Positions 1 through 64,000 of a stretch of 64,000 nucleotides of DNA are shown here, in pieces. The notes beneath the pieces were generated by a model. It was given only the letters and a program-made list of their open reading frames with translations, did no database searches and had not been told where the DNA came from. Position 1 is the first letter of the stretch. Every line of letters starts with the position of its first letter. Source of the DNA: Nitrososphaera sp. (GTDB lineage: Archaea > Thermoproteota > Nitrososphaeria > Nitrososphaerales > Nitrososphaeraceae); the NCBI GenBank assembly GCA_039938515.1, contig JBDUUL010000001.1:357760-421759 (forward strand). Reading direction: 5' to 3'. Made by a program: the position numbers and the translations under genes.

Positions 1-78
1 TTTTGTAACCTCAGTGTCAAGAATTAGTTTGCCAAATGGCTTTTTTAGTTCCAGTAAAAGGTCATTTGATATCGGCAT
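1..78 (-). CDS. GTP-dependent dephospho-CoA kinase (DUF359), N-terminal fragment
   Basis: Only the first 26 codons lie in the window; the gene runs off the left edge. The reading begins with ATG at 76-78 and contains LKKPFGKLI near residues 11-19. That block matches the N-terminal signature of the archaeal DUF359 family, which phosphorylates dephospho-CoA with GTP in CoA biosynthesis. The start lies 17 nt after the stop of the upstream Mrp-type gene on the same strand, so the two may be cotranscribed. The family call rests on this short block only. Confidence 0.55.
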   Translation of the reverse strand, partial: MPISNDLLLELKKPFGKLILDTEVTK

Positions 79-95
79 GGCGTCTGCTTTTAGGC

Positions 96-1196
96 CTAAG
101 TGTTGCCCACCGCTGGCGCAGCGGGGGCCGCGGCACCCTCGCTTTCTGAACTCATTTCCGAGGCTATGACGCTTATCCTTCCGGCAATAGCTTTTGCGGC
201 CTTGCTGAAGGCCTGGGCCTGCGTTGATTCGGGTTCAGAAAGAACTGCGGGTTTGCCGGTGTCGCTTCCAAGGCTTATTTGGGGATGAAGCGGAATTTCG
301 CCGATAAACGGGACATTGAATTCTTCGCTGATACGTCTGCCGCCTCCCTTTCCAAACAGGTATATCTGTTCGTCACAGTTCGGGCATTTCAGGTAGCTCA
401 TGTTTTCAACTACCCCGATTATAGGGACGTTTAACTTGTTGAACATTCCAATCGCCTTGACGGCCACATTCATTGCGACGTCTTGAGGGGTAGTTACGAT
501 TAGAATGCCTGTGATAGGAATCGTCTGGGCAATAGTCAACGGCGCGTCCCCGGTCCCGGGGGGCAAATCAATTATCAGGTAATCCAGCTCTCCCCAGTTC
601 ACATCTGTCAAGAATTGCTTGACTATGCCGGAGACTATTGGCCCCCGGTAAATGCCGGCCTGCTGAGACTTCTCGTAAAAAAAGCCCATAGAGATGACCT
701 TCACTCCATCAGCCACCGGAGGCTGGATTTTGTTTTCGTGGACCTCAGGCGATGCGGTGAGGCCAAGCATGAGAGGAACGCTTGGTCCATAGATGTCGGC
801 ATCAAGGAGCCCGACCTTCGCACCAGACTTGCCCAGCGAAAGCGCAAGATTCACGGCCACGGTGGTCTTGCCGACGCCACCTTTACCGCTTGCAACAGCT
901 ATGATGTTCTTTACTGAAGGCAGCAGCTCATCCATACTTACAGCGCGTCCTTCCATTACCCGCGCAGTCACTTTCATGTCAAGATCGTTTATTCCCAGGC
1001 TCGAGATAGCATTTCGAGCGTCGCGTTCAATGTCACTATTGAAGGGGCATGCGGGCGTGGTCAGTTCAAGAGTGAATGCGACCTTTTCACCGTCTATCTT
1101 TAGGTCCTTTATCATGTTCATAGAAACAATGTCCTTGTGAAGCTCGGGATCCACAACTTTTCTAAGCGACCCCAATACTTGGTCGACAGTTACCAT
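96..1196 (-). CDS. Mrp/NBP35-family Fe-S cluster carrier ATPase
   Basis: The 366-residue protein starts with a MIP18/DUF59 domain (about residues 1-90). A P-loop ATPase domain follows with the deviant Walker A GKGGVGKTT near residue 104. Further motifs are DADIYGPS, the switch DLPPGTGD, and a CPNC pair near residue 270 that in this family holds a bridging Fe-S cluster between two subunits. Known relatives (ApbC/Mrp/Nbp35) load Fe-S clusters onto apoproteins in the cytoplasm. The C-terminus is an Ala/Pro-rich tail. The DUF59-plus-ATPase fusion is common in archaea. It faces away from TFB across a gap of about 120 bp. Confidence 0.93.
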   Translation of the reverse strand: MVTVDQVLGSLRKVVDPELHKDIVSMNMIKDLKIDGEKVAFTLELTTPACPFNSDIERDARNAISSLGINDLDMKVTARVMEGRAVSMDELLPSVKNIIAVASGKGGVGKTTVAVNLALSLGKSGAKVGLLDADIYGPSVPLMLGLTASPEVHENKIQPPVADGVKVISMGFFYEKSQQAGIYRGPIVSGIVKQFLTDVNWGELDYLIIDLPPGTGDAPLTIAQTIPITGILIVTTPQDVAMNVAVKAIGMFNKLNVPIIGVVENMSYLKCPNCDEQIYLFGKGGGRRISEEFNVPFIGEIPLHPQISLGSDTGKPAVLSEPESTQAQAFSKAAKAIAGRISVIASEMSSESEGAAAPAAPAVGNT

Positions 1197-1319
1197 GATT
1201 GAAAACGCGCCGCCTCGGTATTTAAACCCTCAGCCGCTTCAAAATAGGTTTCAATGCAGAAAGGGGGAAGAATTCCATAGCGACTCTGCTCGCATGGAAA
1301 CAGCCGGTTCTGAAGGTGG

Positions 1320-2249
1320 CTATGGAAACTCGGTAGGAAAGACCCGCCTCACGTCTTGGAACCGCTTCCGCAGCGTGACGATGCTGATGTCACCTGCAAC
1401 AGCAATCTGAGCTTGGCTAACGCTTTCTCCTTCTCTCATACACGCCGCATACAGCACGGCAACTGCAAGAGCGTTTGGATCTTTGCCGTGCGAAACCGGG
1501 TTGTTTTTCATAACGGAGAGCATTTCAAGTGCCCTCCTGTATGTGCGCTCGCCTATCTTGGCCTTGTTTGCAATTCTGGCAAGGTACTTGTTTGAATCAA
1601 TTACAGGAAGCTGGAGCTCCAGATTCTGCACTAGCAACCTGTAGCATTTGCCCGCAAATATCGGGTCTGTGTTGGCAGCGGTCGCGATTTCTTCTAGTGT
1701 TCTTGGCACCGCGAGGTCACGACAGGAGGCATACACCGATGCCACGATGAGTGCCCTAATTGACCTGCCCTTGATGATGTGCTTGTCGAGTGCCTTTCTG
1801 TAGTTGTAGGCAGCTTTTTCTATCAAAATTTCATTCAGCGATAACTTGTCCTTAACCGTGGAGAGTATTGCAAACGCGTTTTTCAGGTTCCTGTGGTAGC
1901 TGCGGTTGTTGCTCGAAATTTTGTTCCAGCGACGCATTCGCTGAACCTTGCTTCGCTGCTCCGCGCTGATTGCAACTCCGTTTGCGTCCACGTTTGAGTA
2001 TGAGATAAAGGTCGAGAGACCCATATCGTGAAATGCAAGAGACGAGGGCATACCGGTTCTGCTTTTGCTCTGTATGTCTTCTGTGGTATAGGAACGCCAT
2101 TCTGGGCCCATTGATTCGACGTTGTCGCGTACTACCATTCCGCAGGACGAGCAGATGGCCTCGGTTGTTTCAGAGTCGTATACGATTGACGTTCCGCTGC
2201 AAAGCTGACACTTTTCAGGTGTTTCGTTTGCAGATAGTCTGTAAGCCAT
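1320..2249 (-). CDS. tfb: Transcription initiation factor TFB
   Basis: The 309-residue protein has an N-terminal zinc ribbon with C14, C17, C33 and C36. A B-reader-like linker follows, then two cyclin-fold repeats (about 110-200 and 205-305), including the YRKALDKHIIKGRS block in the first. TFB bridges TBP-bound promoters to RNA polymerase. Length and architecture match archaeal TFBs. Nitrososphaeria usually carry several TFB paralogues, so this may be one of a set. The C-terminus VFPTEFP is compact. No operon partner is visible on the same strand. Confidence 0.95.
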   Translation of the reverse strand: MAYRLSANETPEKCQLCSGTSIVYDSETTEAICSSCGMVVRDNVESMGPEWRSYTTEDIQSKSRTGMPSSLAFHDMGLSTFISYSNVDANGVAISAEQRSKVQRMRRWNKISSNNRSYHRNLKNAFAILSTVKDKLSLNEILIEKAAYNYRKALDKHIIKGRSIRALIVASVYASCRDLAVPRTLEEIATAANTDPIFAGKCYRLLVQNLELQLPVIDSNKYLARIANKAKIGERTYRRALEMLSVMKNNPVSHGKDPNALAVAVLYAACMREGESVSQAQIAVAGDISIVTLRKRFQDVRRVFPTEFP

Positions 2250-2392
2250 GCAAGGACTGAGAAAAGATTTCTATTAAGGGGCAGGTACGCAGTGCAACTT
2301 GTTGTAGCGAACTGCAGCGAAATCTGTTACTCTATAGTTTTTCATAACCAAGCCGCGCTCCCCTTAAAGGTCATGTCCAATCTATCGTTTCA

Positions 2393-2944
2393 TTGGCGAC
2401 ACTTGAAGCGGAATCGGACTCGAGCTCGGTCACACGCTCGTTTAGGTTCGATTCCCAGATGCTAAGGGTACTGGAAGAAGAAGCGGACAGCATGGGAATC
2501 TCAATCAACGCATTGGTAAATATCATTTTGAGGAGATTCTCGGAATTCAACAGGTATCTAGCAAAGGTGGACATGATAGTCATAAACCGCGAGACATTAA
2601 CCTCCCTTATCGAATCCATGAATGAGACGCAGTTGTCGGCCGTTGGAAAGAAACTTGGTTCGAGCATTATGCCGGACACCATAATCTTTTGGAAAAAAGA
2701 ACTGAGTCAGGGCGCCGTTCGGGAGTACGTGGAGAAGGCGATATGCAGATACGGGCAACTTGGAACGTACGACGAAATGGTCTCTCACAATGTACGTACG
2801 GTAGTCATAAGGCACAGGCTTGGAAAGAAAGGTTCTGTTTTCCTGGAGTCTTATCTAAAATCGGGAATCCAGCACCTTCTTGGGATAACACCGGCTTTCG
2901 AAAGCACTGATTCTTCCATCAAATACGAAATGGTGGCGGCCTAA
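2393..2944 (+). CDS. Hypothetical protein with ribbon-helix-helix-like N-terminus
   Basis: This 183-residue protein appears to start at TTG 2393; the nearby ATG at 2373 is in another frame. Residues 13-50 (RSFRFDSQMLRVLEEEADS, then GISINALVNIIL) look like a ribbon-helix-helix DNA-binding fold: one strand followed by two helices. The remaining 130 residues form a mixed alpha/beta domain I do not recognise, with a basic VVIRHRLGKKG segment. It could be a regulator with a C-terminal sensory domain. A T-rich sequence with ctatag at about 2331 could be its promoter. It is codirectional with rpo7, 74 nt away. Confidence 0.7.
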   Translation: MATLEAESDSSSVTRSFRFDSQMLRVLEEEADSMGISINALVNIILRRFSEFNRYLAKVDMIVINRETLTSLIESMNETQLSAVGKKLGSSIMPDTIIFWKKELSQGAVREYVEKAICRYGQLGTYDEMVSHNVRTVVIRHRLGKKGSVFLESYLKSGIQHLLGITPAFESTDSSIKYEMVAA

Positions 2945-3018
2945 AAGATCGACAATTTGGAAGAATCAAAGAAAAACCCAAAAGTTCATAATGACGTCTG
3001 AGTAGATTTCACTATATC

Positions 3019-3642
3019 ATGTTTTCAATCGTGCACATGAGCGACGTGGTTAGGATACCTCCCAACCGGTTAACAAACTCACTCAAAGATGCAGCGATCC
3101 AGATTCTCAAAGAGAAATATGAGAGCATGATCAGCCCGGACGTCGGTTACGTGATCATGATAACTGATGCGCAAACCAGCTCGACCGGCAAGCTGGTTGC
3201 TGGCGACGGCGCAACCTACCACAAAGTGTTGTTTAAGGCTTTGACTTTTTTCCCGAAATTGCAAGAGATAGTCGAAGGCGAAGTAGTTGAAATCACCGAC
3301 TTTGGTGCGTTCGTAAGGATTGGTCCAACTGACGCACTGCTGCATCTCTCGCAGATTACAGACGACTACCTGAAGAGCGATGTCAAGCAGGGAGTTATAC
3401 TTGCCAACCAGTCCGCCCGGTCGCTGAAGATAGGCTCAAAAATCCGCGCGAGGATTACGGCGGTGAGCCTGGGCAAGGGATCAGGAATGGGCAAGATAGG
3501 CATCACATGCCGTCAGCCGTTCCTGGGCGCTCTTGAATGGGTTCAGGAAGAGATCAAGAAGGCAAAGGCGGGCGCAGCCACAGGCAGCCCTCCCGCCGCT
3601 CCTGCTGCAAAGTCAAAGAAAGGTAGCGAGGCGAAGGCCTGA
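3019..3642 (+). CDS. rpo7: DNA-directed RNA polymerase subunit Rpo7 (RpoE')
   Basis: The 207-residue protein begins with the typical Rpo7 N-terminal RNP-like domain (DVVRIPPNRL near residues 9-18). An S1/OB domain starts at about residue 84 (VEGEVVEITDFGAFVRIGP). Rpo7 pairs with Rpo4 to form the polymerase stalk, which helps open complex formation and binds exiting RNA. The last 30 residues are a low-complexity Ala/Lys/Pro tail. The stop overlaps the spt4 start as TGATG, implying translational coupling, as in many archaea. Confidence 0.95.
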   Translation: MFSIVHMSDVVRIPPNRLTNSLKDAAIQILKEKYESMISPDVGYVIMITDAQTSSTGKLVAGDGATYHKVLFKALTFFPKLQEIVEGEVVEITDFGAFVRIGPTDALLHLSQITDDYLKSDVKQGVILANQSARSLKIGSKIRARITAVSLGKGSGMGKIGITCRQPFLGALEWVQEEIKKAKAGAATGSPPAAPAAKSKKGSEAKA

Positions 3643-3830
3643 TGGCAAAGGAAAAGGCATGCCGCAAGTGCAAAGTTATCACTACAGGCAAGGTCTGCCC
3701 AAACTGCAAGTCGACCGATCTTAGTCCTGACTGGTCAGGGATTATCCTGGTATTTGACCCAGCTAGGTCGCTGGTCGCAAAAACCCTAGAGATTACAACC
3801 CCGAACAAATATGCCTTGAAGGTATCCTAG
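3642..3830 (+). CDS. spt4: Transcription elongation factor Spt4 (RpoE'')
   Basis: This 62-residue zinc protein has C8, C11, C20 and C23 (CRKC and CPNC), followed by DLSPDWSGIILVFDP, the signature of archaeal Spt4. Spt4 dimerises with Spt5 and acts as a processivity factor on the RNA polymerase clamp. Its start codon shares one base with the rpo7 stop. nadC begins 3 nt after its stop, so rpo7-spt4-nadC probably form one transcript. Confidence 0.95.
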   Translation: MAKEKACRKCKVITTGKVCPNCKSTDLSPDWSGIILVFDPARSLVAKTLEITTPNKYALKVS

Positions 3831-3833
3831 TCG

Positions 3834-4700
3834 TTGAATGGCCTATATTCATTGCTTCAGCTTAGAAGTACACTTGAGGGTTTTCTCCGCGAGGACATTG
3901 GAGCAGGAGACATCACAAGCCAAGCCCTACTTCCTCCCGACCTTAATTCCGAGGCTTTCATAATCTGCAAGGCCGAGCGGAGGCAGAAGCCGGTCCTTTC
4001 CGGCCTCCTTGAGGCTCGGCTCATTTTTGAAATCTGTGGCTGCAAGTGCACAACTAGGTTTTCCGACGGAGCCGAGCTTTCGACTGGAGACAGGGTACTC
4101 GAAATTTTCGGTCCGGCTTCAGCCATCCTCAAGGCTGAGCGCACAGCCCTCAACCTCGTGATGCGAATGAGTGGCATTGCAACCGAGACACGCAGGCTCA
4201 AGAGCCGGCTGGGCAGAAATTCAAAGGTAGAAATCCTCGCCACCCGAAAGACGGCGCCGGGGCTTCGTTATTTTGACAAGAAGGCGGTGCTGGCCGGCGG
4301 AGGCGGCACTCACAGGATGAGGCTGGACGATATGGTCCTTATCAAGGACAACCATTTGCAGGCAGTCGGCTCTGTCAGTGAGTCCATCCAAAGGGCGCGG
4401 TCGGCTGTCGGCAGGTCTATCAAGGTCGAATGCGAAGCGAGGACTCAGGAGGAGGCACTCTCTGCGGTCGAGTCGGGCGCCGATATTGTCATGCTCGACA
4501 ACTTTACCCCGTCGCAGTGCAGGGCAACAATCCGTGCGATCACAAAGCTCGGGCTGCGTAATAAGGTGCAAATTGAACTGTCCGGCGGAATCAACGCCGG
4601 CAATGCGCGACTCTTTGCAGCGTCAAAGCCCGATTACATATCAGCAGGCTACCTGACGCATTCCGCGCCGGCAGTTGACTTTAGTCTAGAGATCCCCTAA
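3834..4700 (+). CDS. nadC: Nicotinate-nucleotide pyrophosphorylase (carboxylating)
   Basis: The 288-residue enzyme converts quinolinate and PRPP to nicotinate mononucleotide, CO2 and PPi. The family signatures RKTAPGLRYFDKKAVLAGGG and THRMRLDDMVLIKDNHL lie near residues 136-175. The motif VECEAR and a late ELSGGI block complete the PRPP and quinolinate sites. The start is TTG at 3834, only 3 nt after the spt4 stop; the ATG at 3838 is out of frame. Its 3' end overlaps convergent nadA by 4 nt. Together with nadA and nadX this gives the aspartate route to NAD. Confidence 0.95.
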   Translation: MNGLYSLLQLRSTLEGFLREDIGAGDITSQALLPPDLNSEAFIICKAERRQKPVLSGLLEARLIFEICGCKCTTRFSDGAELSTGDRVLEIFGPASAILKAERTALNLVMRMSGIATETRRLKSRLGRNSKVEILATRKTAPGLRYFDKKAVLAGGGGTHRMRLDDMVLIKDNHLQAVGSVSESIQRARSAVGRSIKVECEARTQEEALSAVESGADIVMLDNFTPSQCRATIRAITKLGLRNKVQIELSGGINAGNARLFAASKPDYISAGYLTHSAPAVDFSLEIP

Positions 4701-5647
4701 GATATAGCCAGCATACGATCGATTGCGCTGCGTGCACGTTTAGCCGTTTCCTCTGGCACCTTGACCTCGTAGCGGTCCTCAAGAAGCGAATGGTAGACCT
4801 TTTCGAGGGTTATCTTTTTCATGTACTTGCAGACAGCATCTCTGCGGATGGGGATGAACTCCTTGTCTGGATTCTCCTTTGACATTCGGTGCAAAATGCC
4901 AGTCTCAGTCGCAACGACAAACTGCTTTGATTCCGAAGAGCGAGCGTATTTCATCATTCCCTCTGTAGAAAGTATGTGTCCTGTCTTGGCGAGGTCTCCC
5001 TTTGAAATATGATACATGGTCGATGAGGTGCAACTGCATTCGGGATGAACCAAGAATTCGGCGTTTCTGAACGTAGATAGCATGGCGTTGATGTCTTCGG
5101 CCTTGATCCCTGCATGGACATGGCATTCACCTGGCCAGATGTACATGTTCTTCCTGCCAGTGGTCTCGGCGACGTACGCACCGAGGAAAAGGTCTGGCAG
5201 AAACAGGACCTTTCTATCAGCAGGAATAGAATTCACAACCTTGACGGCGTTTGCAGATGTGCAGCAATAGTCCGATAACGCCTTAACCTCGGCGGAAGTA
5301 TTGACATAACTCACCACCACAGCATCGGGGTGCTCGGCTTTCCAGGCAGCAAGTTCGTGAGCATTTATAGTTGAAGCAAGGGAGCATCCCGCCTCCAGGT
5401 CAGGAATGAGGACTTTCTTTTTGGGTGAGATTATCGATGCAGTCTCTGCCATGAAATGCACGCCGCAGAAAATTATCAAATCTGCCTCAGTCCCCGACGC
5501 ATTTTTCGAAAGCGCCAGTGAATCGCCGACGTAGTCAGCGATGTCTTGGACCTCTGGGAGCTGGTAGTTGTGCGCGAGAATAACTGCGTTTTTTTCACGC
5601 TTCAGTTCCAGGATACGGCTTTTGTAATCAACAGCGAGCATCGTCAT
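4697..5647 (-). CDS. nadA: Quinolinate synthase
   Basis: The 316-residue enzyme condenses iminoaspartate with dihydroxyacetone phosphate to quinolinate using a [4Fe-4S] cluster. Likely cluster ligands are C88 (AGCSLA), C175 (GECHVH) and C273 (AVCKYM), spaced as in structurally known NadA proteins. The N-terminal VILAHNYQLPEVQDIAD motif is also characteristic. The stop codon shares bases with the nadC stop in a CTAA overlap, so the transcripts converge. Confidence 0.95.
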   Translation of the reverse strand: MTMLAVDYKSRILELKREKNAVILAHNYQLPEVQDIADYVGDSLALSKNASGTEADLIIFCGVHFMAETASIISPKKKVLIPDLEAGCSLASTINAHELAAWKAEHPDAVVVSYVNTSAEVKALSDYCCTSANAVKVVNSIPADRKVLFLPDLFLGAYVAETTGRKNMYIWPGECHVHAGIKAEDINAMLSTFRNAEFLVHPECSCTSSTMYHISKGDLAKTGHILSTEGMMKYARSSESKQFVVATETGILHRMSKENPDKEFIPIRRDAVCKYMKKITLEKVYHSLLEDRYEVKVPEETAKRARSAIDRMLAIS

Positions 5648-5792
5648 ACGGTATTTCTAATCACTCAGTATTCGAGATGTCTTCATTTAAACTAGTACAA
5701 TCGCGGAGAGCGCTGCCAGAAATCTCAACAATTCAGGCAATACTTGCCTCTTGTGACGCCCGGAGTGTCAATCAGAGTATTTCATCCATAAG

Positions 5793-5800
5793 AATATAAG
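5793..5800 (+). promoter_or_regulatory. TATA box for rps30e (and possibly nadX)
   Basis: The AT-rich octamer aatataag sits about 31-38 nt before the TTG start of rps30e. Archaeal initiation usually falls 22-27 nt after the TATA centre, which would give a very short leader. The call is based on position and composition only. Confidence 0.45.
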
Positions 5801-5830
5801 TATTCAAGACAAACTGAATTTGAGTATAGA

Positions 5831-6016
5831 TTGCCAACACACGGCTCGCTTACAAAGGCCGGCAAGGTTAGAGGTCAGACTCCTAAGATCCAGGCAAAGC
5901 CTCGTACAAGTCCAACGGCAAAACTGAGAAACAAGGACAATTTCATAAAGAGATTTGAAAAAAAGAGACAGCCGGGGCAGAAGAAGCCTGAGCGACGAGG
6001 CGGCGGAAGAAGGTAA
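5831..6016 (+). CDS. rps30e: Small ribosomal subunit protein eS30
   Basis: This very basic 61-residue protein has the N-terminal block [17 protein letters not shown] typical of archaeal S30e. Lys/Arg-rich stretches and a glycine-arginine tail follow. The start is a TTG at 5831 supported by the family N-terminus (Met-Pro-Thr-His-Gly). It is a component of the 30S subunit shared with eukaryotes. nadX starts about 28 nt downstream on the same strand. Confidence 0.95.
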
Positions 6017-6043
6017 TCGTCGCAAATCCTTTGAGTGCAAAGA

Positions 6044-6871
6044 TTGAAGGCTAGACGTATAGGCGTTTTTGGTTGCGGCACCATTGGTTCAGAATTAGCG
6101 CGAGTGGTTGACTCTGGCAGCATCCGCAATGCTCAACTTGACTCGCTTTTTGACATAAATAAAGACACGGCTGCTCGGCTAAAGTCCTCGTTGGCGTCCA
6201 AGCCGGCAGTTCCACATACGGAAGATGGATTCTTTCGGGGAAATTTCGATCTTGTGATCGAGGCCGCTTCTCAGCAGGCTGCCCGGTCTATCGTGGTTCG
6301 ATGCCTTGAAGAGGAAAGGGATGTGATGTTAATGAGCGCGGGAGCTCTTGCTGATGCAGAATTTCTTGAACTCGTTTCGACTGCCTCCAGCAAATCAGGC
6401 GCGCGCGTGTATATTCCGTCTGGAGCAGTTGGAGGAATAGATGCGATAAGGTCTGTTCGCCACCTTATTGATTCGATAACCATCACTAGCACAAAGAACC
6501 CAAGGGCCCTTTCCGGGGCTCCTTATTTTGAAAAGTCAAACACCAAGGCTGAATCGATAAGTGGCACTACTCTCCTCTATGAAGGCAGCGCAGAAGATGC
6601 CGTGAAACTGTTTCCTGCCAACGTAAACATCGCGGCCGTCGTCAGCCTTGCGGGAATCGGAGCTAGGCGAACCATGGTGAGAGTCATTGCGGACCCTTCG
6701 TCGTCTCGAAATACTCACGAGATAAGACTCACGGGGGGCTTTGGAGAGATCAACTTGCTAATGAACAATGTTCCAAGCCCTTCAAATCCCAAAACGAGCT
6801 ACCTGGCAGTCCTTTCTGCGATAGAATGCCTCAGGTCCATATGCGAAGGCGGAATAAAGGTAGGTTCGTGA
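6044..6871 (+). CDS. nadX: L-aspartate dehydrogenase
   Basis: The enzyme (about 275 residues) oxidises aspartate to iminoaspartate, the substrate of NadA. The N-terminal Rossmann motif is GVFGCGTIGSELA. The middle carries PSGAVGGIDAIR and the late NVNIAAVVSLAGIG block, both characteristic of the archaeal/bacterial NadX family. I place the start at TTG 6044, just before the first beta strand; GTG 6035 in the same frame is an alternative. No nadB-type oxidase is seen here, so NadX is the likely first step of NAD synthesis. Confidence 0.9.
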   Translation: MKARRIGVFGCGTIGSELARVVDSGSIRNAQLDSLFDINKDTAARLKSSLASKPAVPHTEDGFFRGNFDLVIEAASQQAARSIVVRCLEEERDVMLMSAGALADAEFLELVSTASSKSGARVYIPSGAVGGIDAIRSVRHLIDSITITSTKNPRALSGAPYFEKSNTKAESISGTTLLYEGSAEDAVKLFPANVNIAAVVSLAGIGARRTMVRVIADPSSSRNTHEIRLTGGFGEINLLMNNVPSPSNPKTSYLAVLSAIECLRSICEGGIKVGS

Positions 6872-6882
6872 GCAAAGCACTT

Positions 6883-6899
6883 CGCTCCTCGATGGAGCG
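6883..6899 (+). terminator. Hairpin downstream of nadX
   Basis: CGCTCC and GGAGCG form a perfect 6-bp stem around a 5-nt loop, beginning 12 nt after the nadX stop. No T-tract follows, so it may be an RNA-stabilising or processing element rather than a terminator. Confidence 0.3.
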
Positions 6900-7201
6900 G
6901 CGGGATACTAGATAGAGCGATCTATGCAGAATCCCAGATATCGTGCCGGTTCGGGCAACGCCCGGCGAAGCCGCTTACTCTATTTTGACGCGCTCTACGG
7001 GCCGGGCCTTACGCAAGTGCAAGAATCTAAACAGAAATGCCAAAATTTGAACGAGTCTAATCAGAATAGGAGAGCGAAAGTCTCTTCTCGGAGCGTTTTT
7101 CGATTCATCGCTTTGTTTCAGATAAAGCATGTACCGTTTGCGGGCAAGCCGTTCATAATCCACTTGAGTCAAATTGAACTTTTTCCTTTGGGCGGTACAG
7201 C

Positions 7202-7208
7202 TATATAA
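7202..7208 (+). promoter_or_regulatory. TATA box upstream of cupredoxin gene
   Basis: The heptamer tatataa lies in an otherwise unremarkable stretch, 57 nt before the TTG start at 7265. This predicts a leader of roughly 35 nt. Confidence 0.45.
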
Positions 7209-7264
7209 GTAACACCCAGGCCACAAAACGCATTTAGGATGTTTCGCCGCAAGAAAGTCAGGGT

Positions 7265-7654
7265 TTGCGGAATAACATTATCGCCATAATTGCAGTTTGT
7301 TTTATCATTGTAGGCACCCTGTGGGGTGTCGGGAATTTAATGAGCAACACTGGCAATGCAGCCAGCCCCGGAGGAAGCGATTTCAATGGAATCTTGCTGG
7401 TCGCGGAAAACAATGCCTTTAACGATACCAACCCCGATATCCATGCCCACGCAGGGGTGCCACTCAAAGTTGTAATATCAAATAAGGACTTTGTACGGCA
7501 TGATTTTATCGTCGACAAGCTAAACATCAATACGGCCTATCTTCGGACCGACCAGGAATTTACAACAGCCATCGCATCGCAAAGTCCGGGAGTTTTTGAA
7601 TATTACTGTTCGCTGCACCCCGCTCAGATGCGCGGCAAGGTAATCATTAGCTGA
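7265..7654 (+). CDS. Membrane-anchored type 1 copper protein (plastocyanin-like)
   Basis: This 129-residue protein has an N-terminal hydrophobic anchor (residues 4-23) and one cupredoxin domain facing outside. Likely type 1 copper ligands are H79, C115, H118 and M122, in the order and spacing of plastocyanins (YYCSLHPAQM). Ammonia-oxidising archaea use many such small blue-copper proteins in place of cytochromes c for electron transfer; a role here in respiration is inference. The start is taken as TTG 7265; the ATG at 7239 is out of frame. Confidence 0.88.
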   Translation: MRNNIIAIIAVCFIIVGTLWGVGNLMSNTGNAASPGGSDFNGILLVAENNAFNDTNPDIHAHAGVPLKVVISNKDFVRHDFIVDKLNINTAYLRTDQEFTTAIASQSPGVFEYYCSLHPAQMRGKVIIS

Positions 7655-7678
7655 GAAAGAGGCAGCCCGGTCGAGTGC

Positions 7679-8800
7679 TTATGCTGCTCCTGCATTCTTG
7701 ACGATAGTTAGGACATCTTCGTCCTGCAGTATGTGGTCAAGCCCCACCTTCTGGCCCGCGAATTTTGCGCTTGAACCCCACACAAGACCATACCTGAAGT
7801 TCTTGGCCATGTTGCGGTGTATCTTGTTACAGACATCCTGAATGGTTGCCCCGTTTTTCATAATCATGGGTTCCTTGTAATCAGTCTCGCCGCCCTTGGG
7901 CCTCATGTAAATTCGGATGAAATCGAGTTTGTTGTAAATGACCTCTTTTAGTGCATCGACATTCACGTTGGCGTCTGCAGATATCGGGATGAAACTGTTC
8001 CCGATTTTAGACTGTATCTCCTGTATGAAGCCCTTGTTCACCAGGTCTATCTTGTTGAGCACAATGAGGGACGGTACATACACCCTATTACCGTTAAGCA
8101 CGTCAATTAACTGCTCATCAGTCAGTCCGGGTTCTCGGATTATAATCCTCCCATTGTGGACGCCATAGATCCTAGCGATTTCCCTGACAAGTCTTTCCGA
8201 AACATTGGTCGGAACCTGGAGGTTGACTGAAATCCCGCCAATGGACGTCTTTTCGATCACAATGTCGGGCGGTTTCTGGTCGACTTTTATTCCTGCTTCG
8301 GCAAGTTCGCGTTTTAGAACCTCAAGCAGGTTGGGCTGGAAGACATCGAGAACTATCAGCACGAGATCGGCGTTTCTCGCCACTGAGAGAACTCGCTTTC
8401 CAAATCCCTTGCCCGTGGACGCACCCTCAATTATTCCGGGCAAGTCGAGAACCTGAATCCTGGCACCCCTGTACTCCATCATTCCTGGCACGGCGGTGAG
8501 CGTCGTGAACTGGTATGAAGCAACACGAGACTTTGCATTAGTAAGCCTGTTCAAGAGGGTGGACTTGCCCACGCTTGGGAGCCCTATCAGGACGACAGTG
8601 GCGTCGCCTGCTTTCTTGACGTCAAAGCCTACGTTTTCGCCACCCGAGTGGACTGTTTTGCCATGGGTGTTGTCTTCTTGCTCCCGCTTTAGCTTTGCAA
8701 TTTTGGCCTTCAGTAATCCGATGTGGAATTCGGTGGCCTTGTTGATCTGGGTCCTGTGAATTTGATCCTGGATTTCCTTGATCTTCTCCGGTATCCCCAT
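7679..8800 (-). CDS. DRG-family (OBG-like) GTP-binding protein with TGS domain
   Basis: The 373-residue protein opens with a basic helical domain. The G1 motif GLPSVGKST lies near residues 73-81, followed by G3 DLPGI, G4 NKID and a C-terminal TGS domain (about 295-373). This is the architecture of the archaeal/eukaryotic DRG (developmentally regulated GTP-binding) family, linked to ribosome function. Length and domain order are typical. It is convergent with the cupredoxin gene. Confidence 0.93.
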   Translation of the reverse strand: MGIPEKIKEIQDQIHRTQINKATEFHIGLLKAKIAKLKREQEDNTHGKTVHSGGENVGFDVKKAGDATVVLIGLPSVGKSTLLNRLTNAKSRVASYQFTTLTAVPGMMEYRGARIQVLDLPGIIEGASTGKGFGKRVLSVARNADLVLIVLDVFQPNLLEVLKRELAEAGIKVDQKPPDIVIEKTSIGGISVNLQVPTNVSERLVREIARIYGVHNGRIIIREPGLTDEQLIDVLNGNRVYVPSLIVLNKIDLVNKGFIQEIQSKIGNSFIPISADANVNVDALKEVIYNKLDFIRIYMRPKGGETDYKEPMIMKNGATIQDVCNKIHRNMAKNFRYGLVWGSSAKFAGQKVGLDHILQDEDVLTIVKNAGAA

Positions 8801-8912
8801 CGGTCTGCTTTTTACACTTCTGGGCGTCGCGCTAAAAAGTCTTTGTAAGGCGGATCCCGAGATATATTAATATGAAGTTGATTTTCATTCAGTCCACCAA
8901 AGACACCATCGT

Positions 8913-8988
8913 GCTCCGGTGGTGTAGTCCGGTTAAGCATCTCGCCCTCTCAAGGCGAAGACCACGGGTTCAAATCCCGTCCGGAGCA
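8913..8988 (+). tRNA. tRNA-Glu (anticodon CTC)
   Basis: A full cloverleaf can be drawn. Acceptor 8913-8919 pairs with 8981-8987. The D arm holds the GG pair at 8931-8932. The anticodon stem TCGCC/GGCGA encloses a loop with CTC at 8949-8951, and the T stem ACGGG/CCCGT has loop TTCAAAT. The discriminator is A8988 and CCA is not encoded. No intron is present. A TATA-like sequence atatatta lies at about 8862-8869, implying a short 5' leader. Confidence 0.96.
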
Positions 8989-9069
8989 CTTTAATCTCGT
9001 AAACCGAATCTAGGATTCATTCGCTGACAGTCTGCAAAATACAACTATGCGACGGCTGGCCGCCAAATT

Positions 9070-9204
9070 TCATGGGCACGCGGCGAGAGGAGACGCTTTT
9101 ATTGTCAGATAGCGGCCACGGCGATTCAGAAGTCCGGTTATCTCTTCATCTGTTTCCACGCAACCGGCGTGGATAATAGGGGGACTGTTCATAGTCGTCA
9201 TCAT
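9070..9204 (-). CDS. Possible 44-residue protein
   Basis: A short frame starts with ATG at 9202-9204 and runs to a TGA. It follows the zinc-ribbon gene on the same strand by 41 nt. The sequence TDEEITGLLNRRGRYL is plausible protein but has no recognised domain. An AT-rich tttattcc lies about 30 nt before the start. This call is weak. Confidence 0.25.
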   Translation of the reverse strand: MMTTMNSPPIIHAGCVETDEEITGLLNRRGRYLTIKASPLAACP

Positions 9205-9245
9205 CTTCCGCAGCCTATGACGAATTGGAATAAAGGGTAAAAAAT

Positions 9246-9395
9246 CTATTCGATTACGTGGACGCTGTGAAAACTCGCTTTGCATTGAGGGCACATAGAG
9301 TGGACGCTCATGCAATCTATGCAGAAATCTGAGGCTCTCAAAAACTCGACATCTTCGCCACGATAGAAGCACGTCTCGCAGAACCTCTTGGGCAT
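9246..9395 (-). CDS. Small zinc-ribbon protein (49 residues)
   Basis: Reading the minus strand from ATG at 9393-9395 gives a 49-residue protein with three CxxC pairs: C6/C9, C25/C28 and C35/C38. Histidines follow at 43 and 46. This spacing is strong evidence of a zinc-binding protein rather than a chance frame. Function is unknown; such mini zinc ribbons in archaea often bind RNA or the transcription machinery. It is too short for common ORF cut-offs. Confidence 0.7.
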   Translation of the reverse strand: MPKRFCETCFYRGEDVEFLRASDFCIDCMSVHSMCPQCKASFHSVHVIE

Positions 9396-9448
9396 GCTAT
9401 CAGCCTTAGCCTAGGCACAATAGCATTTAACCCTTTGGATATAGTTCA

Positions 9449-9853
9449 CTACTTGAGGGCTTTTCTCGTCTTCCGTTTCCCAGAAGCGCCTGAATGCGAA
9501 CCGCGGATTGCCCGGTTGACCTTGCCCTTTATGGTTTCAAGCTTTGCGCGTGGTGTAACCGAAATGCAGAGTATGCTCCCGTCGGCCATTGGAAACGTCA
9601 TGAGTGTAACCTTTTCATGCTCCGTCATGCTGAATTTTAGGCTACCAAGCTGTGCCTTGTAGCCCTCTAGTGCTTTGACGTGGGTGAGTGAATTAAGATA
9701 CATTTGCTGCTCATCCGTGTCTGCCAAGAGCGGGTCTACCCCCTCCTGAAAACCGCCCTGGATGACTTCTCCCCGCTCGGTCACGATTCCCGCGAAGCGT
9801 ATGTTGCGATCGAGCTGTATGATCTTGTCGCAAATGTTCGAGCTAGACACCAT
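9449..9853 (-). CDS. Conserved hypothetical protein, roadblock-like
   Basis: The 134-residue protein shows alternating strands and helices. An early FAGIVTERGEVIQGGF hairpin (residues 20-35) and a late GSILCISVTPRAKLETI block resemble the roadblock/longin-type fold used in archaeal GTPase regulation. The C-terminus is basic (GKRKTRKALK). The roadblock assignment is inference from the secondary-structure pattern; no catalytic motif is visible. Confidence 0.65.
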   Translation of the reverse strand: MVSSSNICDKIIQLDRNIRFAGIVTERGEVIQGGFQEGVDPLLADTDEQQMYLNSLTHVKALEGYKAQLGSLKFSMTEHEKVTLMTFPMADGSILCISVTPRAKLETIKGKVNRAIRGSHSGASGKRKTRKALK

Positions 9854-9893
9854 CAGATAATGAGCTGCATATCCCTGGGTATATAAAAATAGT

Positions 9894-10091
9894 TTAAGAT
9901 GTTTGAGTGACGATTCTTGTTTGCATTGCGTGGCCCGACTTTACATGCCAGGAGTGATGTAAATGGATAAGCTCAGCTATATCTGCTTCGGAGAAGTATT
10001 TCGAGGAGTACCTAGCAAGTACCTTCGCGCAGTCCCTGCAGTAAATTTCTTTGAACTGAAATCGGGATTGGTCCTTTCCTTCGTCGGACAT
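9894..10091 (-). CDS. Small putative zinc protein downstream of endA
   Basis: This 65-residue protein has C18 and C21 (CRDC) and a histidine-rich segment HLHHSWHVKSGH at 43-54, suggesting a C2H2-like zinc site. Its ATG shares one base with the endA stop (TGATG), so it is translationally coupled to the tRNA-splicing endonuclease. A role in RNA binding or endonuclease assembly is possible but only inferred from position. Confidence 0.7.
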   Translation of the reverse strand: MSDEGKDQSRFQFKEIYCRDCAKVLARYSSKYFSEADIAELIHLHHSWHVKSGHAMQTRIVTQTS

Positions 10092-10690
10092 CAGAATTTA
10101 TCCTCATCGCGTGATTTTCTACCAAGTGGGTTGAAGCGCATGCTCGATGTCTTGTAGTAAATGACCTCGCCCCTTCGTTCAATTACCGCGATTATAGCTT
10201 CTTTTCCCATCTTCTCCACTTGCAGGATGGAAGAAGCAAACTGCCTTACTTTCATATCATTTCCCTCGCTGATACCAAATACAACATACTTGGCAGGCTT
10301 GCTTTGATAGTCGCCGCGTTCGTAAACTCGAAAGTCAATCCCGAATCCAAAGCCCTCTTTCGCAACATATCCCCTGCTTCGAAGGTCTCTGTAAATCAAA
10401 AACTTTGTCAGCACCGAAGAATCATCTTTGAGCAGGAGCTCGAACAAATTTTCGAAGGTAATCGCAGGATGACCTGTAACCGCAAGTCTTTCAGTATGCT
10501 TCAGGTATAGTGCCTCAAACGATTTTAGAACATAGCTGCCTGCTTCGACCTCTCCGAATCCGCGGCCTCGAAGCTCGTCCTGCATTCTTGGATCGTCTAC
10601 GATCATCCTCCCATCCTGCATTCTCGCCTCGACTTGAGTCGTTACTTCGCCAGCTGTCTGGACAACCGGTTCGGAGCCGCTTCTGTTCAT
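10091..10690 (-). CDS. endA: tRNA-splicing endonuclease subunit, catalytic His replaced
   Basis: The 199-residue protein matches archaeal tRNA intron endonuclease. An N-terminal domain is followed by the C-terminal nuclease fold with RDLRSRGYVAKEGFGFGIDF and RVY. The catalytic triad in the family is Tyr-His-Lys. Here Y123 and K163 are at the expected places, but the usual His before the KYLV strand is P132 (KPAKYVV). Either this is a structural subunit of a heteromeric enzyme or His is supplied differently. It forms a coupled pair with the downstream 65-residue protein. Confidence 0.85.
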   Translation of the reverse strand: MNRSGSEPVVQTAGEVTTQVEARMQDGRMIVDDPRMQDELRGRGFGEVEAGSYVLKSFEALYLKHTERLAVTGHPAITFENLFELLLKDDSSVLTKFLIYRDLRSRGYVAKEGFGFGIDFRVYERGDYQSKPAKYVVFGISEGNDMKVRQFASSILQVEKMGKEAIIAVIERRGEVIYYKTSSMRFNPLGRKSRDEDKF

Positions 10691-10746
10691 AACGATTAAA
10701 TCAGACCAGATTGATTGATTGAAGCATTAAAGTTTAGTGTTATGAT

Positions 10747-11268
10747 ATGAAAGGAGTAAATTATAGAGAAACTCGGGGAATGCCCTATGTAAGAAGGGAA
10801 TATATCGCTGGCAAGCCCCAGATAAAAATTGCAAGGTTTGCCTCTGGTCAGGCGGGGAGCAACTATGATTACAAGTTAGAATTGCTTGCGACTGAGAAGA
10901 TCCAGATCAGACATAATGCCTTAGAGGCGGCAAGGCTTGCAGCTAACAAACGCATGGCCACAGCCGGCGAAACCAGCTTTTTCTCCATGCTGAGGGTGTA
11001 TCCGCATGTCATCCTGCGGGAAAACAAAATGATTGCGACTGCAGGAGCAGACCGTTTGCAGGAAGGCATGAGGCGTGCTTTTGGTAAGGCTACAGGTCTG
11101 GCCGCGCGTGTAAAGCCGGATCAGGTGCTATTTGAGGCATACGTTACCGCTGGAAACCTGAATCTGGCTAAAGAAGGGTTCAAGGTCGCATCAAGCAAAC
11201 TGGGCTGCCCGACCTATGTGCGCGTCACGCCGCTAAGAGAGCAGGCCGCCGTTTCAGAAGATGACTGA
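10747..11268 (+). CDS. rpl10e: Large ribosomal subunit protein uL16 (L10e)
   Basis: The 173-residue protein has the archaeal L10e N-terminus (YRETRGMPYVRREYIAGKP), with FFSMLRVYPHVILRENKM in the middle and GMRRAFGKATGLAARV later. It sits near the A-site finger of the 50S subunit. Start ATG 10747 follows an AT-rich ttaaagttta element by about 12 nt, suggesting a very short leader. Its TGA directly abuts the TGA of the convergent gene, forming TGATCA. Confidence 0.96.
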   Translation: MKGVNYRETRGMPYVRREYIAGKPQIKIARFASGQAGSNYDYKLELLATEKIQIRHNALEAARLAANKRMATAGETSFFSMLRVYPHVILRENKMIATAGADRLQEGMRRAFGKATGLAARVKPDQVLFEAYVTAGNLNLAKEGFKVASSKLGCPTYVRVTPLREQAAVSEDD

Positions 11269-11883
11269 TCAGAGTCTCGCCATTAGCTGCTTTATCGCTG
11301 CGTCCTGACAGGCAGGCGCGCCGACGCCCACGCTCGCACAGACTAGAGCGATAATGTTATCTATTTCAGTCCTGATCGCCTTTCCGACGACCGAGCTCGG
11401 ATCTGCGATGCTCTTGCGAATTTCTTCATGGCTAAGTCCTTCGATCAATTGGGGACTGAAGCCTGACCCTACCTGGATGTATTGACCGTCGACTAGGGTG
11501 AACGGAATTATCTGATCTGGATTGTACGTGTCGAGGATCTCATAATCAGAGTCACCAAGCTCCTGCAGAGGTTCAAAATTCCTATCGGTTGTCTCTCGAC
11601 CGATAAACTCCACAGACCCGCTTTCATACTTGGCGCGTGCGAAGCTGACGGTCGATATGTTCAGATACTTCTCGTCGTGGCCGGCGCTTTTTTCATCGAG
11701 AAGGCCTGTCCACTTGCCAAAACGACCCAGCGCTTCAACGATCGCCCAGCGCTCAGCAGCACAAAAAGGACAAAACCCTGCGCCCATAAAGTAAACGAGC
11801 ACTTTTGAGCCCGGCCTTTTCAGAGGCACATCGGTAACGTGCATAAACTTGCCGAGGACCTTTCGCGGTACGAATTGCGACAA
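11269..11883 (-). CDS. DUF929-family thioredoxin-fold protein
   Basis: The 204-residue protein carries C38-P-F-C41 in a thioredoxin-like context (FMGAGFCPFCAAERWAI), then YLNISTVSFARA and NPDQIIPFTLVDGQY. This resembles the archaeal DUF929 family of predicted thiol oxidoreductases. No signal peptide or membrane anchor is visible, so it may act in the cytoplasm. The redox partner is not known. Confidence 0.8.
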   Translation of the reverse strand: MSQFVPRKVLGKFMHVTDVPLKRPGSKVLVYFMGAGFCPFCAAERWAIVEALGRFGKWTGLLDEKSAGHDEKYLNISTVSFARAKYESGSVEFIGRETTDRNFEPLQELGDSDYEILDTYNPDQIIPFTLVDGQYIQVGSGFSPQLIEGLSHEEIRKSIADPSSVVGKAIRTEIDNIIALVCASVGVGAPACQDAAIKQLMARL

Positions 11884-11923
11884 CCTGTGCAGCTAGGTCG
11901 AGCGTGTGCTATTAAACTTATGA

Positions 11924-12652
11924 CTAAGAAGTGCTGGAGGCCAGCTGGCCACCAGAGGGCTGGATCTGTTGGGATATCGTTTTAAGTTTCGCAGCATGCC
12001 ACATCTTTTCGTGAGCCTCTCTGTCCTCTTCCGCGAAATATCTCAGGCGGCAGAAGTGGCATTGAAGATGCGGTCTGATTCTTTTTTGGGTTTCTCTTTG
12101 AACCTTCAGAATGAGCATTTGCTCGACGCCACCTCGGCTCGGCTGCTGGACCACATCTCCGAGCTTGCTTTCAGCGAGCTGAGAATGATGCAGATGGGCT
12201 TCAGCACTGGCCAGCCATTGAGATGAGAATTTCTCCAACATGTAGTTCCATCCAGAGGTATTCAGTTTGCATATTTCAAGCTCATTAGCAAGATTGTTGT
12301 AATCTGCACCAAGATCGGACGCAGCTCTAAACACGCCTTGCGGGTCTATTGAGAGGCGTATCGCAAACTCTTTCGCATTCTCGTCAGTCCATAGTTGGAC
12401 CGTCGGTTTTGCAGTTTTCGGGTGACCGCTATCGTGAATTCGCGAAATCGAATGTCTTCGATCAGACAGCCGAGCATGGGACATATTCTTGACTGCTAGC
12501 AATGCATAGTATTTCTCCACTCTATCCATGCAGCAAAACGACGCGGGAAGGATGACCCGTTTCTTGGCGATTTTTCGGATAGTATCAATGGCGCCCAAAA
12601 GACGTCTCCAAGCGAAAGGAGCGAGTAGCGATGGTCGCTTTCTACATCCCAA
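11924..12652 (-). CDS. Hypothetical protein with C-terminal C2H2 zinc finger
   Basis: The frame gives up to 242 residues. The clear part is a C-terminal CHFC-x12-H-x4-H finger followed by a basic stretch. The middle is helical with no known domain. Start choice is uncertain: the palindromic AT element at 12656-12670 would place transcription starts near 12640, so TTG 12598 or ATG 12529 (201 residues) may be the true start. It is divergent from pgk. Function unknown. Confidence 0.6.
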   Translation of the reverse strand: MGCRKRPSLLAPFAWRRLLGAIDTIRKIAKKRVILPASFCCMDRVEKYYALLAVKNMSHARLSDRRHSISRIHDSGHPKTAKPTVQLWTDENAKEFAIRLSIDPQGVFRAASDLGADYNNLANELEICKLNTSGWNYMLEKFSSQWLASAEAHLHHSQLAESKLGDVVQQPSRGGVEQMLILKVQRETQKRIRPHLQCHFCRLRYFAEEDREAHEKMWHAAKLKTISQQIQPSGGQLASSTS

Positions 12653-12655
12653 GTA

Positions 12656-12670
12656 GGAATAAATTATTCC
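12656..12670. promoter_or_regulatory. Palindromic AT element in pgk promoter region
   Basis: GGAATAA and TTATTCC form 7-bp inverted arms around one central base. The centre is a TATA-like sequence, 28-42 nt before the pgk TTG and just outside the divergent gene. It may be a bidirectional TATA box or an operator overlapping it. Confidence 0.4.
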
Positions 12671-12697
12671 AAGCTAAACGTACCGACGCTTAAGCAT

Positions 12698-13897
12698 TTG
12701 ACAGTTAAATCTATTTCAGATGTCGATTCTCAGGCGTTTTATGGCAAACGTGTGTTCATTAGGGTTGATTTCAACGTCAGCGTTTCCGGGGGAGTGGTTG
12801 GCGAGGACTATAGGATAAGAATGGCAATCCCTACGATCGAGTACCTTACAAAGCGTGGCGCTAGAGTAATCCTGGCTTCACACCTCGGTAGGCCGGACGG
12901 GAAGGATCCGGATTACTCTCTGTCGCCTGTGGCAAACAGGCTTTCTGAGATTATCGGTGGTTCAAAGATTCTCTTTGCCAACGACTGCGTCGGGCCGCAG
13001 GTGTCTGACCAAGTGAACGGGATGGCAAATGGCGACGTGCTTTTGCTTGAAAACCTCCGGTTTCACAAGCAGGAAGAAGAAAACAATGCCGAGTTCTGTG
13101 AGAAGCTGGCGTCGCTCGCGGATATTTACGTCAACGACGCGTTTAGCACCTCTCACCGCAAGCACGCCTCAACCTATGGCGCCGCAAAGCTGTTTGACCT
13201 GAAGCTGGCCGGCTTTAACCTTCGCAAGGAAATCGAGTACCTATCAATGATTCGGGACTCTCCTTCAAAGCCGTTTACGCTTGTTGTCGGCGGCGTAAAG
13301 ATAAAGGACAAGATAGGCGCCCTCGAACATCTTTTGCCCAAGGCAGACAGAGTCATTATTGGCGGTGCGGCTGCATACACTTTCCTGAAGGCAAGAGGAG
13401 GCAAGACCGGCAAGTCCCTCATTGATTATGATCATCTAAATTGGGTGACGAAAGCCTTGTCGTCCTACGGTGACAAGATCATGCTCCCTGTCGACCACGT
13501 GGTGGCAGAGACTCCGAATGACACATCATTTTCCATGGTCAAGGGCGACATCCCGGATGGGCTAGCAGGATTCGACATTGGAAACGAAACCATTGAAAAG
13601 TACTCGGCAGCTGTCAGCGGAATTGACGGGCAGGGAACTATATTTTGGAATGGCCCGATGGGACTGTTTGAAGTCAGGGCCTTTGCAAACGGGACCATCA
13701 ACATAGCAAAAAGCATGGCATTAGCATACTGGCGCGGGTCCAAGACATTGATAGGCGGGGGCGACACTCTAGAGGCGATGAAAAAAGCAGGGGTTACCGA
13801 AAACGAGGTCAGTCACGTCTCCACGGGCGGGGGCGCAACGCTAAGATATCTGGCTGGTGACGAGATGCCTGGAATTTCAGTGCTAACCCGCAGTTAG
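12698..13897 (+). CDS. pgk: Phosphoglycerate kinase
   Basis: The 399-residue enzyme interconverts 3-phosphoglycerate plus ATP and 1,3-bisphosphoglycerate. Family signatures include VFIRVDFNVSVSGG, LASHLGRPDGK, YVNDAFSTSHRKHAS, the nucleotide-side VVGGVKIKDKIG, FWNGPMGLFE and the final STGGGATLRYLAG. Length is typical. The start is TTG 12698, which fits the family N-terminus and the promoter spacing. In autotrophic ammonia oxidisers it probably serves gluconeogenesis. Its stop overlaps the convergent gene by 4 nt. Confidence 0.96.
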   Translation: MTVKSISDVDSQAFYGKRVFIRVDFNVSVSGGVVGEDYRIRMAIPTIEYLTKRGARVILASHLGRPDGKDPDYSLSPVANRLSEIIGGSKILFANDCVGPQVSDQVNGMANGDVLLLENLRFHKQEEENNAEFCEKLASLADIYVNDAFSTSHRKHASTYGAAKLFDLKLAGFNLRKEIEYLSMIRDSPSKPFTLVVGGVKIKDKIGALEHLLPKADRVIIGGAAAYTFLKARGGKTGKSLIDYDHLNWVTKALSSYGDKIMLPVDHVVAETPNDTSFSMVKGDIPDGLAGFDIGNETIEKYSAAVSGIDGQGTIFWNGPMGLFEVRAFANGTINIAKSMALAYWRGSKTLIGGGDTLEAMKKAGVTENEVSHVSTGGGATLRYLAGDEMPGISVLTRS

Positions 13898-15519
13898 GAT
13901 GCCGTTAGCGTTACGTGCACTGCTTTTAGATAAGATATTTGGTCGTTTGCCGTCCCAAGCATAAGCGTATAGTTGCCCGGTTTGAGGTTAGGTGACGGTT
14001 CGAATACGTAGGACAATTGCTTCGAGTCCCCTTTAGCTATATTTACGGAAGGTTCACTGAATGTGCCGGTAGAATTGCCGAGACTGCCAGTCGGCGTGAG
14101 CGTACCTGAACTAATCATGTTGCCTTTAAAATCAGAATTGGCATTGACGTTCAGTCGTATTTCCAGGCTGCCGCCCCTCTGAACTTTATAGTCGGTTTTC
14201 TCGGTTGTTACAGAAACCGGCGCTTGCTTTCCCGCATCCAGTTCGGCTATGTTGTTCTGAGTCCATTCTGAGAACCAAACCTCCCCGCTCTGACCAATCG
14301 CTAGTTGCAGGGCATTGGCCAGTCCGCACTGAGTACAGCCCTCTTTGCCTGACCAAATCGGATTTTGAGTAGGGATCCAGTATTCGGTCAAGGTTTCATT
14401 CGATGGATTGAATTTGGCAATTTGATTTCCTTCATGCTCGTTGAACCATAACGCACCGTCGCCAGTTGGTGATGCCTTGATCCAGTAAGGAAGAGTGTAT
14501 GCATTGGGGACAGTCTGGCCGTCAAAGAGCCGCGGAGACGCGGTCGAAGTAACATAGGACGTAATAGATTTTGTAGAAGGATCAAGACTGAAAAAGGTGC
14601 TTGTTGCATGGTCGGTAACCCAGAGCCTGCCCGACGAATCCAGAGCAGTGCTTGAAGGAGATTTTAGTTCAGGGGGCAGCGTATAATTGTCTACGTGCTT
14701 TGTAGCAGCGTCGTAGTGGTATATCACGCCCTTCTGGTCAAAAGCAAGAACAGGTAACCATACTGCGTTGTGAGCACGGTCGATAGTTATCGAGCCGGAG
14801 CCGAGCGTAGCATTGAGGCCTTTGAAGGCATCGAGGGGCAACGGAATCTCCGAAATGCCTTCAGATGTCCCGTTCTTTAACTTTGACACATCAGCATACC
14901 AAAGTGATTTTGCAAAGAATCCGGTGAAATAGATGTTGCCGTTATTATCAAAGTCAAAGGACGAAGGGTAGATTTCAGGGGTCTTGTATACGTAGAATTT
15001 CTCGGTCGACCTGTCAAATTTCCATATGGCATTTCCTTCGGTCACAAGCCACATGTTTCCCGATTTATCGGGCTTCAGATCCCAGACCATTTCTGGTGCG
15101 CCGACGAGATGGTTCCTAGGCTGCCAGGATGGGATCTTGTATTCTTTTCCAAAGGTACCCGCGGCAGTATTGAAAGAGCCGAGAGCGCCGTCCTTGGTGG
15201 AAACATACCACACAGTGTTGTTGTTATCAACATAAACGGCCAGCGGCACTTCGCATTGGGAAGGCAATGAAATCTCTCGGATAAAATCGGTTGACTTTGG
15301 AGTAAAGCCTAGGCCACAGAATTGCTGGCGGTACTCCTGTTCCTGCGCGGCAGCTGTTTGGTTTGTGTCCGGCGGGTTCCCGGTGGTCGCCTGTTTAGAG
15401 AACACAGACACAGATACGGCCGCGACGGCCAAGACGCCGATCAGTGCGTAGAGAATAATCTTCCTGTTCGAAGAGCGCGTTGGAGATTTGCCTGCCGCGT
15501 CACTGCCCTTCGACGACAA
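13894..15519 (-). CDS. Membrane-anchored seven-bladed beta-propeller (Vgb-like) surface protein
   Basis: The 541-residue protein has a cytoplasmic Ser/Arg-rich start, one membrane segment (about 22-42) and a large outer part. Six or seven propeller repeats are visible, each with a VW/LW-type strand and a following F-D/N turn (VWYVSTKDG, MWLVTEGN, LWVTDHAT, LWFNEHEGNQIAKF, VWFSEW). This pattern matches the virginiamycin B lyase/SMP-30-like superfamily. About 100 C-terminal residues look like an Ig-like domain. Substrate is unknown; drug-lyase activity should not be assumed. TTG start at 15519. Confidence 0.8.
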   Translation of the reverse strand: MSSKGSDAAGKSPTRSSNRKIILYALIGVLAVAAVSVSVFSKQATTGNPPDTNQTAAAQEQEYRQQFCGLGFTPKSTDFIREISLPSQCEVPLAVYVDNNNTVWYVSTKDGALGSFNTAAGTFGKEYKIPSWQPRNHLVGAPEMVWDLKPDKSGNMWLVTEGNAIWKFDRSTEKFYVYKTPEIYPSSFDFDNNGNIYFTGFFAKSLWYADVSKLKNGTSEGISEIPLPLDAFKGLNATLGSGSITIDRAHNAVWLPVLAFDQKGVIYHYDAATKHVDNYTLPPELKSPSSTALDSSGRLWVTDHATSTFFSLDPSTKSITSYVTSTASPRLFDGQTVPNAYTLPYWIKASPTGDGALWFNEHEGNQIAKFNPSNETLTEYWIPTQNPIWSGKEGCTQCGLANALQLAIGQSGEVWFSEWTQNNIAELDAGKQAPVSVTTEKTDYKVQRGGSLEIRLNVNANSDFKGNMISSGTLTPTGSLGNSTGTFSEPSVNIAKGDSKQLSYVFEPSPNLKPGNYTLMLGTANDQISYLKAVHVTLTAS

Positions 15520-15627
15520 TTATAATGAATTTGAAATTTCCACATATATCTCTTATCGGGTCTTCGGGTAATTCACATTCACTTATCATAATCCATTCGC
15601 TGAATAGGAACAAATAGTCTCCAAACA

Positions 15628-16539
15628 GTGATCATGAGGTTGAAAACCGGCACGGCAGAGAAGTCGGAACAGCGGCTCGGTTATGCCTCCATAATCGCCG
15701 CTGCCGCGCTGTTTGGATCGGTTTTCACAATTGCAAGATCAATCCTGGTCACCATCGACCCTTTGACGCTTTCCGCGCTCACTTACGTGATCTCCGGTCT
15801 GGCGCTTGTTCCTTTTGGCAGGGCGTCATTCAGGCTAGGGAGTTCCAAGGAATATGCGTACATCATTATTGTTTCGCTCCTTGGAGCAGCCGCTGCTCCG
15901 GCTCTACTGCTTTACGGGCTGAGCATGAGCAGCTCCTCAGACGCATCGATACTGTCCAATGCGGAGATGATATTCACCATCATTCTTTCGGCAGTTTTCT
16001 TTGGCGAGAGACCGAAGGGGCACGGAGGCATCGCGGGAGTCATAATAGTAATAATCGGCCTTACTATCGCAACGACAGACCTCAAGTTTTCAGGCACTTT
16101 ATTTGAACTCAAGATCGGGAATCTCTTGGTCCTTGCATCCATGCTGATGTGGGCAGTTGACAATAATTTCAGCCGAAAGTTGACCATTTCCAGTACTGCA
16201 AGCCCGGCCAAAATTGCAATGATGAAATCCCTGATAGGCGGAGCTATTCTGCTATCGGTAGCACTCGCGCTCGGGGCCGGGCCCCGAATTGTTTCCATCA
16301 GCCCAAAAGATTGGGTGGTAATTGTCCTCATGTCAGTGTCCGGATTTGGAGCAGCTCTTCTCCTTTTCCTCACCGCGCTCAAGCGCATAGGCACGGTGAG
16401 AACAATGACAGGATTTTCCATGACGCCCGTCTTTGGAATCGCGATAGCCGTGATCCTCGGTGGCGAATCGATTAGCGCCTTTCAGGTATCGGCCACAGCA
16501 ATGATAATCGGAGGCATTTACCTCGCCAGCCGACGTTAG
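15628..16539 (+). CDS. EamA/DMT-family transporter
   Basis: The 303-residue protein has about ten hydrophobic segments in two repeated EamA halves (first about 18-145, second about 165-300), typical of drug/metabolite transporters. An LLYGLSMSSSSDAS block and a second-half FGAALLLFLTALKRIG match the family. The substrate cannot be deduced. ATG at 15634 is an alternative start two codons in. The stop overlaps pth2 by 4 nt on the opposite strand. Confidence 0.85.
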   Translation: MIMRLKTGTAEKSEQRLGYASIIAAAALFGSVFTIARSILVTIDPLTLSALTYVISGLALVPFGRASFRLGSSKEYAYIIIVSLLGAAAAPALLLYGLSMSSSSDASILSNAEMIFTIILSAVFFGERPKGHGGIAGVIIVIIGLTIATTDLKFSGTLFELKIGNLLVLASMLMWAVDNNFSRKLTISSTASPAKIAMMKSLIGGAILLSVALALGAGPRIVSISPKDWVVIVLMSVSGFGAALLLFLTALKRIGTVRTMTGFSMTPVFGIAIAVILGGESISAFQVSATAMIIGGIYLASRR

Positions 16540-16889
16540 AGCAACTTTAGTTTGCTAGTTACCTTGTCGACCAGGTTTTCAGGAGCGGGACCTATCCCGA
16601 TACAAGTGATCGTGCCGGCAGGTATCTGGGTCAATCCCCTATCTTCTATCTGGACGACAGGGAGCTCCATTCTTTCAGCATCCTTACGAACCTGCATCAG
16701 TTCCGAAAGACTCTGAACCTTCACGACCACTTTTGCCTGTCCCCCGACTGCCCACGATTCAAACCACTGAGGATGCCTCGACTTGGCCCTGTCAACTGCC
16801 ATTACTGCCGCATGTGCGACCTGCGCGGCGATTTTTCCACATCCCATCCCAAGGTCCTTTCTTACCACCAAGACCTGCTTGTATTCCAC
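16536..16889 (-). CDS. pth2: Peptidyl-tRNA hydrolase 2
   Basis: The 117-residue protein is the archaeal/eukaryotic type Pth2, which releases peptides from prematurely dissociated peptidyl-tRNA. Hallmarks are VVRKDLGMGCGKIAAQVAHAA near residues 8-28, then QIEDRGLTQIPAGTITCIGIGP at the C-terminal half. Length is typical of the family. Confidence 0.96.
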   Translation of the reverse strand: MEYKQVLVVRKDLGMGCGKIAAQVAHAAVMAVDRAKSRHPQWFESWAVGGQAKVVVKVQSLSELMQVRKDAERMELPVVQIEDRGLTQIPAGTITCIGIGPAPENLVDKVTSKLKLL

Positions 16890-16944
16890 TTTTCTACATA
16901 TGTTAATTAGCAGGCTGAAAAATAGGTTTCTCGCAGTTACTCAC

Positions 16945-18144
16945 ATGGACGCGGTCGACGTTGTGGTTGTTGGGGGCAGCATCTCCGGACTTTTGGCAGC
17001 ACGGGAGATAGCTGCTGCTGGATGCAGCGTTATCGTGCTTGAGGAAGACCCTGAAATTGGAACTCCGGAGCATTGTGGCGGCCTTGTCAGCATCAAAGGG
17101 ATAGAACAGCTCGGGATTGTACCAGACTATCGAGCGTTCGAAAACGATCGGATTTCGCGTGCGCGTGTCTCGTCTCCTTCCTCGCACTTTGAAATAGATG
17201 CGCGCAACCAAAAGGTCGTAGTGCTCGATAGGCGCGCACTGGATAAGCAAGCCGCAATGCAAGCACAGCAGCAGGGCGCTCAGATTCGGGTTAGGTGCAG
17301 GATGCTGTCATGCTCTGATGCCGCAGGTACCAGCAGGCGGTATGAGATCAAGACGTCGGAGGGAATCATGCAAGCTGATTTTATCGTTGACGCCGCTGGC
17401 GTATCCTCCATCATTAAGAGACAAAGAACAGGGGTGCTTCAGTCTGCACAGTATGAGGTGTACGCTCCATGGATCACGCCAGAGACAATAGAAGTGGACT
17501 TTGACCAAGACAAATTTCCGGGGTTCTTTGGTTGGGTTATCCCTACCTCCGATGGCGCCGCCAAGATAGGCGTGGCAGGCCAAGGCATAAACTCTGCATC
17601 CGCGCTAGAATCGTACATCGATTCCAAGGGGAAATCAGCCGTAGTTCGCAAAGTATATGCCCCGATCTGGGTTGGAGGGCCAATTCGGGAATTTGTCGAG
17701 GGACGCACCGTCAAGATAGGCGACGCGGCAGGTCAGAGCAAACCCACGACTGCTGGCGGAATCTATACTTGCGGTATGGGAGGTATTATTGCGGGCAGGT
17801 CGATTGCCAAGGCTATCATGACCGGAGACGAAAAAGCGCTGGAAGAATATCAGGCTGGCTGGGAACGCACCTTCAAGTCCGAATTTGACAGGATGCTTTT
17901 AGCACGCAGGCTGCTGCAGCGACTAGACAATAAGGCCCTAGATGAGATCATATCCGCTGTCCCGGCAGATAAGATTCAGCAGGCCTCCGAATCGGGGGAT
18001 TTTGACTTCCACTCGTCTGCCATCACCAAGATTCTTTCAACAAAAAGCGCTCTGAAATTCGCAAGCGCGCTTCTCGGAAACGAATTGCGCAGGTTTTTCG
18101 ACAAGGCCGATAAGCAAGAATTAAATTCGGATTCCGGCGTTTGA
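16945..18144 (+). CDS. Geranylgeranyl reductase family flavoprotein
   Basis: The 399-residue flavoprotein begins with a dinucleotide-binding motif (VVVVGGSISGLLAAREIA) and EHCGGLVS. Later come the PxxFFGWVIP-like block and KIGDAAGQSKPTTAGGIYTCGMGG, the FAD-binding signature of digeranylgeranylglycerophospholipid reductases. It likely saturates isoprenoid chains of membrane lipids or quinones. ATG 16945 gives the family-like start; the frame stays open upstream over pth2 and an ATG at 16900 is possible. It overlaps the next gene by 4 nt. Confidence 0.9.
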   Translation: MDAVDVVVVGGSISGLLAAREIAAAGCSVIVLEEDPEIGTPEHCGGLVSIKGIEQLGIVPDYRAFENDRISRARVSSPSSHFEIDARNQKVVVLDRRALDKQAAMQAQQQGAQIRVRCRMLSCSDAAGTSRRYEIKTSEGIMQADFIVDAAGVSSIIKRQRTGVLQSAQYEVYAPWITPETIEVDFDQDKFPGFFGWVIPTSDGAAKIGVAGQGINSASALESYIDSKGKSAVVRKVYAPIWVGGPIREFVEGRTVKIGDAAGQSKPTTAGGIYTCGMGGIIAGRSIAKAIMTGDEKALEEYQAGWERTFKSEFDRMLLARRLLQRLDNKALDEIISAVPADKIQQASESGDFDFHSSAITKILSTKSALKFASALLGNELRRFFDKADKQELNSDSGV

Positions 18145-18329
18145 GCACCGTGTCAAAACCGCTTCAGCTCCCGGTATGCACCTCGTGCAGCCGTCCCATA
18201 ATGCCCAATGACGAGTGTGTAAAGTACTATTGCCCTAATTGTGGTTATGTACTGATGTGGCGCTGCGAAAGTTGCAGAGAATTTGCACGGCCTTACAAGT
18301 GCGTCGGCTGCGGTTTTGAGGGACCATAG
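18141..18329 (+). CDS. Zn-ribbon RNA-binding protein (DUF1610/COG2888 type)
   Basis: This 62-residue protein has paired cysteines C13/C16, C31/C34, C42/C45 and C54/C57. That pattern matches the archaeal zinc-ribbon family predicted to act in translation and commonly found next to EF1B. The TTG start at 18141 overlaps the previous stop, and aEF1B begins 2 nt after its end, so the three genes form an operon. Confidence 0.9.
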   Translation: MSTVSKPLQLPVCTSCSRPIMPNDECVKYYCPNCGYVLMWRCESCREFARPYKCVGCGFEGP

Positions 18330-18331
18330 CA

Positions 18332-18613
18332 ATGGCACGCCTTGTTGTAAGAATTAGGATACTTCCAGCCGACGCGGACGTAAATCCAGACAACGTTGCA
18401 AAGTCAATAAAGGGAGCTATTCCGCAAGGCATGGAGCTCAAGGCTCACGCCAAAGAACCGATTGCCTTCGGCCTGCAGGCGCTCGTCGGAGATTTCTTAC
18501 TGGACGATGCAGAGGGTCAGATGGACCGCTTGGAAGAATCGTTAAAAACAGTTGAGGGAGTCGGAGAAATCGAAGTCGTGAACATTAGCAGGGAATCGGT
18601 CAAGATGAAATAG
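18332..18613 (+). CDS. ef1b: Elongation factor 1-beta (aEF1B)
   Basis: The 93-residue protein is the nucleotide exchange factor for aEF1A. It has the compact alpha/beta fold with VVRIRILPADADVN at the start and KEPIAFGLQALVGDFLLDD in the middle. Length matches archaeal EF1B (about 90 residues). It lies in a translation-related operon with the zinc-ribbon protein. Confidence 0.95.
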   Translation: MARLVVRIRILPADADVNPDNVAKSIKGAIPQGMELKAHAKEPIAFGLQALVGDFLLDDAEGQMDRLEESLKTVEGVGEIEVVNISRESVKMK

Positions 18614-18658
18614 GTGCCCCCTGTGTCATTGCTTTCTAGATAACGCGAGGTTTCTCGG

Positions 18659-20854
18659 TTGAAAAAGTCCCGCTCAGGAAGTGAGTCATCGCCCCCACTC
18701 CAGCTCAGGGTGGCAGAAGCAAAGCACCGTGATGTGGGTAAGCGCAGAGCTAGGATAAACCCAGAACAAATGAGCCTTATGAATATCCAGGCAGGAGAAG
18801 TGGTTGGGCTTGCAGGAAAGAGGACAACTGCTGTCACCGCCTGGCCTTCAGACGAGGAAGAGAAAGAGCAGGACATAATCCGAATTGACGGTCAGACGAG
18901 GAAGAACGCCGGGGTAGGCCTCAACGACCTGGTGGCTGTAAAAAAGATAGACTGCAAGCAGGCGAGGACGATCTCGCTTGTGCCAATCGCAGAGACTGGC
19001 ATAACAGTTGACAAGGAGTTCTGCGAATTTGTCAAGAACCGGTTGCGCGGTTTCCCCGTAGGAGAAGGCGACGAAATTTCAGTCGTGATCCTCGGCAACC
19101 AGATCGATTTCATGGTCCACAAGACCAACCCCCAGTCGATCGTGAGGATTGAAAGGACTACAAAGCTGCACATTATGGCAGAGTCTGCCAATGACCGCAA
19201 GCCCCGCGTCACCTACGAAGAAATCGGGGGCATGAAGGAGCAGATAAAGAGGCTGCGGGAAATTGTAGAGCTCCCTATGCGGCATCCTGAAGTGTTTGCC
19301 CGCCTCGGAATTGAGCCCCACAGCGGGATTCTGATGTACGGCTCGCCCGGCTGCGGAAAGACGCTTATAGCCAAGGCGCTTGCATCAGAGTCGGAAGCAA
19401 ACTTCTTCATTATTAACGGCCCGGAGATAATGAACAAATACTACGGCGAGACCGAGGCACGCTTGAGGGACATTTTCAAGGATGCCCGCGACTCGTCTCC
19501 GAGCATTATCTTTATCGACGAAATTGATGCCATAGCCCCGAAAAGAGAGGAGGCCTTTGGCGACGTAGAAAAGCGCGTTGTCGCACAGCTTCTGGCGCTC
19601 ATGGACGGCATGTCAGAGAGGGGTCAGGTTATCGTGCTCGGGGCGACCAACAGGCCGGAGAGTCTCGACCCTGCTCTTAGGAGGCCGGGGAGATTCGACA
19701 GAGAGATCGAGATCGGCGTGCCAAACGCGGAAGGCAGGCTCGAAATATTGCAGATTCACACCCGGGGCATGCCGCTATCGCAGGACATAAGCCTCCAGTC
19801 GCTGGCGGCAGAATTGCACGGATACACAGGGGCAGATATCAAGGCGCTCTGCAGGGAAGCAGCGATGAAGGCTCTCAGGAGGTACATACCCGAAATAGAC
19901 CTGGAGGGTGACAAGATATCTCCCGAAATCCTGGAATCGATGGTAATTACCAGCAAGGACTTCAGGGACGGCATGAAAGAAATCATTCCGACGGCGATGC
20001 GTGAATTTTATGTCGAAGTCGCCGAGGTCAAGTGGGCAGACATCGGCGGGCTTTATGATGCAAAACGGACGCTGCATGATAACCTGATAATGGCAATCAA
20101 AGAACCCGACAACTTTGAGAAGATGGGGATAAAGCCCCCAAGAGGCGCATTGCTTTACGGGCCGCCGGGCACGGGTAAATCGCTTATCGCCAAGGCACTT
20201 GCCACCGAGAGCAACGCAAACATCATCATGGTTCGCGGGCCGGAGGTATTGTCAAAGTGGGTTGGTGAATCAGAGAAGGCTGTCAGGGAAATATTTCGCA
20301 AAGCAAAAGCCTCGTCACCCTGCATTGTTGTTTTTGATGAAATCGACTCGCTTGCCAGGCCACGGGGGCAGGAAGAGGACGGGTCTGGCAATGAGCGGGT
20401 ACTGAGTCAGATTCTCACTGAAATGGATGATTCCGGGAGCGCTGGAGTTGTCGTGATCGGAATTACAAACAGGCCGGATCTTATCGATACCTCTTTGATG
20501 CGTCCTGGGAGGCTTGACCTGATAATTGGCGTCGGCCCGCCAGACGAGAAGGCAAGACTGGAAATACTAAGGATTCTGACCCGGCCTATGCCTCTATCTT
20601 CTGACGTTGGCCTTGAGAACATTGCAAGCGCAAGCAAGAGCTTCAGCGGAGCAGACCTTGTGGCACTTTGCAGGGAGGCCGCCGTTAATGCGATGCAAAG
20701 GAAGGCAAGGGAGGTCACTGCAATAGATTTCGGAAAGGCTCTACGGCTTGTCAGGCCTTCCATAACAAAGGAAGTGGAAGACTGGTACGAGTCCATCAGG
20801 AAAAGCTTGACCTATGCGTTGCCAAAGCAAGTAGACAAGACATTCTATGGCTGA
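18659..20854 (+). CDS. cdc48: Cdc48/VAT-type AAA ATPase
   Basis: The 731-residue protein has an N-terminal double-psi barrel domain (about 15-190), then two AAA modules. D1 has Walker A GSPGCGKT near residue 227 and DEID; D2 has GPPGTGKS near residue 500 and DEID. It is a hexameric unfoldase that extracts and unfolds proteins, possibly feeding the proteasome. D1 has Cys in the P-loop where Thr is usual, a common variant. The start is a TTG after the EF1B gene; the first residues are basic. Confidence 0.95.
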
Positions 20855-20929
20855 ATTATAGCCCATAAAATCAGCCATATTTGATACTACAGTCCTTTTG
20901 TCCCACCGTCAGAAAACAGCTGCTGATGC

Positions 20930-21040
20930 CTGACCCCTACCGGGTGCGATCGGCGTCTGTAATCGCCGACAGAGCAAGCAGGCTCGGCCACAAGTCAAAC
21001 TTCCTAACGGGCAATTGCAACCCTTGTGGCATCCGAGCGA
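20930..21040. ncRNA. Candidate structured RNA
   Basis: Three consecutive helices can be drawn. The first is ACCC/GGGT (20933-20936 with 20942-20945). The second is TCGGCG/CGCCGA (20950-20955 with 20964-20969). The third is GCTCGGCCACAAG (20982-20994) pairing with 21023-21038, interrupted by a 3-nt bulge (21031-21033). I find no SRP, RNase P or C/D-box signature and cannot tell the strand. Confidence 0.35.
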
Positions 21041-21290
21041 CCTAGGAACTGCTATTCAAAGAAAGAATGGCATTATCAGTTAGAGGTATTGTGATAAACG
21101 CCAGCCGTTAATGTCGAGTTACTTTTGTAAAAGAGGCAGGAGGCACCCTTGGCGAGAAGGCAACGATATGCGACTGGAATGCAGCCCTCTCCGTTTCTTG
21201 CTCAGGGGCGTCTAAAGATAATAGTGGCTTATTCTTGTCAGCGCCGTGTTTGTACAAATTGCCGCCGAGATTAACCTTCTAATGCAATCG

Positions 21291-21297
21291 AAAAAAA
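21291..21297 (-). terminator. Oligo-T terminator after pentapeptide gene
   Basis: Seven A residues on the plus strand read as seven T on the coding strand, 10 nt after the stop of the pentapeptide-repeat gene. Archaeal RNA polymerase terminates at such T-tracts. Confidence 0.5.
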
Positions 21298-21307
21298 GGA
21301 GAGAGAG

Positions 21308-22192
21308 TCAGCAGACAGGTAGTGTTCCAGCGGACGGTACCCCAGTTGGAGTACCTGTACATTTTGCGAATGTAGTGCCCGTGAGGTTGGCGCTGTTAAA
21401 GTTCGTGCCTTGAAGGTTTGCATTATCAAAGTTGGCAAACTGAAGTTTTGCAAACTCGAATTTCGCGTTTGTAAGGTCAGAGGCCTGAAAGCTCGAGTAT
21501 TGCAGGTCGGAGTATCCAAGGTATGTTTGGGTCGCGTTTGTATTTTTGAATATTGCATGCTCTCCACTTACGGCTTTCATATCATCGCCTTGTACGTAGG
21601 CGCCGGTAAGATTTGCACGAATCAGGGTGGTTCCACTAAAGAAAGAGTTCTTCACAGAAGCATGTGCAAATGTAGAGTCCGTCAGATCCGTGGCGCTAAA
21701 ACTTGTTTTGTCGAGATAGCAATTTGAGTAGTTTACCTGCGGATGAGGCCTAGGGCTAAGCTCGCTAGTGGCAACTACTATTCCGCTGTTATCTATGTCG
21801 ATTGCTACGCACTGACTTCCGGGTATCCCCGTACTAGGTGCTAGTCCTGCAACTACGCTATCCACATGATTGTTTATTGCGTTCTGAGCTGCGGTAATAG
21901 CTGAATTGCTCGCAGGGTCTGCGGGAAGGTTGTCTGTCTTTGATTTTATCGCATTAGTTGCCGTCTGAAGGTTATTGACAGAGGTCTGGCTTGCCTTTGA
22001 ATTGACATTGTTTTGAATTGCCGCGAGTCCGATTGACGGATCAGAGATTGCGGTTTGAATGTCGGTTACAATAGACAGCACATCTTTTGTACCGGCTGCG
22101 AAAGCCTGCGGTGCTACAAAGCCCGTGGCCAGTACGGCCATCAAGCCAAAGGATAGCAGTTTCCATTTGTTGCTTGTGAAAGAAGTAAACAT
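21308..22192 (-). CDS. Secreted pentapeptide-repeat protein
   Basis: The 294-residue protein has a clear signal peptide (basic start, hydrophobic core, cleavage near AFA-AG at about residue 33). A helical/coiled region of about 100 residues is rich in Asn, Ala and Ser. The C-terminal half (about 155-275) is a pentapeptide-repeat array with repeats such as TNAKF, QFANF, DNANL and QGTNF. These fold as a right-handed quadrilateral beta helix. Export is unusual for this fold. C128, C158, C279 and C294 could form disulfides. The promoter ttttttatatt at about 22210-22220 suggests a short leader. Confidence 0.85.
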   Translation of the reverse strand: MFTSFTSNKWKLLSFGLMAVLATGFVAPQAFAAGTKDVLSIVTDIQTAISDPSIGLAAIQNNVNSKASQTSVNNLQTATNAIKSKTDNLPADPASNSAITAAQNAINNHVDSVVAGLAPSTGIPGSQCVAIDIDNSGIVVATSELSPRPHPQVNYSNCYLDKTSFSATDLTDSTFAHASVKNSFFSGTTLIRANLTGAYVQGDDMKAVSGEHAIFKNTNATQTYLGYSDLQYSSFQASDLTNAKFEFAKLQFANFDNANLQGTNFNSANLTGTTFAKCTGTPTGVPSAGTLPVC

Positions 22193-22376
22193 CTCAGGCA
22201 GGCAAATAAGAATCTAATATAAAAAACCTACTGTTTCAATGGAATAGGCGCGTAGATCCCCTTGATCCGGCATATATGGCACCTGACGATGCCATCGGGC
22301 CGTTATCTGCCCGATTCTCCAAGGGGTCGCAAGCGAATAACCTGTTAAATGCAAGGTTGCGCTATCTGCAGCATAA

Positions 22377-22649
22377 ATGAACGAGGATAAAACGAGCATC
22401 CAACAAAATAGTTCGCAGTGGGCGGAAATACTTGGCCAACTTTTTGACAGGCTTACGGGCAAAGGCGCTTCTGTGACTTATAGCTTTGACAACTTGGTTG
22501 TTGACATACCGAAGGCACAGGGCCCGGGCGGGCAGGATATGGGTAGCGCAAGGTGGACAGTTAACGGCAAGATTGTAATTACTGCCGAGGCATACGCGAG
22601 TCCCGAGCAGGCACAGCAGCCCAGGTCCACAATATCTACTGCGGCATAA
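22377..22649 (+). CDS. Unrecognised protein, first gene of a two-gene unit
   Basis: The 90-residue protein consists of an N-terminal helix (QWAEILGQLFDRLTG) followed by strands (SVTYSFDNLVVDIP and NGKIVITAE) and a Gln/Ser-rich tail. No signal peptide, cysteine or catalytic motif is visible. Its stop lies 2 nt before the ATG of the next gene, so they are almost certainly co-translated. The two proteins share a helix-then-strand pattern, hinting at a common fold or a complex. Confidence 0.65.
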   Translation: MNEDKTSIQQNSSQWAEILGQLFDRLTGKGASVTYSFDNLVVDIPKAQGPGGQDMGSARWTVNGKIVITAEAYASPEQAQQPRSTISTAA

Positions 22650-22651
22650 TA

Positions 22652-23068
22652 ATGCTTGACGATAATCACTTGCACATCAACCGCGCCGACCCCCTTATTG
22701 ACTGGTTGGCCGGCTCACTTCAATCGATTCAAAGCGGTACGGTTACGGTCGCGTTGGCAAATGAACCTGCCGCGAGGGTCACGTCAAACGCCGGAAGAAT
22801 CGCAGTTGATTTATTGCGCCCGGACACTTTTCGAGATCCCGAGGACGATACGGGACTATTTGACAAGTTGAAAACTGCGGCAGAATTTGCCCAAAAGCTA
22901 TCAGACAAGGGCATAACATTATCTTTTCTGCGCAAAGGCAAAGAGGCCGTCAGGCTGGGAAAGGACGCCAATCCCACTCTGTCAAAACTTGTTACAAGAA
23001 GCGATAACATCCAGCTAACGAGCATAGGACAGTTCGCCAAGCTCAGACGCGATTTCAAAGCCGGTTGA
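22652..23068 (+). CDS. Unrecognised protein, second gene of a two-gene unit
   Basis: The 138-residue protein has an N-terminal helix (LIDWLAGSLQSI), two strands (TVTVALANE and GRIAVDLL), then a longer helical region (KTAAEFAQKL). A basic strand segment GITLSFLRKGKEAVRLGKDA precedes a basic C-terminus. No known domain is recognised. It may be a soluble cytoplasmic partner of the upstream protein. Confidence 0.65.
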   Translation: MLDDNHLHINRADPLIDWLAGSLQSIQSGTVTVALANEPAARVTSNAGRIAVDLLRPDTFRDPEDDTGLFDKLKTAAEFAQKLSDKGITLSFLRKGKEAVRLGKDANPTLSKLVTRSDNIQLTSIGQFAKLRRDFKAG

Positions 23069-23363
23069 ATTAGCGTTAGCTTGCTTGTACCGGATATCAG
23101 AATAACAACAAAGATCGGGTCGCAAAAAACCGCGCGGATTAGCGACGCAGGCAATGCGCCCTGCCATCCGCTTCAATGACATCTTTATTAGGCGTCCACC
23201 TATTGCTTCATAATAGATAAAGTTGTGGAGCTCCGCAAGGTTCGCTTCCCCGCCAAGGCTCGTAAATGCCAACCTATCAATACTGTATCATTTCGGGCGC
23301 GATGCTAGCCGAAATTTCAACAGCCCCGCTGGGGGTCCTTCGAGTGGAGGCGGCGTCTAGAAT

Positions 23364-23600
23364 TTGAAGTATCCTCTTCGTAATTTAGTGTACGAGAAGA
23401 TACGAAATTTGAAAACCACCACTGACGCTGACCTTTTGAACTCTATTTCAAAGGAAGGTATCGTGCTTCCAGAAGGCGAATTCAACAAGACGCTGCTGGA
23501 CCTCGAGATTTTTGGCCTGATAAGGGTATCCTGGGAAACTAAAGAGAAACGCCGAGTCGAACTTGTGGCATCGGAAAACGAAGCCGGCCGAAACGAATAG
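23364..23600 (+). CDS. Small winged-helix-like protein
   Basis: This 78-residue protein reads as helix-helix-helix plus wing: VYEKIRNLKTTTDADLLNSI, then FNKTLLDLEIFGLIRVSW and a charged hairpin. This is a common archaeal wHTH layout, so DNA binding is likely but not shown. The TTG start at 23364 fits the first helix. It is convergent with ctaB, 7 nt away. Confidence 0.65.
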   Translation: MKYPLRNLVYEKIRNLKTTTDADLLNSISKEGIVLPEGEFNKTLLDLEIFGLIRVSWETKEKRRVELVASENEAGRNE

Positions 23601-23607
23601 GACTAGG

Positions 23608-24507
23608 TTAGACGGGCAGCTTGAAGTAAAACAGCGAGTCAACGGCCAGTGCAACAAAGATAACCACAAGGTAAGGCGCCGTGACCTTGTAGGCCTTCCA
23701 GGCAAATTGGGGAGTCGGGTTTTTTGTCAATTTATAATGATATAACAGCATGAGGCCACCGGAAGCCCCTGCGATTACCTCATACAGCAGGCCGGGGCCA
23801 GGGTTTAGAAAATACAGGGACAGAGAGTAGGGGAGCAGGATGGCAGTATTGAGCAGTATGTAACTTGCAGTCCGCTGGTTGCCAATTAGTACAGGCAACA
23901 TGGGCACACGCACGCTAGCATACTCTTCCCTAGCCTTGATAGCCAAGCACCAAAAGTGAGGGGGCGTCCACATGAACACAAGCCATCCCACCATAAAGCC
24001 AAGAAGGTCGACAGAGCCGGTAGTCGTCGCCCAGCCAGCCATAGACGCTGCGCTCCCTGCAAATCCGCCGATGACGATATTTGATGCGTTGCTCCGCTTG
24101 AGCCAGGCAGTGTAGATTACTGTGTAAAAGAAGATTCCAAGAGCAATCATGCCCGTTGCGACGGGGTTCAAAGTGAACCACGCAATAACGACGGAAAGCA
24201 CCGATATGCCAATGCCGTAATACAGGACGTTTCTTGCAGACAATCTGCCGGCAGGTATGGGGCGGTTAGCCGTTCGCTCCATTATCCTGTCTATGTCCCT
24301 GTCATAGTAGTGGTTTAGAGCGCTCGCACCCATGGAAGCAAGTGAACCGCTTAGGACAAGAAAGCCGAGCTTCCATGCCGAGACATCCCAGGCCACATTT
24401 GGGGTTGAATCATAACGAGTTGCAGCGAGCATAGAGGTCACAGCTGTAATAACGAGGACGACTACGATTCTTGGTTTTGAGACCTCTACGTAATCCTTAA
24501 AGCCCAC
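23608..24507 (-). CDS. ctaB: Protoheme IX farnesyltransferase (heme O synthase)
   Basis: The 299-residue membrane protein has about nine hydrophobic segments. The UbiA-family signature NHYYDRDIDRIMERTANRP (about residues 65-83) binds prenyl diphosphate via Mg2+. It also has VSKPRI near the start and a late TPPHFWCLA loop typical of CtaB. It converts heme B to heme O for a heme-copper oxidase. The start appears to be GTG at 24505-24507. Oxidase subunits are not in this window. Confidence 0.93.
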   Translation of the reverse strand: MGFKDYVEVSKPRIVVVLVITAVTSMLAATRYDSTPNVAWDVSAWKLGFLVLSGSLASMGASALNHYYDRDIDRIMERTANRPIPAGRLSARNVLYYGIGISVLSVVIAWFTLNPVATGMIALGIFFYTVIYTAWLKRSNASNIVIGGFAGSAASMAGWATTTGSVDLLGFMVGWLVFMWTPPHFWCLAIKAREEYASVRVPMLPVLIGNQRTASYILLNTAILLPYSLSLYFLNPGPGLLYEVIAGASGGLMLLYHYKLTKNPTPQFAWKAYKVTAPYLVVIFVALAVDSLFYFKLPV

Positions 24508-24560
24508 AGAGCCGCCACGTGGCTGTACTGGTTTTCTTGCATTTAATTTATTCGCTAAGG

Positions 24561-24866
24561 CTAGCCTGAGACCAAATGCTTCAGATTTTCAACCTGCAGG
24601 CGAAAGAAGGTCAGAATCTTTCGCTTCAAGAGTGCATGTTCGGCGTTTGACAGGCCGCACCCGCAGTCCGATGAATCGTCGAGCATGTGGGCCTCGGCAG
24701 CTTCGAGTACCTTAGATGCATTCAGGCGCACCTGTCCCAAGTCACAGCCACTTTCCACTACACCGTTTGCCCTTTCAAGCATGTCGAGCAGATTAACAGT
24801 GGTTAGCCAGGCATCCTGGACGCTATCAGAGTCGCTAATTACAAAGAGGTCTGCAATCGAAGTCAA
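24561..24866 (-). CDS. Conserved hypothetical helical protein
   Basis: The 101-residue protein is mostly helical (TTVNLLDMLERANGVVESG and LLKRKILTFFRLQVENL). It has a CGC motif (DSSDCGCGLSN) near residues 68-70 and a C42 upstream. The cysteines could bind a metal. It starts with TTG. It sits 53 nt upstream of ctaB on the same strand, so joint transcription is possible. Confidence 0.6.
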   Translation of the reverse strand: MTSIADLFVISDSDSVQDAWLTTVNLLDMLERANGVVESGCDLGQVRLNASKVLEAAEAHMLDDSSDCGCGLSNAEHALLKRKILTFFRLQVENLKHLVSG

Positions 24867-25067
24867 TTACAGATTAGGACCTTGTGCGCCGACCTTAACA
24901 GAATACATCAGTTTTTTTTGACGGGCCGAACTAGACAAATAAAGCCCTTGGGACATTTCTGTGTCTGCAGCCTGAGGCAGCATTTACCCTTCGCCCCGAC
25001 GAGAGCCATTGCAACCCTTGGAGATGTGGCAGGCTATGGCGGGAAATTAGCTAGCGACGCAGATAGG

Positions 25068-25337
25068 CTAGCTCACGCACAGCCCGAACCCCTTTGCATC
25101 AAGCTCGGCCCTGAGTCTTTCATCCACATAGGCGTTGTAAGAGGCAATATCGGGGAATACAATTCCCTTTGAAGCAATTTCCTGCTGGATTTTGGCTCTT
25201 ATTTCGTGCATAATCCCCGGACACTCCTGCTTGAGGTAATTGTCGTATGCGACTGCTGTGACGTATACAGTCGCGACAACCACCAAAAAAAGGGAGACTG
25301 AACGCCAGACTAACAGCCGGGGAGTACTAGTAGTCAA
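25068..25337 (-). CDS. Small single-pass membrane protein
   Basis: The 89-residue protein has one N-terminal transmembrane helix (about 9-29) and a charged extracytoplasmic or cytoplasmic part with helices (IMHEIRAKIQQEIAS) and a C-terminal Cys. No family is recognised. TTG is the likely start. It lies alone between ctaB-associated genes and the divergent cupredoxin. Confidence 0.6.
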   Translation of the reverse strand: MTTSTPRLLVWRSVSLFLVVVATVYVTAVAYDNYLKQECPGIMHEIRAKIQQEIASKGIVFPDIASYNAYVDERLRAELDAKGFGLCVS

Positions 25338-25607
25338 TAAACGAGCAATACCACATACTTCACTTAATTAAGGAATCTCCCGACAAGTTGTCCACAGAAA
25401 GAATCTGGAGGGTTCGGTGGGGGCTCGATGATACTATCCGTCCCGGACATGTCGCCATCCGTCTCTTACGAATCCGAACACGTGTCAAATTAGTTTTAAA
25501 CCCCAGATGTTATGCAAATATTTCATCCCTGCAGGCAGGAGCCAGCGTCGATATCCGACTTGCAAAAGCCTTGAAGCAAAAATCCAGAAACGATTAAGTA
25601 TGCCAGA

Positions 25608-26615
25608 ATGAGGCTCAGTTATCAGGCTCAAATGACTGATTGGGATCTGCTGACCCCGGGCATAGGCCTTACGACCATTGGAATTGTCGGCGTCGGGTTA
25701 TCACTTTCAGGGATTGCCAATACCTTTCTGGACGGCATGAATGCCGTCACCCTGCTAACGATGTACATCGGTCTCATATTCTTGACCTCGGGGTTATTCA
25801 AAGACGGCTTCCCTACCTCAGGCAAGGCAAAGTCGGCCACCTTTATCACCCTCGGATTTCTTGTCACATTTGGGGTGGCGGCAGCTGTGACGGTAAGCGT
25901 TCAGGTGCCGAGCATTTATGCTTACATTGGCCTGATGGCCATGATAGGGATTCCCGCTTCAGTACTTACAGTTGCAGCCTCGCGACAGAGTCCTTACCTC
26001 AAGGCACTCGCGATAATCTTCATTTCCGCAGCCGTCGTCGGCGGACTCACATTCTACCTATTCGGTCTGGCTACACCCAAGATAGCGACGCCATCGGCCC
26101 CTGCTCAAAACACCTCTTCAACGGCAAAGAACTCGACTAGCGCACAACCTGCAGTCAAACCCAGTATGGTGGTTGAAATACTGCCTGGCGCGTCGGCCCA
26201 AAATAACCCTGCTTTCAAGCCGGCCGACTTCAAGTCTGGCAGCGGAACCTTTGTCTGGATGAATAAAGACAACGTTCCTCACACTATAACAAGCTCGGCG
26301 GACAATGGAAAATCATTTGACTCGGGAATCATTTCTGCAGGAAAGAATTTCTCACTTGATGCATCGAAACTAAAGCCCGGCCAATACGGCTATTATTGCA
26401 CAATCCATCCGTACATGAAGGGTTCGTTCACGCTATCCTCTTCAAACAGCACTGGAGCGGCGCCATCTAGCGCCAACACGACTCAGGTAAAGAACGCTAG
26501 CCTCACTTACGGCCAGGCGGGGTTACAAATGGTCACAGTCCCAACCTCTTTACAGCCGGGCAACAGCACCAGCTTCGCTGCCGCCGCAATCGATACCATT
26601 GCATTCAGACCTTAG
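25608..26615 (+). CDS. Membrane protein with C-terminal blue-copper domain
   Basis: The 335-residue protein has five hydrophobic segments (about 18-36, 46-63, 78-98, 103-123 and 132-154). A Ser/Thr/Ala linker and a cupredoxin domain follow at about 185-278. Likely copper ligands are H225, C264, H267 and M270 (YYCTIHPYM). The tail after residue 280 is low-complexity and may be glycosylated. Multi-spanning cupredoxins are a hallmark of ammonia-oxidising archaea and may pass electrons in the pseudoperiplasm; the exact partner is not known. ATG 25632 is an alternative start. Confidence 0.88.
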   Translation: MRLSYQAQMTDWDLLTPGIGLTTIGIVGVGLSLSGIANTFLDGMNAVTLLTMYIGLIFLTSGLFKDGFPTSGKAKSATFITLGFLVTFGVAAAVTVSVQVPSIYAYIGLMAMIGIPASVLTVAASRQSPYLKALAIIFISAAVVGGLTFYLFGLATPKIATPSAPAQNTSSTAKNSTSAQPAVKPSMVVEILPGASAQNNPAFKPADFKSGSGTFVWMNKDNVPHTITSSADNGKSFDSGIISAGKNFSLDASKLKPGQYGYYCTIHPYMKGSFTLSSSNSTGAAPSSANTTQVKNASLTYGQAGLQMVTVPTSLQPGNSTSFAAAAIDTIAFRP

Positions 26616-26678
26616 ATTTGTAGAATCGTTTGCAAGGGACAACATTGCCCGATAAAATCGCAAGTCGAATGAATCCAC

Positions 26679-27068
26679 TTGAAAAGTATAATCATTTCTG
26701 CTAGCAACCTCCGGGCTCTCGAAGACCATGCAAATTGCTCCTTACCTTCCGAGTCGTGTGCACTGCTTTTGGGAGTCTTGAATACTGTCAAGGAAGTAAG
26801 GATCATGAAGAACTCGGACGGGGATTCGCCTCATAGTTTCAGCATTGATCCACAAGAGCTGCTTGCAGCATATTCCGATGCCGAGGCTGAGGGCCTGGAC
26901 GTAGTTGGAATCTTCCACTCCCATCCCGGCCGCCCGAGTCCTTCCTCGACGGATGTCAAGTTTATGGAAATTAACGGCGTCGTATGGCTCATTTACTCGA
27001 CAACCGAAAGATCCTTTGGAGCATACTTCCTGGATTCCGGCAGAATTGACCAAGTCAAAATCGAGTAA
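26679..27068 (+). CDS. JAMM/MPN+ metalloprotease
   Basis: The 129-residue protein has the JAMM zinc site: E25, then H80-x-H82-P and D92 in HSHPGRPSPSSTD. Archaeal relatives remove ubiquitin-like SAMP modifiers from proteins or process sulfur carriers. The length is close to the minimal JAMM domain, with no extra domains. The start is TTG at 26679. No ubiquitin-like or E1 gene is next to it in this window. It converges on aspS. Confidence 0.87.
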   Translation: MKSIIISASNLRALEDHANCSLPSESCALLLGVLNTVKEVRIMKNSDGDSPHSFSIDPQELLAAYSDAEAEGLDVVGIFHSHPGRPSPSSTDVKFMEINGVVWLIYSTTERSFGAYFLDSGRIDQVKIE

Positions 27069-27083
27069 AAGTGACCTGCTGCT

Positions 27084-28379
27084 CTAGGGCGTGAGTCTGT
27101 CGGTGTCCCTTGGATACAGCACCACGTCTCGAACGTTCTGTGAGCCCGTAAGAACCATCATCAGGCGGTCATAGCCTAGCCCGCATCCGGCGTGCGGAGG
27201 CATGCCCCACTCAAATGCCTTGAGATGCTCGGCGAAACTTGCGGGATTGAGGCCCTGTTCGACAAGCCTAGTCTTGAGCTTGTTCTGGTCGTAAAGCCTG
27301 GTTCCGCCTGAAACTAGTTCAAGGTATCCAAACTGAAGGTCGAAGGATTCAGAAAGGCTCGGATTATCCTCTTTTTCATGAATGTAGAAAGGCTTTAGCT
27401 TCAGCGGCCAGTCTGTTATGAAGTAGAAACCGGGATGCTTTTCACCCAGCTTGCGAAGCGAGGCATCAGAGAGGTCGTCGCCCAGTTCGATTTTCTCATC
27501 CATCGAGTTAAGCTCATCGACACAGTCAGAATACGCAAGCCGGGGGATTGAGTCGAGAGCCAGGTCGTGTCCGGAGCCCGCTTTTTCAAGATCTGACGCG
27601 TGTTTTTCACGAAATTCATGGATAATGCTTTTCACAATTCTTTCGACTATTTCCATTACATCCCGGTAGTCGATAAAGGCAGCCTCAAGGTCGACGCTTG
27701 TAAACTCTGTCAGGTGCCTTACCGTATGGGAATTTTCTGCCCGAAAATATGGGCCGATTTCAAACACGCGGTCAAGTGCCAGCGTCAGCTGTTCCTTGTA
27801 AAGCTGGGGGCTTTGTGCGAGATAGGCTCTTTTCTTAAAGTAGTCAAAGCCAAAAAGGTTCGCACCGCCCTCACTGGCGCTTCCGATTATCTTGGGAGTG
27901 TTCACCTCGAGGAAACCCTCGGACCTGAGGGTGTTTCGTATCGACTGCAAGCCGGCGGATCTCAGCTTGAAAAGGGCTGCAACCTTGGGATTTCGGAGGT
28001 CGAGCGCGCGAGCATCAAGCCTCTTGTCAGGAGCGGACTCAACCCTGCCTGTAGGGTCTATAGGAAGCGGCTGAACGGCAGTGGCAAGCACGGTAAAATC
28101 GCTGACCTTGATTTCTACAGGAAAGTCTTTTGCTTTGCTTTTTTGGACAATTCCCGAGACAACAACCGAGCTCTGCCTAGGCGCCTGCAGAATCTCTTTG
28201 ACCCGCTCGCCAGTCACAATCGCTTGGGCAGGTCCTGTAATGTCCCGGATAATGAGAAATGCGAGTTTGCCGATATCGCGTACATCCTCGATCCAGCCTC
28301 CAAGCGTAACCGGAGTTCCTATCAGCGACTCGCTTAACTGACTTGAATAATGTGTCCGGGTCGGTCTATCTGCGGTCAC
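27084..28379 (-). CDS. aspS: Aspartyl-tRNA synthetase (archaeal type)
   Basis: The 431-residue class II synthetase has an N-terminal OB-fold anticodon domain (about 15-110) and motif 2 FRAENSHTVRHLTEFTSVD. Motif 3 is GCGLGYDRLMMVLTG near the C-terminus. Length matches the compact archaeal/eukaryotic form. Whether it also charges tRNA-Asn cannot be told from sequence alone. It overlaps the upstream NusA-like gene by 4 nt (ATGA), indicating coupling. Confidence 0.95.
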   Translation of the reverse strand: MTADRPTRTHYSSQLSESLIGTPVTLGGWIEDVRDIGKLAFLIIRDITGPAQAIVTGERVKEILQAPRQSSVVVSGIVQKSKAKDFPVEIKVSDFTVLATAVQPLPIDPTGRVESAPDKRLDARALDLRNPKVAALFKLRSAGLQSIRNTLRSEGFLEVNTPKIIGSASEGGANLFGFDYFKKRAYLAQSPQLYKEQLTLALDRVFEIGPYFRAENSHTVRHLTEFTSVDLEAAFIDYRDVMEIVERIVKSIIHEFREKHASDLEKAGSGHDLALDSIPRLAYSDCVDELNSMDEKIELGDDLSDASLRKLGEKHPGFYFITDWPLKLKPFYIHEKEDNPSLSESFDLQFGYLELVSGGTRLYDQNKLKTRLVEQGLNPASFAEHLKAFEWGMPPHAGCGLGYDRLMMVLTGSQNVRDVVLYPRDTDRLTP

Positions 28380-28882
28380 TTTTGCTCAAACTCGACAAGC
28401 AAATCCATGTTCCTAACCGCTTTTGCTATTTTAGCTATCTTGGAAGTATCGAGCCGAGCCCTTTGAGCATTTCCCTCGGCCATCACCTTTGTAAGCTTCG
28501 TTCCATCGGGCAGCCAGAAGAGATTAACGCTCAGAATGCGGACGGGATAGAAGAGATTTTCGACGAAACTGCGATCCGACGTGTCTGACTCGACGAACCA
28601 GACTTTGCGGTTGAACTCCCTTTCTATTCGCTGCGGTATCGATGCGTTTGACTTTGCGGCATTGACATCTGATGCCCGCACGACAAGGACGAGGTCTCCG
28701 TCGGCCGAAGCGGCCTTGAATAATGTGAACTTCGCAATTTCGGGGAACCGTTCAGCCAGGCGTGTCAGCTTTATCGATGCATCGATATCATCGGGAGTAA
28801 GGTCGCCTGCACGCAATTTTGCGTCGCACTTGGAACACAGTACGCCGGACTTGGCATCAAAGGCGCAAATAAGAGACTTCAC
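28376..28882 (-). CDS. NusA-like KH-domain protein with zinc pair
   Basis: The 168-residue protein has a Cys pair at C16/C19 (CSKCDAKL) near its start and a C-terminal KH-like block resembling NusA (FNRKVWFVES, then FVENLFYPVRILSVN). It probably binds RNA. It overlaps aspS by 4 nt, linking it to translation. The NusA resemblance is by eye and should be treated as tentative. Confidence 0.7.
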   Translation of the reverse strand: MKSLICAFDAKSGVLCSKCDAKLRAGDLTPDDIDASIKLTRLAERFPEIAKFTLFKAASADGDLVLVVRASDVNAAKSNASIPQRIEREFNRKVWFVESDTSDRSFVENLFYPVRILSVNLFWLPDGTKLTKVMAEGNAQRARLDTSKIAKIAKAVRNMDLLVEFEQK

Positions 28883-28976
28883 CGACTATAAACTATCGCT
28901 AATCTACAGGTCGGTAATATATCCTAACTGGATTCACTCAGATAGTATTATTATAGACAGGAAACAACCCGCCTGC

Positions 28977-29978
28977 ATGCCCTCGGATCCAAAGTTGGCA
29001 GTTGCCGGACTCAAGGCCTACTACTTTGGTGATAAACGTCCAATTCGCGCCGTTGATGACGTCAATTTTGTCGTTTCAAAGGGCGACTGCTTGGCGATAG
29101 TCGGCGAGTCAGGATGCGGCAAGAGTACGCTCGGCTCTGCGATCATGGGTTCCTTACAGTCTCCTGGCAGGATAGTTGAAGGAATGATCACCCTGGATGG
29201 AGCAAAGCTCAATGAACTGTCCTCCAAGGAATTTGACGAGAAGGTGAGGTGGAAAAAGATTTCAATGGTTTTTCAAGGAGCCATGAATTCCCTCGACCCC
29301 GTTTATTCTATTATGGATCAGATGACGGAACTGCTCAAGGTTCACGGCGCCAAGGGGCCATACGATGCTACGGTCATGCGGTCTCTCCAATCAGTCGGAC
29401 TCGAGCCGGAGGTTGCCCGCCTCCACCCACATGAACTTTCGGGCGGCATGAAGCAGCGGGTGCTAATAGCGATGTCCCTTCTCCTTGAACCCGAACTGCT
29501 AATCGCAGACGAGCCGACGACAGCTCTTGACGTAATCGTCCAGCGCGAAATAATAGAACTGCTGCAGAGCAAGCGCCAAAATGACAGAATTGCCATCATT
29601 CTAATCACACATGACCTATCGCTTGTGTCGCTTATCGCTAACAAGATTGCCATCATGTATGCAGGGCAGATAGTGGAAATGGCGTCTGCCTCAGAAATTT
29701 ACACCTCCCCAAAACACCCCTATACGCGTGCGCTGATTAGCGCAATTCCACGGCTCCGTTCGAACGAAAAGAAATTGCGATTCATCCCCGGGAGGCCTCC
29801 GGATTTGTCATCTCACATAGAGGGGTGTCGCTTCCGCGACAGGTGCCCTACACCTCGTGACATCTGTAGAAGGGAGCCCCCCGAATTCAAAACATCAAAT
29901 GGAGGCTACGTCAGGTGCTGGCTCTACGATCCGGATTTGGCTGCAGGCACTGAGTCCGGGATCGCTTCCCAACATTAA
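28977..29978 (+). CDS. Orphan oligopeptide-type ABC transporter ATPase (OppD/DppD-like)
   Basis: The 333-residue protein has Walker A GESGCGKST (44-51 region), Q100, the signature LSGGMKQ and Walker B LLIADEP. The C-terminal oligopeptide-type extension has cysteines CRFRDRCP and CRREPPEF, characteristic of OppD/DppD. ATG 28977 is chosen because the ATPase starts there; the frame remains open far upstream across the opposite-strand gene. No permease, binding protein or partner ATPase (OppF) is next to it. Confidence 0.88.
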   Translation: MPSDPKLAVAGLKAYYFGDKRPIRAVDDVNFVVSKGDCLAIVGESGCGKSTLGSAIMGSLQSPGRIVEGMITLDGAKLNELSSKEFDEKVRWKKISMVFQGAMNSLDPVYSIMDQMTELLKVHGAKGPYDATVMRSLQSVGLEPEVARLHPHELSGGMKQRVLIAMSLLLEPELLIADEPTTALDVIVQREIIELLQSKRQNDRIAIILITHDLSLVSLIANKIAIMYAGQIVEMASASEIYTSPKHPYTRALISAIPRLRSNEKKLRFIPGRPPDLSSHIEGCRFRDRCPTPRDICRREPPEFKTSNGGYVRCWLYDPDLAAGTESGIASQH

Positions 29979-29987
29979 AAAGCTAGA

Positions 29988-31739
29988 TTGGTCACTGGCA
30001 ATCAGCGCAACGTGTCGATTCTAGAATTTTTTCCCTTGCCGACTATTCGAGAGAGGCAAAAGGAGGTACTATTAGGATTTGAATCCGCGATAAAGAGCGG
30101 TTTTAAGCATATCTTCTTCGAGGCGCCAACGGGCTTTGGCAAGAGCCCCGTAGCTATTGCTCTTGCATTGTATATGGGAAATTCTCATATTTGCACCGCT
30201 ACCAAGGACCTTCAGTCCCAGTACCTGCGCGACTTTCCGTTTATCTTTGATGTCAGGGGGAGGTCTAATTTTTCTTGCAACGTCAAGGAGGACATGGGAT
30301 TGTCGGAGACTTGCGAGTACGGCCCGTGTGTCAGAGACGACGGCTACGATTGCTCATTCAAGACCCGCCTTGCGGACTACAGGGTACTTGGAAGTGGCAC
30401 AAGAGAAGAGGCAGTCGTAATCGACAAGGTGGCTGAAAACCGGTACCGCGAGGACTTTGCAAAGAAATCCAGGCTGGTATCTCTCCACTGGAGGCCGTGT
30501 GAGTACTATGAACAAAAGTGGAAGGGGGCCAAGGCCAGCCACACTGTTTACAACTATCGCTACTTTCTCTCAGATTTTTTCTATGCAGGGAATACTCAAA
30601 AGAGAAACCTGCTAGTCTTTGACGAGGCGCACCAGCTAGAGTCAGAGGTCGGCGACTTTAGGAGTTTTACCATCCATCGGAACATGCTCAGGCTGGTTAA
30701 ACTGCAAATGCCTACATCAAGAACCGATGAAATAGAAGTTTGGCTGGAATTTTGCAGAGAATACCGGGAAAAGCTCGACGAGTTTGCAGACAAGGCGGCA
30801 AGAATCCTCGAGCGGAGCGACCAGCGGGTATCCATGGAGCCTTATACTGAAAAAAATGTAATAGATGCGGTAGAACGCGCCAAGACCTTGGGCGATTTGC
30901 TCAACGATATAAGGGCTAACAAGGATAACTGGATTGTCTCATCTCTTCAAAAGGACGCCAGCACCGGCGAACTCACAAGAGTCACGGTTACGCCGCTGGA
31001 CATTTCCTCTTATTTTGGGAGTGTCCTTGAGAAAGCTTCAGTCGCCTTGTTCATGAGCGCGACAATCCTCAGCAAAGAATACCTTTGCAAGACTGTCGGC
31101 TTGGCTCCGGATTCCGTAAAGTTTATTCGAATACCAGAGTCGGATTTCCCCGCCATAAACCGCCCGATTTACAATCAATCCGTCGCTTGGTTAAATGCAA
31201 GAACGATCGGTGAGAGCATGCCAAATATCATCCGCGCGGTAGACCAAATCATGAACAAGCACAAGGACGAGAAGGGCATTATACACACCACTTCGTATAC
31301 GCAGGTTGAAGCCATAGCGAACGGCCTCAGTCAGACAAATTCTGCACGCTTAATCCAGACAGGATCAAAGATTGAAAGAGACGAGGTTTTGCGGAGGCAC
31401 TTCAGGAGTAAAACCCCGAGCGTGTTGATTTCTCCGTCTCTCCACCAGGGCGTGGATCTTAAGGATGACCTTTCAAGGTTCCAGATAATCGTCAAGGTCC
31501 CGTATCCGGATTTGACCGATCGAAAGGTGGCCGCGCTTAAGCAGCGAAATCCAAGTTGGTACATGTGGGTAACGATACTCAGGCTTGTCCAGTCATACGG
31601 TCGTTCGGTTAGAAGCAAAGAGGATTTTGCGGCGACGTATATACTCGATAGCAGCTTCGATTACGTCCGGCGGAACTCGGGTGACATGTTCCCCCCTTGG
31701 TTTACCGAAGCAATTGTCCCGGCCGTGCGCTTGTCGTAG
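29988..31739 (+). CDS. XPD/Rad3-family Fe-S DNA helicase
   Basis: The 583-residue superfamily 2 helicase has Walker A APTGFGKS (46-53) and DEAH (212-215). Cysteines C97, C109, C114, C122 and C171 include the four that would bind the XPD-type [4Fe-4S] cluster. C-terminal helicase motifs (SPSLHQGVDLKDD and QSYGRSVRSKED) complete the fold. Such helicases unwind 5'-3' in repair. The start is TTG 29988, 9 nt after the ABC gene. The 3' end lies 38 nt before the archaeosortase gene. Confidence 0.92.
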   Translation: MVTGNQRNVSILEFFPLPTIRERQKEVLLGFESAIKSGFKHIFFEAPTGFGKSPVAIALALYMGNSHICTATKDLQSQYLRDFPFIFDVRGRSNFSCNVKEDMGLSETCEYGPCVRDDGYDCSFKTRLADYRVLGSGTREEAVVIDKVAENRYREDFAKKSRLVSLHWRPCEYYEQKWKGAKASHTVYNYRYFLSDFFYAGNTQKRNLLVFDEAHQLESEVGDFRSFTIHRNMLRLVKLQMPTSRTDEIEVWLEFCREYREKLDEFADKAARILERSDQRVSMEPYTEKNVIDAVERAKTLGDLLNDIRANKDNWIVSSLQKDASTGELTRVTVTPLDISSYFGSVLEKASVALFMSATILSKEYLCKTVGLAPDSVKFIRIPESDFPAINRPIYNQSVAWLNARTIGESMPNIIRAVDQIMNKHKDEKGIIHTTSYTQVEAIANGLSQTNSARLIQTGSKIERDEVLRRHFRSKTPSVLISPSLHQGVDLKDDLSRFQIIVKVPYPDLTDRKVAALKQRNPSWYMWVTILRLVQSYGRSVRSKEDFAATYILDSSFDYVRRNSGDMFPPWFTEAIVPAVRLS

Positions 31740-31743
31740 AACA

Positions 31744-31750
31744 TTTTTAT
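31744..31750 (+). promoter_or_regulatory. Possible TATA box for archaeosortase gene
   Basis: A tttttat run lies just after the helicase stop and about 30 nt before TTG 31778. The distance would give a nearly leaderless mRNA. Confidence 0.35.
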
Positions 31751-31777
31751 CTCGTTCTGAGTCAATCGCCTCCGGCA

Positions 31778-32812
31778 TTGTCCCGCGATACCGCCGCTCC
31801 TCCGCGCCAGAGCCAGGGCCAGACAATATTCGGGATAAACACCAGCATTGCGGTGACGCTTGTGCTCATTTCGCCTGTAATATTCACGCTCATTGCTTAC
31901 CCGGACTCCTTCAGCCTCTCCTGGAATCAGGGAAGAGGAGGCCTGCTGTTTGCTATGGCCTTTATCGCTGCGGAACTTGCAGGGATAAGATATCAGGTGA
32001 GCCAGAAGCGCTTTCTAATCGTTGTTGCGATGGCTGCCCTAACGATTGCCTACTTTGCGGCACTTCCATACGGTCTTTTGGCATGGATCAAGCATTCCGC
32101 CCCGTCTTTTGTTTCGCTTGCCGACAGCTGGCAGTGGATGTGGGACTTTGCCGTAATGTCCATCTTTGTCGTATCCTCACTCGTAGTGCTATTTGGAAGA
32201 AAATGGCATAAACTCGCAGCTGCAGGAGCGATCTACCTCATAGGAATGGCAGTAATCCTTTCACTGGACGCGTTCTTTCCATATGACAGCCTAGGGCCAC
32301 TGCAGTACGTAGTTCCAATTTATTTGCAGATAGATAGCGCCGTAATCTCCTTCATAGATACTTACATCGTCAACGTTGGACCTGCGGACCCGGCGAGCCA
32401 CGCACCGCCGTCAGTTGCGACAGGAAATCTAATAGTTCTCAACGGACTCCATGGCGGTATGGCTCTCAGAGTGTTCTGGCCATCTGCAGGCGTGCATAGC
32501 ATGATAATCTACACGCTTGTAATGCTTGCCTTTTTACTAAAGATGGATATGCCCACGAAGCGCAAGTTGATTTACTTTGCCATAGGGACAATCGGGACCG
32601 CCGCTGTTAATGTGGTCAGGATCACATCATTGTCCCTTTACGCGCTGGTCGTAACCACAGACGTGAATCAATGGCAAGCATTTCATTCGGTTGCCGGAGA
32701 GATAATGTTCCTTCCGTGGCTGGGCATTTACCTTGCAATTATCATGTTCACAGAGAACAAGCGCATAAAGTATTCCAGAGGCGCGTCGACCAGCAAAGCC
32801 GCCGCAGTGTAG
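31778..32812 (+). CDS. Thaumarchaeosortase (exosortase/archaeosortase family)
   Basis: The 344-residue polytopic protein (about eight membrane segments) matches the exosortase/archaeosortase fold. The family active-site trio is Cys, Arg and His. Here the Cys position reads S236 in WPSAGVHSM, while R281 (VVRITSL) and H303 (AFHSVAGE) are present. Archaeosortases cut and lipid-attach surface proteins with C-terminal sorting signals. TTG 31778 is preferred over the longer frame that overlaps the helicase, on promoter spacing and because the upstream residues look non-homologous. Confidence 0.85.
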   Translation: MSRDTAAPPRQSQGQTIFGINTSIAVTLVLISPVIFTLIAYPDSFSLSWNQGRGGLLFAMAFIAAELAGIRYQVSQKRFLIVVAMAALTIAYFAALPYGLLAWIKHSAPSFVSLADSWQWMWDFAVMSIFVVSSLVVLFGRKWHKLAAAGAIYLIGMAVILSLDAFFPYDSLGPLQYVVPIYLQIDSAVISFIDTYIVNVGPADPASHAPPSVATGNLIVLNGLHGGMALRVFWPSAGVHSMIIYTLVMLAFLLKMDMPTKRKLIYFAIGTIGTAAVNVVRITSLSLYALVVTTDVNQWQAFHSVAGEIMFLPWLGIYLAIIMFTENKRIKYSRGASTSKAAAV

Positions 32813-32817
32813 TCTTT

Positions 32818-33969
32818 TTAGCCTGCAAAATCCAGCAGGCTTTTCTCTCCCGACCTGCTGTGCAAATCGGACAGTTTGACTCCTACGCGGCGCACCTTCC
32901 TGTCCAGTCCGTCCTTGATCGATTCCCGGAGAAGATTCATACAATTAATTTTCAGCTCCTCATAACCCGAACAGCTGGTCTTTAGCATCCTCGAGCGCGT
33001 GAGGTTTCTCAGATTAGAAAGGATCAGAAGGAGGGTGACTGTCCTAAAGGAGATATCTTGTTCGGCGGTCTTTTGAAACAAGAACGCGCATATCTCTTCA
33101 ACATAGGGGACCATTTCGGATTCTGACTCCGCGTCCCGCTTCAATGTAACGATGTGTGAGATTTGGCTGGTGCCTGCCCTAGATCCAATAACAGCCTCGT
33201 CCTCAACACCGCGCGCTGCTCTGAACAGGTACGCACCGGTTTTGTTGCCAAATGCACTTACCAATTCAAATGAGCTCAGCCTCCGAAGGTCGGCAATGTT
33301 TCTAACCGACATCTTCTCCGCAAGCATTGCGGCCGTCCTCGATCCGATTCCCGGGATAGCCCGTACATCAAGCTGGGAGACAAAGTCTGCCAAATCGGAA
33401 GGCCGTATTACTGTCAGGCCCTCAGGCTTTCGGTAATCTGATGCTATCTTTGCTGCGAGTTTGTTTGGGGCAACCCCGATCGAACACGTGAGACCAAGTT
33501 CGGACAGTACTTGGGCCTTAATCCTGCTTGCGAGCTCTGCGGCTTGGTCATAATCGCACTTCGTACGGGAAGAGACATCAAGATAACACTCGTCAATGCC
33601 CTTAAGTTCAAAGATATCAGCAGATTGTTTTAGAATCGCCATTGCTTTCGAGGAGATATCAAAGTAATACGTCCGGTCAATCGGCAGGAATGCGCCCTTA
33701 ACCCCGGCACTAGAGAGTCGAGATATCGCGGTGGAGATTGGGATGCCGGATTTTACGCCGTATTTTCTGGCTAGATAGTTTGAGGTACTCACCACTCCGC
33801 TGGTTTCCGACCTGCCGGAATATGCGCAAACCACGACCGGCTCGCCTTTGAGTTCCGGCCTCCGCAGTTCCTCGCACTGCGCAAAAAAGTAATCAAAATC
33901 CACATGCATTACGATCCGCCGCGGACTGGCATCCGGCGCGATTTCCGGAGCAACAGACATGAGTGTCAT
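32818..33969 (-). CDS. dinB: DNA polymerase IV (Y-family, Dpo4/DinB)
   Basis: The translesion polymerase has the catalytic start MHVDFDYFFAQCEELRRP, then YSGRSETSGVVSTSNY and the acidic block KGIDECYLDVSS. A helix-hairpin-helix (IPGIGSRTAAMLAEKM) follows, and the C-terminal little-finger domain. The last residues GEKSLLDFAG resemble a PCNA-binding PIP box. The frame extends to 34017; ATG 33969 leaves space for a promoter. Confidence 0.93.
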   Translation of the reverse strand: MTLMSVAPEIAPDASPRRIVMHVDFDYFFAQCEELRRPELKGEPVVVCAYSGRSETSGVVSTSNYLARKYGVKSGIPISTAISRLSSAGVKGAFLPIDRTYYFDISSKAMAILKQSADIFELKGIDECYLDVSSRTKCDYDQAAELASRIKAQVLSELGLTCSIGVAPNKLAAKIASDYRKPEGLTVIRPSDLADFVSQLDVRAIPGIGSRTAAMLAEKMSVRNIADLRRLSSFELVSAFGNKTGAYLFRAARGVEDEAVIGSRAGTSQISHIVTLKRDAESESEMVPYVEEICAFLFQKTAEQDISFRTVTLLLILSNLRNLTRSRMLKTSCSGYEELKINCMNLLRESIKDGLDRKVRRVGVKLSDLHSRSGEKSLLDFAG

Positions 33970-34034
33970 TGGAGCTGATTTTTGATTAAACTTTTCGATA
34001 GACAAATAGGTCTGCACAAAGCCCGTATTACAAA

Positions 34035-34280
34035 ATGGAAGGCTCCAGCGAGGAGTATCCTGTAAGCCTGCAGCCGGACGGAAACATCAAGCTGAAAACA
34101 GATAAAATGGCTGTTGACAAGCTTTATCACTGCATAGCCGAAGACAGGGTGTATCTGTTCTACAAGGACGAGAACGAACTTCTAAACTGTTACGAGATAG
34201 AGGATCAGAAGGTGGTCGACGAGATCAGGGCTAGGCCCCACGACCTTGAGGAGATCTTGAAGGCGTATTCTCGTCAGTAA
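34035..34280 (+). CDS. Conserved hypothetical acidic protein (81 residues)
   Basis: The protein is acidic and soluble with strands (EDRVYLFYKDENELLNCYEI) and a C-terminal helix. No known domain is recognised. It is divergent from dinB by about 65 nt and lies 60 nt before the Alba gene. Confidence 0.65.
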   Translation: MEGSSEEYPVSLQPDGNIKLKTDKMAVDKLYHCIAEDRVYLFYKDENELLNCYEIEDQKVVDEIRARPHDLEEILKAYSRQ

Positions 34281-34306
34281 AGCGGCTGCATAGATACTAG
34301 ACAAAC

Positions 34307-34314
34307 AATATAAG
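34307..34314 (+). promoter_or_regulatory. TATA box for Alba gene
   Basis: The octamer aatataag lies 27-34 nt before TTG 34341, fitting near-leaderless transcription and arguing against TTG 34323 as the start. Confidence 0.45.
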
Positions 34315-34340
34315 CTACCCCGTTGAATACGTCAATACGA

Positions 34341-34652
34341 TTGTCCTCGAGCACAACCAACACAGCAAGGCCCAGCAAAGCCAGTAACGAGATTTTTATC
34401 GGCAAAAAACCGCTAATGACATACGTGACAGCAACGCTCGTCCAGCTCGCCAACGAACCCACCGTCATAATAAAGGCAAGGGGCAAGAGCATTACACGGG
34501 CAGTTGACGTAGCTCAAATCATTGTGAAGAGGATGGACACCATGGGATACAAGATCGGCCCGATAAGACTTGGTTCGGAAACTGTCCAGTCGGAAGACGG
34601 ACGTGTCAGAAACGTATCCACCATAGAAGTGCCAATTGTCCGCGCCAAGTAA
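34341..34652 (+). CDS. albA: Alba DNA/RNA-binding chromatin protein
   Basis: About 103 residues. After a short Ser/Thr-rich leader it has NEIFIGKKPLMTYVTATLVQL, KARGKSITRAVDVAQIIVKR and late EDGRVRNVSTIEV. These are the hallmark segments of Alba dimers that coat DNA and RNA. The first TTG (34323) is also in frame but would precede the expected transcription start. Confidence 0.93.
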   Translation: MSSSTTNTARPSKASNEIFIGKKPLMTYVTATLVQLANEPTVIIKARGKSITRAVDVAQIIVKRMDTMGYKIGPIRLGSETVQSEDGRVRNVSTIEVPIVRAK

Positions 34653-34787
34653 ATTAGCGCGGCATTATTGTCGAATGCATAAAGGATGCTCCATACACAC
34701 ACATCAGTAATTTCGCGCCCAGATTTATCATGGAATAGATTCTTTCCCCTTCACAATTGCTAAATAGTTCAGAGCCGTCGTTCTGGC

Positions 34788-35861
34788 GTGGTTGACACAA
34801 TTCGGACACTCAAGCTTCTGGGCAAGTGGTCTGGAAATCGGGCAATGGGCAGGAGGAGGCCGCTTGTTGCAGTGTTCAGCATGACGCATTATTGTAATTT
34901 CTACTGTCCGATGTGTCCGTTTGGCGACCCGGACAAAGATGGTCAGATAAAACTCGCCCGTTCCAAGGACCTCACAACGCAGCAGTGGAAGTTAATTTTT
35001 GAAAAGGTGTCCGAGTATTGTGTCTGGTCGATAATCGAGGGCGGTGAGCCGACCAGCAGGCCGGACTTCATGGAGCTCGTTAGCTATCTTCATTCACTTG
35101 GGATGCCGATAACGCTCATCACCAATTGTTCACTTTTGCACACTATTGACCTCGATGAACTGAAAAGGCAGATTCAGTTCATAACATGCAGCATTGACTC
35201 CGTCCACCAGGAATCGTATTGCAAAGTCAGGGGCGTTCCGGCCGAGATCTATCGCAGGGTGATGGACAATCTGATACTGCTAAAGGAACATGGGGTGCCT
35301 CATTATTTCAACAGTGTGATAACAAAATTCAACACAGACGAGTTCATTGACAAGAGTTATTTTGAAAAGGCGCTAGGGCTTGGTGCAGACGCCGTTTCAT
35401 TTACATTCGTCGAGGACCGCTCAGATGTCGACTACTCTTTGCTTCCCGACAGACAAACAATGTCGAAAGTCAGCAGGAGCATTCTGGAGCATATCGACAG
35501 TAAAAAGCCGCCGTACGTAATGTTACCTCGTGAATATTTCGAACAGATAGCGGAGCATGGCAGAGGACATTTTGACGAGTGTGGTGTATGGAAGAGCATT
35601 TTTGTAAACGGGAATGGAACCGTGATGGTCCCCTGCTGGAAGTTCAGCTCACCAGAGAATACCTTCAACCTCTTGGAGAAAAGCGTCGGTGAGATATGGG
35701 ATGCACCTCAGTGGGACATAGCACGGACTTGCCACGATTGCCAGGTACTTGGATGCATCTGGTATTCCTCCCAACCTGTGACTACTTTTGCCAAAAATTA
35801 CATGAGGGGCCTCTCGAAAATAATCGGCCAGCATAGACCGGAACTAGAGTCCAATATCTAG
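34788..35861 (+). CDS. Radical SAM protein with SPASM-like auxiliary cluster
   Basis: The 357-residue protein has the radical SAM motif C36-x3-C40-x2-C43, GGEPTSRPDF at 85-94 and a C-terminal set C265, C283, C315, C318 and C323. That C-terminal set resembles a SPASM/twitch domain holding extra Fe-S clusters. SPASM enzymes often modify peptides or small molecules. The start is GTG 34788. The next gene begins 24 nt after its stop, making it the head of a cassette with a CysRS-like ligase and a GNAT. Substrate unknown. Confidence 0.85.
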   Translation: MVDTIRTLKLLGKWSGNRAMGRRRPLVAVFSMTHYCNFYCPMCPFGDPDKDGQIKLARSKDLTTQQWKLIFEKVSEYCVWSIIEGGEPTSRPDFMELVSYLHSLGMPITLITNCSLLHTIDLDELKRQIQFITCSIDSVHQESYCKVRGVPAEIYRRVMDNLILLKEHGVPHYFNSVITKFNTDEFIDKSYFEKALGLGADAVSFTFVEDRSDVDYSLLPDRQTMSKVSRSILEHIDSKKPPYVMLPREYFEQIAEHGRGHFDECGVWKSIFVNGNGTVMVPCWKFSSPENTFNLLEKSVGEIWDAPQWDIARTCHDCQVLGCIWYSSQPVTTFAKNYMRGLSKIIGQHRPELESNI

Positions 35862-35885
35862 GGCAACTGGATCTGCGCATGTGTT

Positions 35886-37052
35886 ATGGCCAGAATGCTA
35901 AAATTATTCGACCAAAGGTCTCGGCGCTTGGTACCAATCGGAGATGTTCAAGGGAAAAGACAGCCTGTGAGCATCATGCTCTGCGGTCCCACCGTCTACG
36001 ACAATCTTCACGTCGGGCACGCAAGAATGTTGCTGACGTACGATCTTGTTGCAAGAATATTGCGATATGCGGGTCATTCCGTTGAGGTGCTGCTCAATAC
36101 AACAGATATTGACGCCAAAATCTTTCAAAAGTCTCTGCAGAGGAAGGTGCCACCCGCAGAAATCTCAGATTGGTATTTCAGGGAAATGCTGCGCGATCTG
36201 GCCAGATTGAACATTTCCGAATTTACCCTTGCCAAGGTTTCCAATTACATGGGTTACGCAGGCAAGCTGGTGCAGGAATTGCTTTCGGAAGGGCTTGCCT
36301 ATTACTCGGCAGGCAGATATTATCTGAGGACAGGCCACGACCCGGGATGGGGCGGGATCTCGCACATGTCGCATGAAGAAATACAAGACTGTAGGCTGGA
36401 CATCGCCGAGTCCAAGCATTCGGCTCATGACATTCTGATTTGGAGCGCCGCAGAAGACGCATTTGATATCTGCCTGAGAGGCCAGGAGAAGCCGCCGGGC
36501 ATTCCTTGGTGGCACATGCAAGACACCTCAGTTGCAATGGCAAACTATGCAGGCGCGTACGACCTTCAGGGCGGAGCAGGGGAGCTTGCATATCCGCACC
36601 ACGAATCGCAACGTGCCCAGTTAGCCGCAATAACAGGCCGCGACTCGCCCGTCAGGGCTTTTACGTATGTAGGGCTTGTGACAGGAACGGCAGGCACAAA
36701 GATGTCAAAGTCGCTGGGAAACACAGTCAGGCTGACTGATGCCGTTGCGGCAAGCAGCGCAAATGCATTGAGGCTATTCTGCTTTTCTTCGAGCTACTCA
36801 AAGCCTCTGAAATTCTCCTGGGAGGCCCTGCAGAAATTTGAAAAAAAGGACAGACGCGTTATGGGAAGCATTCTGAGCGTCGCGGAAGATACCTCAGGAG
36901 GCAGTCCAAACTCCAAGCTGATGGGCAGGTTCATAGAGAGTCTTTGTGAGGATCTTGACACTGTTTCGGCTCTGGAGATTCTTGACTTGGCGCTATCCGA
37001 CGAAGATCCAAGCGCACTAGAAATGGCGAGGTTGCTTGGACTTCGATACTGA
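35886..37052 (+). CDS. CysRS-like class I ligase (MshC-like), altered zinc site
   Basis: The 388-residue protein has the class I signature HVGHA (42-46), KMSKS (272-276) and LCGPTVYDN as in cysteinyl-tRNA synthetase. True CysRS binds Cys through a zinc held by two Cys, His and Glu. Here the first Cys (C33) and H238 remain, but the second Cys is lost (WHMQDTS, 209-215) and the HHENE motif is HHESQ (238-242). The anticodon domain is largely absent, as in MshC, the mycothiol ligase. A non-tRNA or non-Cys ligase is likely. If no normal cysS exists elsewhere, it would need to be the tRNA enzyme. Confidence 0.8.
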   Translation: MARMLKLFDQRSRRLVPIGDVQGKRQPVSIMLCGPTVYDNLHVGHARMLLTYDLVARILRYAGHSVEVLLNTTDIDAKIFQKSLQRKVPPAEISDWYFREMLRDLARLNISEFTLAKVSNYMGYAGKLVQELLSEGLAYYSAGRYYLRTGHDPGWGGISHMSHEEIQDCRLDIAESKHSAHDILIWSAAEDAFDICLRGQEKPPGIPWWHMQDTSVAMANYAGAYDLQGGAGELAYPHHESQRAQLAAITGRDSPVRAFTYVGLVTGTAGTKMSKSLGNTVRLTDAVAASSANALRLFCFSSSYSKPLKFSWEALQKFEKKDRRVMGSILSVAEDTSGGSPNSKLMGRFIESLCEDLDTVSALEILDLALSDEDPSALEMARLLGLRY

Positions 37053-37056
37053 GCTG

Positions 37057-37788
37057 ATGGAGGAGGGGGAGTGGGGCTTTTGCTCCATGTGGACAGAAGC
37101 GTTTGAACCTTTCTGCGGCCGGCTGCTTTTAAACAAGAGCCTGGCGCAGGACTATTTTTTCAATCGATGCTCCTTGAACGGATGTCGAGATCTGGACAGG
37201 GAAATTCAAAAACTCCGGTCGATTCGCAATGACCAGGGAATTGAATTCGCTGTCTATGAGCGCTCGGATTCACTTGCAAAAAAAGACCTTGCCCTGATCG
37301 ATGTCATGTATACGCTAGTTAAGCCAGTCACCGAAGCAGCCGGCCCGCGTTTGAAAGGCATCGAGGATTTACACTATGAAGTCATTGAGGCAGGAGACGA
37401 TGCGTTGCGCAGTGAATGGGGGAAAGTCTTTTGCAGGTCATTCGAGGTGCCCCATTGGTCAAGCGAAGTTTTGCGCATCACGAATCAGGACAGGTTTAGA
37501 GAAACTGTAAGCCTAAAGCTCGCAAGATCAGGTGAAAAATTTGTGGGCTGTTTAGCGGCTCATTCACACCGAGGCTTGGCCGGGCTCTATTGCCTCGGGA
37601 CACTGCCTGAGTGGAGGCGCATGGGGGCCGCTACAGCCCTCCTGAGAAGCACCACCTGTGAAGGAGCTGGGCAAATCTACCTGCAGGCGCTCAGGAGTGA
37701 ACAAAACGTAGCTTTCTACGAAAGAGAGGGATTTGTCGTGAAGTACTCAAAGTCGATATACTCTCTGAATTCGCATCCGACCCTGTAA
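37057..37788 (+). CDS. GNAT-family N-acetyltransferase, two-domain
   Basis: The protein (243 residues from ATG 37057; the frame opens at TTG 37036) has a diverged N-terminal half and a C-terminal GNAT core. The core has GLYCLGTLPEWRRMGAATALL, where RRMGAA is the acetyl-CoA loop, and late NVAFYEREGFV. The gene starts 4 nt after the CysRS-like gene. It could acylate the product of the ligase, as MshD does in mycothiol synthesis, but this is inference. A UUCG hairpin follows its stop by 46 nt. Confidence 0.82.
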   Translation: MEEGEWGFCSMWTEAFEPFCGRLLLNKSLAQDYFFNRCSLNGCRDLDREIQKLRSIRNDQGIEFAVYERSDSLAKKDLALIDVMYTLVKPVTEAAGPRLKGIEDLHYEVIEAGDDALRSEWGKVFCRSFEVPHWSSEVLRITNQDRFRETVSLKLARSGEKFVGCLAAHSHRGLAGLYCLGTLPEWRRMGAATALLRSTTCEGAGQIYLQALRSEQNVAFYEREGFVVKYSKSIYSLNSHPTL

Positions 37789-37834
37789 TATGATAAATAA
37801 CGATTCACACACTCGTCGCGTAACCTATCATCTG

Positions 37835-37854
37835 GAAAAATTTTCGAATTTTTC
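37835..37854 (+). terminator. UUCG-tetraloop hairpin after the radical SAM cassette
   Basis: GAAAAATT (37835-37842) and AATTTTTC (37847-37854) form a perfect 8-bp stem closed by TTCG. The T5 run in the 3' arm and its place after the GNAT stop suit a transcript end or 3' stabiliser. Confidence 0.5.
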
Positions 37855-37929
37855 GCCCAAATCATGCTTCGATACTAGATGAACGAACCTGTAAATATCA
37901 TACTCGGGATTTGAGATCGAATCCTCCAG

Positions 37930-38223
37930 ATGTCGCCATTTTTCGTACCAGAGACTGGCAGCAGGCGCCCCTCATGCCAAGTCTTGGGGTGCTTTGAGCC
38001 TGCGGCGGTCTACGTCGTCGTCGAGGAAACAGAGGCCGACGCGTGCAAACTCAGCGTCATCCCCGTTCTTGAAACCGATGCTCGAGATGACAGAGAGCTT
38101 AATGCCTTCAAACTGATACTGCATCTCTGCTCGCGACACGATTATGACTTCAAGTATCTGCTGAGAAGCAATGAACTCGAGATCGCTAGGCGCCGCCATC
38201 TTACGCTGCGCGAGATCCAATAG
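37930..38223 (+). CDS. Hypothetical small zinc-type protein
   Basis: The 97-residue protein has C16/C21 and a later LCSRHD (about residues 66-71), a possible treble-clef-like metal site. It has a region of strands (AAVYVVVEE) and a basic C-terminus. The pattern resembles the small protein at 46562-46867. Its function is not known; it lies between the cassette and ino1. Confidence 0.6.
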   Translation: MSPFFVPETGSRRPSCQVLGCFEPAAVYVVVEETEADACKLSVIPVLETDARDDRELNAFKLILHLCSRHDYDFKYLLRSNELEIARRRHLTLREIQ

Positions 38224-38320
38224 TTAGACCATGGAGTACAACAGTACTCGCCGTTCTTCCCCCCTGGTCGCCGGTTCCTGCATAGTAGGGTCTATGTAGG
38301 TCGGCGGGGGCGAACTTATA

Positions 38321-38328
38321 GTATATTA
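38321..38328 (+). promoter_or_regulatory. TATA box for ino1
   Basis: The sequence gtatatta lies 26-33 nt before ATG 38354, which supports that ATG rather than the upstream TTG 38336 as the start. Confidence 0.45.
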
Positions 38329-38353
38329 ATGTCAATTGGATGGTCAGTTTCGT

Positions 38354-39442
38354 ATGGGTAGAAAGGTCAAGGTAGCGGTTGCAGGCGTCGGAAACTGTGC
38401 ATCTGCCCTGATTCAAGGCACAAAATTCTATGATCCGGCCGCAAAAGCCAAGCGACCCGAAGGCGACAGGATTGGCCTTACCGCCTTTAACTTGGGTGGC
38501 ATAGAACCCCAAGACATCGAGTTCGTTGCTGCGTTTGACGTTGCGGATACCAAAGTTGGCAAGGACCTCTCTGAAGCAATGTTTGCGTCTCCAAATAACA
38601 CCGTCAGGATAGTAAAGGACGTTGGTCGTTTCGATCTCAAGGTCCAGAAAGGAGAAGTGCTTGACGGCATCGGCAGGCATCTGTCGCAAAAGGTAAAGGT
38701 GTCAAGTGCTGCTCCGGTCAACGTCGCCAAAGTACTCAAAGAGTCGGGTGCAGAGGTCCTCTTGAACTACCTGCCGGTCGGGAGCAGGCGTGCGACCCAA
38801 TACTACGCGGAGAGCTGTCTCGACGCGGGCTGTGCCTTTGTAAACGCAATCCCGGTTTTTATAGCGTCGACCCCCAAATGGCAGCAAGCGTTTGCCGGCA
38901 AAGGGCTGGTCTGCGCCGGAGATGACGTCATGAGCCAGCTTGGCGCGACGGTTGTTCACAAGACCTTGGTCAAATTATTCGTGGACAGAGGGGTCAAGAT
39001 CGACCAGACATACCAGCTTAACATCGGAGGCGACATGGACTTTTACAATATGCTCGACGAAGACAGGCTTGAGGACAAGAGGATTAGCAAGACCAGCGCG
39101 GTGGCTGCAATGGCACCTTATGAGATTCCAATGCGGATCGGTCCTTCAGACTATGTCTCATTCTTGGAAAACGACAAAGTCTGCTACATTTCCCTAAAAG
39201 GCCAGTATTTTGGCGGCATACCAGTCGAACTTGACTTGAAACTAAAAGTTGTCGACGCCTACAACAGTGCGGGAGTTATGATAGACGCAGTGAGAGCTGT
39301 CAAAATAGCCCTTGACAGGGGCATATCCGGCCCCCTTGAGAGCATCTCGGCGTATTGTTTCAAGCATCCGCCAATTCAAATGCCCTATTCTGTGGCCAAG
39401 GCGAATTTTCTAGAGTTTGTTGAGGGAAAGAGAGAGCGTTAA
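38354..39442 (+). CDS. ino1: Inositol-3-phosphate synthase
   Basis: The 362-residue enzyme turns glucose 6-phosphate into inositol 3-phosphate. The N-terminal NAD motif is VAVAGVGNCASALIQG, with NYLPVGSRRATQYYAE in the middle and NIGGDMDFYNM plus SKTSAV later, all typical of archaeal and actinobacterial Ino1. Archaea use the product mainly for phosphoinositol lipids. ATG 38354 is supported by the promoter position. It stands alone, 95 nt before smc. Confidence 0.94.
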   Translation: MGRKVKVAVAGVGNCASALIQGTKFYDPAAKAKRPEGDRIGLTAFNLGGIEPQDIEFVAAFDVADTKVGKDLSEAMFASPNNTVRIVKDVGRFDLKVQKGEVLDGIGRHLSQKVKVSSAAPVNVAKVLKESGAEVLLNYLPVGSRRATQYYAESCLDAGCAFVNAIPVFIASTPKWQQAFAGKGLVCAGDDVMSQLGATVVHKTLVKLFVDRGVKIDQTYQLNIGGDMDFYNMLDEDRLEDKRISKTSAVAAMAPYEIPMRIGPSDYVSFLENDKVCYISLKGQYFGGIPVELDLKLKVVDAYNSAGVMIDAVRAVKIALDRGISGPLESISAYCFKHPPIQMPYSVAKANFLEFVEGKRER

Positions 39443-39536
39443 AAATTCGACGCAAAAAGTATTCACCAAAAGGAGACTGACAGTCTGCTAGAAGGCATAA
39501 TTAGGCGGGCCGGCTGAGAAGTATAAAAAGCAAGAA

Positions 39537-42500
39537 TTGGTCCACATAAAGAAGCTCGAGGTCTACGGGTTCAAGTCGTTTGGGTTCAAGAATACAAGCG
39601 TCAGCTTTGAGAAGGGACTCGTAGCCGTGACGGGGCCCAATGGATCGGGGAAGAGCAACATCCTTGATGCAATCATGTTCGCGATTGGTGAAAACAGCCC
39701 CAAGGCCATGCGTGTGGACAGGTTTCAATCCCTCTTTCATGACAGCCAGAACAGCAACCATAAACTGGTCAGAGTCAACCTTACATTCGACAACTCTGAC
39801 AGAGGCATCCCAATAGACGCTGATTCAGTCACACTTGCCCGGCAGATGGAGGGGCAGAACGGAGAGAGCCAATACATCCTAAATGGCAAGACTGTTTCAA
39901 AGGGCGCCATCATGGATCTGCTAGAGATTGTCCTTGCAGACCCCAATAAACTCAATATTGTCCAGCAAGGCATGATTACGCGAATATCTGAGCTTAACTC
40001 TGAAGACAGAAGGAAGATTATAGAAGACATTGTCGGACTGTCGTATTTTGACGAAAAAAAGGCGGAGGCAATGAAGCAGCTTGACGAGGCCGACAGGAGA
40101 CTCGAGGTTGCCTTCGCCCGGATGGGAGAAATCCGAAAGAGAATTGACGAACTTGAAGTTGAGCGGAACAACCAACTGCGCTACGAATACCTCAACTCGG
40201 AGATAAGCAGGCTCAAAGCCGTTGACATCTCGAACCGCATAAGGCAGATAAAACAAAAGCTCGCGACTGGAAGAGCTGCTCTTCAGTCCAATATGCAAAA
40301 GTCTGACGAGCTTTCAAAACAGCTAGAACAGCTCAGGATTCAGATTGAGTCACTCACGAAGGAAAAGACTGAATTTATGCGCCAAGTCGACGCATCAAGC
40401 AGGGCAAAGGCCGCGGTCGCATCTAAAATCAGCCAGTTGGTGCACGAGGAGGAAAGGACGCGCGCCACAATCGCTGAAAACGAGAGAAGGATCTCCGACA
40501 GCGAGAGGAGGATTTCAATCATTTCACAACGGAAAGCATCACTGGAACAGAACACGTTGGCAGGTCAAGGAGAACTTGACAAACTGGAAATCGCTGTTGA
40601 GAACCAGCGTCGGACTCTTGAATCGCTCAACGGCAGCTTGGCAGGGATTAACCAGGCTATGGAGGAAATCTCTGCAAAAACATCGGCGCAGCTCCGAGAA
40701 AGGCAGAAAGTTGAAAAAAGGCTCTCTCGCCTCACTTCGCTTCGAAGTGCCCTGGAGCTTGACGCCGCCCGTATTGAAGAGAAGTTGAAAACTATTGGCT
40801 TCAAGCGTCTCTCAAGCGACAACGCTCTCAAGACCCTTGTAGCCGAGGCGGAGGCAGCCAAGGACAGGATATCTAGGCTGAGTACATCGACAGAAACTGA
40901 CGCGCAAAAGCTGGAGCAGATTCTTGCAAAGATTGAAGAGCTTGCCGCTGCAAAAGCCAGCCTGCAAGCCGAGCTTGATGCCGCCGCCCCACTGATGGCA
41001 AGAGCCAGCAGTCTAGCAACAAAAATCGAAGAGCGAGTGAGCGTCGCAAAAAAAACGGTGAACGAGGACGTTGCAATTGCGGAGCTGACCAGGAACAAGG
41101 ACGAGCATGGCATAATTGGAATCATGCACGACTTGCTGAGGTGGGACAGGCATTACGAGAGGTGTGTCCTTGCCGCCGGAACTGACTGGATGAAGGCGCT
41201 GGTCGTTCAGGATTTGAAAGCAATGATTAACCTCGCCGCGTATGCGAAGCAGAAGCGGCTTGCACGGGTAAGGATTGTACCCCTTGAAATCGTCCCCGAC
41301 ATTAACTCGGAGCAGCAGGCTTGTCCCCCCGAATACGAATCCATGATCGTGGGAAGGCTCTCGGAAATAGTAAGATCTGACTATGACCGACTTCCCGCTT
41401 TCCTGTTCTCCGATACCCTTGTTGTAAGGGATTCGCCTTCGGCTTTTTCCCTTGCCCAGCGCGGGTACAGAACAGTGACCATCGCCGGCGAGCTTTTTGA
41501 GCCGGCGGCCGGTGCAATGGCTCTTGACTACGGCAGCAAACTGTCCAAGCTTACCAAAGCAATCCTATTTGAGGGCTCGGTCGACGGCCTCCGGGTCCTT
41601 CTTGAAAGACTCGGCAAGGTGGTTGAGAAGAATTCCCACGTTTTGCGGGAAACGGAAAGCGCACTTTCCGCGGCTGAGACTGAAAAATACAGGCTAAACA
41701 TGGCACTGGGCAATTCCAAAGCAAGGCTTGAAGAGGAGCTTGTAGGAGTCACTAGTAAGGAAAGGGCGGCGCTTCAGATCCAGTCTGAGATTCACAATAT
41801 TGCACAAGAAGCATCGACCCTGGTAGTCGCTTTGGACAAGGCCAAGCGGCGGCTTTCACTTATCTCTCCTGCCGTAGCGAAAATTACTGGCAAACTGCAA
41901 GCAATACCATCCAAGGTGGAGCTCGAAATGCAGTCTGCATCCAAGAGTAGCGAGCGTAACAAGTTGGTCGCCTCGGCTGATGCTGCCAACCGCGAGCTCA
42001 ATCGCCTGATGGTTATCAAGAACAGCATTCTGGGAAAAATTGCACAGGAACGCGTTCAGGCACAGGAGGCTGGTGAAGAATCATCGAGGCTTTTGCAGGA
42101 CATCGGGCATGCAAGGAGCCGACTGGAGCAGTTGCAGGCAGAATTGCAATCTCAGAGTCCCCGTCTGCGCGAACTAAGAGACGAGGAGCAAAAGATCATA
42201 GACGCCTCGGGAAACGCGTACGCGGTGTTGCAGGAATACGAGTCAAAGCTGAAAGTCCTATCAGATTCTGATCGCCGGCTGTCGCGAGAGAATAACGCGC
42301 TTGAGAAGGATTCGGTGCTATTGAAAAAAGAGGTTTCAGACCTTGCAAGCGAGGAAACCAAACTTACGAACGACCTGCTTTTCATGGGTTACAAGGACTC
42401 ACTGCAGGAGATGGAGGTAACAGGTGCAATCCGCGAGCTTGATGCCGAGCTGGAAGAGGTAAAAACCAAAATTAACGCTCGGGCAGACGAGACTTATGTT

Positions 42501-43097
42501 GAAGTCATCGACGGCTATCGCGGCATGTCTGACCGCCGAAACCAGCTCGAGACTGAACGCAACTCCATAGTATCATTCATCGAGAAAGTCGGCACTGAGA
42601 AAAAGGAAGTTTTCATGGGAGCTTTCGGCAGCGTTGATTCGGACATCCGATCAACCTTTGCCAAAATGACCGGGGGTTCGGCCTGGCTTCAGATTGAAAA
42701 CCCGGAAGACGTTTTTTCCAGCGGCGTCATGCTTCTCGTTCAGTTCCCAAACAAGAATGTTCCTCGCGAGTCGACATCCCTTTCTGGCGGCGAAAAAACA
42801 ATAGCCGCAATAGTCTTCCTCCTGGCCCTCCAGTCCCTGAAGCCATCGCCCTTCTATCTGATGGACGAGGTCGATGCACACCTTGACGCCCAGAACACCG
42901 AGAGGCTGTCAAAGATCCTTCTGGAAAGATCGAAGAACAACCAGATTATCATGGTAACGCTCAAGGATTCGACCGTGGCAAAGGCTTCGCTCATTTACGG
43001 AGTTTACGCCAGGGAAGGAGAATCTTACGTCGTAAAATACAGAAACCCGGAACAGGTCCCACTCGCCCAGATTGCCGCGTCCGAGTCAAAGCAGTAA
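39537..43097 (+). CDS. smc: Chromosome segregation ATPase SMC
   Basis: The 1186-residue protein has N-terminal Walker A GPNGSGKSN (33-41), two long coiled coils (about 170-510 and 670-1020) and a hinge around 520-660. C-terminal signature LSGGEKT and Walker B FYLMDEVDAHLD complete the ABC-type head. It compacts and organises DNA. The start is TTG 39537, giving MVHIKKLEVYGFKSFG, the family N-terminus. No ScpA/ScpB gene is adjacent in this window. Confidence 0.95.
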   Translation: MVHIKKLEVYGFKSFGFKNTSVSFEKGLVAVTGPNGSGKSNILDAIMFAIGENSPKAMRVDRFQSLFHDSQNSNHKLVRVNLTFDNSDRGIPIDADSVTLARQMEGQNGESQYILNGKTVSKGAIMDLLEIVLADPNKLNIVQQGMITRISELNSEDRRKIIEDIVGLSYFDEKKAEAMKQLDEADRRLEVAFARMGEIRKRIDELEVERNNQLRYEYLNSEISRLKAVDISNRIRQIKQKLATGRAALQSNMQKSDELSKQLEQLRIQIESLTKEKTEFMRQVDASSRAKAAVASKISQLVHEEERTRATIAENERRISDSERRISIISQRKASLEQNTLAGQGELDKLEIAVENQRRTLESLNGSLAGINQAMEEISAKTSAQLRERQKVEKRLSRLTSLRSALELDAARIEEKLKTIGFKRLSSDNALKTLVAEAEAAKDRISRLSTSTETDAQKLEQILAKIEELAAAKASLQAELDAAAPLMARASSLATKIEERVSVAKKTVNEDVAIAELTRNKDEHGIIGIMHDLLRWDRHYERCVLAAGTDWMKALVVQDLKAMINLAAYAKQKRLARVRIVPLEIVPDINSEQQACPPEYESMIVGRLSEIVRSDYDRLPAFLFSDTLVVRDSPSAFSLAQRGYRTVTIAGELFEPAAGAMALDYGSKLSKLTKAILFEGSVDGLRVLLERLGKVVEKNSHVLRETESALSAAETEKYRLNMALGNSKARLEEELVGVTSKERAALQIQSEIHNIAQEASTLVVALDKAKRRLSLISPAVAKITGKLQAIPSKVELEMQSASKSSERNKLVASADAANRELNRLMVIKNSILGKIAQERVQAQEAGEESSRLLQDIGHARSRLEQLQAELQSQSPRLRELRDEEQKIIDASGNAYAVLQEYESKLKVLSDSDRRLSRENNALEKDSVLLKKEVSDLASEETKLTNDLLFMGYKDSLQEMEVTGAIRELDAELEEVKTKINARADETYVEVIDGYRGMSDRRNQLETERNSIVSFIEKVGTEKKEVFMGAFGSVDSDIRSTFAKMTGGSAWLQIENPEDVFSSGVMLLVQFPNKNVPRESTSLSGGEKTIAAIVFLLALQSLKPSPFYLMDEVDAHLDAQNTERLSKILLERSKNNQIIMVTLKDSTVAKASLIYGVYAREGESYVVKYRNPEQVPLAQIAASESKQ

Positions 43098-43131
43098 AAA
43101 ACTAAATAGTTTCGCGAGGTAGCAGAGTCTA

Positions 43132-44028
43132 ATGCCAGCAGATGTGCAAGAGACAAAGAAGCGCCTGAAGGTCTCGCTTGCCCTTGCCATTGGAATAGGA
43201 GTCCTAGAGATCGCGGGTGGATTCTATTCCAACAGCATATCGCTGGTAAGCGACGCAGCTCATGTCTTTACCGATGCAATGTCGATAGGTCTGAGCCTTT
43301 TTGCCATCACCTTGGCCACACGAATGCATGTCGGCGTAATGACGTATGGTTACCACCGCGCCGAGGTGCTGGCCGCCCTGGCAAACGGACTGGTGCTTGC
43401 AGGCATATCTGTTTGGGTTATTCTTGAAGCAGTACACAGGGTAATCAATCCAGCCCCCATAAACGGCCCGGTTGTAATACTGACTGCCGCCGCCGGGCTT
43501 GCGGCCAACCTTGCGATAGTGTCTCTGCTCAAAAATGATGCTCATAAAAGCATCAACGTAAAGAGCGCGTTTACACACGTCCTTTACGACGCTGTTTCTT
43601 CCGTTGCTGTCCTGCTAGTCGGCCTCATCGTTATTGTAAGCGGAAACACGTACGCGGATGCGATAGTCGCTGTGTTTATTGCGGCCCTCATTGCAAGAAG
43701 CGCCTACTCCATAGTGAAGGAGAGCACACACATACTACTGGAGGGCGCCCCGAAGGACATGGACATGAACGATATCGTAAATTCCATCAAAGAGTTCCAG
43801 CCTGTAGTGGATGTGCATGACCTCCACGTCTGGACAATTTCAAGCGGCATGCATGCATTGAGCGGCCACGTAGTTGTCAAGGACCAGATGCTGAGCCAAT
43901 ACAGCAGCCTCGTGGACGATATAAGTCGGATGCTTTCGGCCAAATTTGACATCCAGCATACAACGATTCAGCTGGAGCACGACAGGGAAATATCCTTCAA
44001 AAGGACAAAGTTTCCCGTCACAAAGTGA
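43132..44028 (+). CDS. Cation diffusion facilitator (Zn/Co/Cd efflux family)
   Basis: The 298-residue protein has six membrane segments and metal residues D41, H44 and D48 in the second segment (SDAAHVFTD). A paired HVLYD motif sits in the fifth segment, and a cytoplasmic domain at the C-terminus carries VDVHDLHVWTIS. This is the CzcD/ZitB type that exports divalent metals in exchange for protons. The ion cannot be fixed by sequence. It follows smc by 34 nt. Confidence 0.92.
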   Translation: MPADVQETKKRLKVSLALAIGIGVLEIAGGFYSNSISLVSDAAHVFTDAMSIGLSLFAITLATRMHVGVMTYGYHRAEVLAALANGLVLAGISVWVILEAVHRVINPAPINGPVVILTAAAGLAANLAIVSLLKNDAHKSINVKSAFTHVLYDAVSSVAVLLVGLIVIVSGNTYADAIVAVFIAALIARSAYSIVKESTHILLEGAPKDMDMNDIVNSIKEFQPVVDVHDLHVWTISSGMHALSGHVVVKDQMLSQYSSLVDDISRMLSAKFDIQHTTIQLEHDREISFKRTKFPVTK

Positions 44029-44043
44029 CGCCTCTGGTGAGCG

Positions 44044-44217
44044 CTAGAGTTCGTCGATGTGAAACTTGGACATGCACCCGGTGCATTCGTATATTTCGTC
44101 GCCGACTTGACCTGATACGTTAAACTTTACAATTGTCGTGCACTTGGGACAACGTCCGTCGACTCGCCGCGCGCGCCCCGATGGGCGTACAATAGTCTTA
44201 CGTCTTCTGCTACCCAT
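44044..44217 (-). CDS. Small zinc-ribbon protein (57 residues)
   Basis: Read on the minus strand from ATG 44215-44217, the protein begins with a very basic arm (MGSRRRKTIV then RARR). A zinc ribbon with C23/C26 (CPKC) and C45/C48 (CTGC) follows. The layout resembles nucleic-acid-binding zinc ribbons. It shares a divergent promoter with the small gene at 44289. It is too short for usual ORF cut-offs. Confidence 0.72.
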   Translation of the reverse strand: MGSRRRKTIVRPSGRARRVDGRCPKCTTIVKFNVSGQVGDEIYECTGCMSKFHIDEL

Positions 44218-44247
44218 TCTGGTTGCTCGTTGTTGCTCTTCCTTACC

Positions 44248-44259
44248 GATTTATAAATC
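44248..44259. promoter_or_regulatory. Palindromic bidirectional TATA box
   Basis: GATTTATAAATC is a perfect 12-nt palindrome between two divergent small genes. It is 30-41 nt from each start (44217 minus, 44289 plus), so one symmetric element can serve both directions. Confidence 0.5.
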
Positions 44260-44288
44260 AAGTTTTGCTGGTTTTAATTGGTCTAAGA

Positions 44289-44435
44289 ATGGGCACGCCT
44301 AAGAGCAAGTTTCCGGCGGCGCGGTTGAATGAGCAGGAGCTTAAAGTTGGGAGGCCCCGCATGGCGGTCATTTCATCACGTCGAACTGGTCCGTATTTCC
44401 GTATGACTATCGCCGTGCAGGCAATCAAGCCATAA
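44289..44435 (+). CDS. Small basic protein (48 residues)
   Basis: The 48-residue basic protein reads MGTPKSKFPAARLNEQELKV and continues with a second basic half ending in AVQAIKP. The start ATG 44289 lies about 30 nt after the palindromic TATA. No domain is recognised. The divergent arrangement with the zinc-ribbon gene suggests co-regulation. Confidence 0.55.
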   Translation: MGTPKSKFPAARLNEQELKVGRPRMAVISSRRTGPYFRMTIAVQAIKP

Positions 44436-44759
44436 GGCAGTTACCGGGGGGCCAGCGACCTGGCTGATGATTATTAGCGGCGTCGCCAAGCATGAGCATT
44501 TGCCGACATCTCGATATAGAGTTGACTCTCTGACGCGCAGCCGCGAACAAATGAGCTTCTCATAAGGAGAGATAAAGAAATTGTCCGTGCACGGTTTTGT
44601 GACTAATAAGAAAGGTAGGCTGTGAGATTTGAAAGCCGATAACCTGCTGTTTACTGGTGCAATAGCATCCTCAATCATGTTCTTAAGCCGAGTCCATAAT
44701 TGAAAACTGCGTCCAAAAGTGTTTTATTCAATAGCTGCGTGCTTGGTCAAGATTTGTCA
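44436..44759. other. Intergenic region, no convincing gene
   Basis: A stretch of 324 nt with no supported ORF on either strand. A minus-strand frame (44376-44678) lacks domain-like sequence. Confidence 0.5.
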
Positions 44760-44984
44760 ATGCCTGAGGAAAGAAACAGCAATAAGATAATCAGGGACAT
44801 TCTAAGTGCAGCTGTTAAGGAGGTTGGCAGGCTCGAGCTTATGCACATAGCAGCTCTTTCACATGCTCAAGCCGCAGACTACATACAGTCGCTTGTACTA
44901 GACGGCCTTTTGGAATGCAGGCGAGGGGGAGTAATCTACAAGACTACTGCCAAAGGATTGCTGTGGCTTGATTCTGTTGCTTGA
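44760..44984 (+). CDS. Winged-helix protein (COG3432-like), copy A
   Basis: From ATG 44760 the protein has 74 residues: a helix (NKIIRDILSAAVKE), ELMHIAALSHAQAADYIQSL as recognition helices, and a wing YKTTAKGLLWLDS. It is clearly related to the minus-strand gene at 45920-46186 (shared YxTTAKGLxxL). It is probably an archaeal DNA-binding regulator. The frame extends upstream to TTG 44700, but the MPEER start fits the fold. Confidence 0.7.
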   Translation: MPEERNSNKIIRDILSAAVKEVGRLELMHIAALSHAQAADYIQSLVLDGLLECRRGGVIYKTTAKGLLWLDSVA

Positions 44985-45127
44985 AGTGAGCGGCTGCGAC
45001 GATGAAACTTGGCCTTCTTTCTGTCCATAACTGATTCAGCCTTGAGCAGCCGCTATTGATTAGCTGCAGGCACGTTAAACCTGTTGGTGTGGTGTTATGG
45101 TTTGGCTCGGCTTTGTGCTGCCATTTC

Positions 45128-45328
45128 CTAACCAAAACTTCTCCTTGTTAGCAGCGAGTATGAGCATTCAAGGTTGCAGCACTCACAATCAATTTCAACG
45201 CATGCTATTCGTGCCTCATGGTCACATTTGTTGCACGGGCATTTGGCGGCAAGGCCAAGGTCAGCAATGGCAAGGTTTGAGCGCAGTAAGCTCGATAACA
45301 GCCATTGATTGGAGAATGAGACCGTCAA
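45128..45328 (-). CDS. Cys-rich small protein, start uncertain
   Basis: The frame encodes a core with eight cysteines in 26 residues (C30, C32, C35, C43, C48, C50, C51, C55), including KCPCNKCDHEA. Such density suggests metal binding and argues for a real gene. The first 28 residues of the open frame do not look conserved, so the start may be further inside or the gene partly decayed. It follows the coiled-coil gene at 45356-45553 by 27 nt on the same strand. Confidence 0.45.
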   Translation of the reverse strand: MTVSFSNQWLLSSLLRSNLAIADLGLAAKCPCNKCDHEARIACVEIDCECCNLECSYSLLTRRSFG

Positions 45329-45355
45329 ATAACCTTCAGCCTGCGAGCTATTTTT

Positions 45356-45553
45356 CTAATAGCTGTTGCTTTTCAACTTCTCGATATTTTGTCCCATCTG
45401 GTCGAGAAGCACTTGATTTTGTTGGAGTAATGACTGATTCTGCTGCAAGACAGCCTTGATGTCGCCTAGTAATTGGTTGTTAACGGTAGAAAGTTTTATC
45501 ATTTCTCTTTTGAACAACCTTGTAAGGGCATCTAGACCTGCTTCTTCTGACAT
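45356..45553 (-). CDS. Small coiled-coil protein
   Basis: The 65-residue protein has heptad-like repeats of QNQSLLQQNQVLLDQMG with glutamine and leucine, so a coiled coil is likely. An N-terminal helix precedes (LTRLFKREMIKLST). ATG at 45551-45553 gives MSEEAG; an upstream start at 45562 is also open. Its function is unknown. Confidence 0.5.
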   Translation of the reverse strand: MSEEAGLDALTRLFKREMIKLSTVNNQLLGDIKAVLQQNQSLLQQNQVLLDQMGQNIEKLKSNSY

Positions 45554-45562
45554 GGTACACAA

Positions 45563-45919
45563 TACGCGCCCGTCGCTTATAGGTCATTGGTTGCCAGGCC
45601 GAACTTGGAGTGCAGATCAACAAAGCCGGCACGTGGTCCTGAATTACAGAAGTCAAGCCGCCTCATGGCAAGTACCCTGCGATGGGACCTTTACCCACGC
45701 TAGCTATTCTCATGGCGAGATTAGCGTGTTGCAACAGTCAAGCATTCGATATAGCATTACTAACCGCGAAGTATGTCCTCAAGGGCGTAAATACCATGAG
45801 CCACAGAAGCTAACTACTGTTCGAAAGAACAGGGTTATGCAATGAAACCTGCTGCAGTCCGTGGTAGGCCAGTTAAAGCCATATGGCCGCGCGGCTGCAG
45901 TATTTTGCAAAAAGACCGG
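45563..45919. other. Intergenic region, no convincing gene
   Basis: A stretch of 357 nt. A plus-strand frame (45456-45845) overlaps the coiled-coil gene and shows no domain. No repeats or RNA signature are seen. Confidence 0.45.
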
Positions 45920-46186
45920 CTAATCCTTTTGCGCTACAAGCGGGCCAACAGTCAGGTCGTTGAGTTTTCCATACGCTTCTAGGAACTGCAGTCCCTTTGC
46001 AGTGGTTCGGTATTTGTTTTCAGGTTTTGAATGCTCTATCAGTCCATTTTCAGTGAGCATACTGAGATATTCTTTTAGCTGAGCGTATGACAAGTAAGCA
46101 CTATACATAATGCGAGTTTTTGTCGTCCCACCATTTCCTGTCTGGAGTATTTGCGAAACGATATCTGTCCGACTACGATATTTCAT
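45920..46186 (-). CDS. Winged-helix protein (COG3432-like), copy B
   Basis: The 88-residue protein has helices (RTDIVSQILQTG, then YSAYLSYAQLKEYLSMLTENGLI) and a wing KYRTTAKGLQFLEAYG. It is paralogous to the 44760 gene and lies in the opposite orientation. A TATA-like catatatag at about 46209-46217 suggests a nearly leaderless mRNA. It is likely a transcription regulator of unknown target. Confidence 0.72.
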   Translation of the reverse strand: MKYRSRTDIVSQILQTGNGGTTKTRIMYSAYLSYAQLKEYLSMLTENGLIEHSKPENKYRTTAKGLQFLEAYGKLNDLTVGPLVAQKD

Positions 46187-46561
46187 ATTCGCAGTAGGTG
46201 CCAGATTGTTCTATATATGATCAGTGAATTGATCCAATAGAACAAAACAGCGGAGGGACTCTCCAGTTCTAATCAGGTGGAAAGGGTTCGTTGGCCGACT
46301 GGGGCGCTGAATCCTAAAGTGAAAGTTAGACGCACCCAAGCTGCACCGCACAGCCTTGGCAGGATGTACAAGCCAATACCCACTATCGGCCCATCGCCCT
46401 ACTATACTAGTCCTCCGTCCTCGTATTTCTCGCCGCACTTACTGTAGGCTTTGACAAAAGTTGGCCCTGAAGTCTGCCCCAAAGCCACCGAAATTAGCCC
46501 TTTTTGCGGAGTATCCGCGTAAAGAATCAAGTTTTATATTGCAAGCGGGAAAACGAGGATC
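46187..46561. other. Intergenic region, promoter of winged-helix gene
   Basis: A stretch of 375 nt. It holds the TATA-like element of the minus-strand winged-helix gene near 46209-46217. A minus-strand frame at 46211-46438 has no recognisable domain. Confidence 0.45.
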
Positions 46562-46867
46562 GTGTCCCTGCCATATCGCTGCACCGCGTCGAACGGTTCT
46601 CAGAGGTGTCCACAAACGCCCTCATTTGCAGTCTCGATATCTGCAGATTCAGGGGAGTTCTTGGTAGGCGTGGTTTGCGCTGATCACCAGGCAGCCATCG
46701 CGGAGAGACTGGCTGAGTTGCAAAAAGCAGGCCAGATCCCGTCAGGCGAACTTAGATTTCAGAGTCTCACAATGGTCTCGACCGACTGCGTTACGGGCAA
46801 CAACGAAGACTATGTGGACATCGAGCTAAAGAGGGGCTTGGATTCGGACAGAAGGGCGACAGACTGA
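46562..46867 (+). CDS. Hypothetical small zinc-type protein
   Basis: From GTG 46562, 101 residues: C7 and C16 in an early block, then strands (FAVSISADSGEFLVGVVCADH) with C39 and H42, and a helix. The spacing resembles the 37930-38223 protein and may represent a shared metal-binding fold. It is convergent with proS, 19 nt away. Confidence 0.6.
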   Translation: MSLPYRCTASNGSQRCPQTPSFAVSISADSGEFLVGVVCADHQAAIAERLAELQKAGQIPSGELRFQSLTMVSTDCVTGNNEDYVDIELKRGLDSDRRATD

Positions 46868-46886
46868 AGCGACATACGCCGGGAAA

Positions 46887-48338
46887 TTAATATGCCCGGG
46901 CAAAGAGAGCTGTCTTGCGGGCCTCGCCGTTGCACAAAATGCATTTACTCAGAGTGGCCGATTCTTGCACAAATGGTAGTACTCTGATATCCGCTCCCGT
47001 GTCTTCCTTGATTCGAACCTCGCAGTCCTGTCTGCCGCACCAGAAGACCCGCACAAATCCGCCCTGCTCTATGCTGCTCTTGAATCTGTCATACGATTCG
47101 GGGGAAAAGGTGTGTGCATCGCGAAAGCTCCTTGCCCGCTCTAGCATGCCAGCCTGAATGACCTCAAGGATTCGCTGCGCGTGGCCCGGGACTTGGCTGC
47201 GCTCGACCACGGTCTTTTCCCTGCTATCCCGTCTTACAAACTCGGCCTGATTCTTCTCAATGTCCCTGGGACCAATGTTGATTCTCAGGGGCACGCCCTT
47301 GAGCTCCCACTCGTTGAATTTCCATCCTGAAGTATACTCGTCGCGCTCGTCCACATGCGCGCGAAGTCCGTGAGCAGTGAGCTCTGCTGCTACTTGCCTT
47401 GCGTATTCTTTGACCTTTGCTGCATCTTTGTCGCGGTGGATTGGTACAATGACCACCTGGATAGGCGCTACACGAGGCGGAAGAATAAGACCTTTGTCGT
47501 CACCGTGGACCATCACGATTGCCCCGATTAGCCTCCAAGAAACGCCCCATGATGTCTGCCATGCAAAGTGTTCCTTTGTATCCTTGCCAAGATACTTTAT
47601 CTCAAAAGGTCTAGAAAAGTTCTGGCCCAGAAGGTGCGAGGTACCCATCTGCAGGGCTTTTCCGTCAGGCATGAGGCCCTCTATCGTGGTGGTGTAGTCC
47701 GCCCCCACAAACTTTTCCCTGTCAGACTTGAATCCTGCGATCCCCGGCACGGCGAGAATGCCTTCGATCAGTTGCATATAGATTTCAAGTATGTCGCGAA
47801 CCTCCTTTTCAGCCTGCTCCTTTGTTTCATGAACCGTATGGCCTTCCTGCCACAGAAATTCAGAGGTCCTTACGAAGGGTTTGGTAGCCTTTATTTCTGC
47901 ACGAAGTGCCGTGTTCCAGAAGTTTATCTTTAGAGGAAGATCCCTGTAGCTTGTGATCCATTTGGCAAAAACGGAATAGGCCAGCGTCTCTGAGGTCGGC
48001 CTAAGGGCCAGCCTTTCGCTCAGTTGGTTATTTCCTGCCTGAGTGACCCAGAATACTTCCGGCGTAAAGCCGCTAAAATGATCCTCCTCCTTGGCCAAGA
48101 GACTTTCCGGGATTAAGACCGGAAGAAAGCCGTTCTGGTGTCCAGTCTCTTTGAATTTTCTGTCAAGCATGTCCCGAATTGTCTCCCAAATCGAATAACC
48201 ATAAGGCCGGAGGATCACAAAGCCCTTGACAGGGGCGTAGTCAACAAGACCGGCCTTTAGAACGACCTGAGTATACCATTCGCTAAAATCTTCATCCTTT
48301 TTGACAGTGATGCCCACGTCGTGGGATTGAGATGTCAA
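46887..48338 (-). CDS. proS: Prolyl-tRNA synthetase (archaeal/eukaryotic type)
   Basis: The 483-residue class II synthetase has GFVILRPYGYSIWETI (motif 1 region), RTSEFLWQEGHT (motif 2), and QTSWGVSWRLIGAIVMVHGD (motif 3). The anticodon-binding domain and a C-terminal zinc-like domain have CGRQDCE and CILCNGEARK. Length and the C-terminal extension are typical of the eukaryote-like form. It attaches proline to tRNA-Pro. Confidence 0.95.
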   Translation of the reverse strand: MTSQSHDVGITVKKDEDFSEWYTQVVLKAGLVDYAPVKGFVILRPYGYSIWETIRDMLDRKFKETGHQNGFLPVLIPESLLAKEEDHFSGFTPEVFWVTQAGNNQLSERLALRPTSETLAYSVFAKWITSYRDLPLKINFWNTALRAEIKATKPFVRTSEFLWQEGHTVHETKEQAEKEVRDILEIYMQLIEGILAVPGIAGFKSDREKFVGADYTTTIEGLMPDGKALQMGTSHLLGQNFSRPFEIKYLGKDTKEHFAWQTSWGVSWRLIGAIVMVHGDDKGLILPPRVAPIQVVIVPIHRDKDAAKVKEYARQVAAELTAHGLRAHVDERDEYTSGWKFNEWELKGVPLRINIGPRDIEKNQAEFVRRDSREKTVVERSQVPGHAQRILEVIQAGMLERARSFRDAHTFSPESYDRFKSSIEQGGFVRVFWCGRQDCEVRIKEDTGADIRVLPFVQESATLSKCILCNGEARKTALFARAY

Positions 48339-48386
48339 CAGAAACCCCCCTGGCAGTGCATATTATGAAGCTTGTTCTTTGACAGC

Positions 48387-48680
48387 CTAGAGAGGCTCGC
48401 CTTTGCAGAATACCTTTCCGACGGGTCTGCTGAAAAAATTGCGGCAAACATAGCACTGAAGAAACCCAATTTCTTTGCCCAGAACAGGGCAGTCGACTGC
48501 TTCTTCCTTCATCCTCTTCAGCATCTTTGGGCTCACGCCCTTGATCTTCAGTTTACCCTTGTCGTCCATCAGCCCCGATGCCTGAAGCTCTTTCTTTGCT
48601 TCATCGGTAACTTTGATTGGCTTGTCTACGTGTTTTATTATAACAAGGTGTTTCACACCGTCGGGCAACGTCTCGCTCAT
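48387..48680 (-). CDS. Conserved hypothetical zinc-type protein
   Basis: The 97-residue protein has C64, C76/C79 (CYVC) and C92, a likely single zinc site in its C-terminal third. A charged N-terminal half contains KHLVIIKHVDKPIKVT. No family is recognised. Its gene is 48 nt upstream of proS on the same strand, perhaps cotranscribed. Confidence 0.65.
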   Translation of the reverse strand: MSETLPDGVKHLVIIKHVDKPIKVTDEAKKELQASGLMDDKGKLKIKGVSPKMLKRMKEEAVDCPVLGKEIGFLQCYVCRNFFSRPVGKVFCKGEPL

Positions 48681-48750
48681 AATGCAAAAATTCGCTTGGC
48701 AGGTATATCACCCTTTTGTCGCTAAAAAATGCAGAGGCCGCTGCCTAGAG

Positions 48751-50136
48751 CTAGCCAAAGAAGCTGCTGATACGCGTCTGAGTTTTCAACTCTGAAAATA
48801 ACTTGCTCAACATAGCAATTTCCTTGGCCGACATTGAATGACGGGATGTTGCGCTGGATATGGCTTCTTCAATAGACCCAAAGGTTTCCGGCGAAAATTT
48901 CAATGCCTGGCGAACTCCCTCCCTGACCTGCCAGACTCCCATCGGCATTACGTAGCCGGCATGAATTTCCCGCAAGACCAGTGCGGCTGACTTGCGACCT
49001 GTTCTGCCTAGATGCTCGGCCACGGCAAGTCTCGCAGCAAAGTATGCTCCCGCGGTGCTGGGGTAATGCTTGAGCCCGTTTGCAGACTCGAAGTCCGAGG
49101 CGGATACGGCTTTGCCGTCTGGGCCAAACCAAGATTCGACCAACTCGAATGACCAGACCTCGCTTGGAATTAGGATAACGGAATAAGTATTTTCGAGATG
49201 ATTAAACGATGTAACTTCGTAGCAGTCTATCGACGGACTGTCGTGGATAGCCGCGATGAGTTCTTTAGAAATCATGTCATCGGTCGCTGTGATTGCCCAC
49301 CTCGTCGGCACGAGCTTTCTTTTTTTTCGTGCCCCCAGCATGCCCATGCTAATTATGCGGGATATGCTGCTCACCTGTAATCCGCGACGGTAGAGGCGGA
49401 CAACAGCGTCGGTCGCGTTCATGTCGCCGTCGTAATAGACTGACTCGATTCGGGAATCCGCAGGGGTCGGGGAGACTGTCAACTGCTTTAGTGGCGCGGA
49501 GGGCCCAAACGGAGCTGCCGCGGTATTGAGGACCGCGTCGCTCTCTTCGAGAGCCAGGAAAGTAGCGGGCTTTTTGTCAAGGACGACGTCACTATCTGCA
49601 GGCCTTTGACTCATAGCCAAGTCCTGCAATGTCTCAATGTACCGCCCTTCTGTCTCGTTGACCTTCACTTCCCGGGTCCCTCTGATGAGACTAAGCCTGT
49701 ACGTTGCGATTTCGTCAATGGATTTGCCAGTCCACATTTCTGGAGTGTCAAGGAGCGATGTATCGCCGGACTCCGTAGGAAGCATGGGGCCGACTCGAAC
49801 CTTCGGATAGCCAAACCGACCAACAAAAACAGAAGGAGGGCTTGAGCCCTGGACCGGCTCCGACGGAATTTTCAGGGCCTGCTCCGCCAATAGGCGGATC
49901 CAGTTCTGTTCCAAGCGCTTTCTTATTTCTGCAGGAGTCACGCTCACCAGGCCGAACCCACCATTATTGCTTATGGAGGCATTATCAAGTCTTCCGGACG
50001 GAGAAATCGAATGCTTTGCACATGCTAGGACAGGAGTGGATTTCCCGACAGTCTCAGCAACTCTTTTCTTGTACCTCACTGCATTAGCACAATAGATGCA
50101 CAATCCATATGCGCAGACAACCAGGGAGGGTTTCAT
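48751..50136 (-). CDS. nreA: Archaeal DNA repair protein NreA
   Basis: The 461-residue protein has an N-terminal Cys-rich part (LCIYCANAVRYKK, then CAKH) and the PSVFVGRFGYPKVRVGPM block typical of Nre proteins. Its last residues QTRISSFFG form a PCNA-interacting PIP box. Nre proteins act in archaeal repair of DNA damage. Start ATG 50136 keeps the CxxC pair. The gene start overlaps the divergent HD gene if that one begins at 50096. Confidence 0.9.
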   Translation of the reverse strand: MKPSLVVCAYGLCIYCANAVRYKKRVAETVGKSTPVLACAKHSISPSGRLDNASISNNGGFGLVSVTPAEIRKRLEQNWIRLLAEQALKIPSEPVQGSSPPSVFVGRFGYPKVRVGPMLPTESGDTSLLDTPEMWTGKSIDEIATYRLSLIRGTREVKVNETEGRYIETLQDLAMSQRPADSDVVLDKKPATFLALEESDAVLNTAAAPFGPSAPLKQLTVSPTPADSRIESVYYDGDMNATDAVVRLYRRGLQVSSISRIISMGMLGARKKRKLVPTRWAITATDDMISKELIAAIHDSPSIDCYEVTSFNHLENTYSVILIPSEVWSFELVESWFGPDGKAVSASDFESANGLKHYPSTAGAYFAARLAVAEHLGRTGRKSAALVLREIHAGYVMPMGVWQVREGVRQALKFSPETFGSIEEAISSATSRHSMSAKEIAMLSKLFSELKTQTRISSFFG

Positions 50137-50788
50137 ACGGTTTCTGGAGCACGATGCAAAGATCAGGATCGACAGCTTGATCAATGGTGCCATCGAGCTT
50201 GCCGAAGAAGTCCACGCCGGGCTGTTGCGCGAAGACGGCAGCTCCCCATTCTTGGAGTCGCATACTTGGCCAGTCGCAATTGATGTCGTTACACACTACC
50301 GGACAAACAACCGAACAATTACGAGTGTCGAGATAGTTGCAGCCATACTCCACGACATTATGGAGGACGATGAAAGAATTCTCGATTTATTCCATTCAAA
50401 GTCCTACGGCTTTGATGCATACATTTCATACAGGTTCGGTGGTAAAATCCAGGAAATTGCAAGCCGGCTAAAGATTCCATCGTTGGACAACTTTCAGGGC
50501 CAGACGACTTCCGAACAAGAAACCGCAAGGTTCCAGTCGTACGCCGAAATGCTATACGAGGCAGATTATGATATCAAGGTCATAAAGCTCGCGGACAGAC
50601 TGAACAATATGGCATTTATCAGCAAGATTCCGGGGCATGCAAAAATCAGGCGCTATCTGCGCGAGGCAGAGGATTTTTACATCGCGTACACGATGCTTCC
50701 GCCCAAGATGACAGGATTCTACAATAGGATGCGGTCAGAATACGAAAAACTCAGGTCCCTTCAGCCGGTTGTTACAAAAGCCATTTAA
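50096..50788 (+). CDS. HD-domain phosphohydrolase (RelA/SpoT-hydrolase-like)
   Basis: The 230-residue protein has the HD layout of SpoT/Mesh1 hydrolases: ESHTWPVAIDVV, then IVAAILHDIMEDDE and IKLADRLNNM. These bind Mn2+ and could remove pyrophosphate from (p)ppGpp-like alarmones. No synthetase domain is present. ATG 50096 overlaps nreA by about 40 nt; TTG 50177 (203 residues) would avoid this and still keep the HD core. Confidence 0.83.
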   Translation: MHNPYAQTTREGFIRFLEHDAKIRIDSLINGAIELAEEVHAGLLREDGSSPFLESHTWPVAIDVVTHYRTNNRTITSVEIVAAILHDIMEDDERILDLFHSKSYGFDAYISYRFGGKIQEIASRLKIPSLDNFQGQTTSEQETARFQSYAEMLYEADYDIKVIKLADRLNNMAFISKIPGHAKIRRYLREAEDFYIAYTMLPPKMTGFYNRMRSEYEKLRSLQPVVTKAI

Positions 50789-50810
50789 AGGCATCACATG
50801 GCAGTAAAAG

Positions 50811-51698
50811 GTGAATTTCTTGGATCCCCTAAAGTTTGGAGTACTGGTGAAACTCGAGCCTGATTTTTCTGAGGGCAATGTCAGCTACAATGCAGACGGC
50901 ACACTTAACCGTGCGGAAACCAAGAGCATTCTTGGACCTCATAGCGCAGTGGCATGTTCAGCCGCCTTTTACGGTAAGGTGAAATTCGGAGCCAAGGTAA
51001 TGGTAGGTACTATGGGTCCTCCGATTGCAGACTCGGCGCTCCAGCAGGCCCAGATGATTTGCGATGCCGATGAATTGCACCTGTACAGCGATAGGCTTTT
51101 TGCGGGCGCAGACACCCTCGCCACAGCCGAGGTGTTAAAGACCGGGGTCGAGAAGGCCACTATAGGAAAGGCAGACATCGTTTTTTCCGGCCACAGGGCG
51201 TCAGACGGGGAAACAGGGCAGACCGGTCCCCAGACAGCATGGAAGCTGGGCTATTCATTTCTCGGCAACGTGATTGACTATGACCTTGATCCCGAAAAAC
51301 GGCTTATCCGGGCCAAACGGCTTATTTCACTACAGGGCTTCCACGACGTAATCGAGGAGGTCGAATCACCCCTTCCTGCTTTCCTAGCGCTTGATCCCTC
51401 ATACAAGCCATTTTTCCACAAGGTAAGCGAACGCCTTGCAGAGCAGAAGTACCTGAAAGAGGCGCGGGAGCGAGCGCGGGATTACAAGAAATACTTGACC
51501 GTTTTTAATGTGCAGCAGCTAGGCGTCGACCCAAAGAAGGTCGGCCTTCCCGGTTCCCCGACAATTGTATACAAAGTGGAAAAGATACCAAAGGCAATGG
51601 CCAGTCGCAAGGCGCAGGTCATTGACGGTTCTGACGCTGCGTCAATTCGCGGAGTCGCCGAAAAAATCTATCAAGTTCTCGGAGGCGATGTGAAATGA
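50811..51698 (+). CDS. fixA: Electron transfer flavoprotein beta subunit (FixA/EtfB)
   Basis: The 295-residue protein has the ETF beta fold: GVLVKLEPD, MVGTMGPPIADSALQQA, and IVFSGHRASDGETGQTGPQTAWKLG. It is one half of a flavoprotein that passes electrons to the fixC-type dehydrogenase encoded next. GTG 50811 is the likely start. It overlaps fixB by 4 nt (ATGA). Confidence 0.92.
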   Translation: MNFLDPLKFGVLVKLEPDFSEGNVSYNADGTLNRAETKSILGPHSAVACSAAFYGKVKFGAKVMVGTMGPPIADSALQQAQMICDADELHLYSDRLFAGADTLATAEVLKTGVEKATIGKADIVFSGHRASDGETGQTGPQTAWKLGYSFLGNVIDYDLDPEKRLIRAKRLISLQGFHDVIEEVESPLPAFLALDPSYKPFFHKVSERLAEQKYLKEARERARDYKKYLTVFNVQQLGVDPKKVGLPGSPTIVYKVEKIPKAMASRKAQVIDGSDAASIRGVAEKIYQVLGGDVK

Positions 51699-52894
51699 CA
51701 CAAGAAGGCGCGAAATACGAACACCTGTATGTGGTTATTGAGCATGAGGACGGCCAACCCGTACCCGTGAGCTTGGAGATGTTAGGCGAGGCAAGGCGCC
51801 TGATGGACGGCTTTAACTCCAAGTATTCTTCAGACGAAAAAGTGGTGGCAGTAGTCCTCGGGAACCAGATTCGTCCCCTTTGTGATGAATTGATCTTCTA
51901 TGGAGCGGACGTGGTAATTTATGCTGACTCGCCGGAACTAACTCACGCGCAAAGCCTGATAGACACTAAAGTACTGAACCAGATTGCAACGGATGCGGCG
52001 CTCGTCAAGCAGTACTCCCCGGGCTCGGCCGATTTCCTGAAACCTCGGTACATGTTTTTTGCGGCTGACAGCATCGGAAGGCATCTTTCATCGACCGTTC
52101 TGGCTAGCCTCGACTCCGGCCTCGCTTCCGACATAAACAAACTCGTAATCGAGGATCTAGACATAAAGCACGAGCACAAGACCAAAGGCCTTAACCTAAA
52201 GTATGAAAAAACGCTTGAAATGTACAGGCCGGACTTTTCTGGTTTTCTTTGGACCACGATACTCTGCCTAGACAACCGGAACCCGGCAAATCCCCGAGAG
52301 TTTCACCCCCAGGCCTGCAGCATTATCCCCGGAGTGTTCGAGCCGCTTGAACGCAATGAAGGCAGAAAGGGGATGGTTATTGACTTTCAACCAAAGCTGG
52401 AGCCCGGCGACCTCAAGGTAAAGACCTTAAGCAGGCAGCTAATCCAAAGTGCAGTCCAGTTTGATGGCAAGAAATCAATTGTGAGCTTTGGCCGCGGGAT
52501 AAAGGATGCACCCGAGGAAAACATCCAATTGATTGAGTCTCTTGCTCAAGTTATCGGCGCTGAAATCGGCGTCTCTCTCCCGATATCGAAAAAGCCGTTT
52601 CCGGTAAATGAAAGAGAATCGTCGACGTACATGATTGCTGACAGAGTTATCGGCACAAGCGGCAGAAAAGTTGCGCCTGCATTGTATATTGCGATTGGTA
52701 TTAGTGGTGCAATGCAGCATATAGTCGGCATGAAAGAAGCGGGATTTGTGATAGCGATTAATCCTGACGAGGATTGTCCGATGAAGGACGAATGTGACAT
52801 TTTCATAAAAGGCAGGATGGAAGACGTGCTTCCAGCTCTAATAGAGCAATTGCGTATCGTAAAGCCAGCTGCAGTCGAGGTGAAGAAGCGCTAA
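51695..52894 (+). CDS. fixB: Electron transfer flavoprotein alpha subunit (FixB/EtfA)
   Basis: The 399-residue protein has an N-terminal domain and a C-terminal FAD domain with SFGRGIKDAPEENI, VIGTSGRKVAPALYIAIGIS and GAMQHIVGMKEAGFVIAINPD. These hold FAD in ETF alpha subunits. It ends one base into fixCX (TAATG), so the three genes are coupled. Confidence 0.93.
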   Translation: MTQEGAKYEHLYVVIEHEDGQPVPVSLEMLGEARRLMDGFNSKYSSDEKVVAVVLGNQIRPLCDELIFYGADVVIYADSPELTHAQSLIDTKVLNQIATDAALVKQYSPGSADFLKPRYMFFAADSIGRHLSSTVLASLDSGLASDINKLVIEDLDIKHEHKTKGLNLKYEKTLEMYRPDFSGFLWTTILCLDNRNPANPREFHPQACSIIPGVFEPLERNEGRKGMVIDFQPKLEPGDLKVKTLSRQLIQSAVQFDGKKSIVSFGRGIKDAPEENIQLIESLAQVIGAEIGVSLPISKKPFPVNERESSTYMIADRVIGTSGRKVAPALYIAIGISGAMQHIVGMKEAGFVIAINPDEDCPMKDECDIFIKGRMEDVLPALIEQLRIVKPAAVEVKKR

Positions 52895-54777
52895 TGGAGG
52901 ATTTTGATGCGGCAATTATCGGAGGCGGAACTGCAGGTCTTGCTGCGCTAAAGCAGCTAGCCAATCTTGGCCGCCAGGCAGTTCTTATCGAAGCGGGGAA
53001 GGACACAGGGACAAAAAACGTATCGGGAGGCATCCTGTATTCAAAAAAGCCACGCCATGGCAAGGTCTTCAATGCAGAAGATGTATTTGGCAGTTCTTTT
53101 CTTGCGGAGGCTCCCTATGAGCGCAAGATCACCAAGTACATACTCCACGCCACCTCGGGCAACAAGGATTATTCAATCGATCTTACTCGAGCTCATGAGT
53201 ATCAATCCAACTATGGTTGCTCGGTCCTGCTTAACAAATTGATTTCGTGGCTCTCAGTCGTTGCCGAAGAAAGCGCCCAAAAGTTTGGCGGGGGCATAGT
53301 CTCGGGAGTCCACGTAAGGTCAGTAAAACCAGAAGCTGCGGCAGAAGGCTCAAGAATGATTATAGAAACCGACGAGCTCGAACCCTTCAGGTGCAAGGCA
53401 GTGATTGCTGCCGACGGCGTTAATTCCGAGACGGCTGTAATGACTGGCGCCAGAGAAAAGTTTTCGCAGACAGAGCTGTATCAAGGGGTCAAGGTTATCG
53501 TCAAAATGCCAGAGCAGATAATCGAGGAGCGCTTCGGGATTGGACCTGAAGAAGGAGCCGCCCACCTGTTTGCAGGTGACGTTACGTTAAATCACATCGG
53601 CGGCGGTTTTGTATACACCAACCGAAGCACCCTATCTGTCGGTGCTGTTTACCATATGGATTCACTTATGGAAAATCCCGCCCAGCCGTCCGCGCTTGTT
53701 GACGCCCTAATAAGAAATCCCGTAGTGTCCGAGCTGCTTCGAGACGAGGTGCCTGTCAAGTCAGAAGTGGATAAGGACCTGCCAAAGGAGGAACAGCTGC
53801 GCACCCGGTTTGCAGTAAGCAAAATGGTCAAGAACTGGACCGAGCTGCGGGACGCTTACTACTCTCCGACAGGCTCGCAAAAGATGATAGAATCAGGAAA
53901 ATACAAAACGAGAGAGGAGCTAAAGGCTAGGCTTGATTCGATAAGATCCGACCTCGAATCCAAGTATTCGACCAAATTTGTTAGCGATTACGTCGAGCTT
54001 GAATACTCGGCAAAACTGGTTCCTGATGGCAAGCGCTGTATGATGAAAAAGCCCTATCATGACAATGTTCTCTTTATCGGCGATGCCGCGGGAAGGGGCG
54101 TGTTTATCGGCCCACGCATTGAAGGTCTGAACGTCGGCATCGACGACGCAGTAAGAGCTGCTAATGCAATTTCTCGAGCTCTAGACAGGAACGATTTCGG
54201 CAAGTCAATGGGGGAGCACTATAGCCAGTCTATTGAGGAGAGCCCCTTTACACACGACATGAGAGAAATTGACAAGGACTATCTCAAGATCTTCCTTGAA
54301 GCCACGCGTGGGGTTCCCAAAGACATCGTAGGACAGAGGTACGGAATGATCTTCAGGCTAATGTCCTCAAGCACTCTGCGCGGGCTCGCGGTTGGTCTTG
54401 CCAACATTCTCGGCTACGACCGGCTGCTACCTCTTGTCGAGTCTGTGGACACATACGTCCAGGTGCCAATGGAAATCGCAGAGAAAATGGGCAGGAGTGT
54501 TGATGCGACGTATCAGCCTACTATACCCTCATTGGCGGACAGGATTGCGAGGCTATCGTACGACGATGACAGGAAATCTCATATTCTGGTAACCGACCCG
54601 CAGTCCGAATTTATCAAAAAGATGGTCGTCCTCTGCCCGACCGCTTGTTACAGCCAGGAGCCGGACGGCAAGGTTACCCTTCAACACGAAGCGTGTGTTG
54701 AATGCGGCACGTGTTCAAAGGGCACTGAATGGCATCATCCAAGAGGAGAGAAAGGCGTTATCTATCAGTACGGATAA
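52894..54777 (+). CDS. fixC: ETF-quinone oxidoreductase, FixC fused to FixX-like ferredoxin
   Basis: The 627-residue protein has an N-terminal FAD motif AAIIGGGTAGLAALKQLAN, GDAAGRGVFIGPRIEGLNVG in the middle, and a C-terminal ferredoxin domain. The cysteines are in CPTACY and CVECGTC. It combines FixC and FixX in one chain and likely passes ETF electrons to the quinone pool, or the reverse. Start ATG 52894 overlaps fixB. Confidence 0.93.
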   Translation: MEDFDAAIIGGGTAGLAALKQLANLGRQAVLIEAGKDTGTKNVSGGILYSKKPRHGKVFNAEDVFGSSFLAEAPYERKITKYILHATSGNKDYSIDLTRAHEYQSNYGCSVLLNKLISWLSVVAEESAQKFGGGIVSGVHVRSVKPEAAAEGSRMIIETDELEPFRCKAVIAADGVNSETAVMTGAREKFSQTELYQGVKVIVKMPEQIIEERFGIGPEEGAAHLFAGDVTLNHIGGGFVYTNRSTLSVGAVYHMDSLMENPAQPSALVDALIRNPVVSELLRDEVPVKSEVDKDLPKEEQLRTRFAVSKMVKNWTELRDAYYSPTGSQKMIESGKYKTREELKARLDSIRSDLESKYSTKFVSDYVELEYSAKLVPDGKRCMMKKPYHDNVLFIGDAAGRGVFIGPRIEGLNVGIDDAVRAANAISRALDRNDFGKSMGEHYSQSIEESPFTHDMREIDKDYLKIFLEATRGVPKDIVGQRYGMIFRLMSSSTLRGLAVGLANILGYDRLLPLVESVDTYVQVPMEIAEKMGRSVDATYQPTIPSLADRIARLSYDDDRKSHILVTDPQSEFIKKMVVLCPTACYSQEPDGKVTLQHEACVECGTCSKGTEWHHPRGEKGVIYQYG

Positions 54778-54797
54778 TTCCGCCTCTCGGTCCGTCC

Positions 54798-55406
54798 CTA
54801 CTGCTCTTTCCACTTGATTGAACAGCCAATTGACGGGTCGAACTCCTTTTCGAGTCTTTCTCCCCGCAGTAGCTTCCTAACGTTATTTTCCATTACAGGG
54901 ACCTTGGGCTTTGCCTCCGGCTCCAGGGCATCGTTAATCTTACCGTGAAACGCTAATTTGCCGTCGTAAAATAAGAATGGATCTGGCGTGCAAACCGCTC
55001 CGTAGGCCCGGGCAACAGACTGTGTATCATCAATAAGATACGGAAAGTTGAGGTTATACTGCTTTGAGAACTTTACCATGTTGTCAAACCCCTCATCCTT
55101 GTAGTTCGGATCGTTGCTGTTGATACCAATAACCTGCAACTCCGATGGTTTGAATTTCGACTGAAGAGTGACGAGATCGCCTATCCGAGCCTTGACATAG
55201 GGACAGTGATTGCAAATAAACACAACCAGACTAGTCTTGCTCTTAAATTCAGAAAGTGAATGCAAGGTGCCGTCAACGCCCTTTAGATTAAACGCCGGTG
55301 CTTTCATTCCAGGCGCAAGAACCTGAGGAGAGGACTCGGTTTTTACCATGTCTAGCAGGTGTTCGTTTGTAGATATATCAATTTTTGTCCTTCGCGCAGC
55401 TCCCAT
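54798..55406 (-). CDS. Thioredoxin-fold peroxiredoxin-like protein (AhpC/TSA type)
   Basis: About 202 residues from ATG 55406, with CNHC (C65, C68) in VVFICNHCPYVKARIG. Later blocks match the AhpC/TSA-type thioredoxin-fold family (VARAYGAVCTPDPFLFYDG). It may reduce peroxides or disulfides. A longer frame starts at 55439 but would include the TATA element at 55442. Confidence 0.82.
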   Translation of the reverse strand: MGAARRTKIDISTNEHLLDMVKTESSPQVLAPGMKAPAFNLKGVDGTLHSLSEFKSKTSLVVFICNHCPYVKARIGDLVTLQSKFKPSELQVIGINSNDPNYKDEGFDNMVKFSKQYNLNFPYLIDDTQSVARAYGAVCTPDPFLFYDGKLAFHGKINDALEPEAKPKVPVMENNVRKLLRGERLEKEFDPSIGCSIKWKEQ

Positions 55407-55441
55407 GGTTGTCCTCTGAAAAGCCGTTTTGTCTGACAATC

Positions 55442-55450
55442 AAATTTATA
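55442..55450. promoter_or_regulatory. Shared AT element between two divergent genes
   Basis: The sequence aaatttata lies between the minus-strand thioredoxin-fold gene (start 55406) and a plus-strand gene (GTG 55471). Spacing fits near-leaderless starts in both directions. Confidence 0.4.
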
Positions 55451-55470
55451 GTCAAAACAATGGGGAGGAC

Positions 55471-55848
55471 GTGTTGGCAGTTGACTCAATTGAAACGATC
55501 CTGACGCTTTCACAGCGCAAGCTAGTTGTTGCGCGCCATGATGTGAACCTGTCCGGCAGGGGTTCGAATGACATCTTCGTCTTGATGGTGGAGGAATCAA
55601 GTGGATCGGCGGGGGGCAGGGCCGCCGGCTCAGGTAGCAGGAAGATAAACAGAGTCCTTGGTTTCAGGTGTATTGATGGAGTATGCTCAAAGTCCTTCGA
55701 TTCAGAAGCGCCCGAGACTATTGAAAAATTCGACATCCCGTACAGCGCGGTCGCGATGGACATCCTGCTATCTGACAATAAGCCTTTTGTCGTCCAGGGA
55801 GTAGTCGATTCGGGTCTGGTTGATTCTTACGTTGCTGTCACTGGCTAG
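55471..55848 (+). CDS. Conserved hypothetical protein
   Basis: From GTG 55471 the protein has 125 residues and reads as a beta-rich domain with RKLVVARHDVNL, NRVLGFRCIDGVC and late KPFVVQGVVDSG. A Gly/Ser-rich loop (SGSAGGRAAGSGS) separates the halves. C64 and C69 are close. It has no recognised family. The frame can start earlier (55429) but the promoter element argues against that. Confidence 0.6.
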   Translation: MLAVDSIETILTLSQRKLVVARHDVNLSGRGSNDIFVLMVEESSGSAGGRAAGSGSRKINRVLGFRCIDGVCSKSFDSEAPETIEKFDIPYSAVAMDILLSDNKPFVVQGVVDSGLVDSYVAVTG

Positions 55849-55932
55849 TTGGTCGGAGGGTCCGTAAACAGGTTCTTCCAGTACTCCCTCAAGGTTAGTA
55901 TTTATTCGAAGTAAGAATCAGGTAACCAACCT

Positions 55933-57300
55933 TTGACCAATCCCAGCCTAAAACCTCTGCTCATTGAATCAATTCCAAGGCTGAGAGGTTCCAAACCGAA
56001 AATTTGGGTTGAAGGATATGGTTGTTCAGCCAGCACTGCAGATTTTGAAATGATAAAGGGCATTCTAAAGGAGGCCGGTTATGGAATGGCGGCTAATGTG
56101 TCCGAGTCAGCACTTAGCATTATCGTGACATGTTCAGTCAAGGACAGGACCGAACACCGTATGGTCCACAGGATAAAGCGGCTTGCAGGATTGCAGAAAC
56201 CCCTGATAGTCGCGGGATGTTTGCCCAAGGCCGACGAGCGGCTCGTGGGGAGAATATCTCCTCAAGCCTCACTGATGGGTCCGGATTCGATTGAAAGAAC
56301 AGCAGAAATAGTCGACCGGGCACTTGCGGGCTCAATAACTACTGCACTTGATGGCCCCGCGGGCGCCAAGCTCGGTCTGCCCAAAGTGAGGCTCAACGAG
56401 GCCGTCGCAATTGTCGAGATCGCAAGCGGATGCCTGAGTGAGTGCAGCTTTTGTCAGACGAAATTGGCAAAAGGGGAGCTGCGAAGCTACCGGCCCATTG
56501 ATATATGCGACCAAATCGAGCGGGAGATTGCTGAGGGTTGCAGAGAGATATGGCTCACTTCCACGGATAACGGTTGCTATGGGCGAGACATTGGCACGGA
56601 CCTTGCGGACCTTGTAGTCAGATGCTCTCGCATAAAGCCAGAGAGGCCAGCATCGGGCACTTCAGAGTTTATGGTGAGGGTGGGCATGCTAAATCCGATG
56701 TACCTTCCCCCCATCCAGAAAAGATTAATCGAGGCATTTAGAAATGACAGAATTTTCAAGTTTCTTCACGTTCCAGTCCAGAGCGGCAGCGATTCGGTTT
56801 TGAAGAAAATGAAGCGCGGGCATACTGCCGAGACCTTCCTAAAAACAGCAGCCGCGTTCCGATCAAGCATTCCGGAAACCACAATAGCAACAGACATTAT
56901 TGTCGGGTTTCCCTCCGAAACCACCCGAGACTTTGAACTTACACTAGACTTGCTCCGACAAAGCGAACCGGACATAATCAACATCTCCCGCTTCAGTGCC
57001 AGGCCCGGCACTAGCGCCGCAAAGATGCGTCCCAGAGCAGATTCATCCGAGATAAAAAGGCGGACCGTAGAGGCCCATGCCCTCGCCAGAGAACTGATGA
57101 CAAGAAGAAACTCAGGCTGGCTTGGGTGGGCAGGCAGGATAATAATTGACGAGATTGACGACCATCATGTCCAGGGCAGGAACTTGGCGTACAAGCCTGT
57201 AGTTCTAGAGAATCCACCATTGGGAATAAAGTTGGGAAAGTTTGTCGATGTGAGGATTAGCGACTACACGCCACTGGTTCTCCGGGGCAGAGTTACCTAG
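55933..57300 (+). CDS. tRNA t6A37 methylthiotransferase (MtaB/CDKAL1-like)
   Basis: The 455-residue enzyme has an N-terminal domain with C31, C67 and C96 for a [4Fe-4S] cluster. The radical SAM core has C167-x3-C171-x2-C174, and a TRAM-like tail ends the chain. It adds a methylthio group to t6A at position 37 of some tRNAs. The start is TTG 55933. Length and motif order match the archaeal CDKAL1-type group. Confidence 0.93.
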   Translation: MTNPSLKPLLIESIPRLRGSKPKIWVEGYGCSASTADFEMIKGILKEAGYGMAANVSESALSIIVTCSVKDRTEHRMVHRIKRLAGLQKPLIVAGCLPKADERLVGRISPQASLMGPDSIERTAEIVDRALAGSITTALDGPAGAKLGLPKVRLNEAVAIVEIASGCLSECSFCQTKLAKGELRSYRPIDICDQIEREIAEGCREIWLTSTDNGCYGRDIGTDLADLVVRCSRIKPERPASGTSEFMVRVGMLNPMYLPPIQKRLIEAFRNDRIFKFLHVPVQSGSDSVLKKMKRGHTAETFLKTAAAFRSSIPETTIATDIIVGFPSETTRDFELTLDLLRQSEPDIINISRFSARPGTSAAKMRPRADSSEIKRRTVEAHALARELMTRRNSGWLGWAGRIIIDEIDDHHVQGRNLAYKPVVLENPPLGIKLGKFVDVRISDYTPLVLRGRVT

Positions 57301-57360
57301 ATCTGCTCAAAGTTATTACACCTGAGATGAGCGCCCCTTTAATCGCCAAAGCTTTTTAAC

Positions 57361-58377
57361 TTGAAATTAATACAGGCTGACGGGGACGGGGCGTTGGCAG
57401 AGGAATTTGAAATTCGGGAACCGGCATTAATTCTTGGCATCGGACACGTGGGAGGTAAAATTGCGTCAGGCGTTGCTAGGTCTTGTGGCTGCGAGCACTT
57501 GGAGATGGTGTACGAAGCAGACCACCTGTCCGAGATAGAAAATTGCGTCCACATTGCACGCAGGGGATGGGCAAACCCGTCAGCCCCAAAACTTCGCTCC
57601 TTGGCATCGGCCCATCTCTCAGAGATTGCGACCAAGCTGAGAGAAGTCAAAACGGTCTTTATGGTCGCCAACCTCGCAGGCAGAGGAGGGGTCGGAATTG
57701 GGCCTCTTGTTTGCCGTGTGGCTAAGGAAAAAGGATGCAAGGTTGTTTCTATTGTTATCATGCCCTTTGGATTTGAGCATGACAAAATCTTTGCATCTGG
57801 CGTGGCCCTGCGTCGAATTCAGGACGCATCGGACTCGTTGATAATTGTTGACAACAATGCATATCTTCAGAACAACCCTCAACACTCGCTTGAGCAGTGT
57901 TATGCTGCTATAAACCAGGCCGTTCACGACAGTGCTGTACACGTTTTGCGAGGCGGTCGCTCAAGCGGCGGTATTGGCATAGTTACTACCGGTACAACAC
58001 CCAACAACAACCTTGGATCATCCCTGGAAGCATCGTTAGCTGCCCTTTACCCCCAATTATCAGAACACGGTTCCGTTGGCAGGGCTGTTATTCATGTGAC
58101 TCATGCCGGAAATTCAAAGTTGTCGCTTGACAATCTAAGTGTCCTGGTCGGCAGGGTCCGCGCTGCGCTTTCAGACTCTAGCAGTGCTTCAGTGTCGATG
58201 ACTACCGCCGGCTCTTTGGGAGAGTCACAGGTTCACCTAGTTACCTCTGTACTAAACGGTACAGTTTTTGACTCGTACGACCCGCTAGCCCAGGTCATTC
58301 CGAAGGAAAAGTTCATCGATTGGGAAGAGCTCGACGCCTCTCCGGACTTGTCGCTTCCGGTCTTCGGAATAGAATAA
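57361..58377 (+). CDS. Divergent FtsZ-like (tubulin superfamily) protein
   Basis: The 338-residue protein follows the FtsZ fold. The N-terminal Rossmann strand has LILGIGHVGGKIASGV. The nucleotide loop region reads LAGRGGVGIGP (105-115) instead of GGGTGTG. IVIMPFGFEHDKI and ALRRIQDASDSLIIVDNN follow. The T7 synergy loop with its conserved acid residue is not recognisable in 185-205. It may bind GTP weakly or act as a scaffold. In Thaumarchaeota, cell division is attributed to Cdv proteins. Confidence 0.82.
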   Translation: MKLIQADGDGALAEEFEIREPALILGIGHVGGKIASGVARSCGCEHLEMVYEADHLSEIENCVHIARRGWANPSAPKLRSLASAHLSEIATKLREVKTVFMVANLAGRGGVGIGPLVCRVAKEKGCKVVSIVIMPFGFEHDKIFASGVALRRIQDASDSLIIVDNNAYLQNNPQHSLEQCYAAINQAVHDSAVHVLRGGRSSGGIGIVTTGTTPNNNLGSSLEASLAALYPQLSEHGSVGRAVIHVTHAGNSKLSLDNLSVLVGRVRAALSDSSSASVSMTTAGSLGESQVHLVTSVLNGTVFDSYDPLAQVIPKEKFIDWEELDASPDLSLPVFGIE

Positions 58378-58412
58378 ACTCTTATTCTGTTGGCACGAAG
58401 CGGACGCCGTCA

Positions 58413-58598
58413 ATGATAACCTGTGGCTGCAGGTGCATATCCTGCAAGTCTCAAGATTTGGATGCCAACAGCTTTACCGCGCCTGACGGATATCAAGACA
58501 TCCACCACACGTGTCGCACTTGTGGTACGCACTTTGACCACCTGGACGGCCAGACGTTTAAGGTTTGCAATACGTGCAATTTTAATTCGGCCTCCTAA
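58413..58598 (+). CDS. Small zinc-binding protein (61 residues)
   Basis: The protein starts at ATG 58413 and has cysteines C4, C6, C8, C11, C34, C37, C52 and C55 plus several histidines (H31, H32, H40, H43), consistent with two zinc sites. CRTCGTHFDHLDGQTFKVC is the clearest ribbon. No known family is recognised. It lies 35 nt downstream of the FtsZ-like gene, so co-transcription is possible. Confidence 0.72.
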   Translation: MITCGCRCISCKSQDLDANSFTAPDGYQDIHHTCRTCGTHFDHLDGQTFKVCNTCNFNSAS

Positions 58599-58662
58599 AA
58601 TTAGACGAGTTCAGATGCCTAAGCGCTACCATGTTGGGCAGGGGCCATACGTGCCGCGACAT

Positions 58663-59025
58663 TTACTCGACTATGCTGGCACCCATAGCAGTCACCGAAT
58701 GATTTTTGCTGGCGTCCAACCATTCGAGCATGCGCTTGCATTCCAGCATTCGTCCCATGCGCTTGCCCCACTCGTAATCCGGCTTGCGGGAATGCAGGTT
58801 TGAAACGATGTCCCGGTCAAGTTCTGAAATCCTGGCCGCTAAATACAGTTCGATTCGCCTTCGGGTGTGATTATCAATAATCATGTGCGGGCTCTTGGAA
58901 GGGCGAGCCTGGTTAGAAGCACTCATCCTATTTTGCAGAGCGAAGTCTGTGTCGCTGTTTGCCATCCGCAAATGGGGGTAATTTTCTATCAACTTAAAGA
59001 TCCGTCTGTCGTCAAGTTGACACAC
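58663..59025 (-). CDS. Hypothetical protein coupled to the phosphatase-fold hydrolase
   Basis: The 120-residue protein starts with GTG at 59023-59025 and shares one base with the stop of the hydrolase gene (TAGTG), so translation is coupled. It is rich in charged helices (HTRRRIELYLAARISELDRDI and MGRMLECKRMLEWLD). No domain is recognised; a helical partner or regulator is plausible. Confidence 0.6.
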   Translation of the reverse strand: MCQLDDRRIFKLIENYPHLRMANSDTDFALQNRMSASNQARPSKSPHMIIDNHTRRRIELYLAARISELDRDIVSNLHSRKPDYEWGKRMGRMLECKRMLEWLDASKNHSVTAMGASIVE

Positions 59026-60947
59026 TAGGTCAGGATGTCGGTTATCGGCACGCCTTCGGAGTTCCGCGGGGCGTCAATTCCAAGCAAATGGCTTATCGTG
59101 GGCGCGATGTCTATCATTCTCAGTGGTCGTTCCCTCTGATAGCCTTTCTTTATGCAGGGACCATGTGCGATAAACATGGCATCAGTCGTACCTCGCTCGC
59201 CCAGGTTCACTGAAGGCAGCTGCGAGCCATGGATGCTGGCATCCCTGAACTTTACCTTCAGGTCCTCAAAAAGCTCATCCTTTGTGGTAACACGGTTGTC
59301 CAAGGCAAATGAGGGATAAGCTGCGACCACGACGTCGCCGCTCCTGCTTCCGTTAAGCCCAATGAATTCAGCATTCTTGTTGCTCAGGGCCAGCGCAATT
59401 GGTCTGATTCTCGAGACGGGGTCGCGGATATCATACAGCATGTCAATAAGCTGCTCTACCAGATCCTCGTATTCCTTTCCGGGAGATACGCATCCGTCTG
59501 GATCCCTGCCCTTCAGGTTGACGTAAACGTGGACCATTCCCTGCGCAAATGCCTTCGTCTTTGACCAGTCTATCGAGATCTTTCTCGTCGACTCGTCCCT
59601 CTTCAGGTGTATCAATCCCTTTTGGTAAAGATATCCGTTGATAAAGAACCTCCTTTTGCCCATTACATGCCCGTGGTCTGACATGACAATGGTGTAAACC
59701 TCATCCTTGCCATCCGTTTTTGAAGGTTTTTCGGCTGCCGAAGACTGGGCAGCCCTATGGATGTGCCCCACAAAATCATCCGCAAGCTGGTAAGTTCGCT
59801 TCATGACGGTATCGCAGGTCTCCGCTTCGCTCTGGGTGAGGACTGACTTGTCAAACCTCAGAAAGGCGTGCTGCGTGTTGTCTATTCCATGCCACTGCGT
59901 CATATACAGATGCCAGTCACGCTTTGACATGAGGTACGACGTGGCGGCTGCCATCCAGGTTGACTGGTACTTGGCGTCGGCAAGGTAAGTATCCTCGTCG
60001 ATCCATCCGAATACGTACGGAAAGTGGCTGATCGACTCGAGAAACGGACCGAACCGCGGTACGAGTTCCTTTGCCAGCTCATGCGGGAACGTCCAGCCCT
60101 CGGTTGGAAATACCTGCGACACAAACAGACGCACGCTCGGCAGCTCGCCTGAACTCGCAATGTCAATTAGTGTGAACCTGAAGGCTCCCTGCACCTGTTT
60201 TCCTCCACTGATAAAATCAGCGACTATCCAGCCAGAGGTCTGACCCTTGGAGAGCACAAGGGCCGCGGGCGAGCTCATTCCTTGGGCGGATTCAAGCATC
60301 AAAAGTAACTTTTGGTCATTGCGGGAGTCTGCAGAACCGGCTATGCATTCGCACTTTATGCCCGGAGCGGGTCCTATCGTGAACTGGGTCTGAAAGCGCG
60401 CTTCGAAGCCGTCCGGAATTTGCATGCCGCGTGAACCAGAGTAGGGAGAAAAGGCGATGACGGTTCCATTTTCCAAAGGGGTAGTTGAGTAGCAGCTGCT
60501 GTTTGAGATTGCAAGCGGCGATGAGCCCCAAGGTCTCGAGCCAGGTCCGCCAGGAGCGCCAAACCCCTCAACCTGAAATCCGTCGGTGAGAGACGGAGGC
60601 CACGAGCCGATGTATTTCATGAGCAGAACCTTGAGGTGATGCCTTTCCGCGGTCTTCCATATCTGCTCTGCCTGGCATAGCGTCGAGTAAAATCCGCTAA
60701 CTATTTCGGTGAGCGGCCGTCCAGGCATTTTGACGACCATGTCGGTAACGCCATGAGTTGACGGGTATGCCCCTGTGGAAACAGTATTCCAGTTAGCGGC
60801 AGTATGGGTGGGAAAAACGGGTGTAATTTCGGACCAAGCGCCCTCCTCTGCCAGCCGCCTCATATTAGGGAGAAGGCCTGCGGCCATGTAGTTTCGGACT
60901 ATGCTAGGCACGGCGGCATCAAGGCCTATGAGAGCAACTCGATTCAA
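59025..60947 (-). CDS. Alkaline-phosphatase-superfamily phosphodiesterase/phosphomutase-like hydrolase
   Basis: The 640-residue protein starts with ALIGLDAAVPSIVRNYMAAG and FPTHTAANWNTVSTGAYP, where the Thr nucleophile and metal ligands of type I phosphodiesterase/nucleotide pyrophosphatase-like enzymes reside. It ends in APTISHLLGIDAPRNSEG, a typical C-terminal turn. No signal peptide is evident. The natural substrate is unknown. Unlike many relatives it lacks a terminal LRxLGY motif, which instead appears in the divergent small protein at 61078. Confidence 0.87.
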   Translation of the reverse strand: MNRVALIGLDAAVPSIVRNYMAAGLLPNMRRLAEEGAWSEITPVFPTHTAANWNTVSTGAYPSTHGVTDMVVKMPGRPLTEIVSGFYSTLCQAEQIWKTAERHHLKVLLMKYIGSWPPSLTDGFQVEGFGAPGGPGSRPWGSSPLAISNSSCYSTTPLENGTVIAFSPYSGSRGMQIPDGFEARFQTQFTIGPAPGIKCECIAGSADSRNDQKLLLMLESAQGMSSPAALVLSKGQTSGWIVADFISGGKQVQGAFRFTLIDIASSGELPSVRLFVSQVFPTEGWTFPHELAKELVPRFGPFLESISHFPYVFGWIDEDTYLADAKYQSTWMAAATSYLMSKRDWHLYMTQWHGIDNTQHAFLRFDKSVLTQSEAETCDTVMKRTYQLADDFVGHIHRAAQSSAAEKPSKTDGKDEVYTIVMSDHGHVMGKRRFFINGYLYQKGLIHLKRDESTRKISIDWSKTKAFAQGMVHVYVNLKGRDPDGCVSPGKEYEDLVEQLIDMLYDIRDPVSRIRPIALALSNKNAEFIGLNGSRSGDVVVAAYPSFALDNRVTTKDELFEDLKVKFRDASIHGSQLPSVNLGERGTTDAMFIAHGPCIKKGYQRERPLRMIDIAPTISHLLGIDAPRNSEGVPITDILT

Positions 60948-61042
60948 ACTGCACGCTCTATGCTCGGAGGGTATTTTTGTTTATCCGTGCTATCGTTAAC
61001 AGATAGCTTTTGTAGAACCCCTCGCTATTTGGAACATACTAC

Positions 61043-61050
61043 TTATATAA
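61043..61050 (+). promoter_or_regulatory. TATA box for the small LGYI protein
   Basis: The octamer ttatataa lies 28-35 nt before ATG 61078, so the mRNA is likely near-leaderless. Confidence 0.45.
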
Positions 61051-61077
61051 TCCGCGTCAGAATTATCGTCTGCAAAA

Positions 61078-61329
61078 ATGATAGAGGTAAAGACTCAAGA
61101 TTTTCAACAAGCCAAGGGTCAGAGCTTGTTTTCCATAAATGTTCCTGCAAATACCATCAGCTCTCTCGTAAGGGAATTCAGCCTGAAGGACAACGAAATT
61201 GAATCATTTATCACTTCTCTCTTGGAGAAATCCATAATGGAACACGCGTCAGCCGCCAACTCGGCAGTCTTTTCGGAATCTGAGACTAAAGAACTCGAAG
61301 AAGACCTGAGAGGGCTTGGCTACATCTGA
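61078..61329 (+). CDS. Small protein with C-terminal LRGLGYI motif
   Basis: The 83-residue protein has a strand/helix start (SLFSINVPANTISSLVREFS), possibly ribbon-helix-helix-like, and an acidic C-terminal helix SETKELEEDLRGLGYI. The last part resembles the C-terminal tail found in many alkaline-phosphatase-fold hydrolases. The divergent neighbour is such a hydrolase without this tail. A physical link between the two proteins is inferred only. Confidence 0.65.
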   Translation: MIEVKTQDFQQAKGQSLFSINVPANTISSLVREFSLKDNEIESFITSLLEKSIMEHASAANSAVFSESETKELEEDLRGLGYI

Positions 61330-61374
61330 CCGAGCCAGTACGAGTCCTCTACGAACGTAAAAAGTGATGAACCG

Positions 61375-63798
61375 TTGGCTCGAAAAATTCTGCAAGACCT
61401 TGTTTCGCTGGCACTTGTGGGTTCCCTTTGCTTATCCGTTTTGTCAGCGTCTGCGGGCACGATTTTCAGGTGGTCAGCCAGCAACGAGTCCGGGGGAGCC
61501 GTTCCCAGGGCGTATGCTCAGGCCGCTTCGACCGGTGGCTCTTACATTTCAGATATCAGGATAGACCCCAATTTGACGCCCGGCAAGAACTTTACCATTG
61601 CCGCGGACGTGAGTGTCTTGCAGAGCAACGTTGGCGGCAACAACAGAATTCAGGTTGCGATCTCTGTGCCAGCCCAGCTAAGCATTTCCCCTTCCGTCAT
61701 TTATGACCTAGGTACCACCTCTGGCGGATCGACCAAAACTGTCCAATGGATCGCAAGTGCGAGTACATCCGGATCCTTTCCGATAACATTTACAGTTTAT
61801 TCGATTGACACTAGCACGGGCGTTCAAACTTCAAACTCGCTTACCATTACAGTAAGCGTTGGCTCTATCAAGAGCGTTTCCATCACTGAACTTAACATCC
61901 CCGGGAACCTGATACCAAACTCGAATTTCATCGTGAGCGCCAAAATTAGAAACTCCGGGCTCGGGCCTGCCGAAAACATTATCGCGCAAATCACCGTGCC
62001 TTTAGGACTGCAAGTAATCGGAAATGTTACGCAGAACCTTCCATCTGTGAAGCCTGGGGCGGACACCCTTGTGCAGTGGCACCTGACGGCGCTTACTGCC
62101 GGCTCAAATAGCATTTCTATCGTTTTTTCATCGACAAACGGTGGAAGCGATTCAATTACTGGTACGGTTACTGTTGGAAACAATCTCGTGGCAGACGTAA
62201 GTAGTGATTCGATTTACCTTGGAGATAACAAGACTTCACAGATTCAATTACGCCCAGGCGATACCGATGTACCGCTTCACGTCGTCCTGGCAAACACAGG
62301 CAATTTACCAGTCTACAATATTGATGCGGCCCTTAAGTTGATTGAACCATTTTACTCAAAATCAGGCCAAGTAACAGCGACTGCGGTCCTCCGATCATCG
62401 AAGATTGCAAGGCTGGATGTCGGCCAGACTACTGATGCGGTATTCTTTCTGAGCGTTCGACCTGACGCAACCGTTGGACCGTATAATCTAAACATGAATA
62501 CCACTTTTACTGACAAGATTAACGTCTATTCAAAGGACATTTCTCTCCCGATAGTGATATCTCCCTCAAGCATAGTTTCAATCACGACTTCAGCATCGGC
62601 ATTGAAGGCAGGTGTGGTGAGCCCGGTTGACATAGTAGTCACGAACACAGGCGATCTGGCCGTTCATGATTTGCTGATTACCCCCCAATCGTCGACTCAG
62701 TTCACACCTGTCTACAGCCCAATTTACGTGGGAACGCTTTCAGTTGACGAGACCAAGAAGGTCGAGATGCAGATATACACCTCGGCGCAAGCGACAGACG
62801 TCTCGCTTTTGAGCCTGGGCATAAGTTACACCGCCGGAGGGAACACCGTTCACCAGACGCAGCAGATAGGGCTAACCTTCAGTGGCAGCCCTGCGTTCAC
62901 CCTGAAATCAGTTGCATTAGTGCCATCTGTGTCTTATGCAGGAGATACGACGGTCAAAATGGACGTTGACGTGACAAACTCGGGTTATGTTATTGCAAAC
63001 GACGTTAGCTCTACCCTCGCGATCCCGGCAGGCTTTACTCCGTCCTGGGGCAACTCCACCAGCAGCTACCTTGGCAAGATTCTTCCGGGTTCAGACTCAG
63101 TGGCATCGTTCGTCTTTGACATTTCGGCCAACACCACCTCAAGAGCTTATCCCTTTACGGTCAACCTCAAGTATCCGGGAGGCACCGCCCAGCTGCCAGT
63201 CAATTTTGTGGTGTCGCCAAAAGCCGCTTTTGAAGTTCTGAGTCTTGATGATTCGGCGCTATACCCAGGCGCATCCAATGTTCCTATTAAAGTCTCCATA
63301 AAGAACGTAGGCGATGCAACGGCGGATTCGGTGACTGCCAAATTCCTCGGAGGCAACACGGTTTCAGGAGTCAAAAATAGCGATGTAGTTACAGTTGGGG
63401 ACGTAGTCAATCCCGGCAACGTCGCGACCGGCCAGCAGATAGAAGCAGTCTTTATGGTTGATGTGGACCAATACGTGAACAAAGGCACTCAGCTGTCTAC
63501 GCTAGAGTTCAGTTGGAACCAGAATAACAAGACCTTCGTCCAAGACATCAATCTTCCGTACAGCGTGGCACCCGGTCCAAACTATCTGTTGTATTATGGA
63601 GGCATCCCCTTCCTTTACGTCGCAATCGTCGCCGCGCTCGCGATTTTGGCTGCAATATTCTTTACGATTCGTCGCAAGAGAAACAGAGCAATACTTGCAT
63701 CTATCGAAGAGTCAGAGCCGGCAGCTCTGCGCGAACAAAACAGACTCTCGCACAAAGCCGACCTGATAAAGAGAGAAGAAGACGAGTCTGGACGGTAG
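61375..63798 (+). CDS. Large cell-surface protein with CARDB-like repeats and C-terminal anchor
   Basis: The 807-residue protein has a signal peptide (about 1-28) and about six Ig-like/CARDB-type repeats (for example NPGNVATGQQ, TNTGDLAVHDLL, TNSGYVIANDV). A C-terminal membrane helix near residues 742-766 precedes a basic cytoplasmic tail (RRKRNR). It resembles the COG1361-type archaeal surface proteins. It may form part of the cell envelope or bind other surface proteins. It lacks a recognisable archaeosortase C-terminal signal because the tail is long. TTG start. Confidence 0.85.
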   Translation: MARKILQDLVSLALVGSLCLSVLSASAGTIFRWSASNESGGAVPRAYAQAASTGGSYISDIRIDPNLTPGKNFTIAADVSVLQSNVGGNNRIQVAISVPAQLSISPSVIYDLGTTSGGSTKTVQWIASASTSGSFPITFTVYSIDTSTGVQTSNSLTITVSVGSIKSVSITELNIPGNLIPNSNFIVSAKIRNSGLGPAENIIAQITVPLGLQVIGNVTQNLPSVKPGADTLVQWHLTALTAGSNSISIVFSSTNGGSDSITGTVTVGNNLVADVSSDSIYLGDNKTSQIQLRPGDTDVPLHVVLANTGNLPVYNIDAALKLIEPFYSKSGQVTATAVLRSSKIARLDVGQTTDAVFFLSVRPDATVGPYNLNMNTTFTDKINVYSKDISLPIVISPSSIVSITTSASALKAGVVSPVDIVVTNTGDLAVHDLLITPQSSTQFTPVYSPIYVGTLSVDETKKVEMQIYTSAQATDVSLLSLGISYTAGGNTVHQTQQIGLTFSGSPAFTLKSVALVPSVSYAGDTTVKMDVDVTNSGYVIANDVSSTLAIPAGFTPSWGNSTSSYLGKILPGSDSVASFVFDISANTTSRAYPFTVNLKYPGGTAQLPVNFVVSPKAAFEVLSLDDSALYPGASNVPIKVSIKNVGDATADSVTAKFLGGNTVSGVKNSDVVTVGDVVNPGNVATGQQIEAVFMVDVDQYVNKGTQLSTLEFSWNQNNKTFVQDINLPYSVAPGPNYLLYYGGIPFLYVAIVAALAILAAIFFTIRRKRNRAILASIEESEPAALREQNRLSHKADLIKREEDESGR

Positions 63799-63922
63799 TG
63801 CTGTGCTATATGCAATGTGGCTTTTCCCAAATGCTTCTTAGAGATCCAACTCCTATCGCTCCAATTGGACATTCGTTGGATGCAATGGGACGGAGCTTTG
63901 CCTCCCCGGCCGGCCCTTCGAA

Positions 63923-64000
63923 ATGCACATTCTGCTAACCGGATCCACCGGCTTTGTTGGCAGGCTGACTGCCGAAAGGTTGGCGGCTGCAGGACACACC
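63923..64000 (+). CDS. NAD-dependent epimerase/dehydratase (SDR), N-terminal fragment
   Basis: Twenty-six codons from ATG 63923 give the Rossmann start LLTGSTGFVGRLTAERLAAAG, the extended SDR GxxGxxG motif. The gene runs off the right edge. It may act on nucleotide sugars, but the remaining sequence is outside the window. Confidence 0.8.
   Translation, partial: MHILLTGSTGFVGRLTAERLAAAGHT

What the first reader, a model, noticed from the sequence alone, without database searches (positions are those of the whole stretch)
34788..37788. Radical SAM / CysRS-like ligase / GNAT cassette: a candidate undescribed pathway
Three codirectional genes sit within 3 kb with gaps of 24 and 4 nt and end in a perfect hairpin. 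A SPASM-like radical SAM enzyme, a class I ligase derived from cysteinyl-tRNA synthetase and a GNAT acyltransferase make a plausible enzyme set. Relatives of the ligase and the GNAT (MshC and MshD) act in succession in mycothiol synthesis. The altered ligase zinc site argues against simple mycothiol synthesis. A new thiol, amino-acid conjugate or modified peptide is a reasonable hypothesis; ino1, 0.5 kb downstream, makes inositol phosphate and could be unrelated.
Basis: partly seen in the sequence, partly recalled or inferred. Interest (0 to 1): 0.75.

Follow-up and report, generated by a model that had tools for sequence, protein, structure and literature searches.

The report
Archaeal CysRS-like ligase and acetyltransferase pair
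In soil ammonia-oxidising archaea and their relatives, a cut-down copy of the enzyme that loads cysteine onto tRNA travels with an acetyltransferase as a near-inseparable two-gene unit, which probably makes an unknown acetylated amino-acid compound, perhaps an archaeal protective thiol; the radical SAM gene beside it is a bystander.

Summary
The three ORFs exist as described, but the cassette is really two genes. The ligase (LIG, 35886-37052) and GNAT (37057-37788) form a class-wide unit. In 300 Nitrososphaeria genomes, 87 (window genome included) have both, 4 have an aberrant LIG alone, and none has the GNAT alone. Three genomes hold both unlinked. Two Nitrososphaera genomes lack exactly this pair between rSAM and ino1. 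The radical SAM gene is decoupled (24 genomes have it alone), ino1 adjacency is old synteny, and the hairpin is no better than shuffles.

LIG is a CysRS paralogue without the anticodon-binding tail. It arose independently of MshC, and an ordinary CysRS sits elsewhere in the genome. The zinc ligand Cys209 is Asp in nearly all members. That does not exclude cysteine: the same Asp occurs in full-length enzymes that are the only CysRS in five near-complete archaeal genomes without SepRS. Mycothiol is unlikely: two closed genomes with the pair lack any PIG-L deacetylase.

A ~100-aa companion protein, always divergent from LIG, ends in Tyr in 57 of 58 distinct sequences; the window's genome has one elsewhere. 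Most likely: tRNA-independent Cys adenylation and amide ligation, then N-acetylation; acceptor unknown.

The parts
35886..37052 (+). LIG: truncated CysRS-like (class I) ligase, 388 aa, with HIGH (HVGH) and KMSKS; zinc site C33/D213/H238/Q242; no anticodon-binding tail
37057..37788 (+). GNAT: 243-aa tandem-GNAT-fold acetyltransferase, partnered with LIG
34788..35861 (+). Radical SAM/SPASM-like protein, 357 aa; neighbour by synteny, judged not part of the module
37835..37854 (+). 8-bp perfect inverted repeat (GAAAAATT..AATTTTTC), not better than chance folding
37930..38223 (+). ORF97: small protein of unknown function found only in Nitrososphaera-type loci (W, L008, L009, L010, L015); not judged part of the module
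38354..39442 (+). ino1: inositol-3-phosphate synthase; ancestral synteny (Alba..INO1-SMC), kept where LIG+GNAT are absent

Best explanation
LIG and GNAT are two consecutive enzymes of a dedicated, tRNA-independent amino-acid conjugation pathway. LIG, a CysRS paralogue that lost the anticodon-binding tail, adenylates an amino acid (most likely L-cysteine, held by a metal with Cys/Asp/His ligands) with ATP and transfers it to the amine of an unidentified acceptor. GNAT then acylates the free alpha-amine with acetyl-CoA. The product would be an N-acyl-cysteinyl conjugate, analogous to but not the same as mycothiol. A ~100-aa companion protein with an invariant C-terminal Tyr, divergently encoded beside LIG in most lineages and present elsewhere in the window's genome, is an accessory, regulator or carrier. 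In some lineages a zincin domain and a thioredoxin-like protein join. The radical SAM gene, ino1 and the hairpin are not part of it. Shown here: the pairing, the co-occurrence, the domain loss, the Asp substitution, and the existence of a separate CysRS. Inferred: catalysis, cysteine as the substrate, order of steps, and the product class.
For: Pairing: 65 of 70 distinct truncated loci with data have the GNAT directly downstream, against 0 of 41 full-length CysRS loci. Genome co-occurrence is 87 both / 4 LIG only (one family, f16) / 0 GNAT only, including three genomes with the genes unlinked. The pair is absent, with rSAM and INO1 adjacent, in L176 and L177. LIG lacks CysS_C, and the ammonia oxidisers' members also lack a DALR_2 hit. 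Fold: AF2 pLDDT 90.7, and PDB matches to CysRS and MshC at TM 0.82-0.88. Every LIG genome examined for it has a separate full-length CysRS, except two draft genomes (G200, G029) where none was recovered. Cysteine remains plausible: Asp-type full-length enzymes are the sole CysRS in G337, G323, G485, G436 and G416, and no SepRS is over cut-off there. Pocket residues T73, W209 and H238 are invariant. GNAT matches tandem GNATs, including mycothiol synthase 2c27 with its substrate, at fold level. A thioredoxin-like WCPHC protein lies beside the module in f4/f18/f20.
Against: No acceptor-making gene is consistently linked, and no product is known. GNAT is not MshD by sequence (MshD only E 0.45 and absent from the profile search), so its substrate could be something else. 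GNAT-fold aminoacyl-tRNA transferases also match (MprF, A-PGS), so a tRNA-dependent variant is possible. The fourth zinc ligand varies (E, H, or Q in the window). The window's LIG and GNAT are faster-evolving than their relatives. The four f16 genomes have an aberrant LIG and no GNAT.
Confidence: 0.5

Rival explanations
1. Scaffold or carrier reading: the ~100-aa companion protein with the invariant C-terminal Tyr is the acceptor or carrier on which LIG and GNAT act, with the zincin as a releasing protease in some lineages, somewhat as in peptide-scaffold (PEARL-type) pathways.
For: Companion always divergent and within 1.6 kb when nearby (55 of 55), 0 of 41 near full-length CysRS; C-terminal Tyr in 57 of 58; copy in the window's genome with C-terminal Tyr although unlinked; present beside the GNAT-less f16 LIG; zincin fused to GNAT.
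Against: A class I aaRS-like ligase activates the amino acid, not a protein C-terminus, so an invariant C-terminal residue is not the expected acceptor. The companion is divergent rather than in the operon. No companion was found near the Nitrosocosmicus-like (g2) LIG loci. It could equally be a regulator or subunit.
Confidence: 0.15
2. tRNA-dependent reading: LIG charges a tRNA or tRNA-like acceptor stem without needing the anticodon, and GNAT acts as an aminoacyl-tRNA transferase (L/F-transferase or Fem-like).
For: A CysRS lacking the anticodon domain that charges a special tRNA is known (CysRS*, PMC9437257); GNAT fold search includes MprF and A-PGS; deep LIGs keep part of DALR_2.
Against: No tRNA gene is next to the module in 20 loci or near it in the window; no Rfam match; MshC shows that truncation can go with tRNA independence.
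Confidence: 0.15
3. Non-catalytic or regulatory reading: LIG is a cysteine sensor or GNAT regulator.
For: Rapid divergence in the window's lineage; variable fourth metal ligand.
Against: HIGH, KMSKS-region Lys and pocket residues are invariant or nearly so over 30 divergent sequences.
Confidence: 0.1
4. One reading: rSAM, LIG and GNAT form one pathway.
For: Codirectional and close in the window and other Nitrososphaera loci.
Against: 24 of 300 genomes have rSAM alone and 50 have LIG+GNAT without rSAM at E<=1e-40; rSAM kept where the pair is absent; different rates, 75-80% against 42-46% identity; no conserved rSAM neighbours outside the genus.
Confidence: 0.04
5. True mycothiol synthesis.
For: MshC/MshD-like pair, ino1 nearby, GT4 and PIG-L genes in the window's genome.
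Against: No PIG-L hit in closed genomes G131 and G135 that have the pair; no MshA over cut-off; LIG 148 bits against the MshC cut-off of 485; LIG does not group with MshC; MSH not detected in archaea (PMC7278568).
Confidence: 0.03

Closest known systems
MshC (L-cysteine:GlcN-Ins ligase of mycothiol synthesis)
   Same: CysRS-derived, anticodon tail lost, about 390-410 aa, similar fold (TM 0.84-0.88), partnered with a GNAT
   Different: Separate derivation (MshC groups with bacterial-type CysRS, on a long branch); Asp in place of the second zinc Cys; far below TIGR03447 cut-off; acceptor pathway (MshB-type PIG-L) missing in closed genomes
MshD (mycothiol synthase)
   Same: Tandem GNAT fold, follows the ligase
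   Different: 243 aa rather than about 315; no significant sequence match
CysRS (TIGR00435), including Asp-type archaeal CysRS
   Same: Catalytic domain and pocket; nearest full-length relatives share the Asp
   Different: No CysS_C tail; second copy beside a full-length CysRS; linked to GNAT
CysRS* of Desulfobacterales (charges SelC*)
   Same: CysRS paralogue without anticodon domain
   Different: No tRNA gene beside it; linked to GNAT. Compared from literature only (PMC9437257)
MetRS-paralogue peptide ligases with GNAT (PMC2922099)
   Same: aaRS paralogue plus GNAT predicted to make a non-ribosomal amide
   Different: MetRS family, other partners, other taxa; compared from literature only

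Membership tests
MshC equivalog (TIGR03447) | Score over curated cut-off (485.1 bits) | tested here: not met
   148 bits
MshC equivalog (TIGR03447) | Phylogenetic grouping with MshC | tested here: not met
   LIG separated from MshC+CysRS by a 100/99 branch; caveat: MshC and the window's LIG are long branches
Mycothiol pathway | MshB-type PIG-L deacetylase present | tested here: not met
   Three PIG-L in the window's genome but none in closed G131 and G135, which carry LIG+GNAT
Mycothiol pathway | MshA glycosyltransferase over cut-off | tested here: not met
   Best 88.4 against 462.5 bits in own genome
Mycothiol pathway | Mycothiol in cells | not testable with these tools
   Needs chemistry; none reported in archaea (PMC7278568)
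Cysteine--tRNA ligase (TIGR00435) | Score over cut-off (340 bits) | tested here: not met
   210.5 bits
Cysteine--tRNA ligase (TIGR00435) | DALR/anticodon-binding C-terminal part | tested here: not met
   No DALR_2 or CysS_C hit in the window's LIG or L048; full-length relatives have them
Cysteine--tRNA ligase (TIGR00435) | Second zinc Cys (E. coli C209) | tested here: not met
   Asp213; but the sole full-length CysRS of five genomes also have Asp
Class I aaRS catalytic core | HIGH and KMSKS motifs | tested here: met
   HVGH, KMSKS
MshD (mycothiol synthase) | Sequence homology to MshD | tested here: not met
   phmmer E 0.45; no MshD in profile search at 0.01
GNAT superfamily | GNAT domain and fold | tested here: met
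   PF13508 over cut-off; Foldseek to tandem GNATs
Radical SAM/SPASM | Radical SAM domain plus SPASM | tested here: inconclusive
   Radical_SAM 65.6 bits, over cut-off; SPASM 21.1 against 21.5, just under
CysRS* (SelC*-specific) | Linked SelC*-type tRNA gene | tested here: not met
   No such tRNA beside the module in 20 loci; SelB not tested

The most novel reading that the evidence does not exclude
A previously undescribed archaeal pathway in which a CysRS-derived ligase and a GNAT build an acyl-cysteinyl product with, or on, a ~100-aa protein whose C-terminal tyrosine is invariant. It would be a second, independent recruitment of CysRS to small-molecule or carrier-protein chemistry, widespread in soil ammonia oxidisers and deeper Nitrososphaeria.
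Probability: 0.2. Interest if true: 0.88.

Novelty: new variant of a known kind. Interest (0 to 1): 0.64.

Why it matters
Glutathione and mycothiol have not been detected in archaea (PMC7278568, PMC7554672), and their thiol chemistry is poorly known. A conserved, gain-and-loss-coupled ligase/acetyltransferase pair gives a concrete, testable candidate for a new metabolite. It would also show that CysRS was recruited to amide synthesis at least twice. As a by-product, the data point to archaeal CysRS enzymes that work with Asp in place of a zinc Cys thought to set cysteine specificity.

Tried and rejected
rSAM as a module member (rejected on distribution and on loci without the pair). ino1 as a pathway gene (kept where LIG+GNAT are absent). 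Hairpin as terminator (z = +0.42). Mycothiol (no PIG-L in closed genomes, no MshA over cut-off). Linked tRNA (none). Pfam and PDB profile searches for the companion protein and the zincin domain gave nothing reliable. The thioredoxin-like protein has no homologue in own-genome searches (one search had no positive control and one search covered 62%), so it does not look general. Papers searched for mycothiol/MshC in Thaumarchaeota, Bathyarchaeota CysRS, LMW thiols in AOA and CysRS paralogues found no description of this module; that library is open-access only. L083 was first counted as LIG and reclassified as full-length.

Full report
WHAT IS IN THE WINDOW. Three intact codirectional ORFs lie at 34788-35861 (radical SAM, GTG start), 35886-37052 (LIG) and 37057-37788 (GNAT), with gaps of 24 and 4 nt. 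The hairpin at 37835-37854 is a perfect 8-bp A/T-rich repeat, but the stretch folds no better than shuffles (z +0.42). The window lies in G000, a 2.56-Mb, 99.8% complete genome. Members of its genus share contig lengths with records titled Nitrososphaera sp. (G169:C9 = JAJUFP010000007.1, G143:C63 = JAHEZV010000043.1). The genome has a separate full-length CysRS on contig C2, so LIG is not the only CysRS.

RADICAL SAM IS A BYSTANDER. In 300 Nitrososphaeria genomes the rSAM is found in 61 at E<=1e-40. Leaving out the window genome, 36 of these also have the GNAT/LIG pair, 24 have rSAM without it, and 50 genomes have the pair without rSAM at that threshold. In Nitrosotalea the rSAM lies elsewhere or is missing. 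In two Nitrososphaera genomes (G137 = L176, G216 = L177) the order is rSAM-INO1-SMC with LIG and GNAT absent. rSAM is 75-80% identical between the window and its relatives, LIG only 42-46%. Outside the genus rSAM has no conserved neighbours. INO1 keeps its place with or without the pair, so its proximity is old synteny.

LIG AND GNAT ARE A UNIT. In distinct loci with enough sequence, 65 of 70 truncated LIGs have the GNAT directly downstream; 0 of 41 full-length CysRS do (the single 'full' row with GNAT is read here as L087, a truncated LIG in a long frame). A GNAT profile finds 87 of 300 genomes. Ten of these had no listed LIG at first; fetching them showed an Asp-type LIG beside the GNAT in nine, and a LIG fragment cut by the contig end in the tenth, L199. 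An LIG profile with match counts adds only G001, G005, G013 and G017, all family f16; of these only G013's LIG was read and it is aberrant. G245's extra match is a second full-length CysRS. The table is therefore 87 both, 4 LIG only, 0 GNAT only. In G264, G194 and G184 the genes are present but apart, so co-occurrence does not depend only on joint deletion. Many within-family switches (g1, g2, g5, f4, f7, f20) are concordant. Genomes are not independent samples, so no p-value is given.

WHAT LIG IS. It is a CysRS catalytic domain without the C-terminal CysS_C tail. Deep members keep a weak DALR_2 hit, the ammonia oxidisers' members none. The AlphaFold model (pLDDT 90.7) matches CysRS and MshC about equally. 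In the tree, LIG (without L083, a full-length enzyme) is one side of a 100/99 branch, and MshC falls among bacterial-type CysRS. MshC and the window's LIG are long branches, so MshC's exact place is unsure, but LIG and MshC do not group. The zinc site: E. coli C28, C209, H234 and E238 (ligands as known for CysRS) correspond to C33, D213, H238 and Q242. Asp213 is invariant in 30 aligned sequences. Position 242 is Glu in deep members, mostly His in ammonia oxidisers and Gln in the window.

THE ASP SITE DOES NOT EXCLUDE CYSTEINE. Full-length CysRS with the same Asp (WHIEDTA) occur in other Thermoproteota. In G337, G323, G485, G436 and G416 (95-100% complete) it is the only CysRS found by two searches, and no SepRS exceeds its cut-off there. 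It is therefore inferred to be their working CysRS. G188 has a full-length Asp-type enzyme and also a LIG. LIG thus probably derives from an Asp-type CysRS and may well still use cysteine.

NOT MYCOTHIOL. The window's genome has three PIG-L proteins, but the single-contig genomes G131 and G135, which carry LIG and GNAT, have none. No MshA scores over cut-off. LIG is far under the MshC cut-off and INO1 under the mycothiol-INO1 cut-off. A review reports no mycothiol and no MshC in archaea (PMC7278568). Other thiol routes proposed for ammonia-oxidising archaea, ergothioneine and gamma-glutamylcysteine, do not use these genes (PMC7554672).

GNAT. The model (pLDDT 88) matches tandem GNATs, among them VipF and mycothiol synthase with substrate (2c27, TM 0.60), but also aminoacyl-tRNA-dependent MprF/A-PGS domains at lower rank. 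Sequence profiles do not place it in MshD. Its substrate is open.

OTHER PARTNERS. A ~100-aa protein (c10) lies within 1.6 kb of LIG in 55 distinct loci, always divergent, mostly with 12-220 nt between the frames in deep lineages, and never beside full-length CysRS (0 of 41, though most of those loci show under 1.5 kb upstream). It ends in Tyr in 57 of 58 distinct sequences. No Pfam or PDB relative was found. A search of 62% of the window's genome found one copy at G000:C10:199080-199331, also ending in Tyr. It was found next to the f16 LIG that lacks GNAT. A zincin domain (HELVHxxQ..RPTEIEAY) is fused to or follows the GNAT in f4/f18/f20, and is a separate gene a few kb upstream in Nitrosotalea. 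A thioredoxin-like WCPHC protein adjoins the module in f4/f18/f20.

MECHANISM. Best supported: LIG adenylates an amino acid, probably Cys, and transfers it to an amine; GNAT acetylates the result. Catalysis and product are inferred from family knowledge (MshC/MshD), not shown. The companion protein could be carrier, acceptor or regulator. Rivals and tests are given in their sections. No description of this module was found in the open-access library searched; subscription papers could not be checked.

Noticed in passing
L152, L153, L156, L162, L163, L165 (other Thermoproteota and G188): Full-length CysRS with Asp instead of the second zinc Cys; the only CysRS in at least five near-complete genomes without SepRS over cut-off.
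   Followed up: partly
L262:19080-19331 (G000:C10:199080-199331) and 57 other sequences: Small companion protein with LD.DEGIR motif and near-invariant C-terminal Tyr, divergent from LIG where linked; no known family.
   Followed up: partly
L104:6469-6984, L088:10901-12214, L048:4181-4678: HExxH zincin domain (HELVHxxQ, RPTEIEAY) fused to the GNAT or next to it, separate in Nitrosotalea; no Pfam family over cut-off.
   Followed up: partly
L104:3833-4198, L089:11930-12292: Thioredoxin/glutaredoxin-like protein (WCPHC) beside LIG+GNAT in families f4, f18 and f20.
   Followed up: partly
window 34788-35861: The radical SAM protein is mostly single-copy and about 70-80% identical across Nitrososphaeraceae and part of Nitrosotalea, with no conserved neighbours outside the genus; function unknown.
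   Followed up: partly
L091-L094: Relatives in genus g2 (Nitrosocosmicus-like, a guess from memory) carry a divergent LIG (WHFQDHE) and GNAT followed by a HemB-like gene.
   Followed up: no
window 31697-32812: Membrane protein without Pfam hit, reminiscent (by eye only) of archaeosortases, in the conserved block before pol IV and Alba.
   Followed up: no
window 35886-37788: LIG and GNAT of this genome diverge faster than those of other Nitrososphaera (long branch, fourth zinc ligand Gln).
   Followed up: partly
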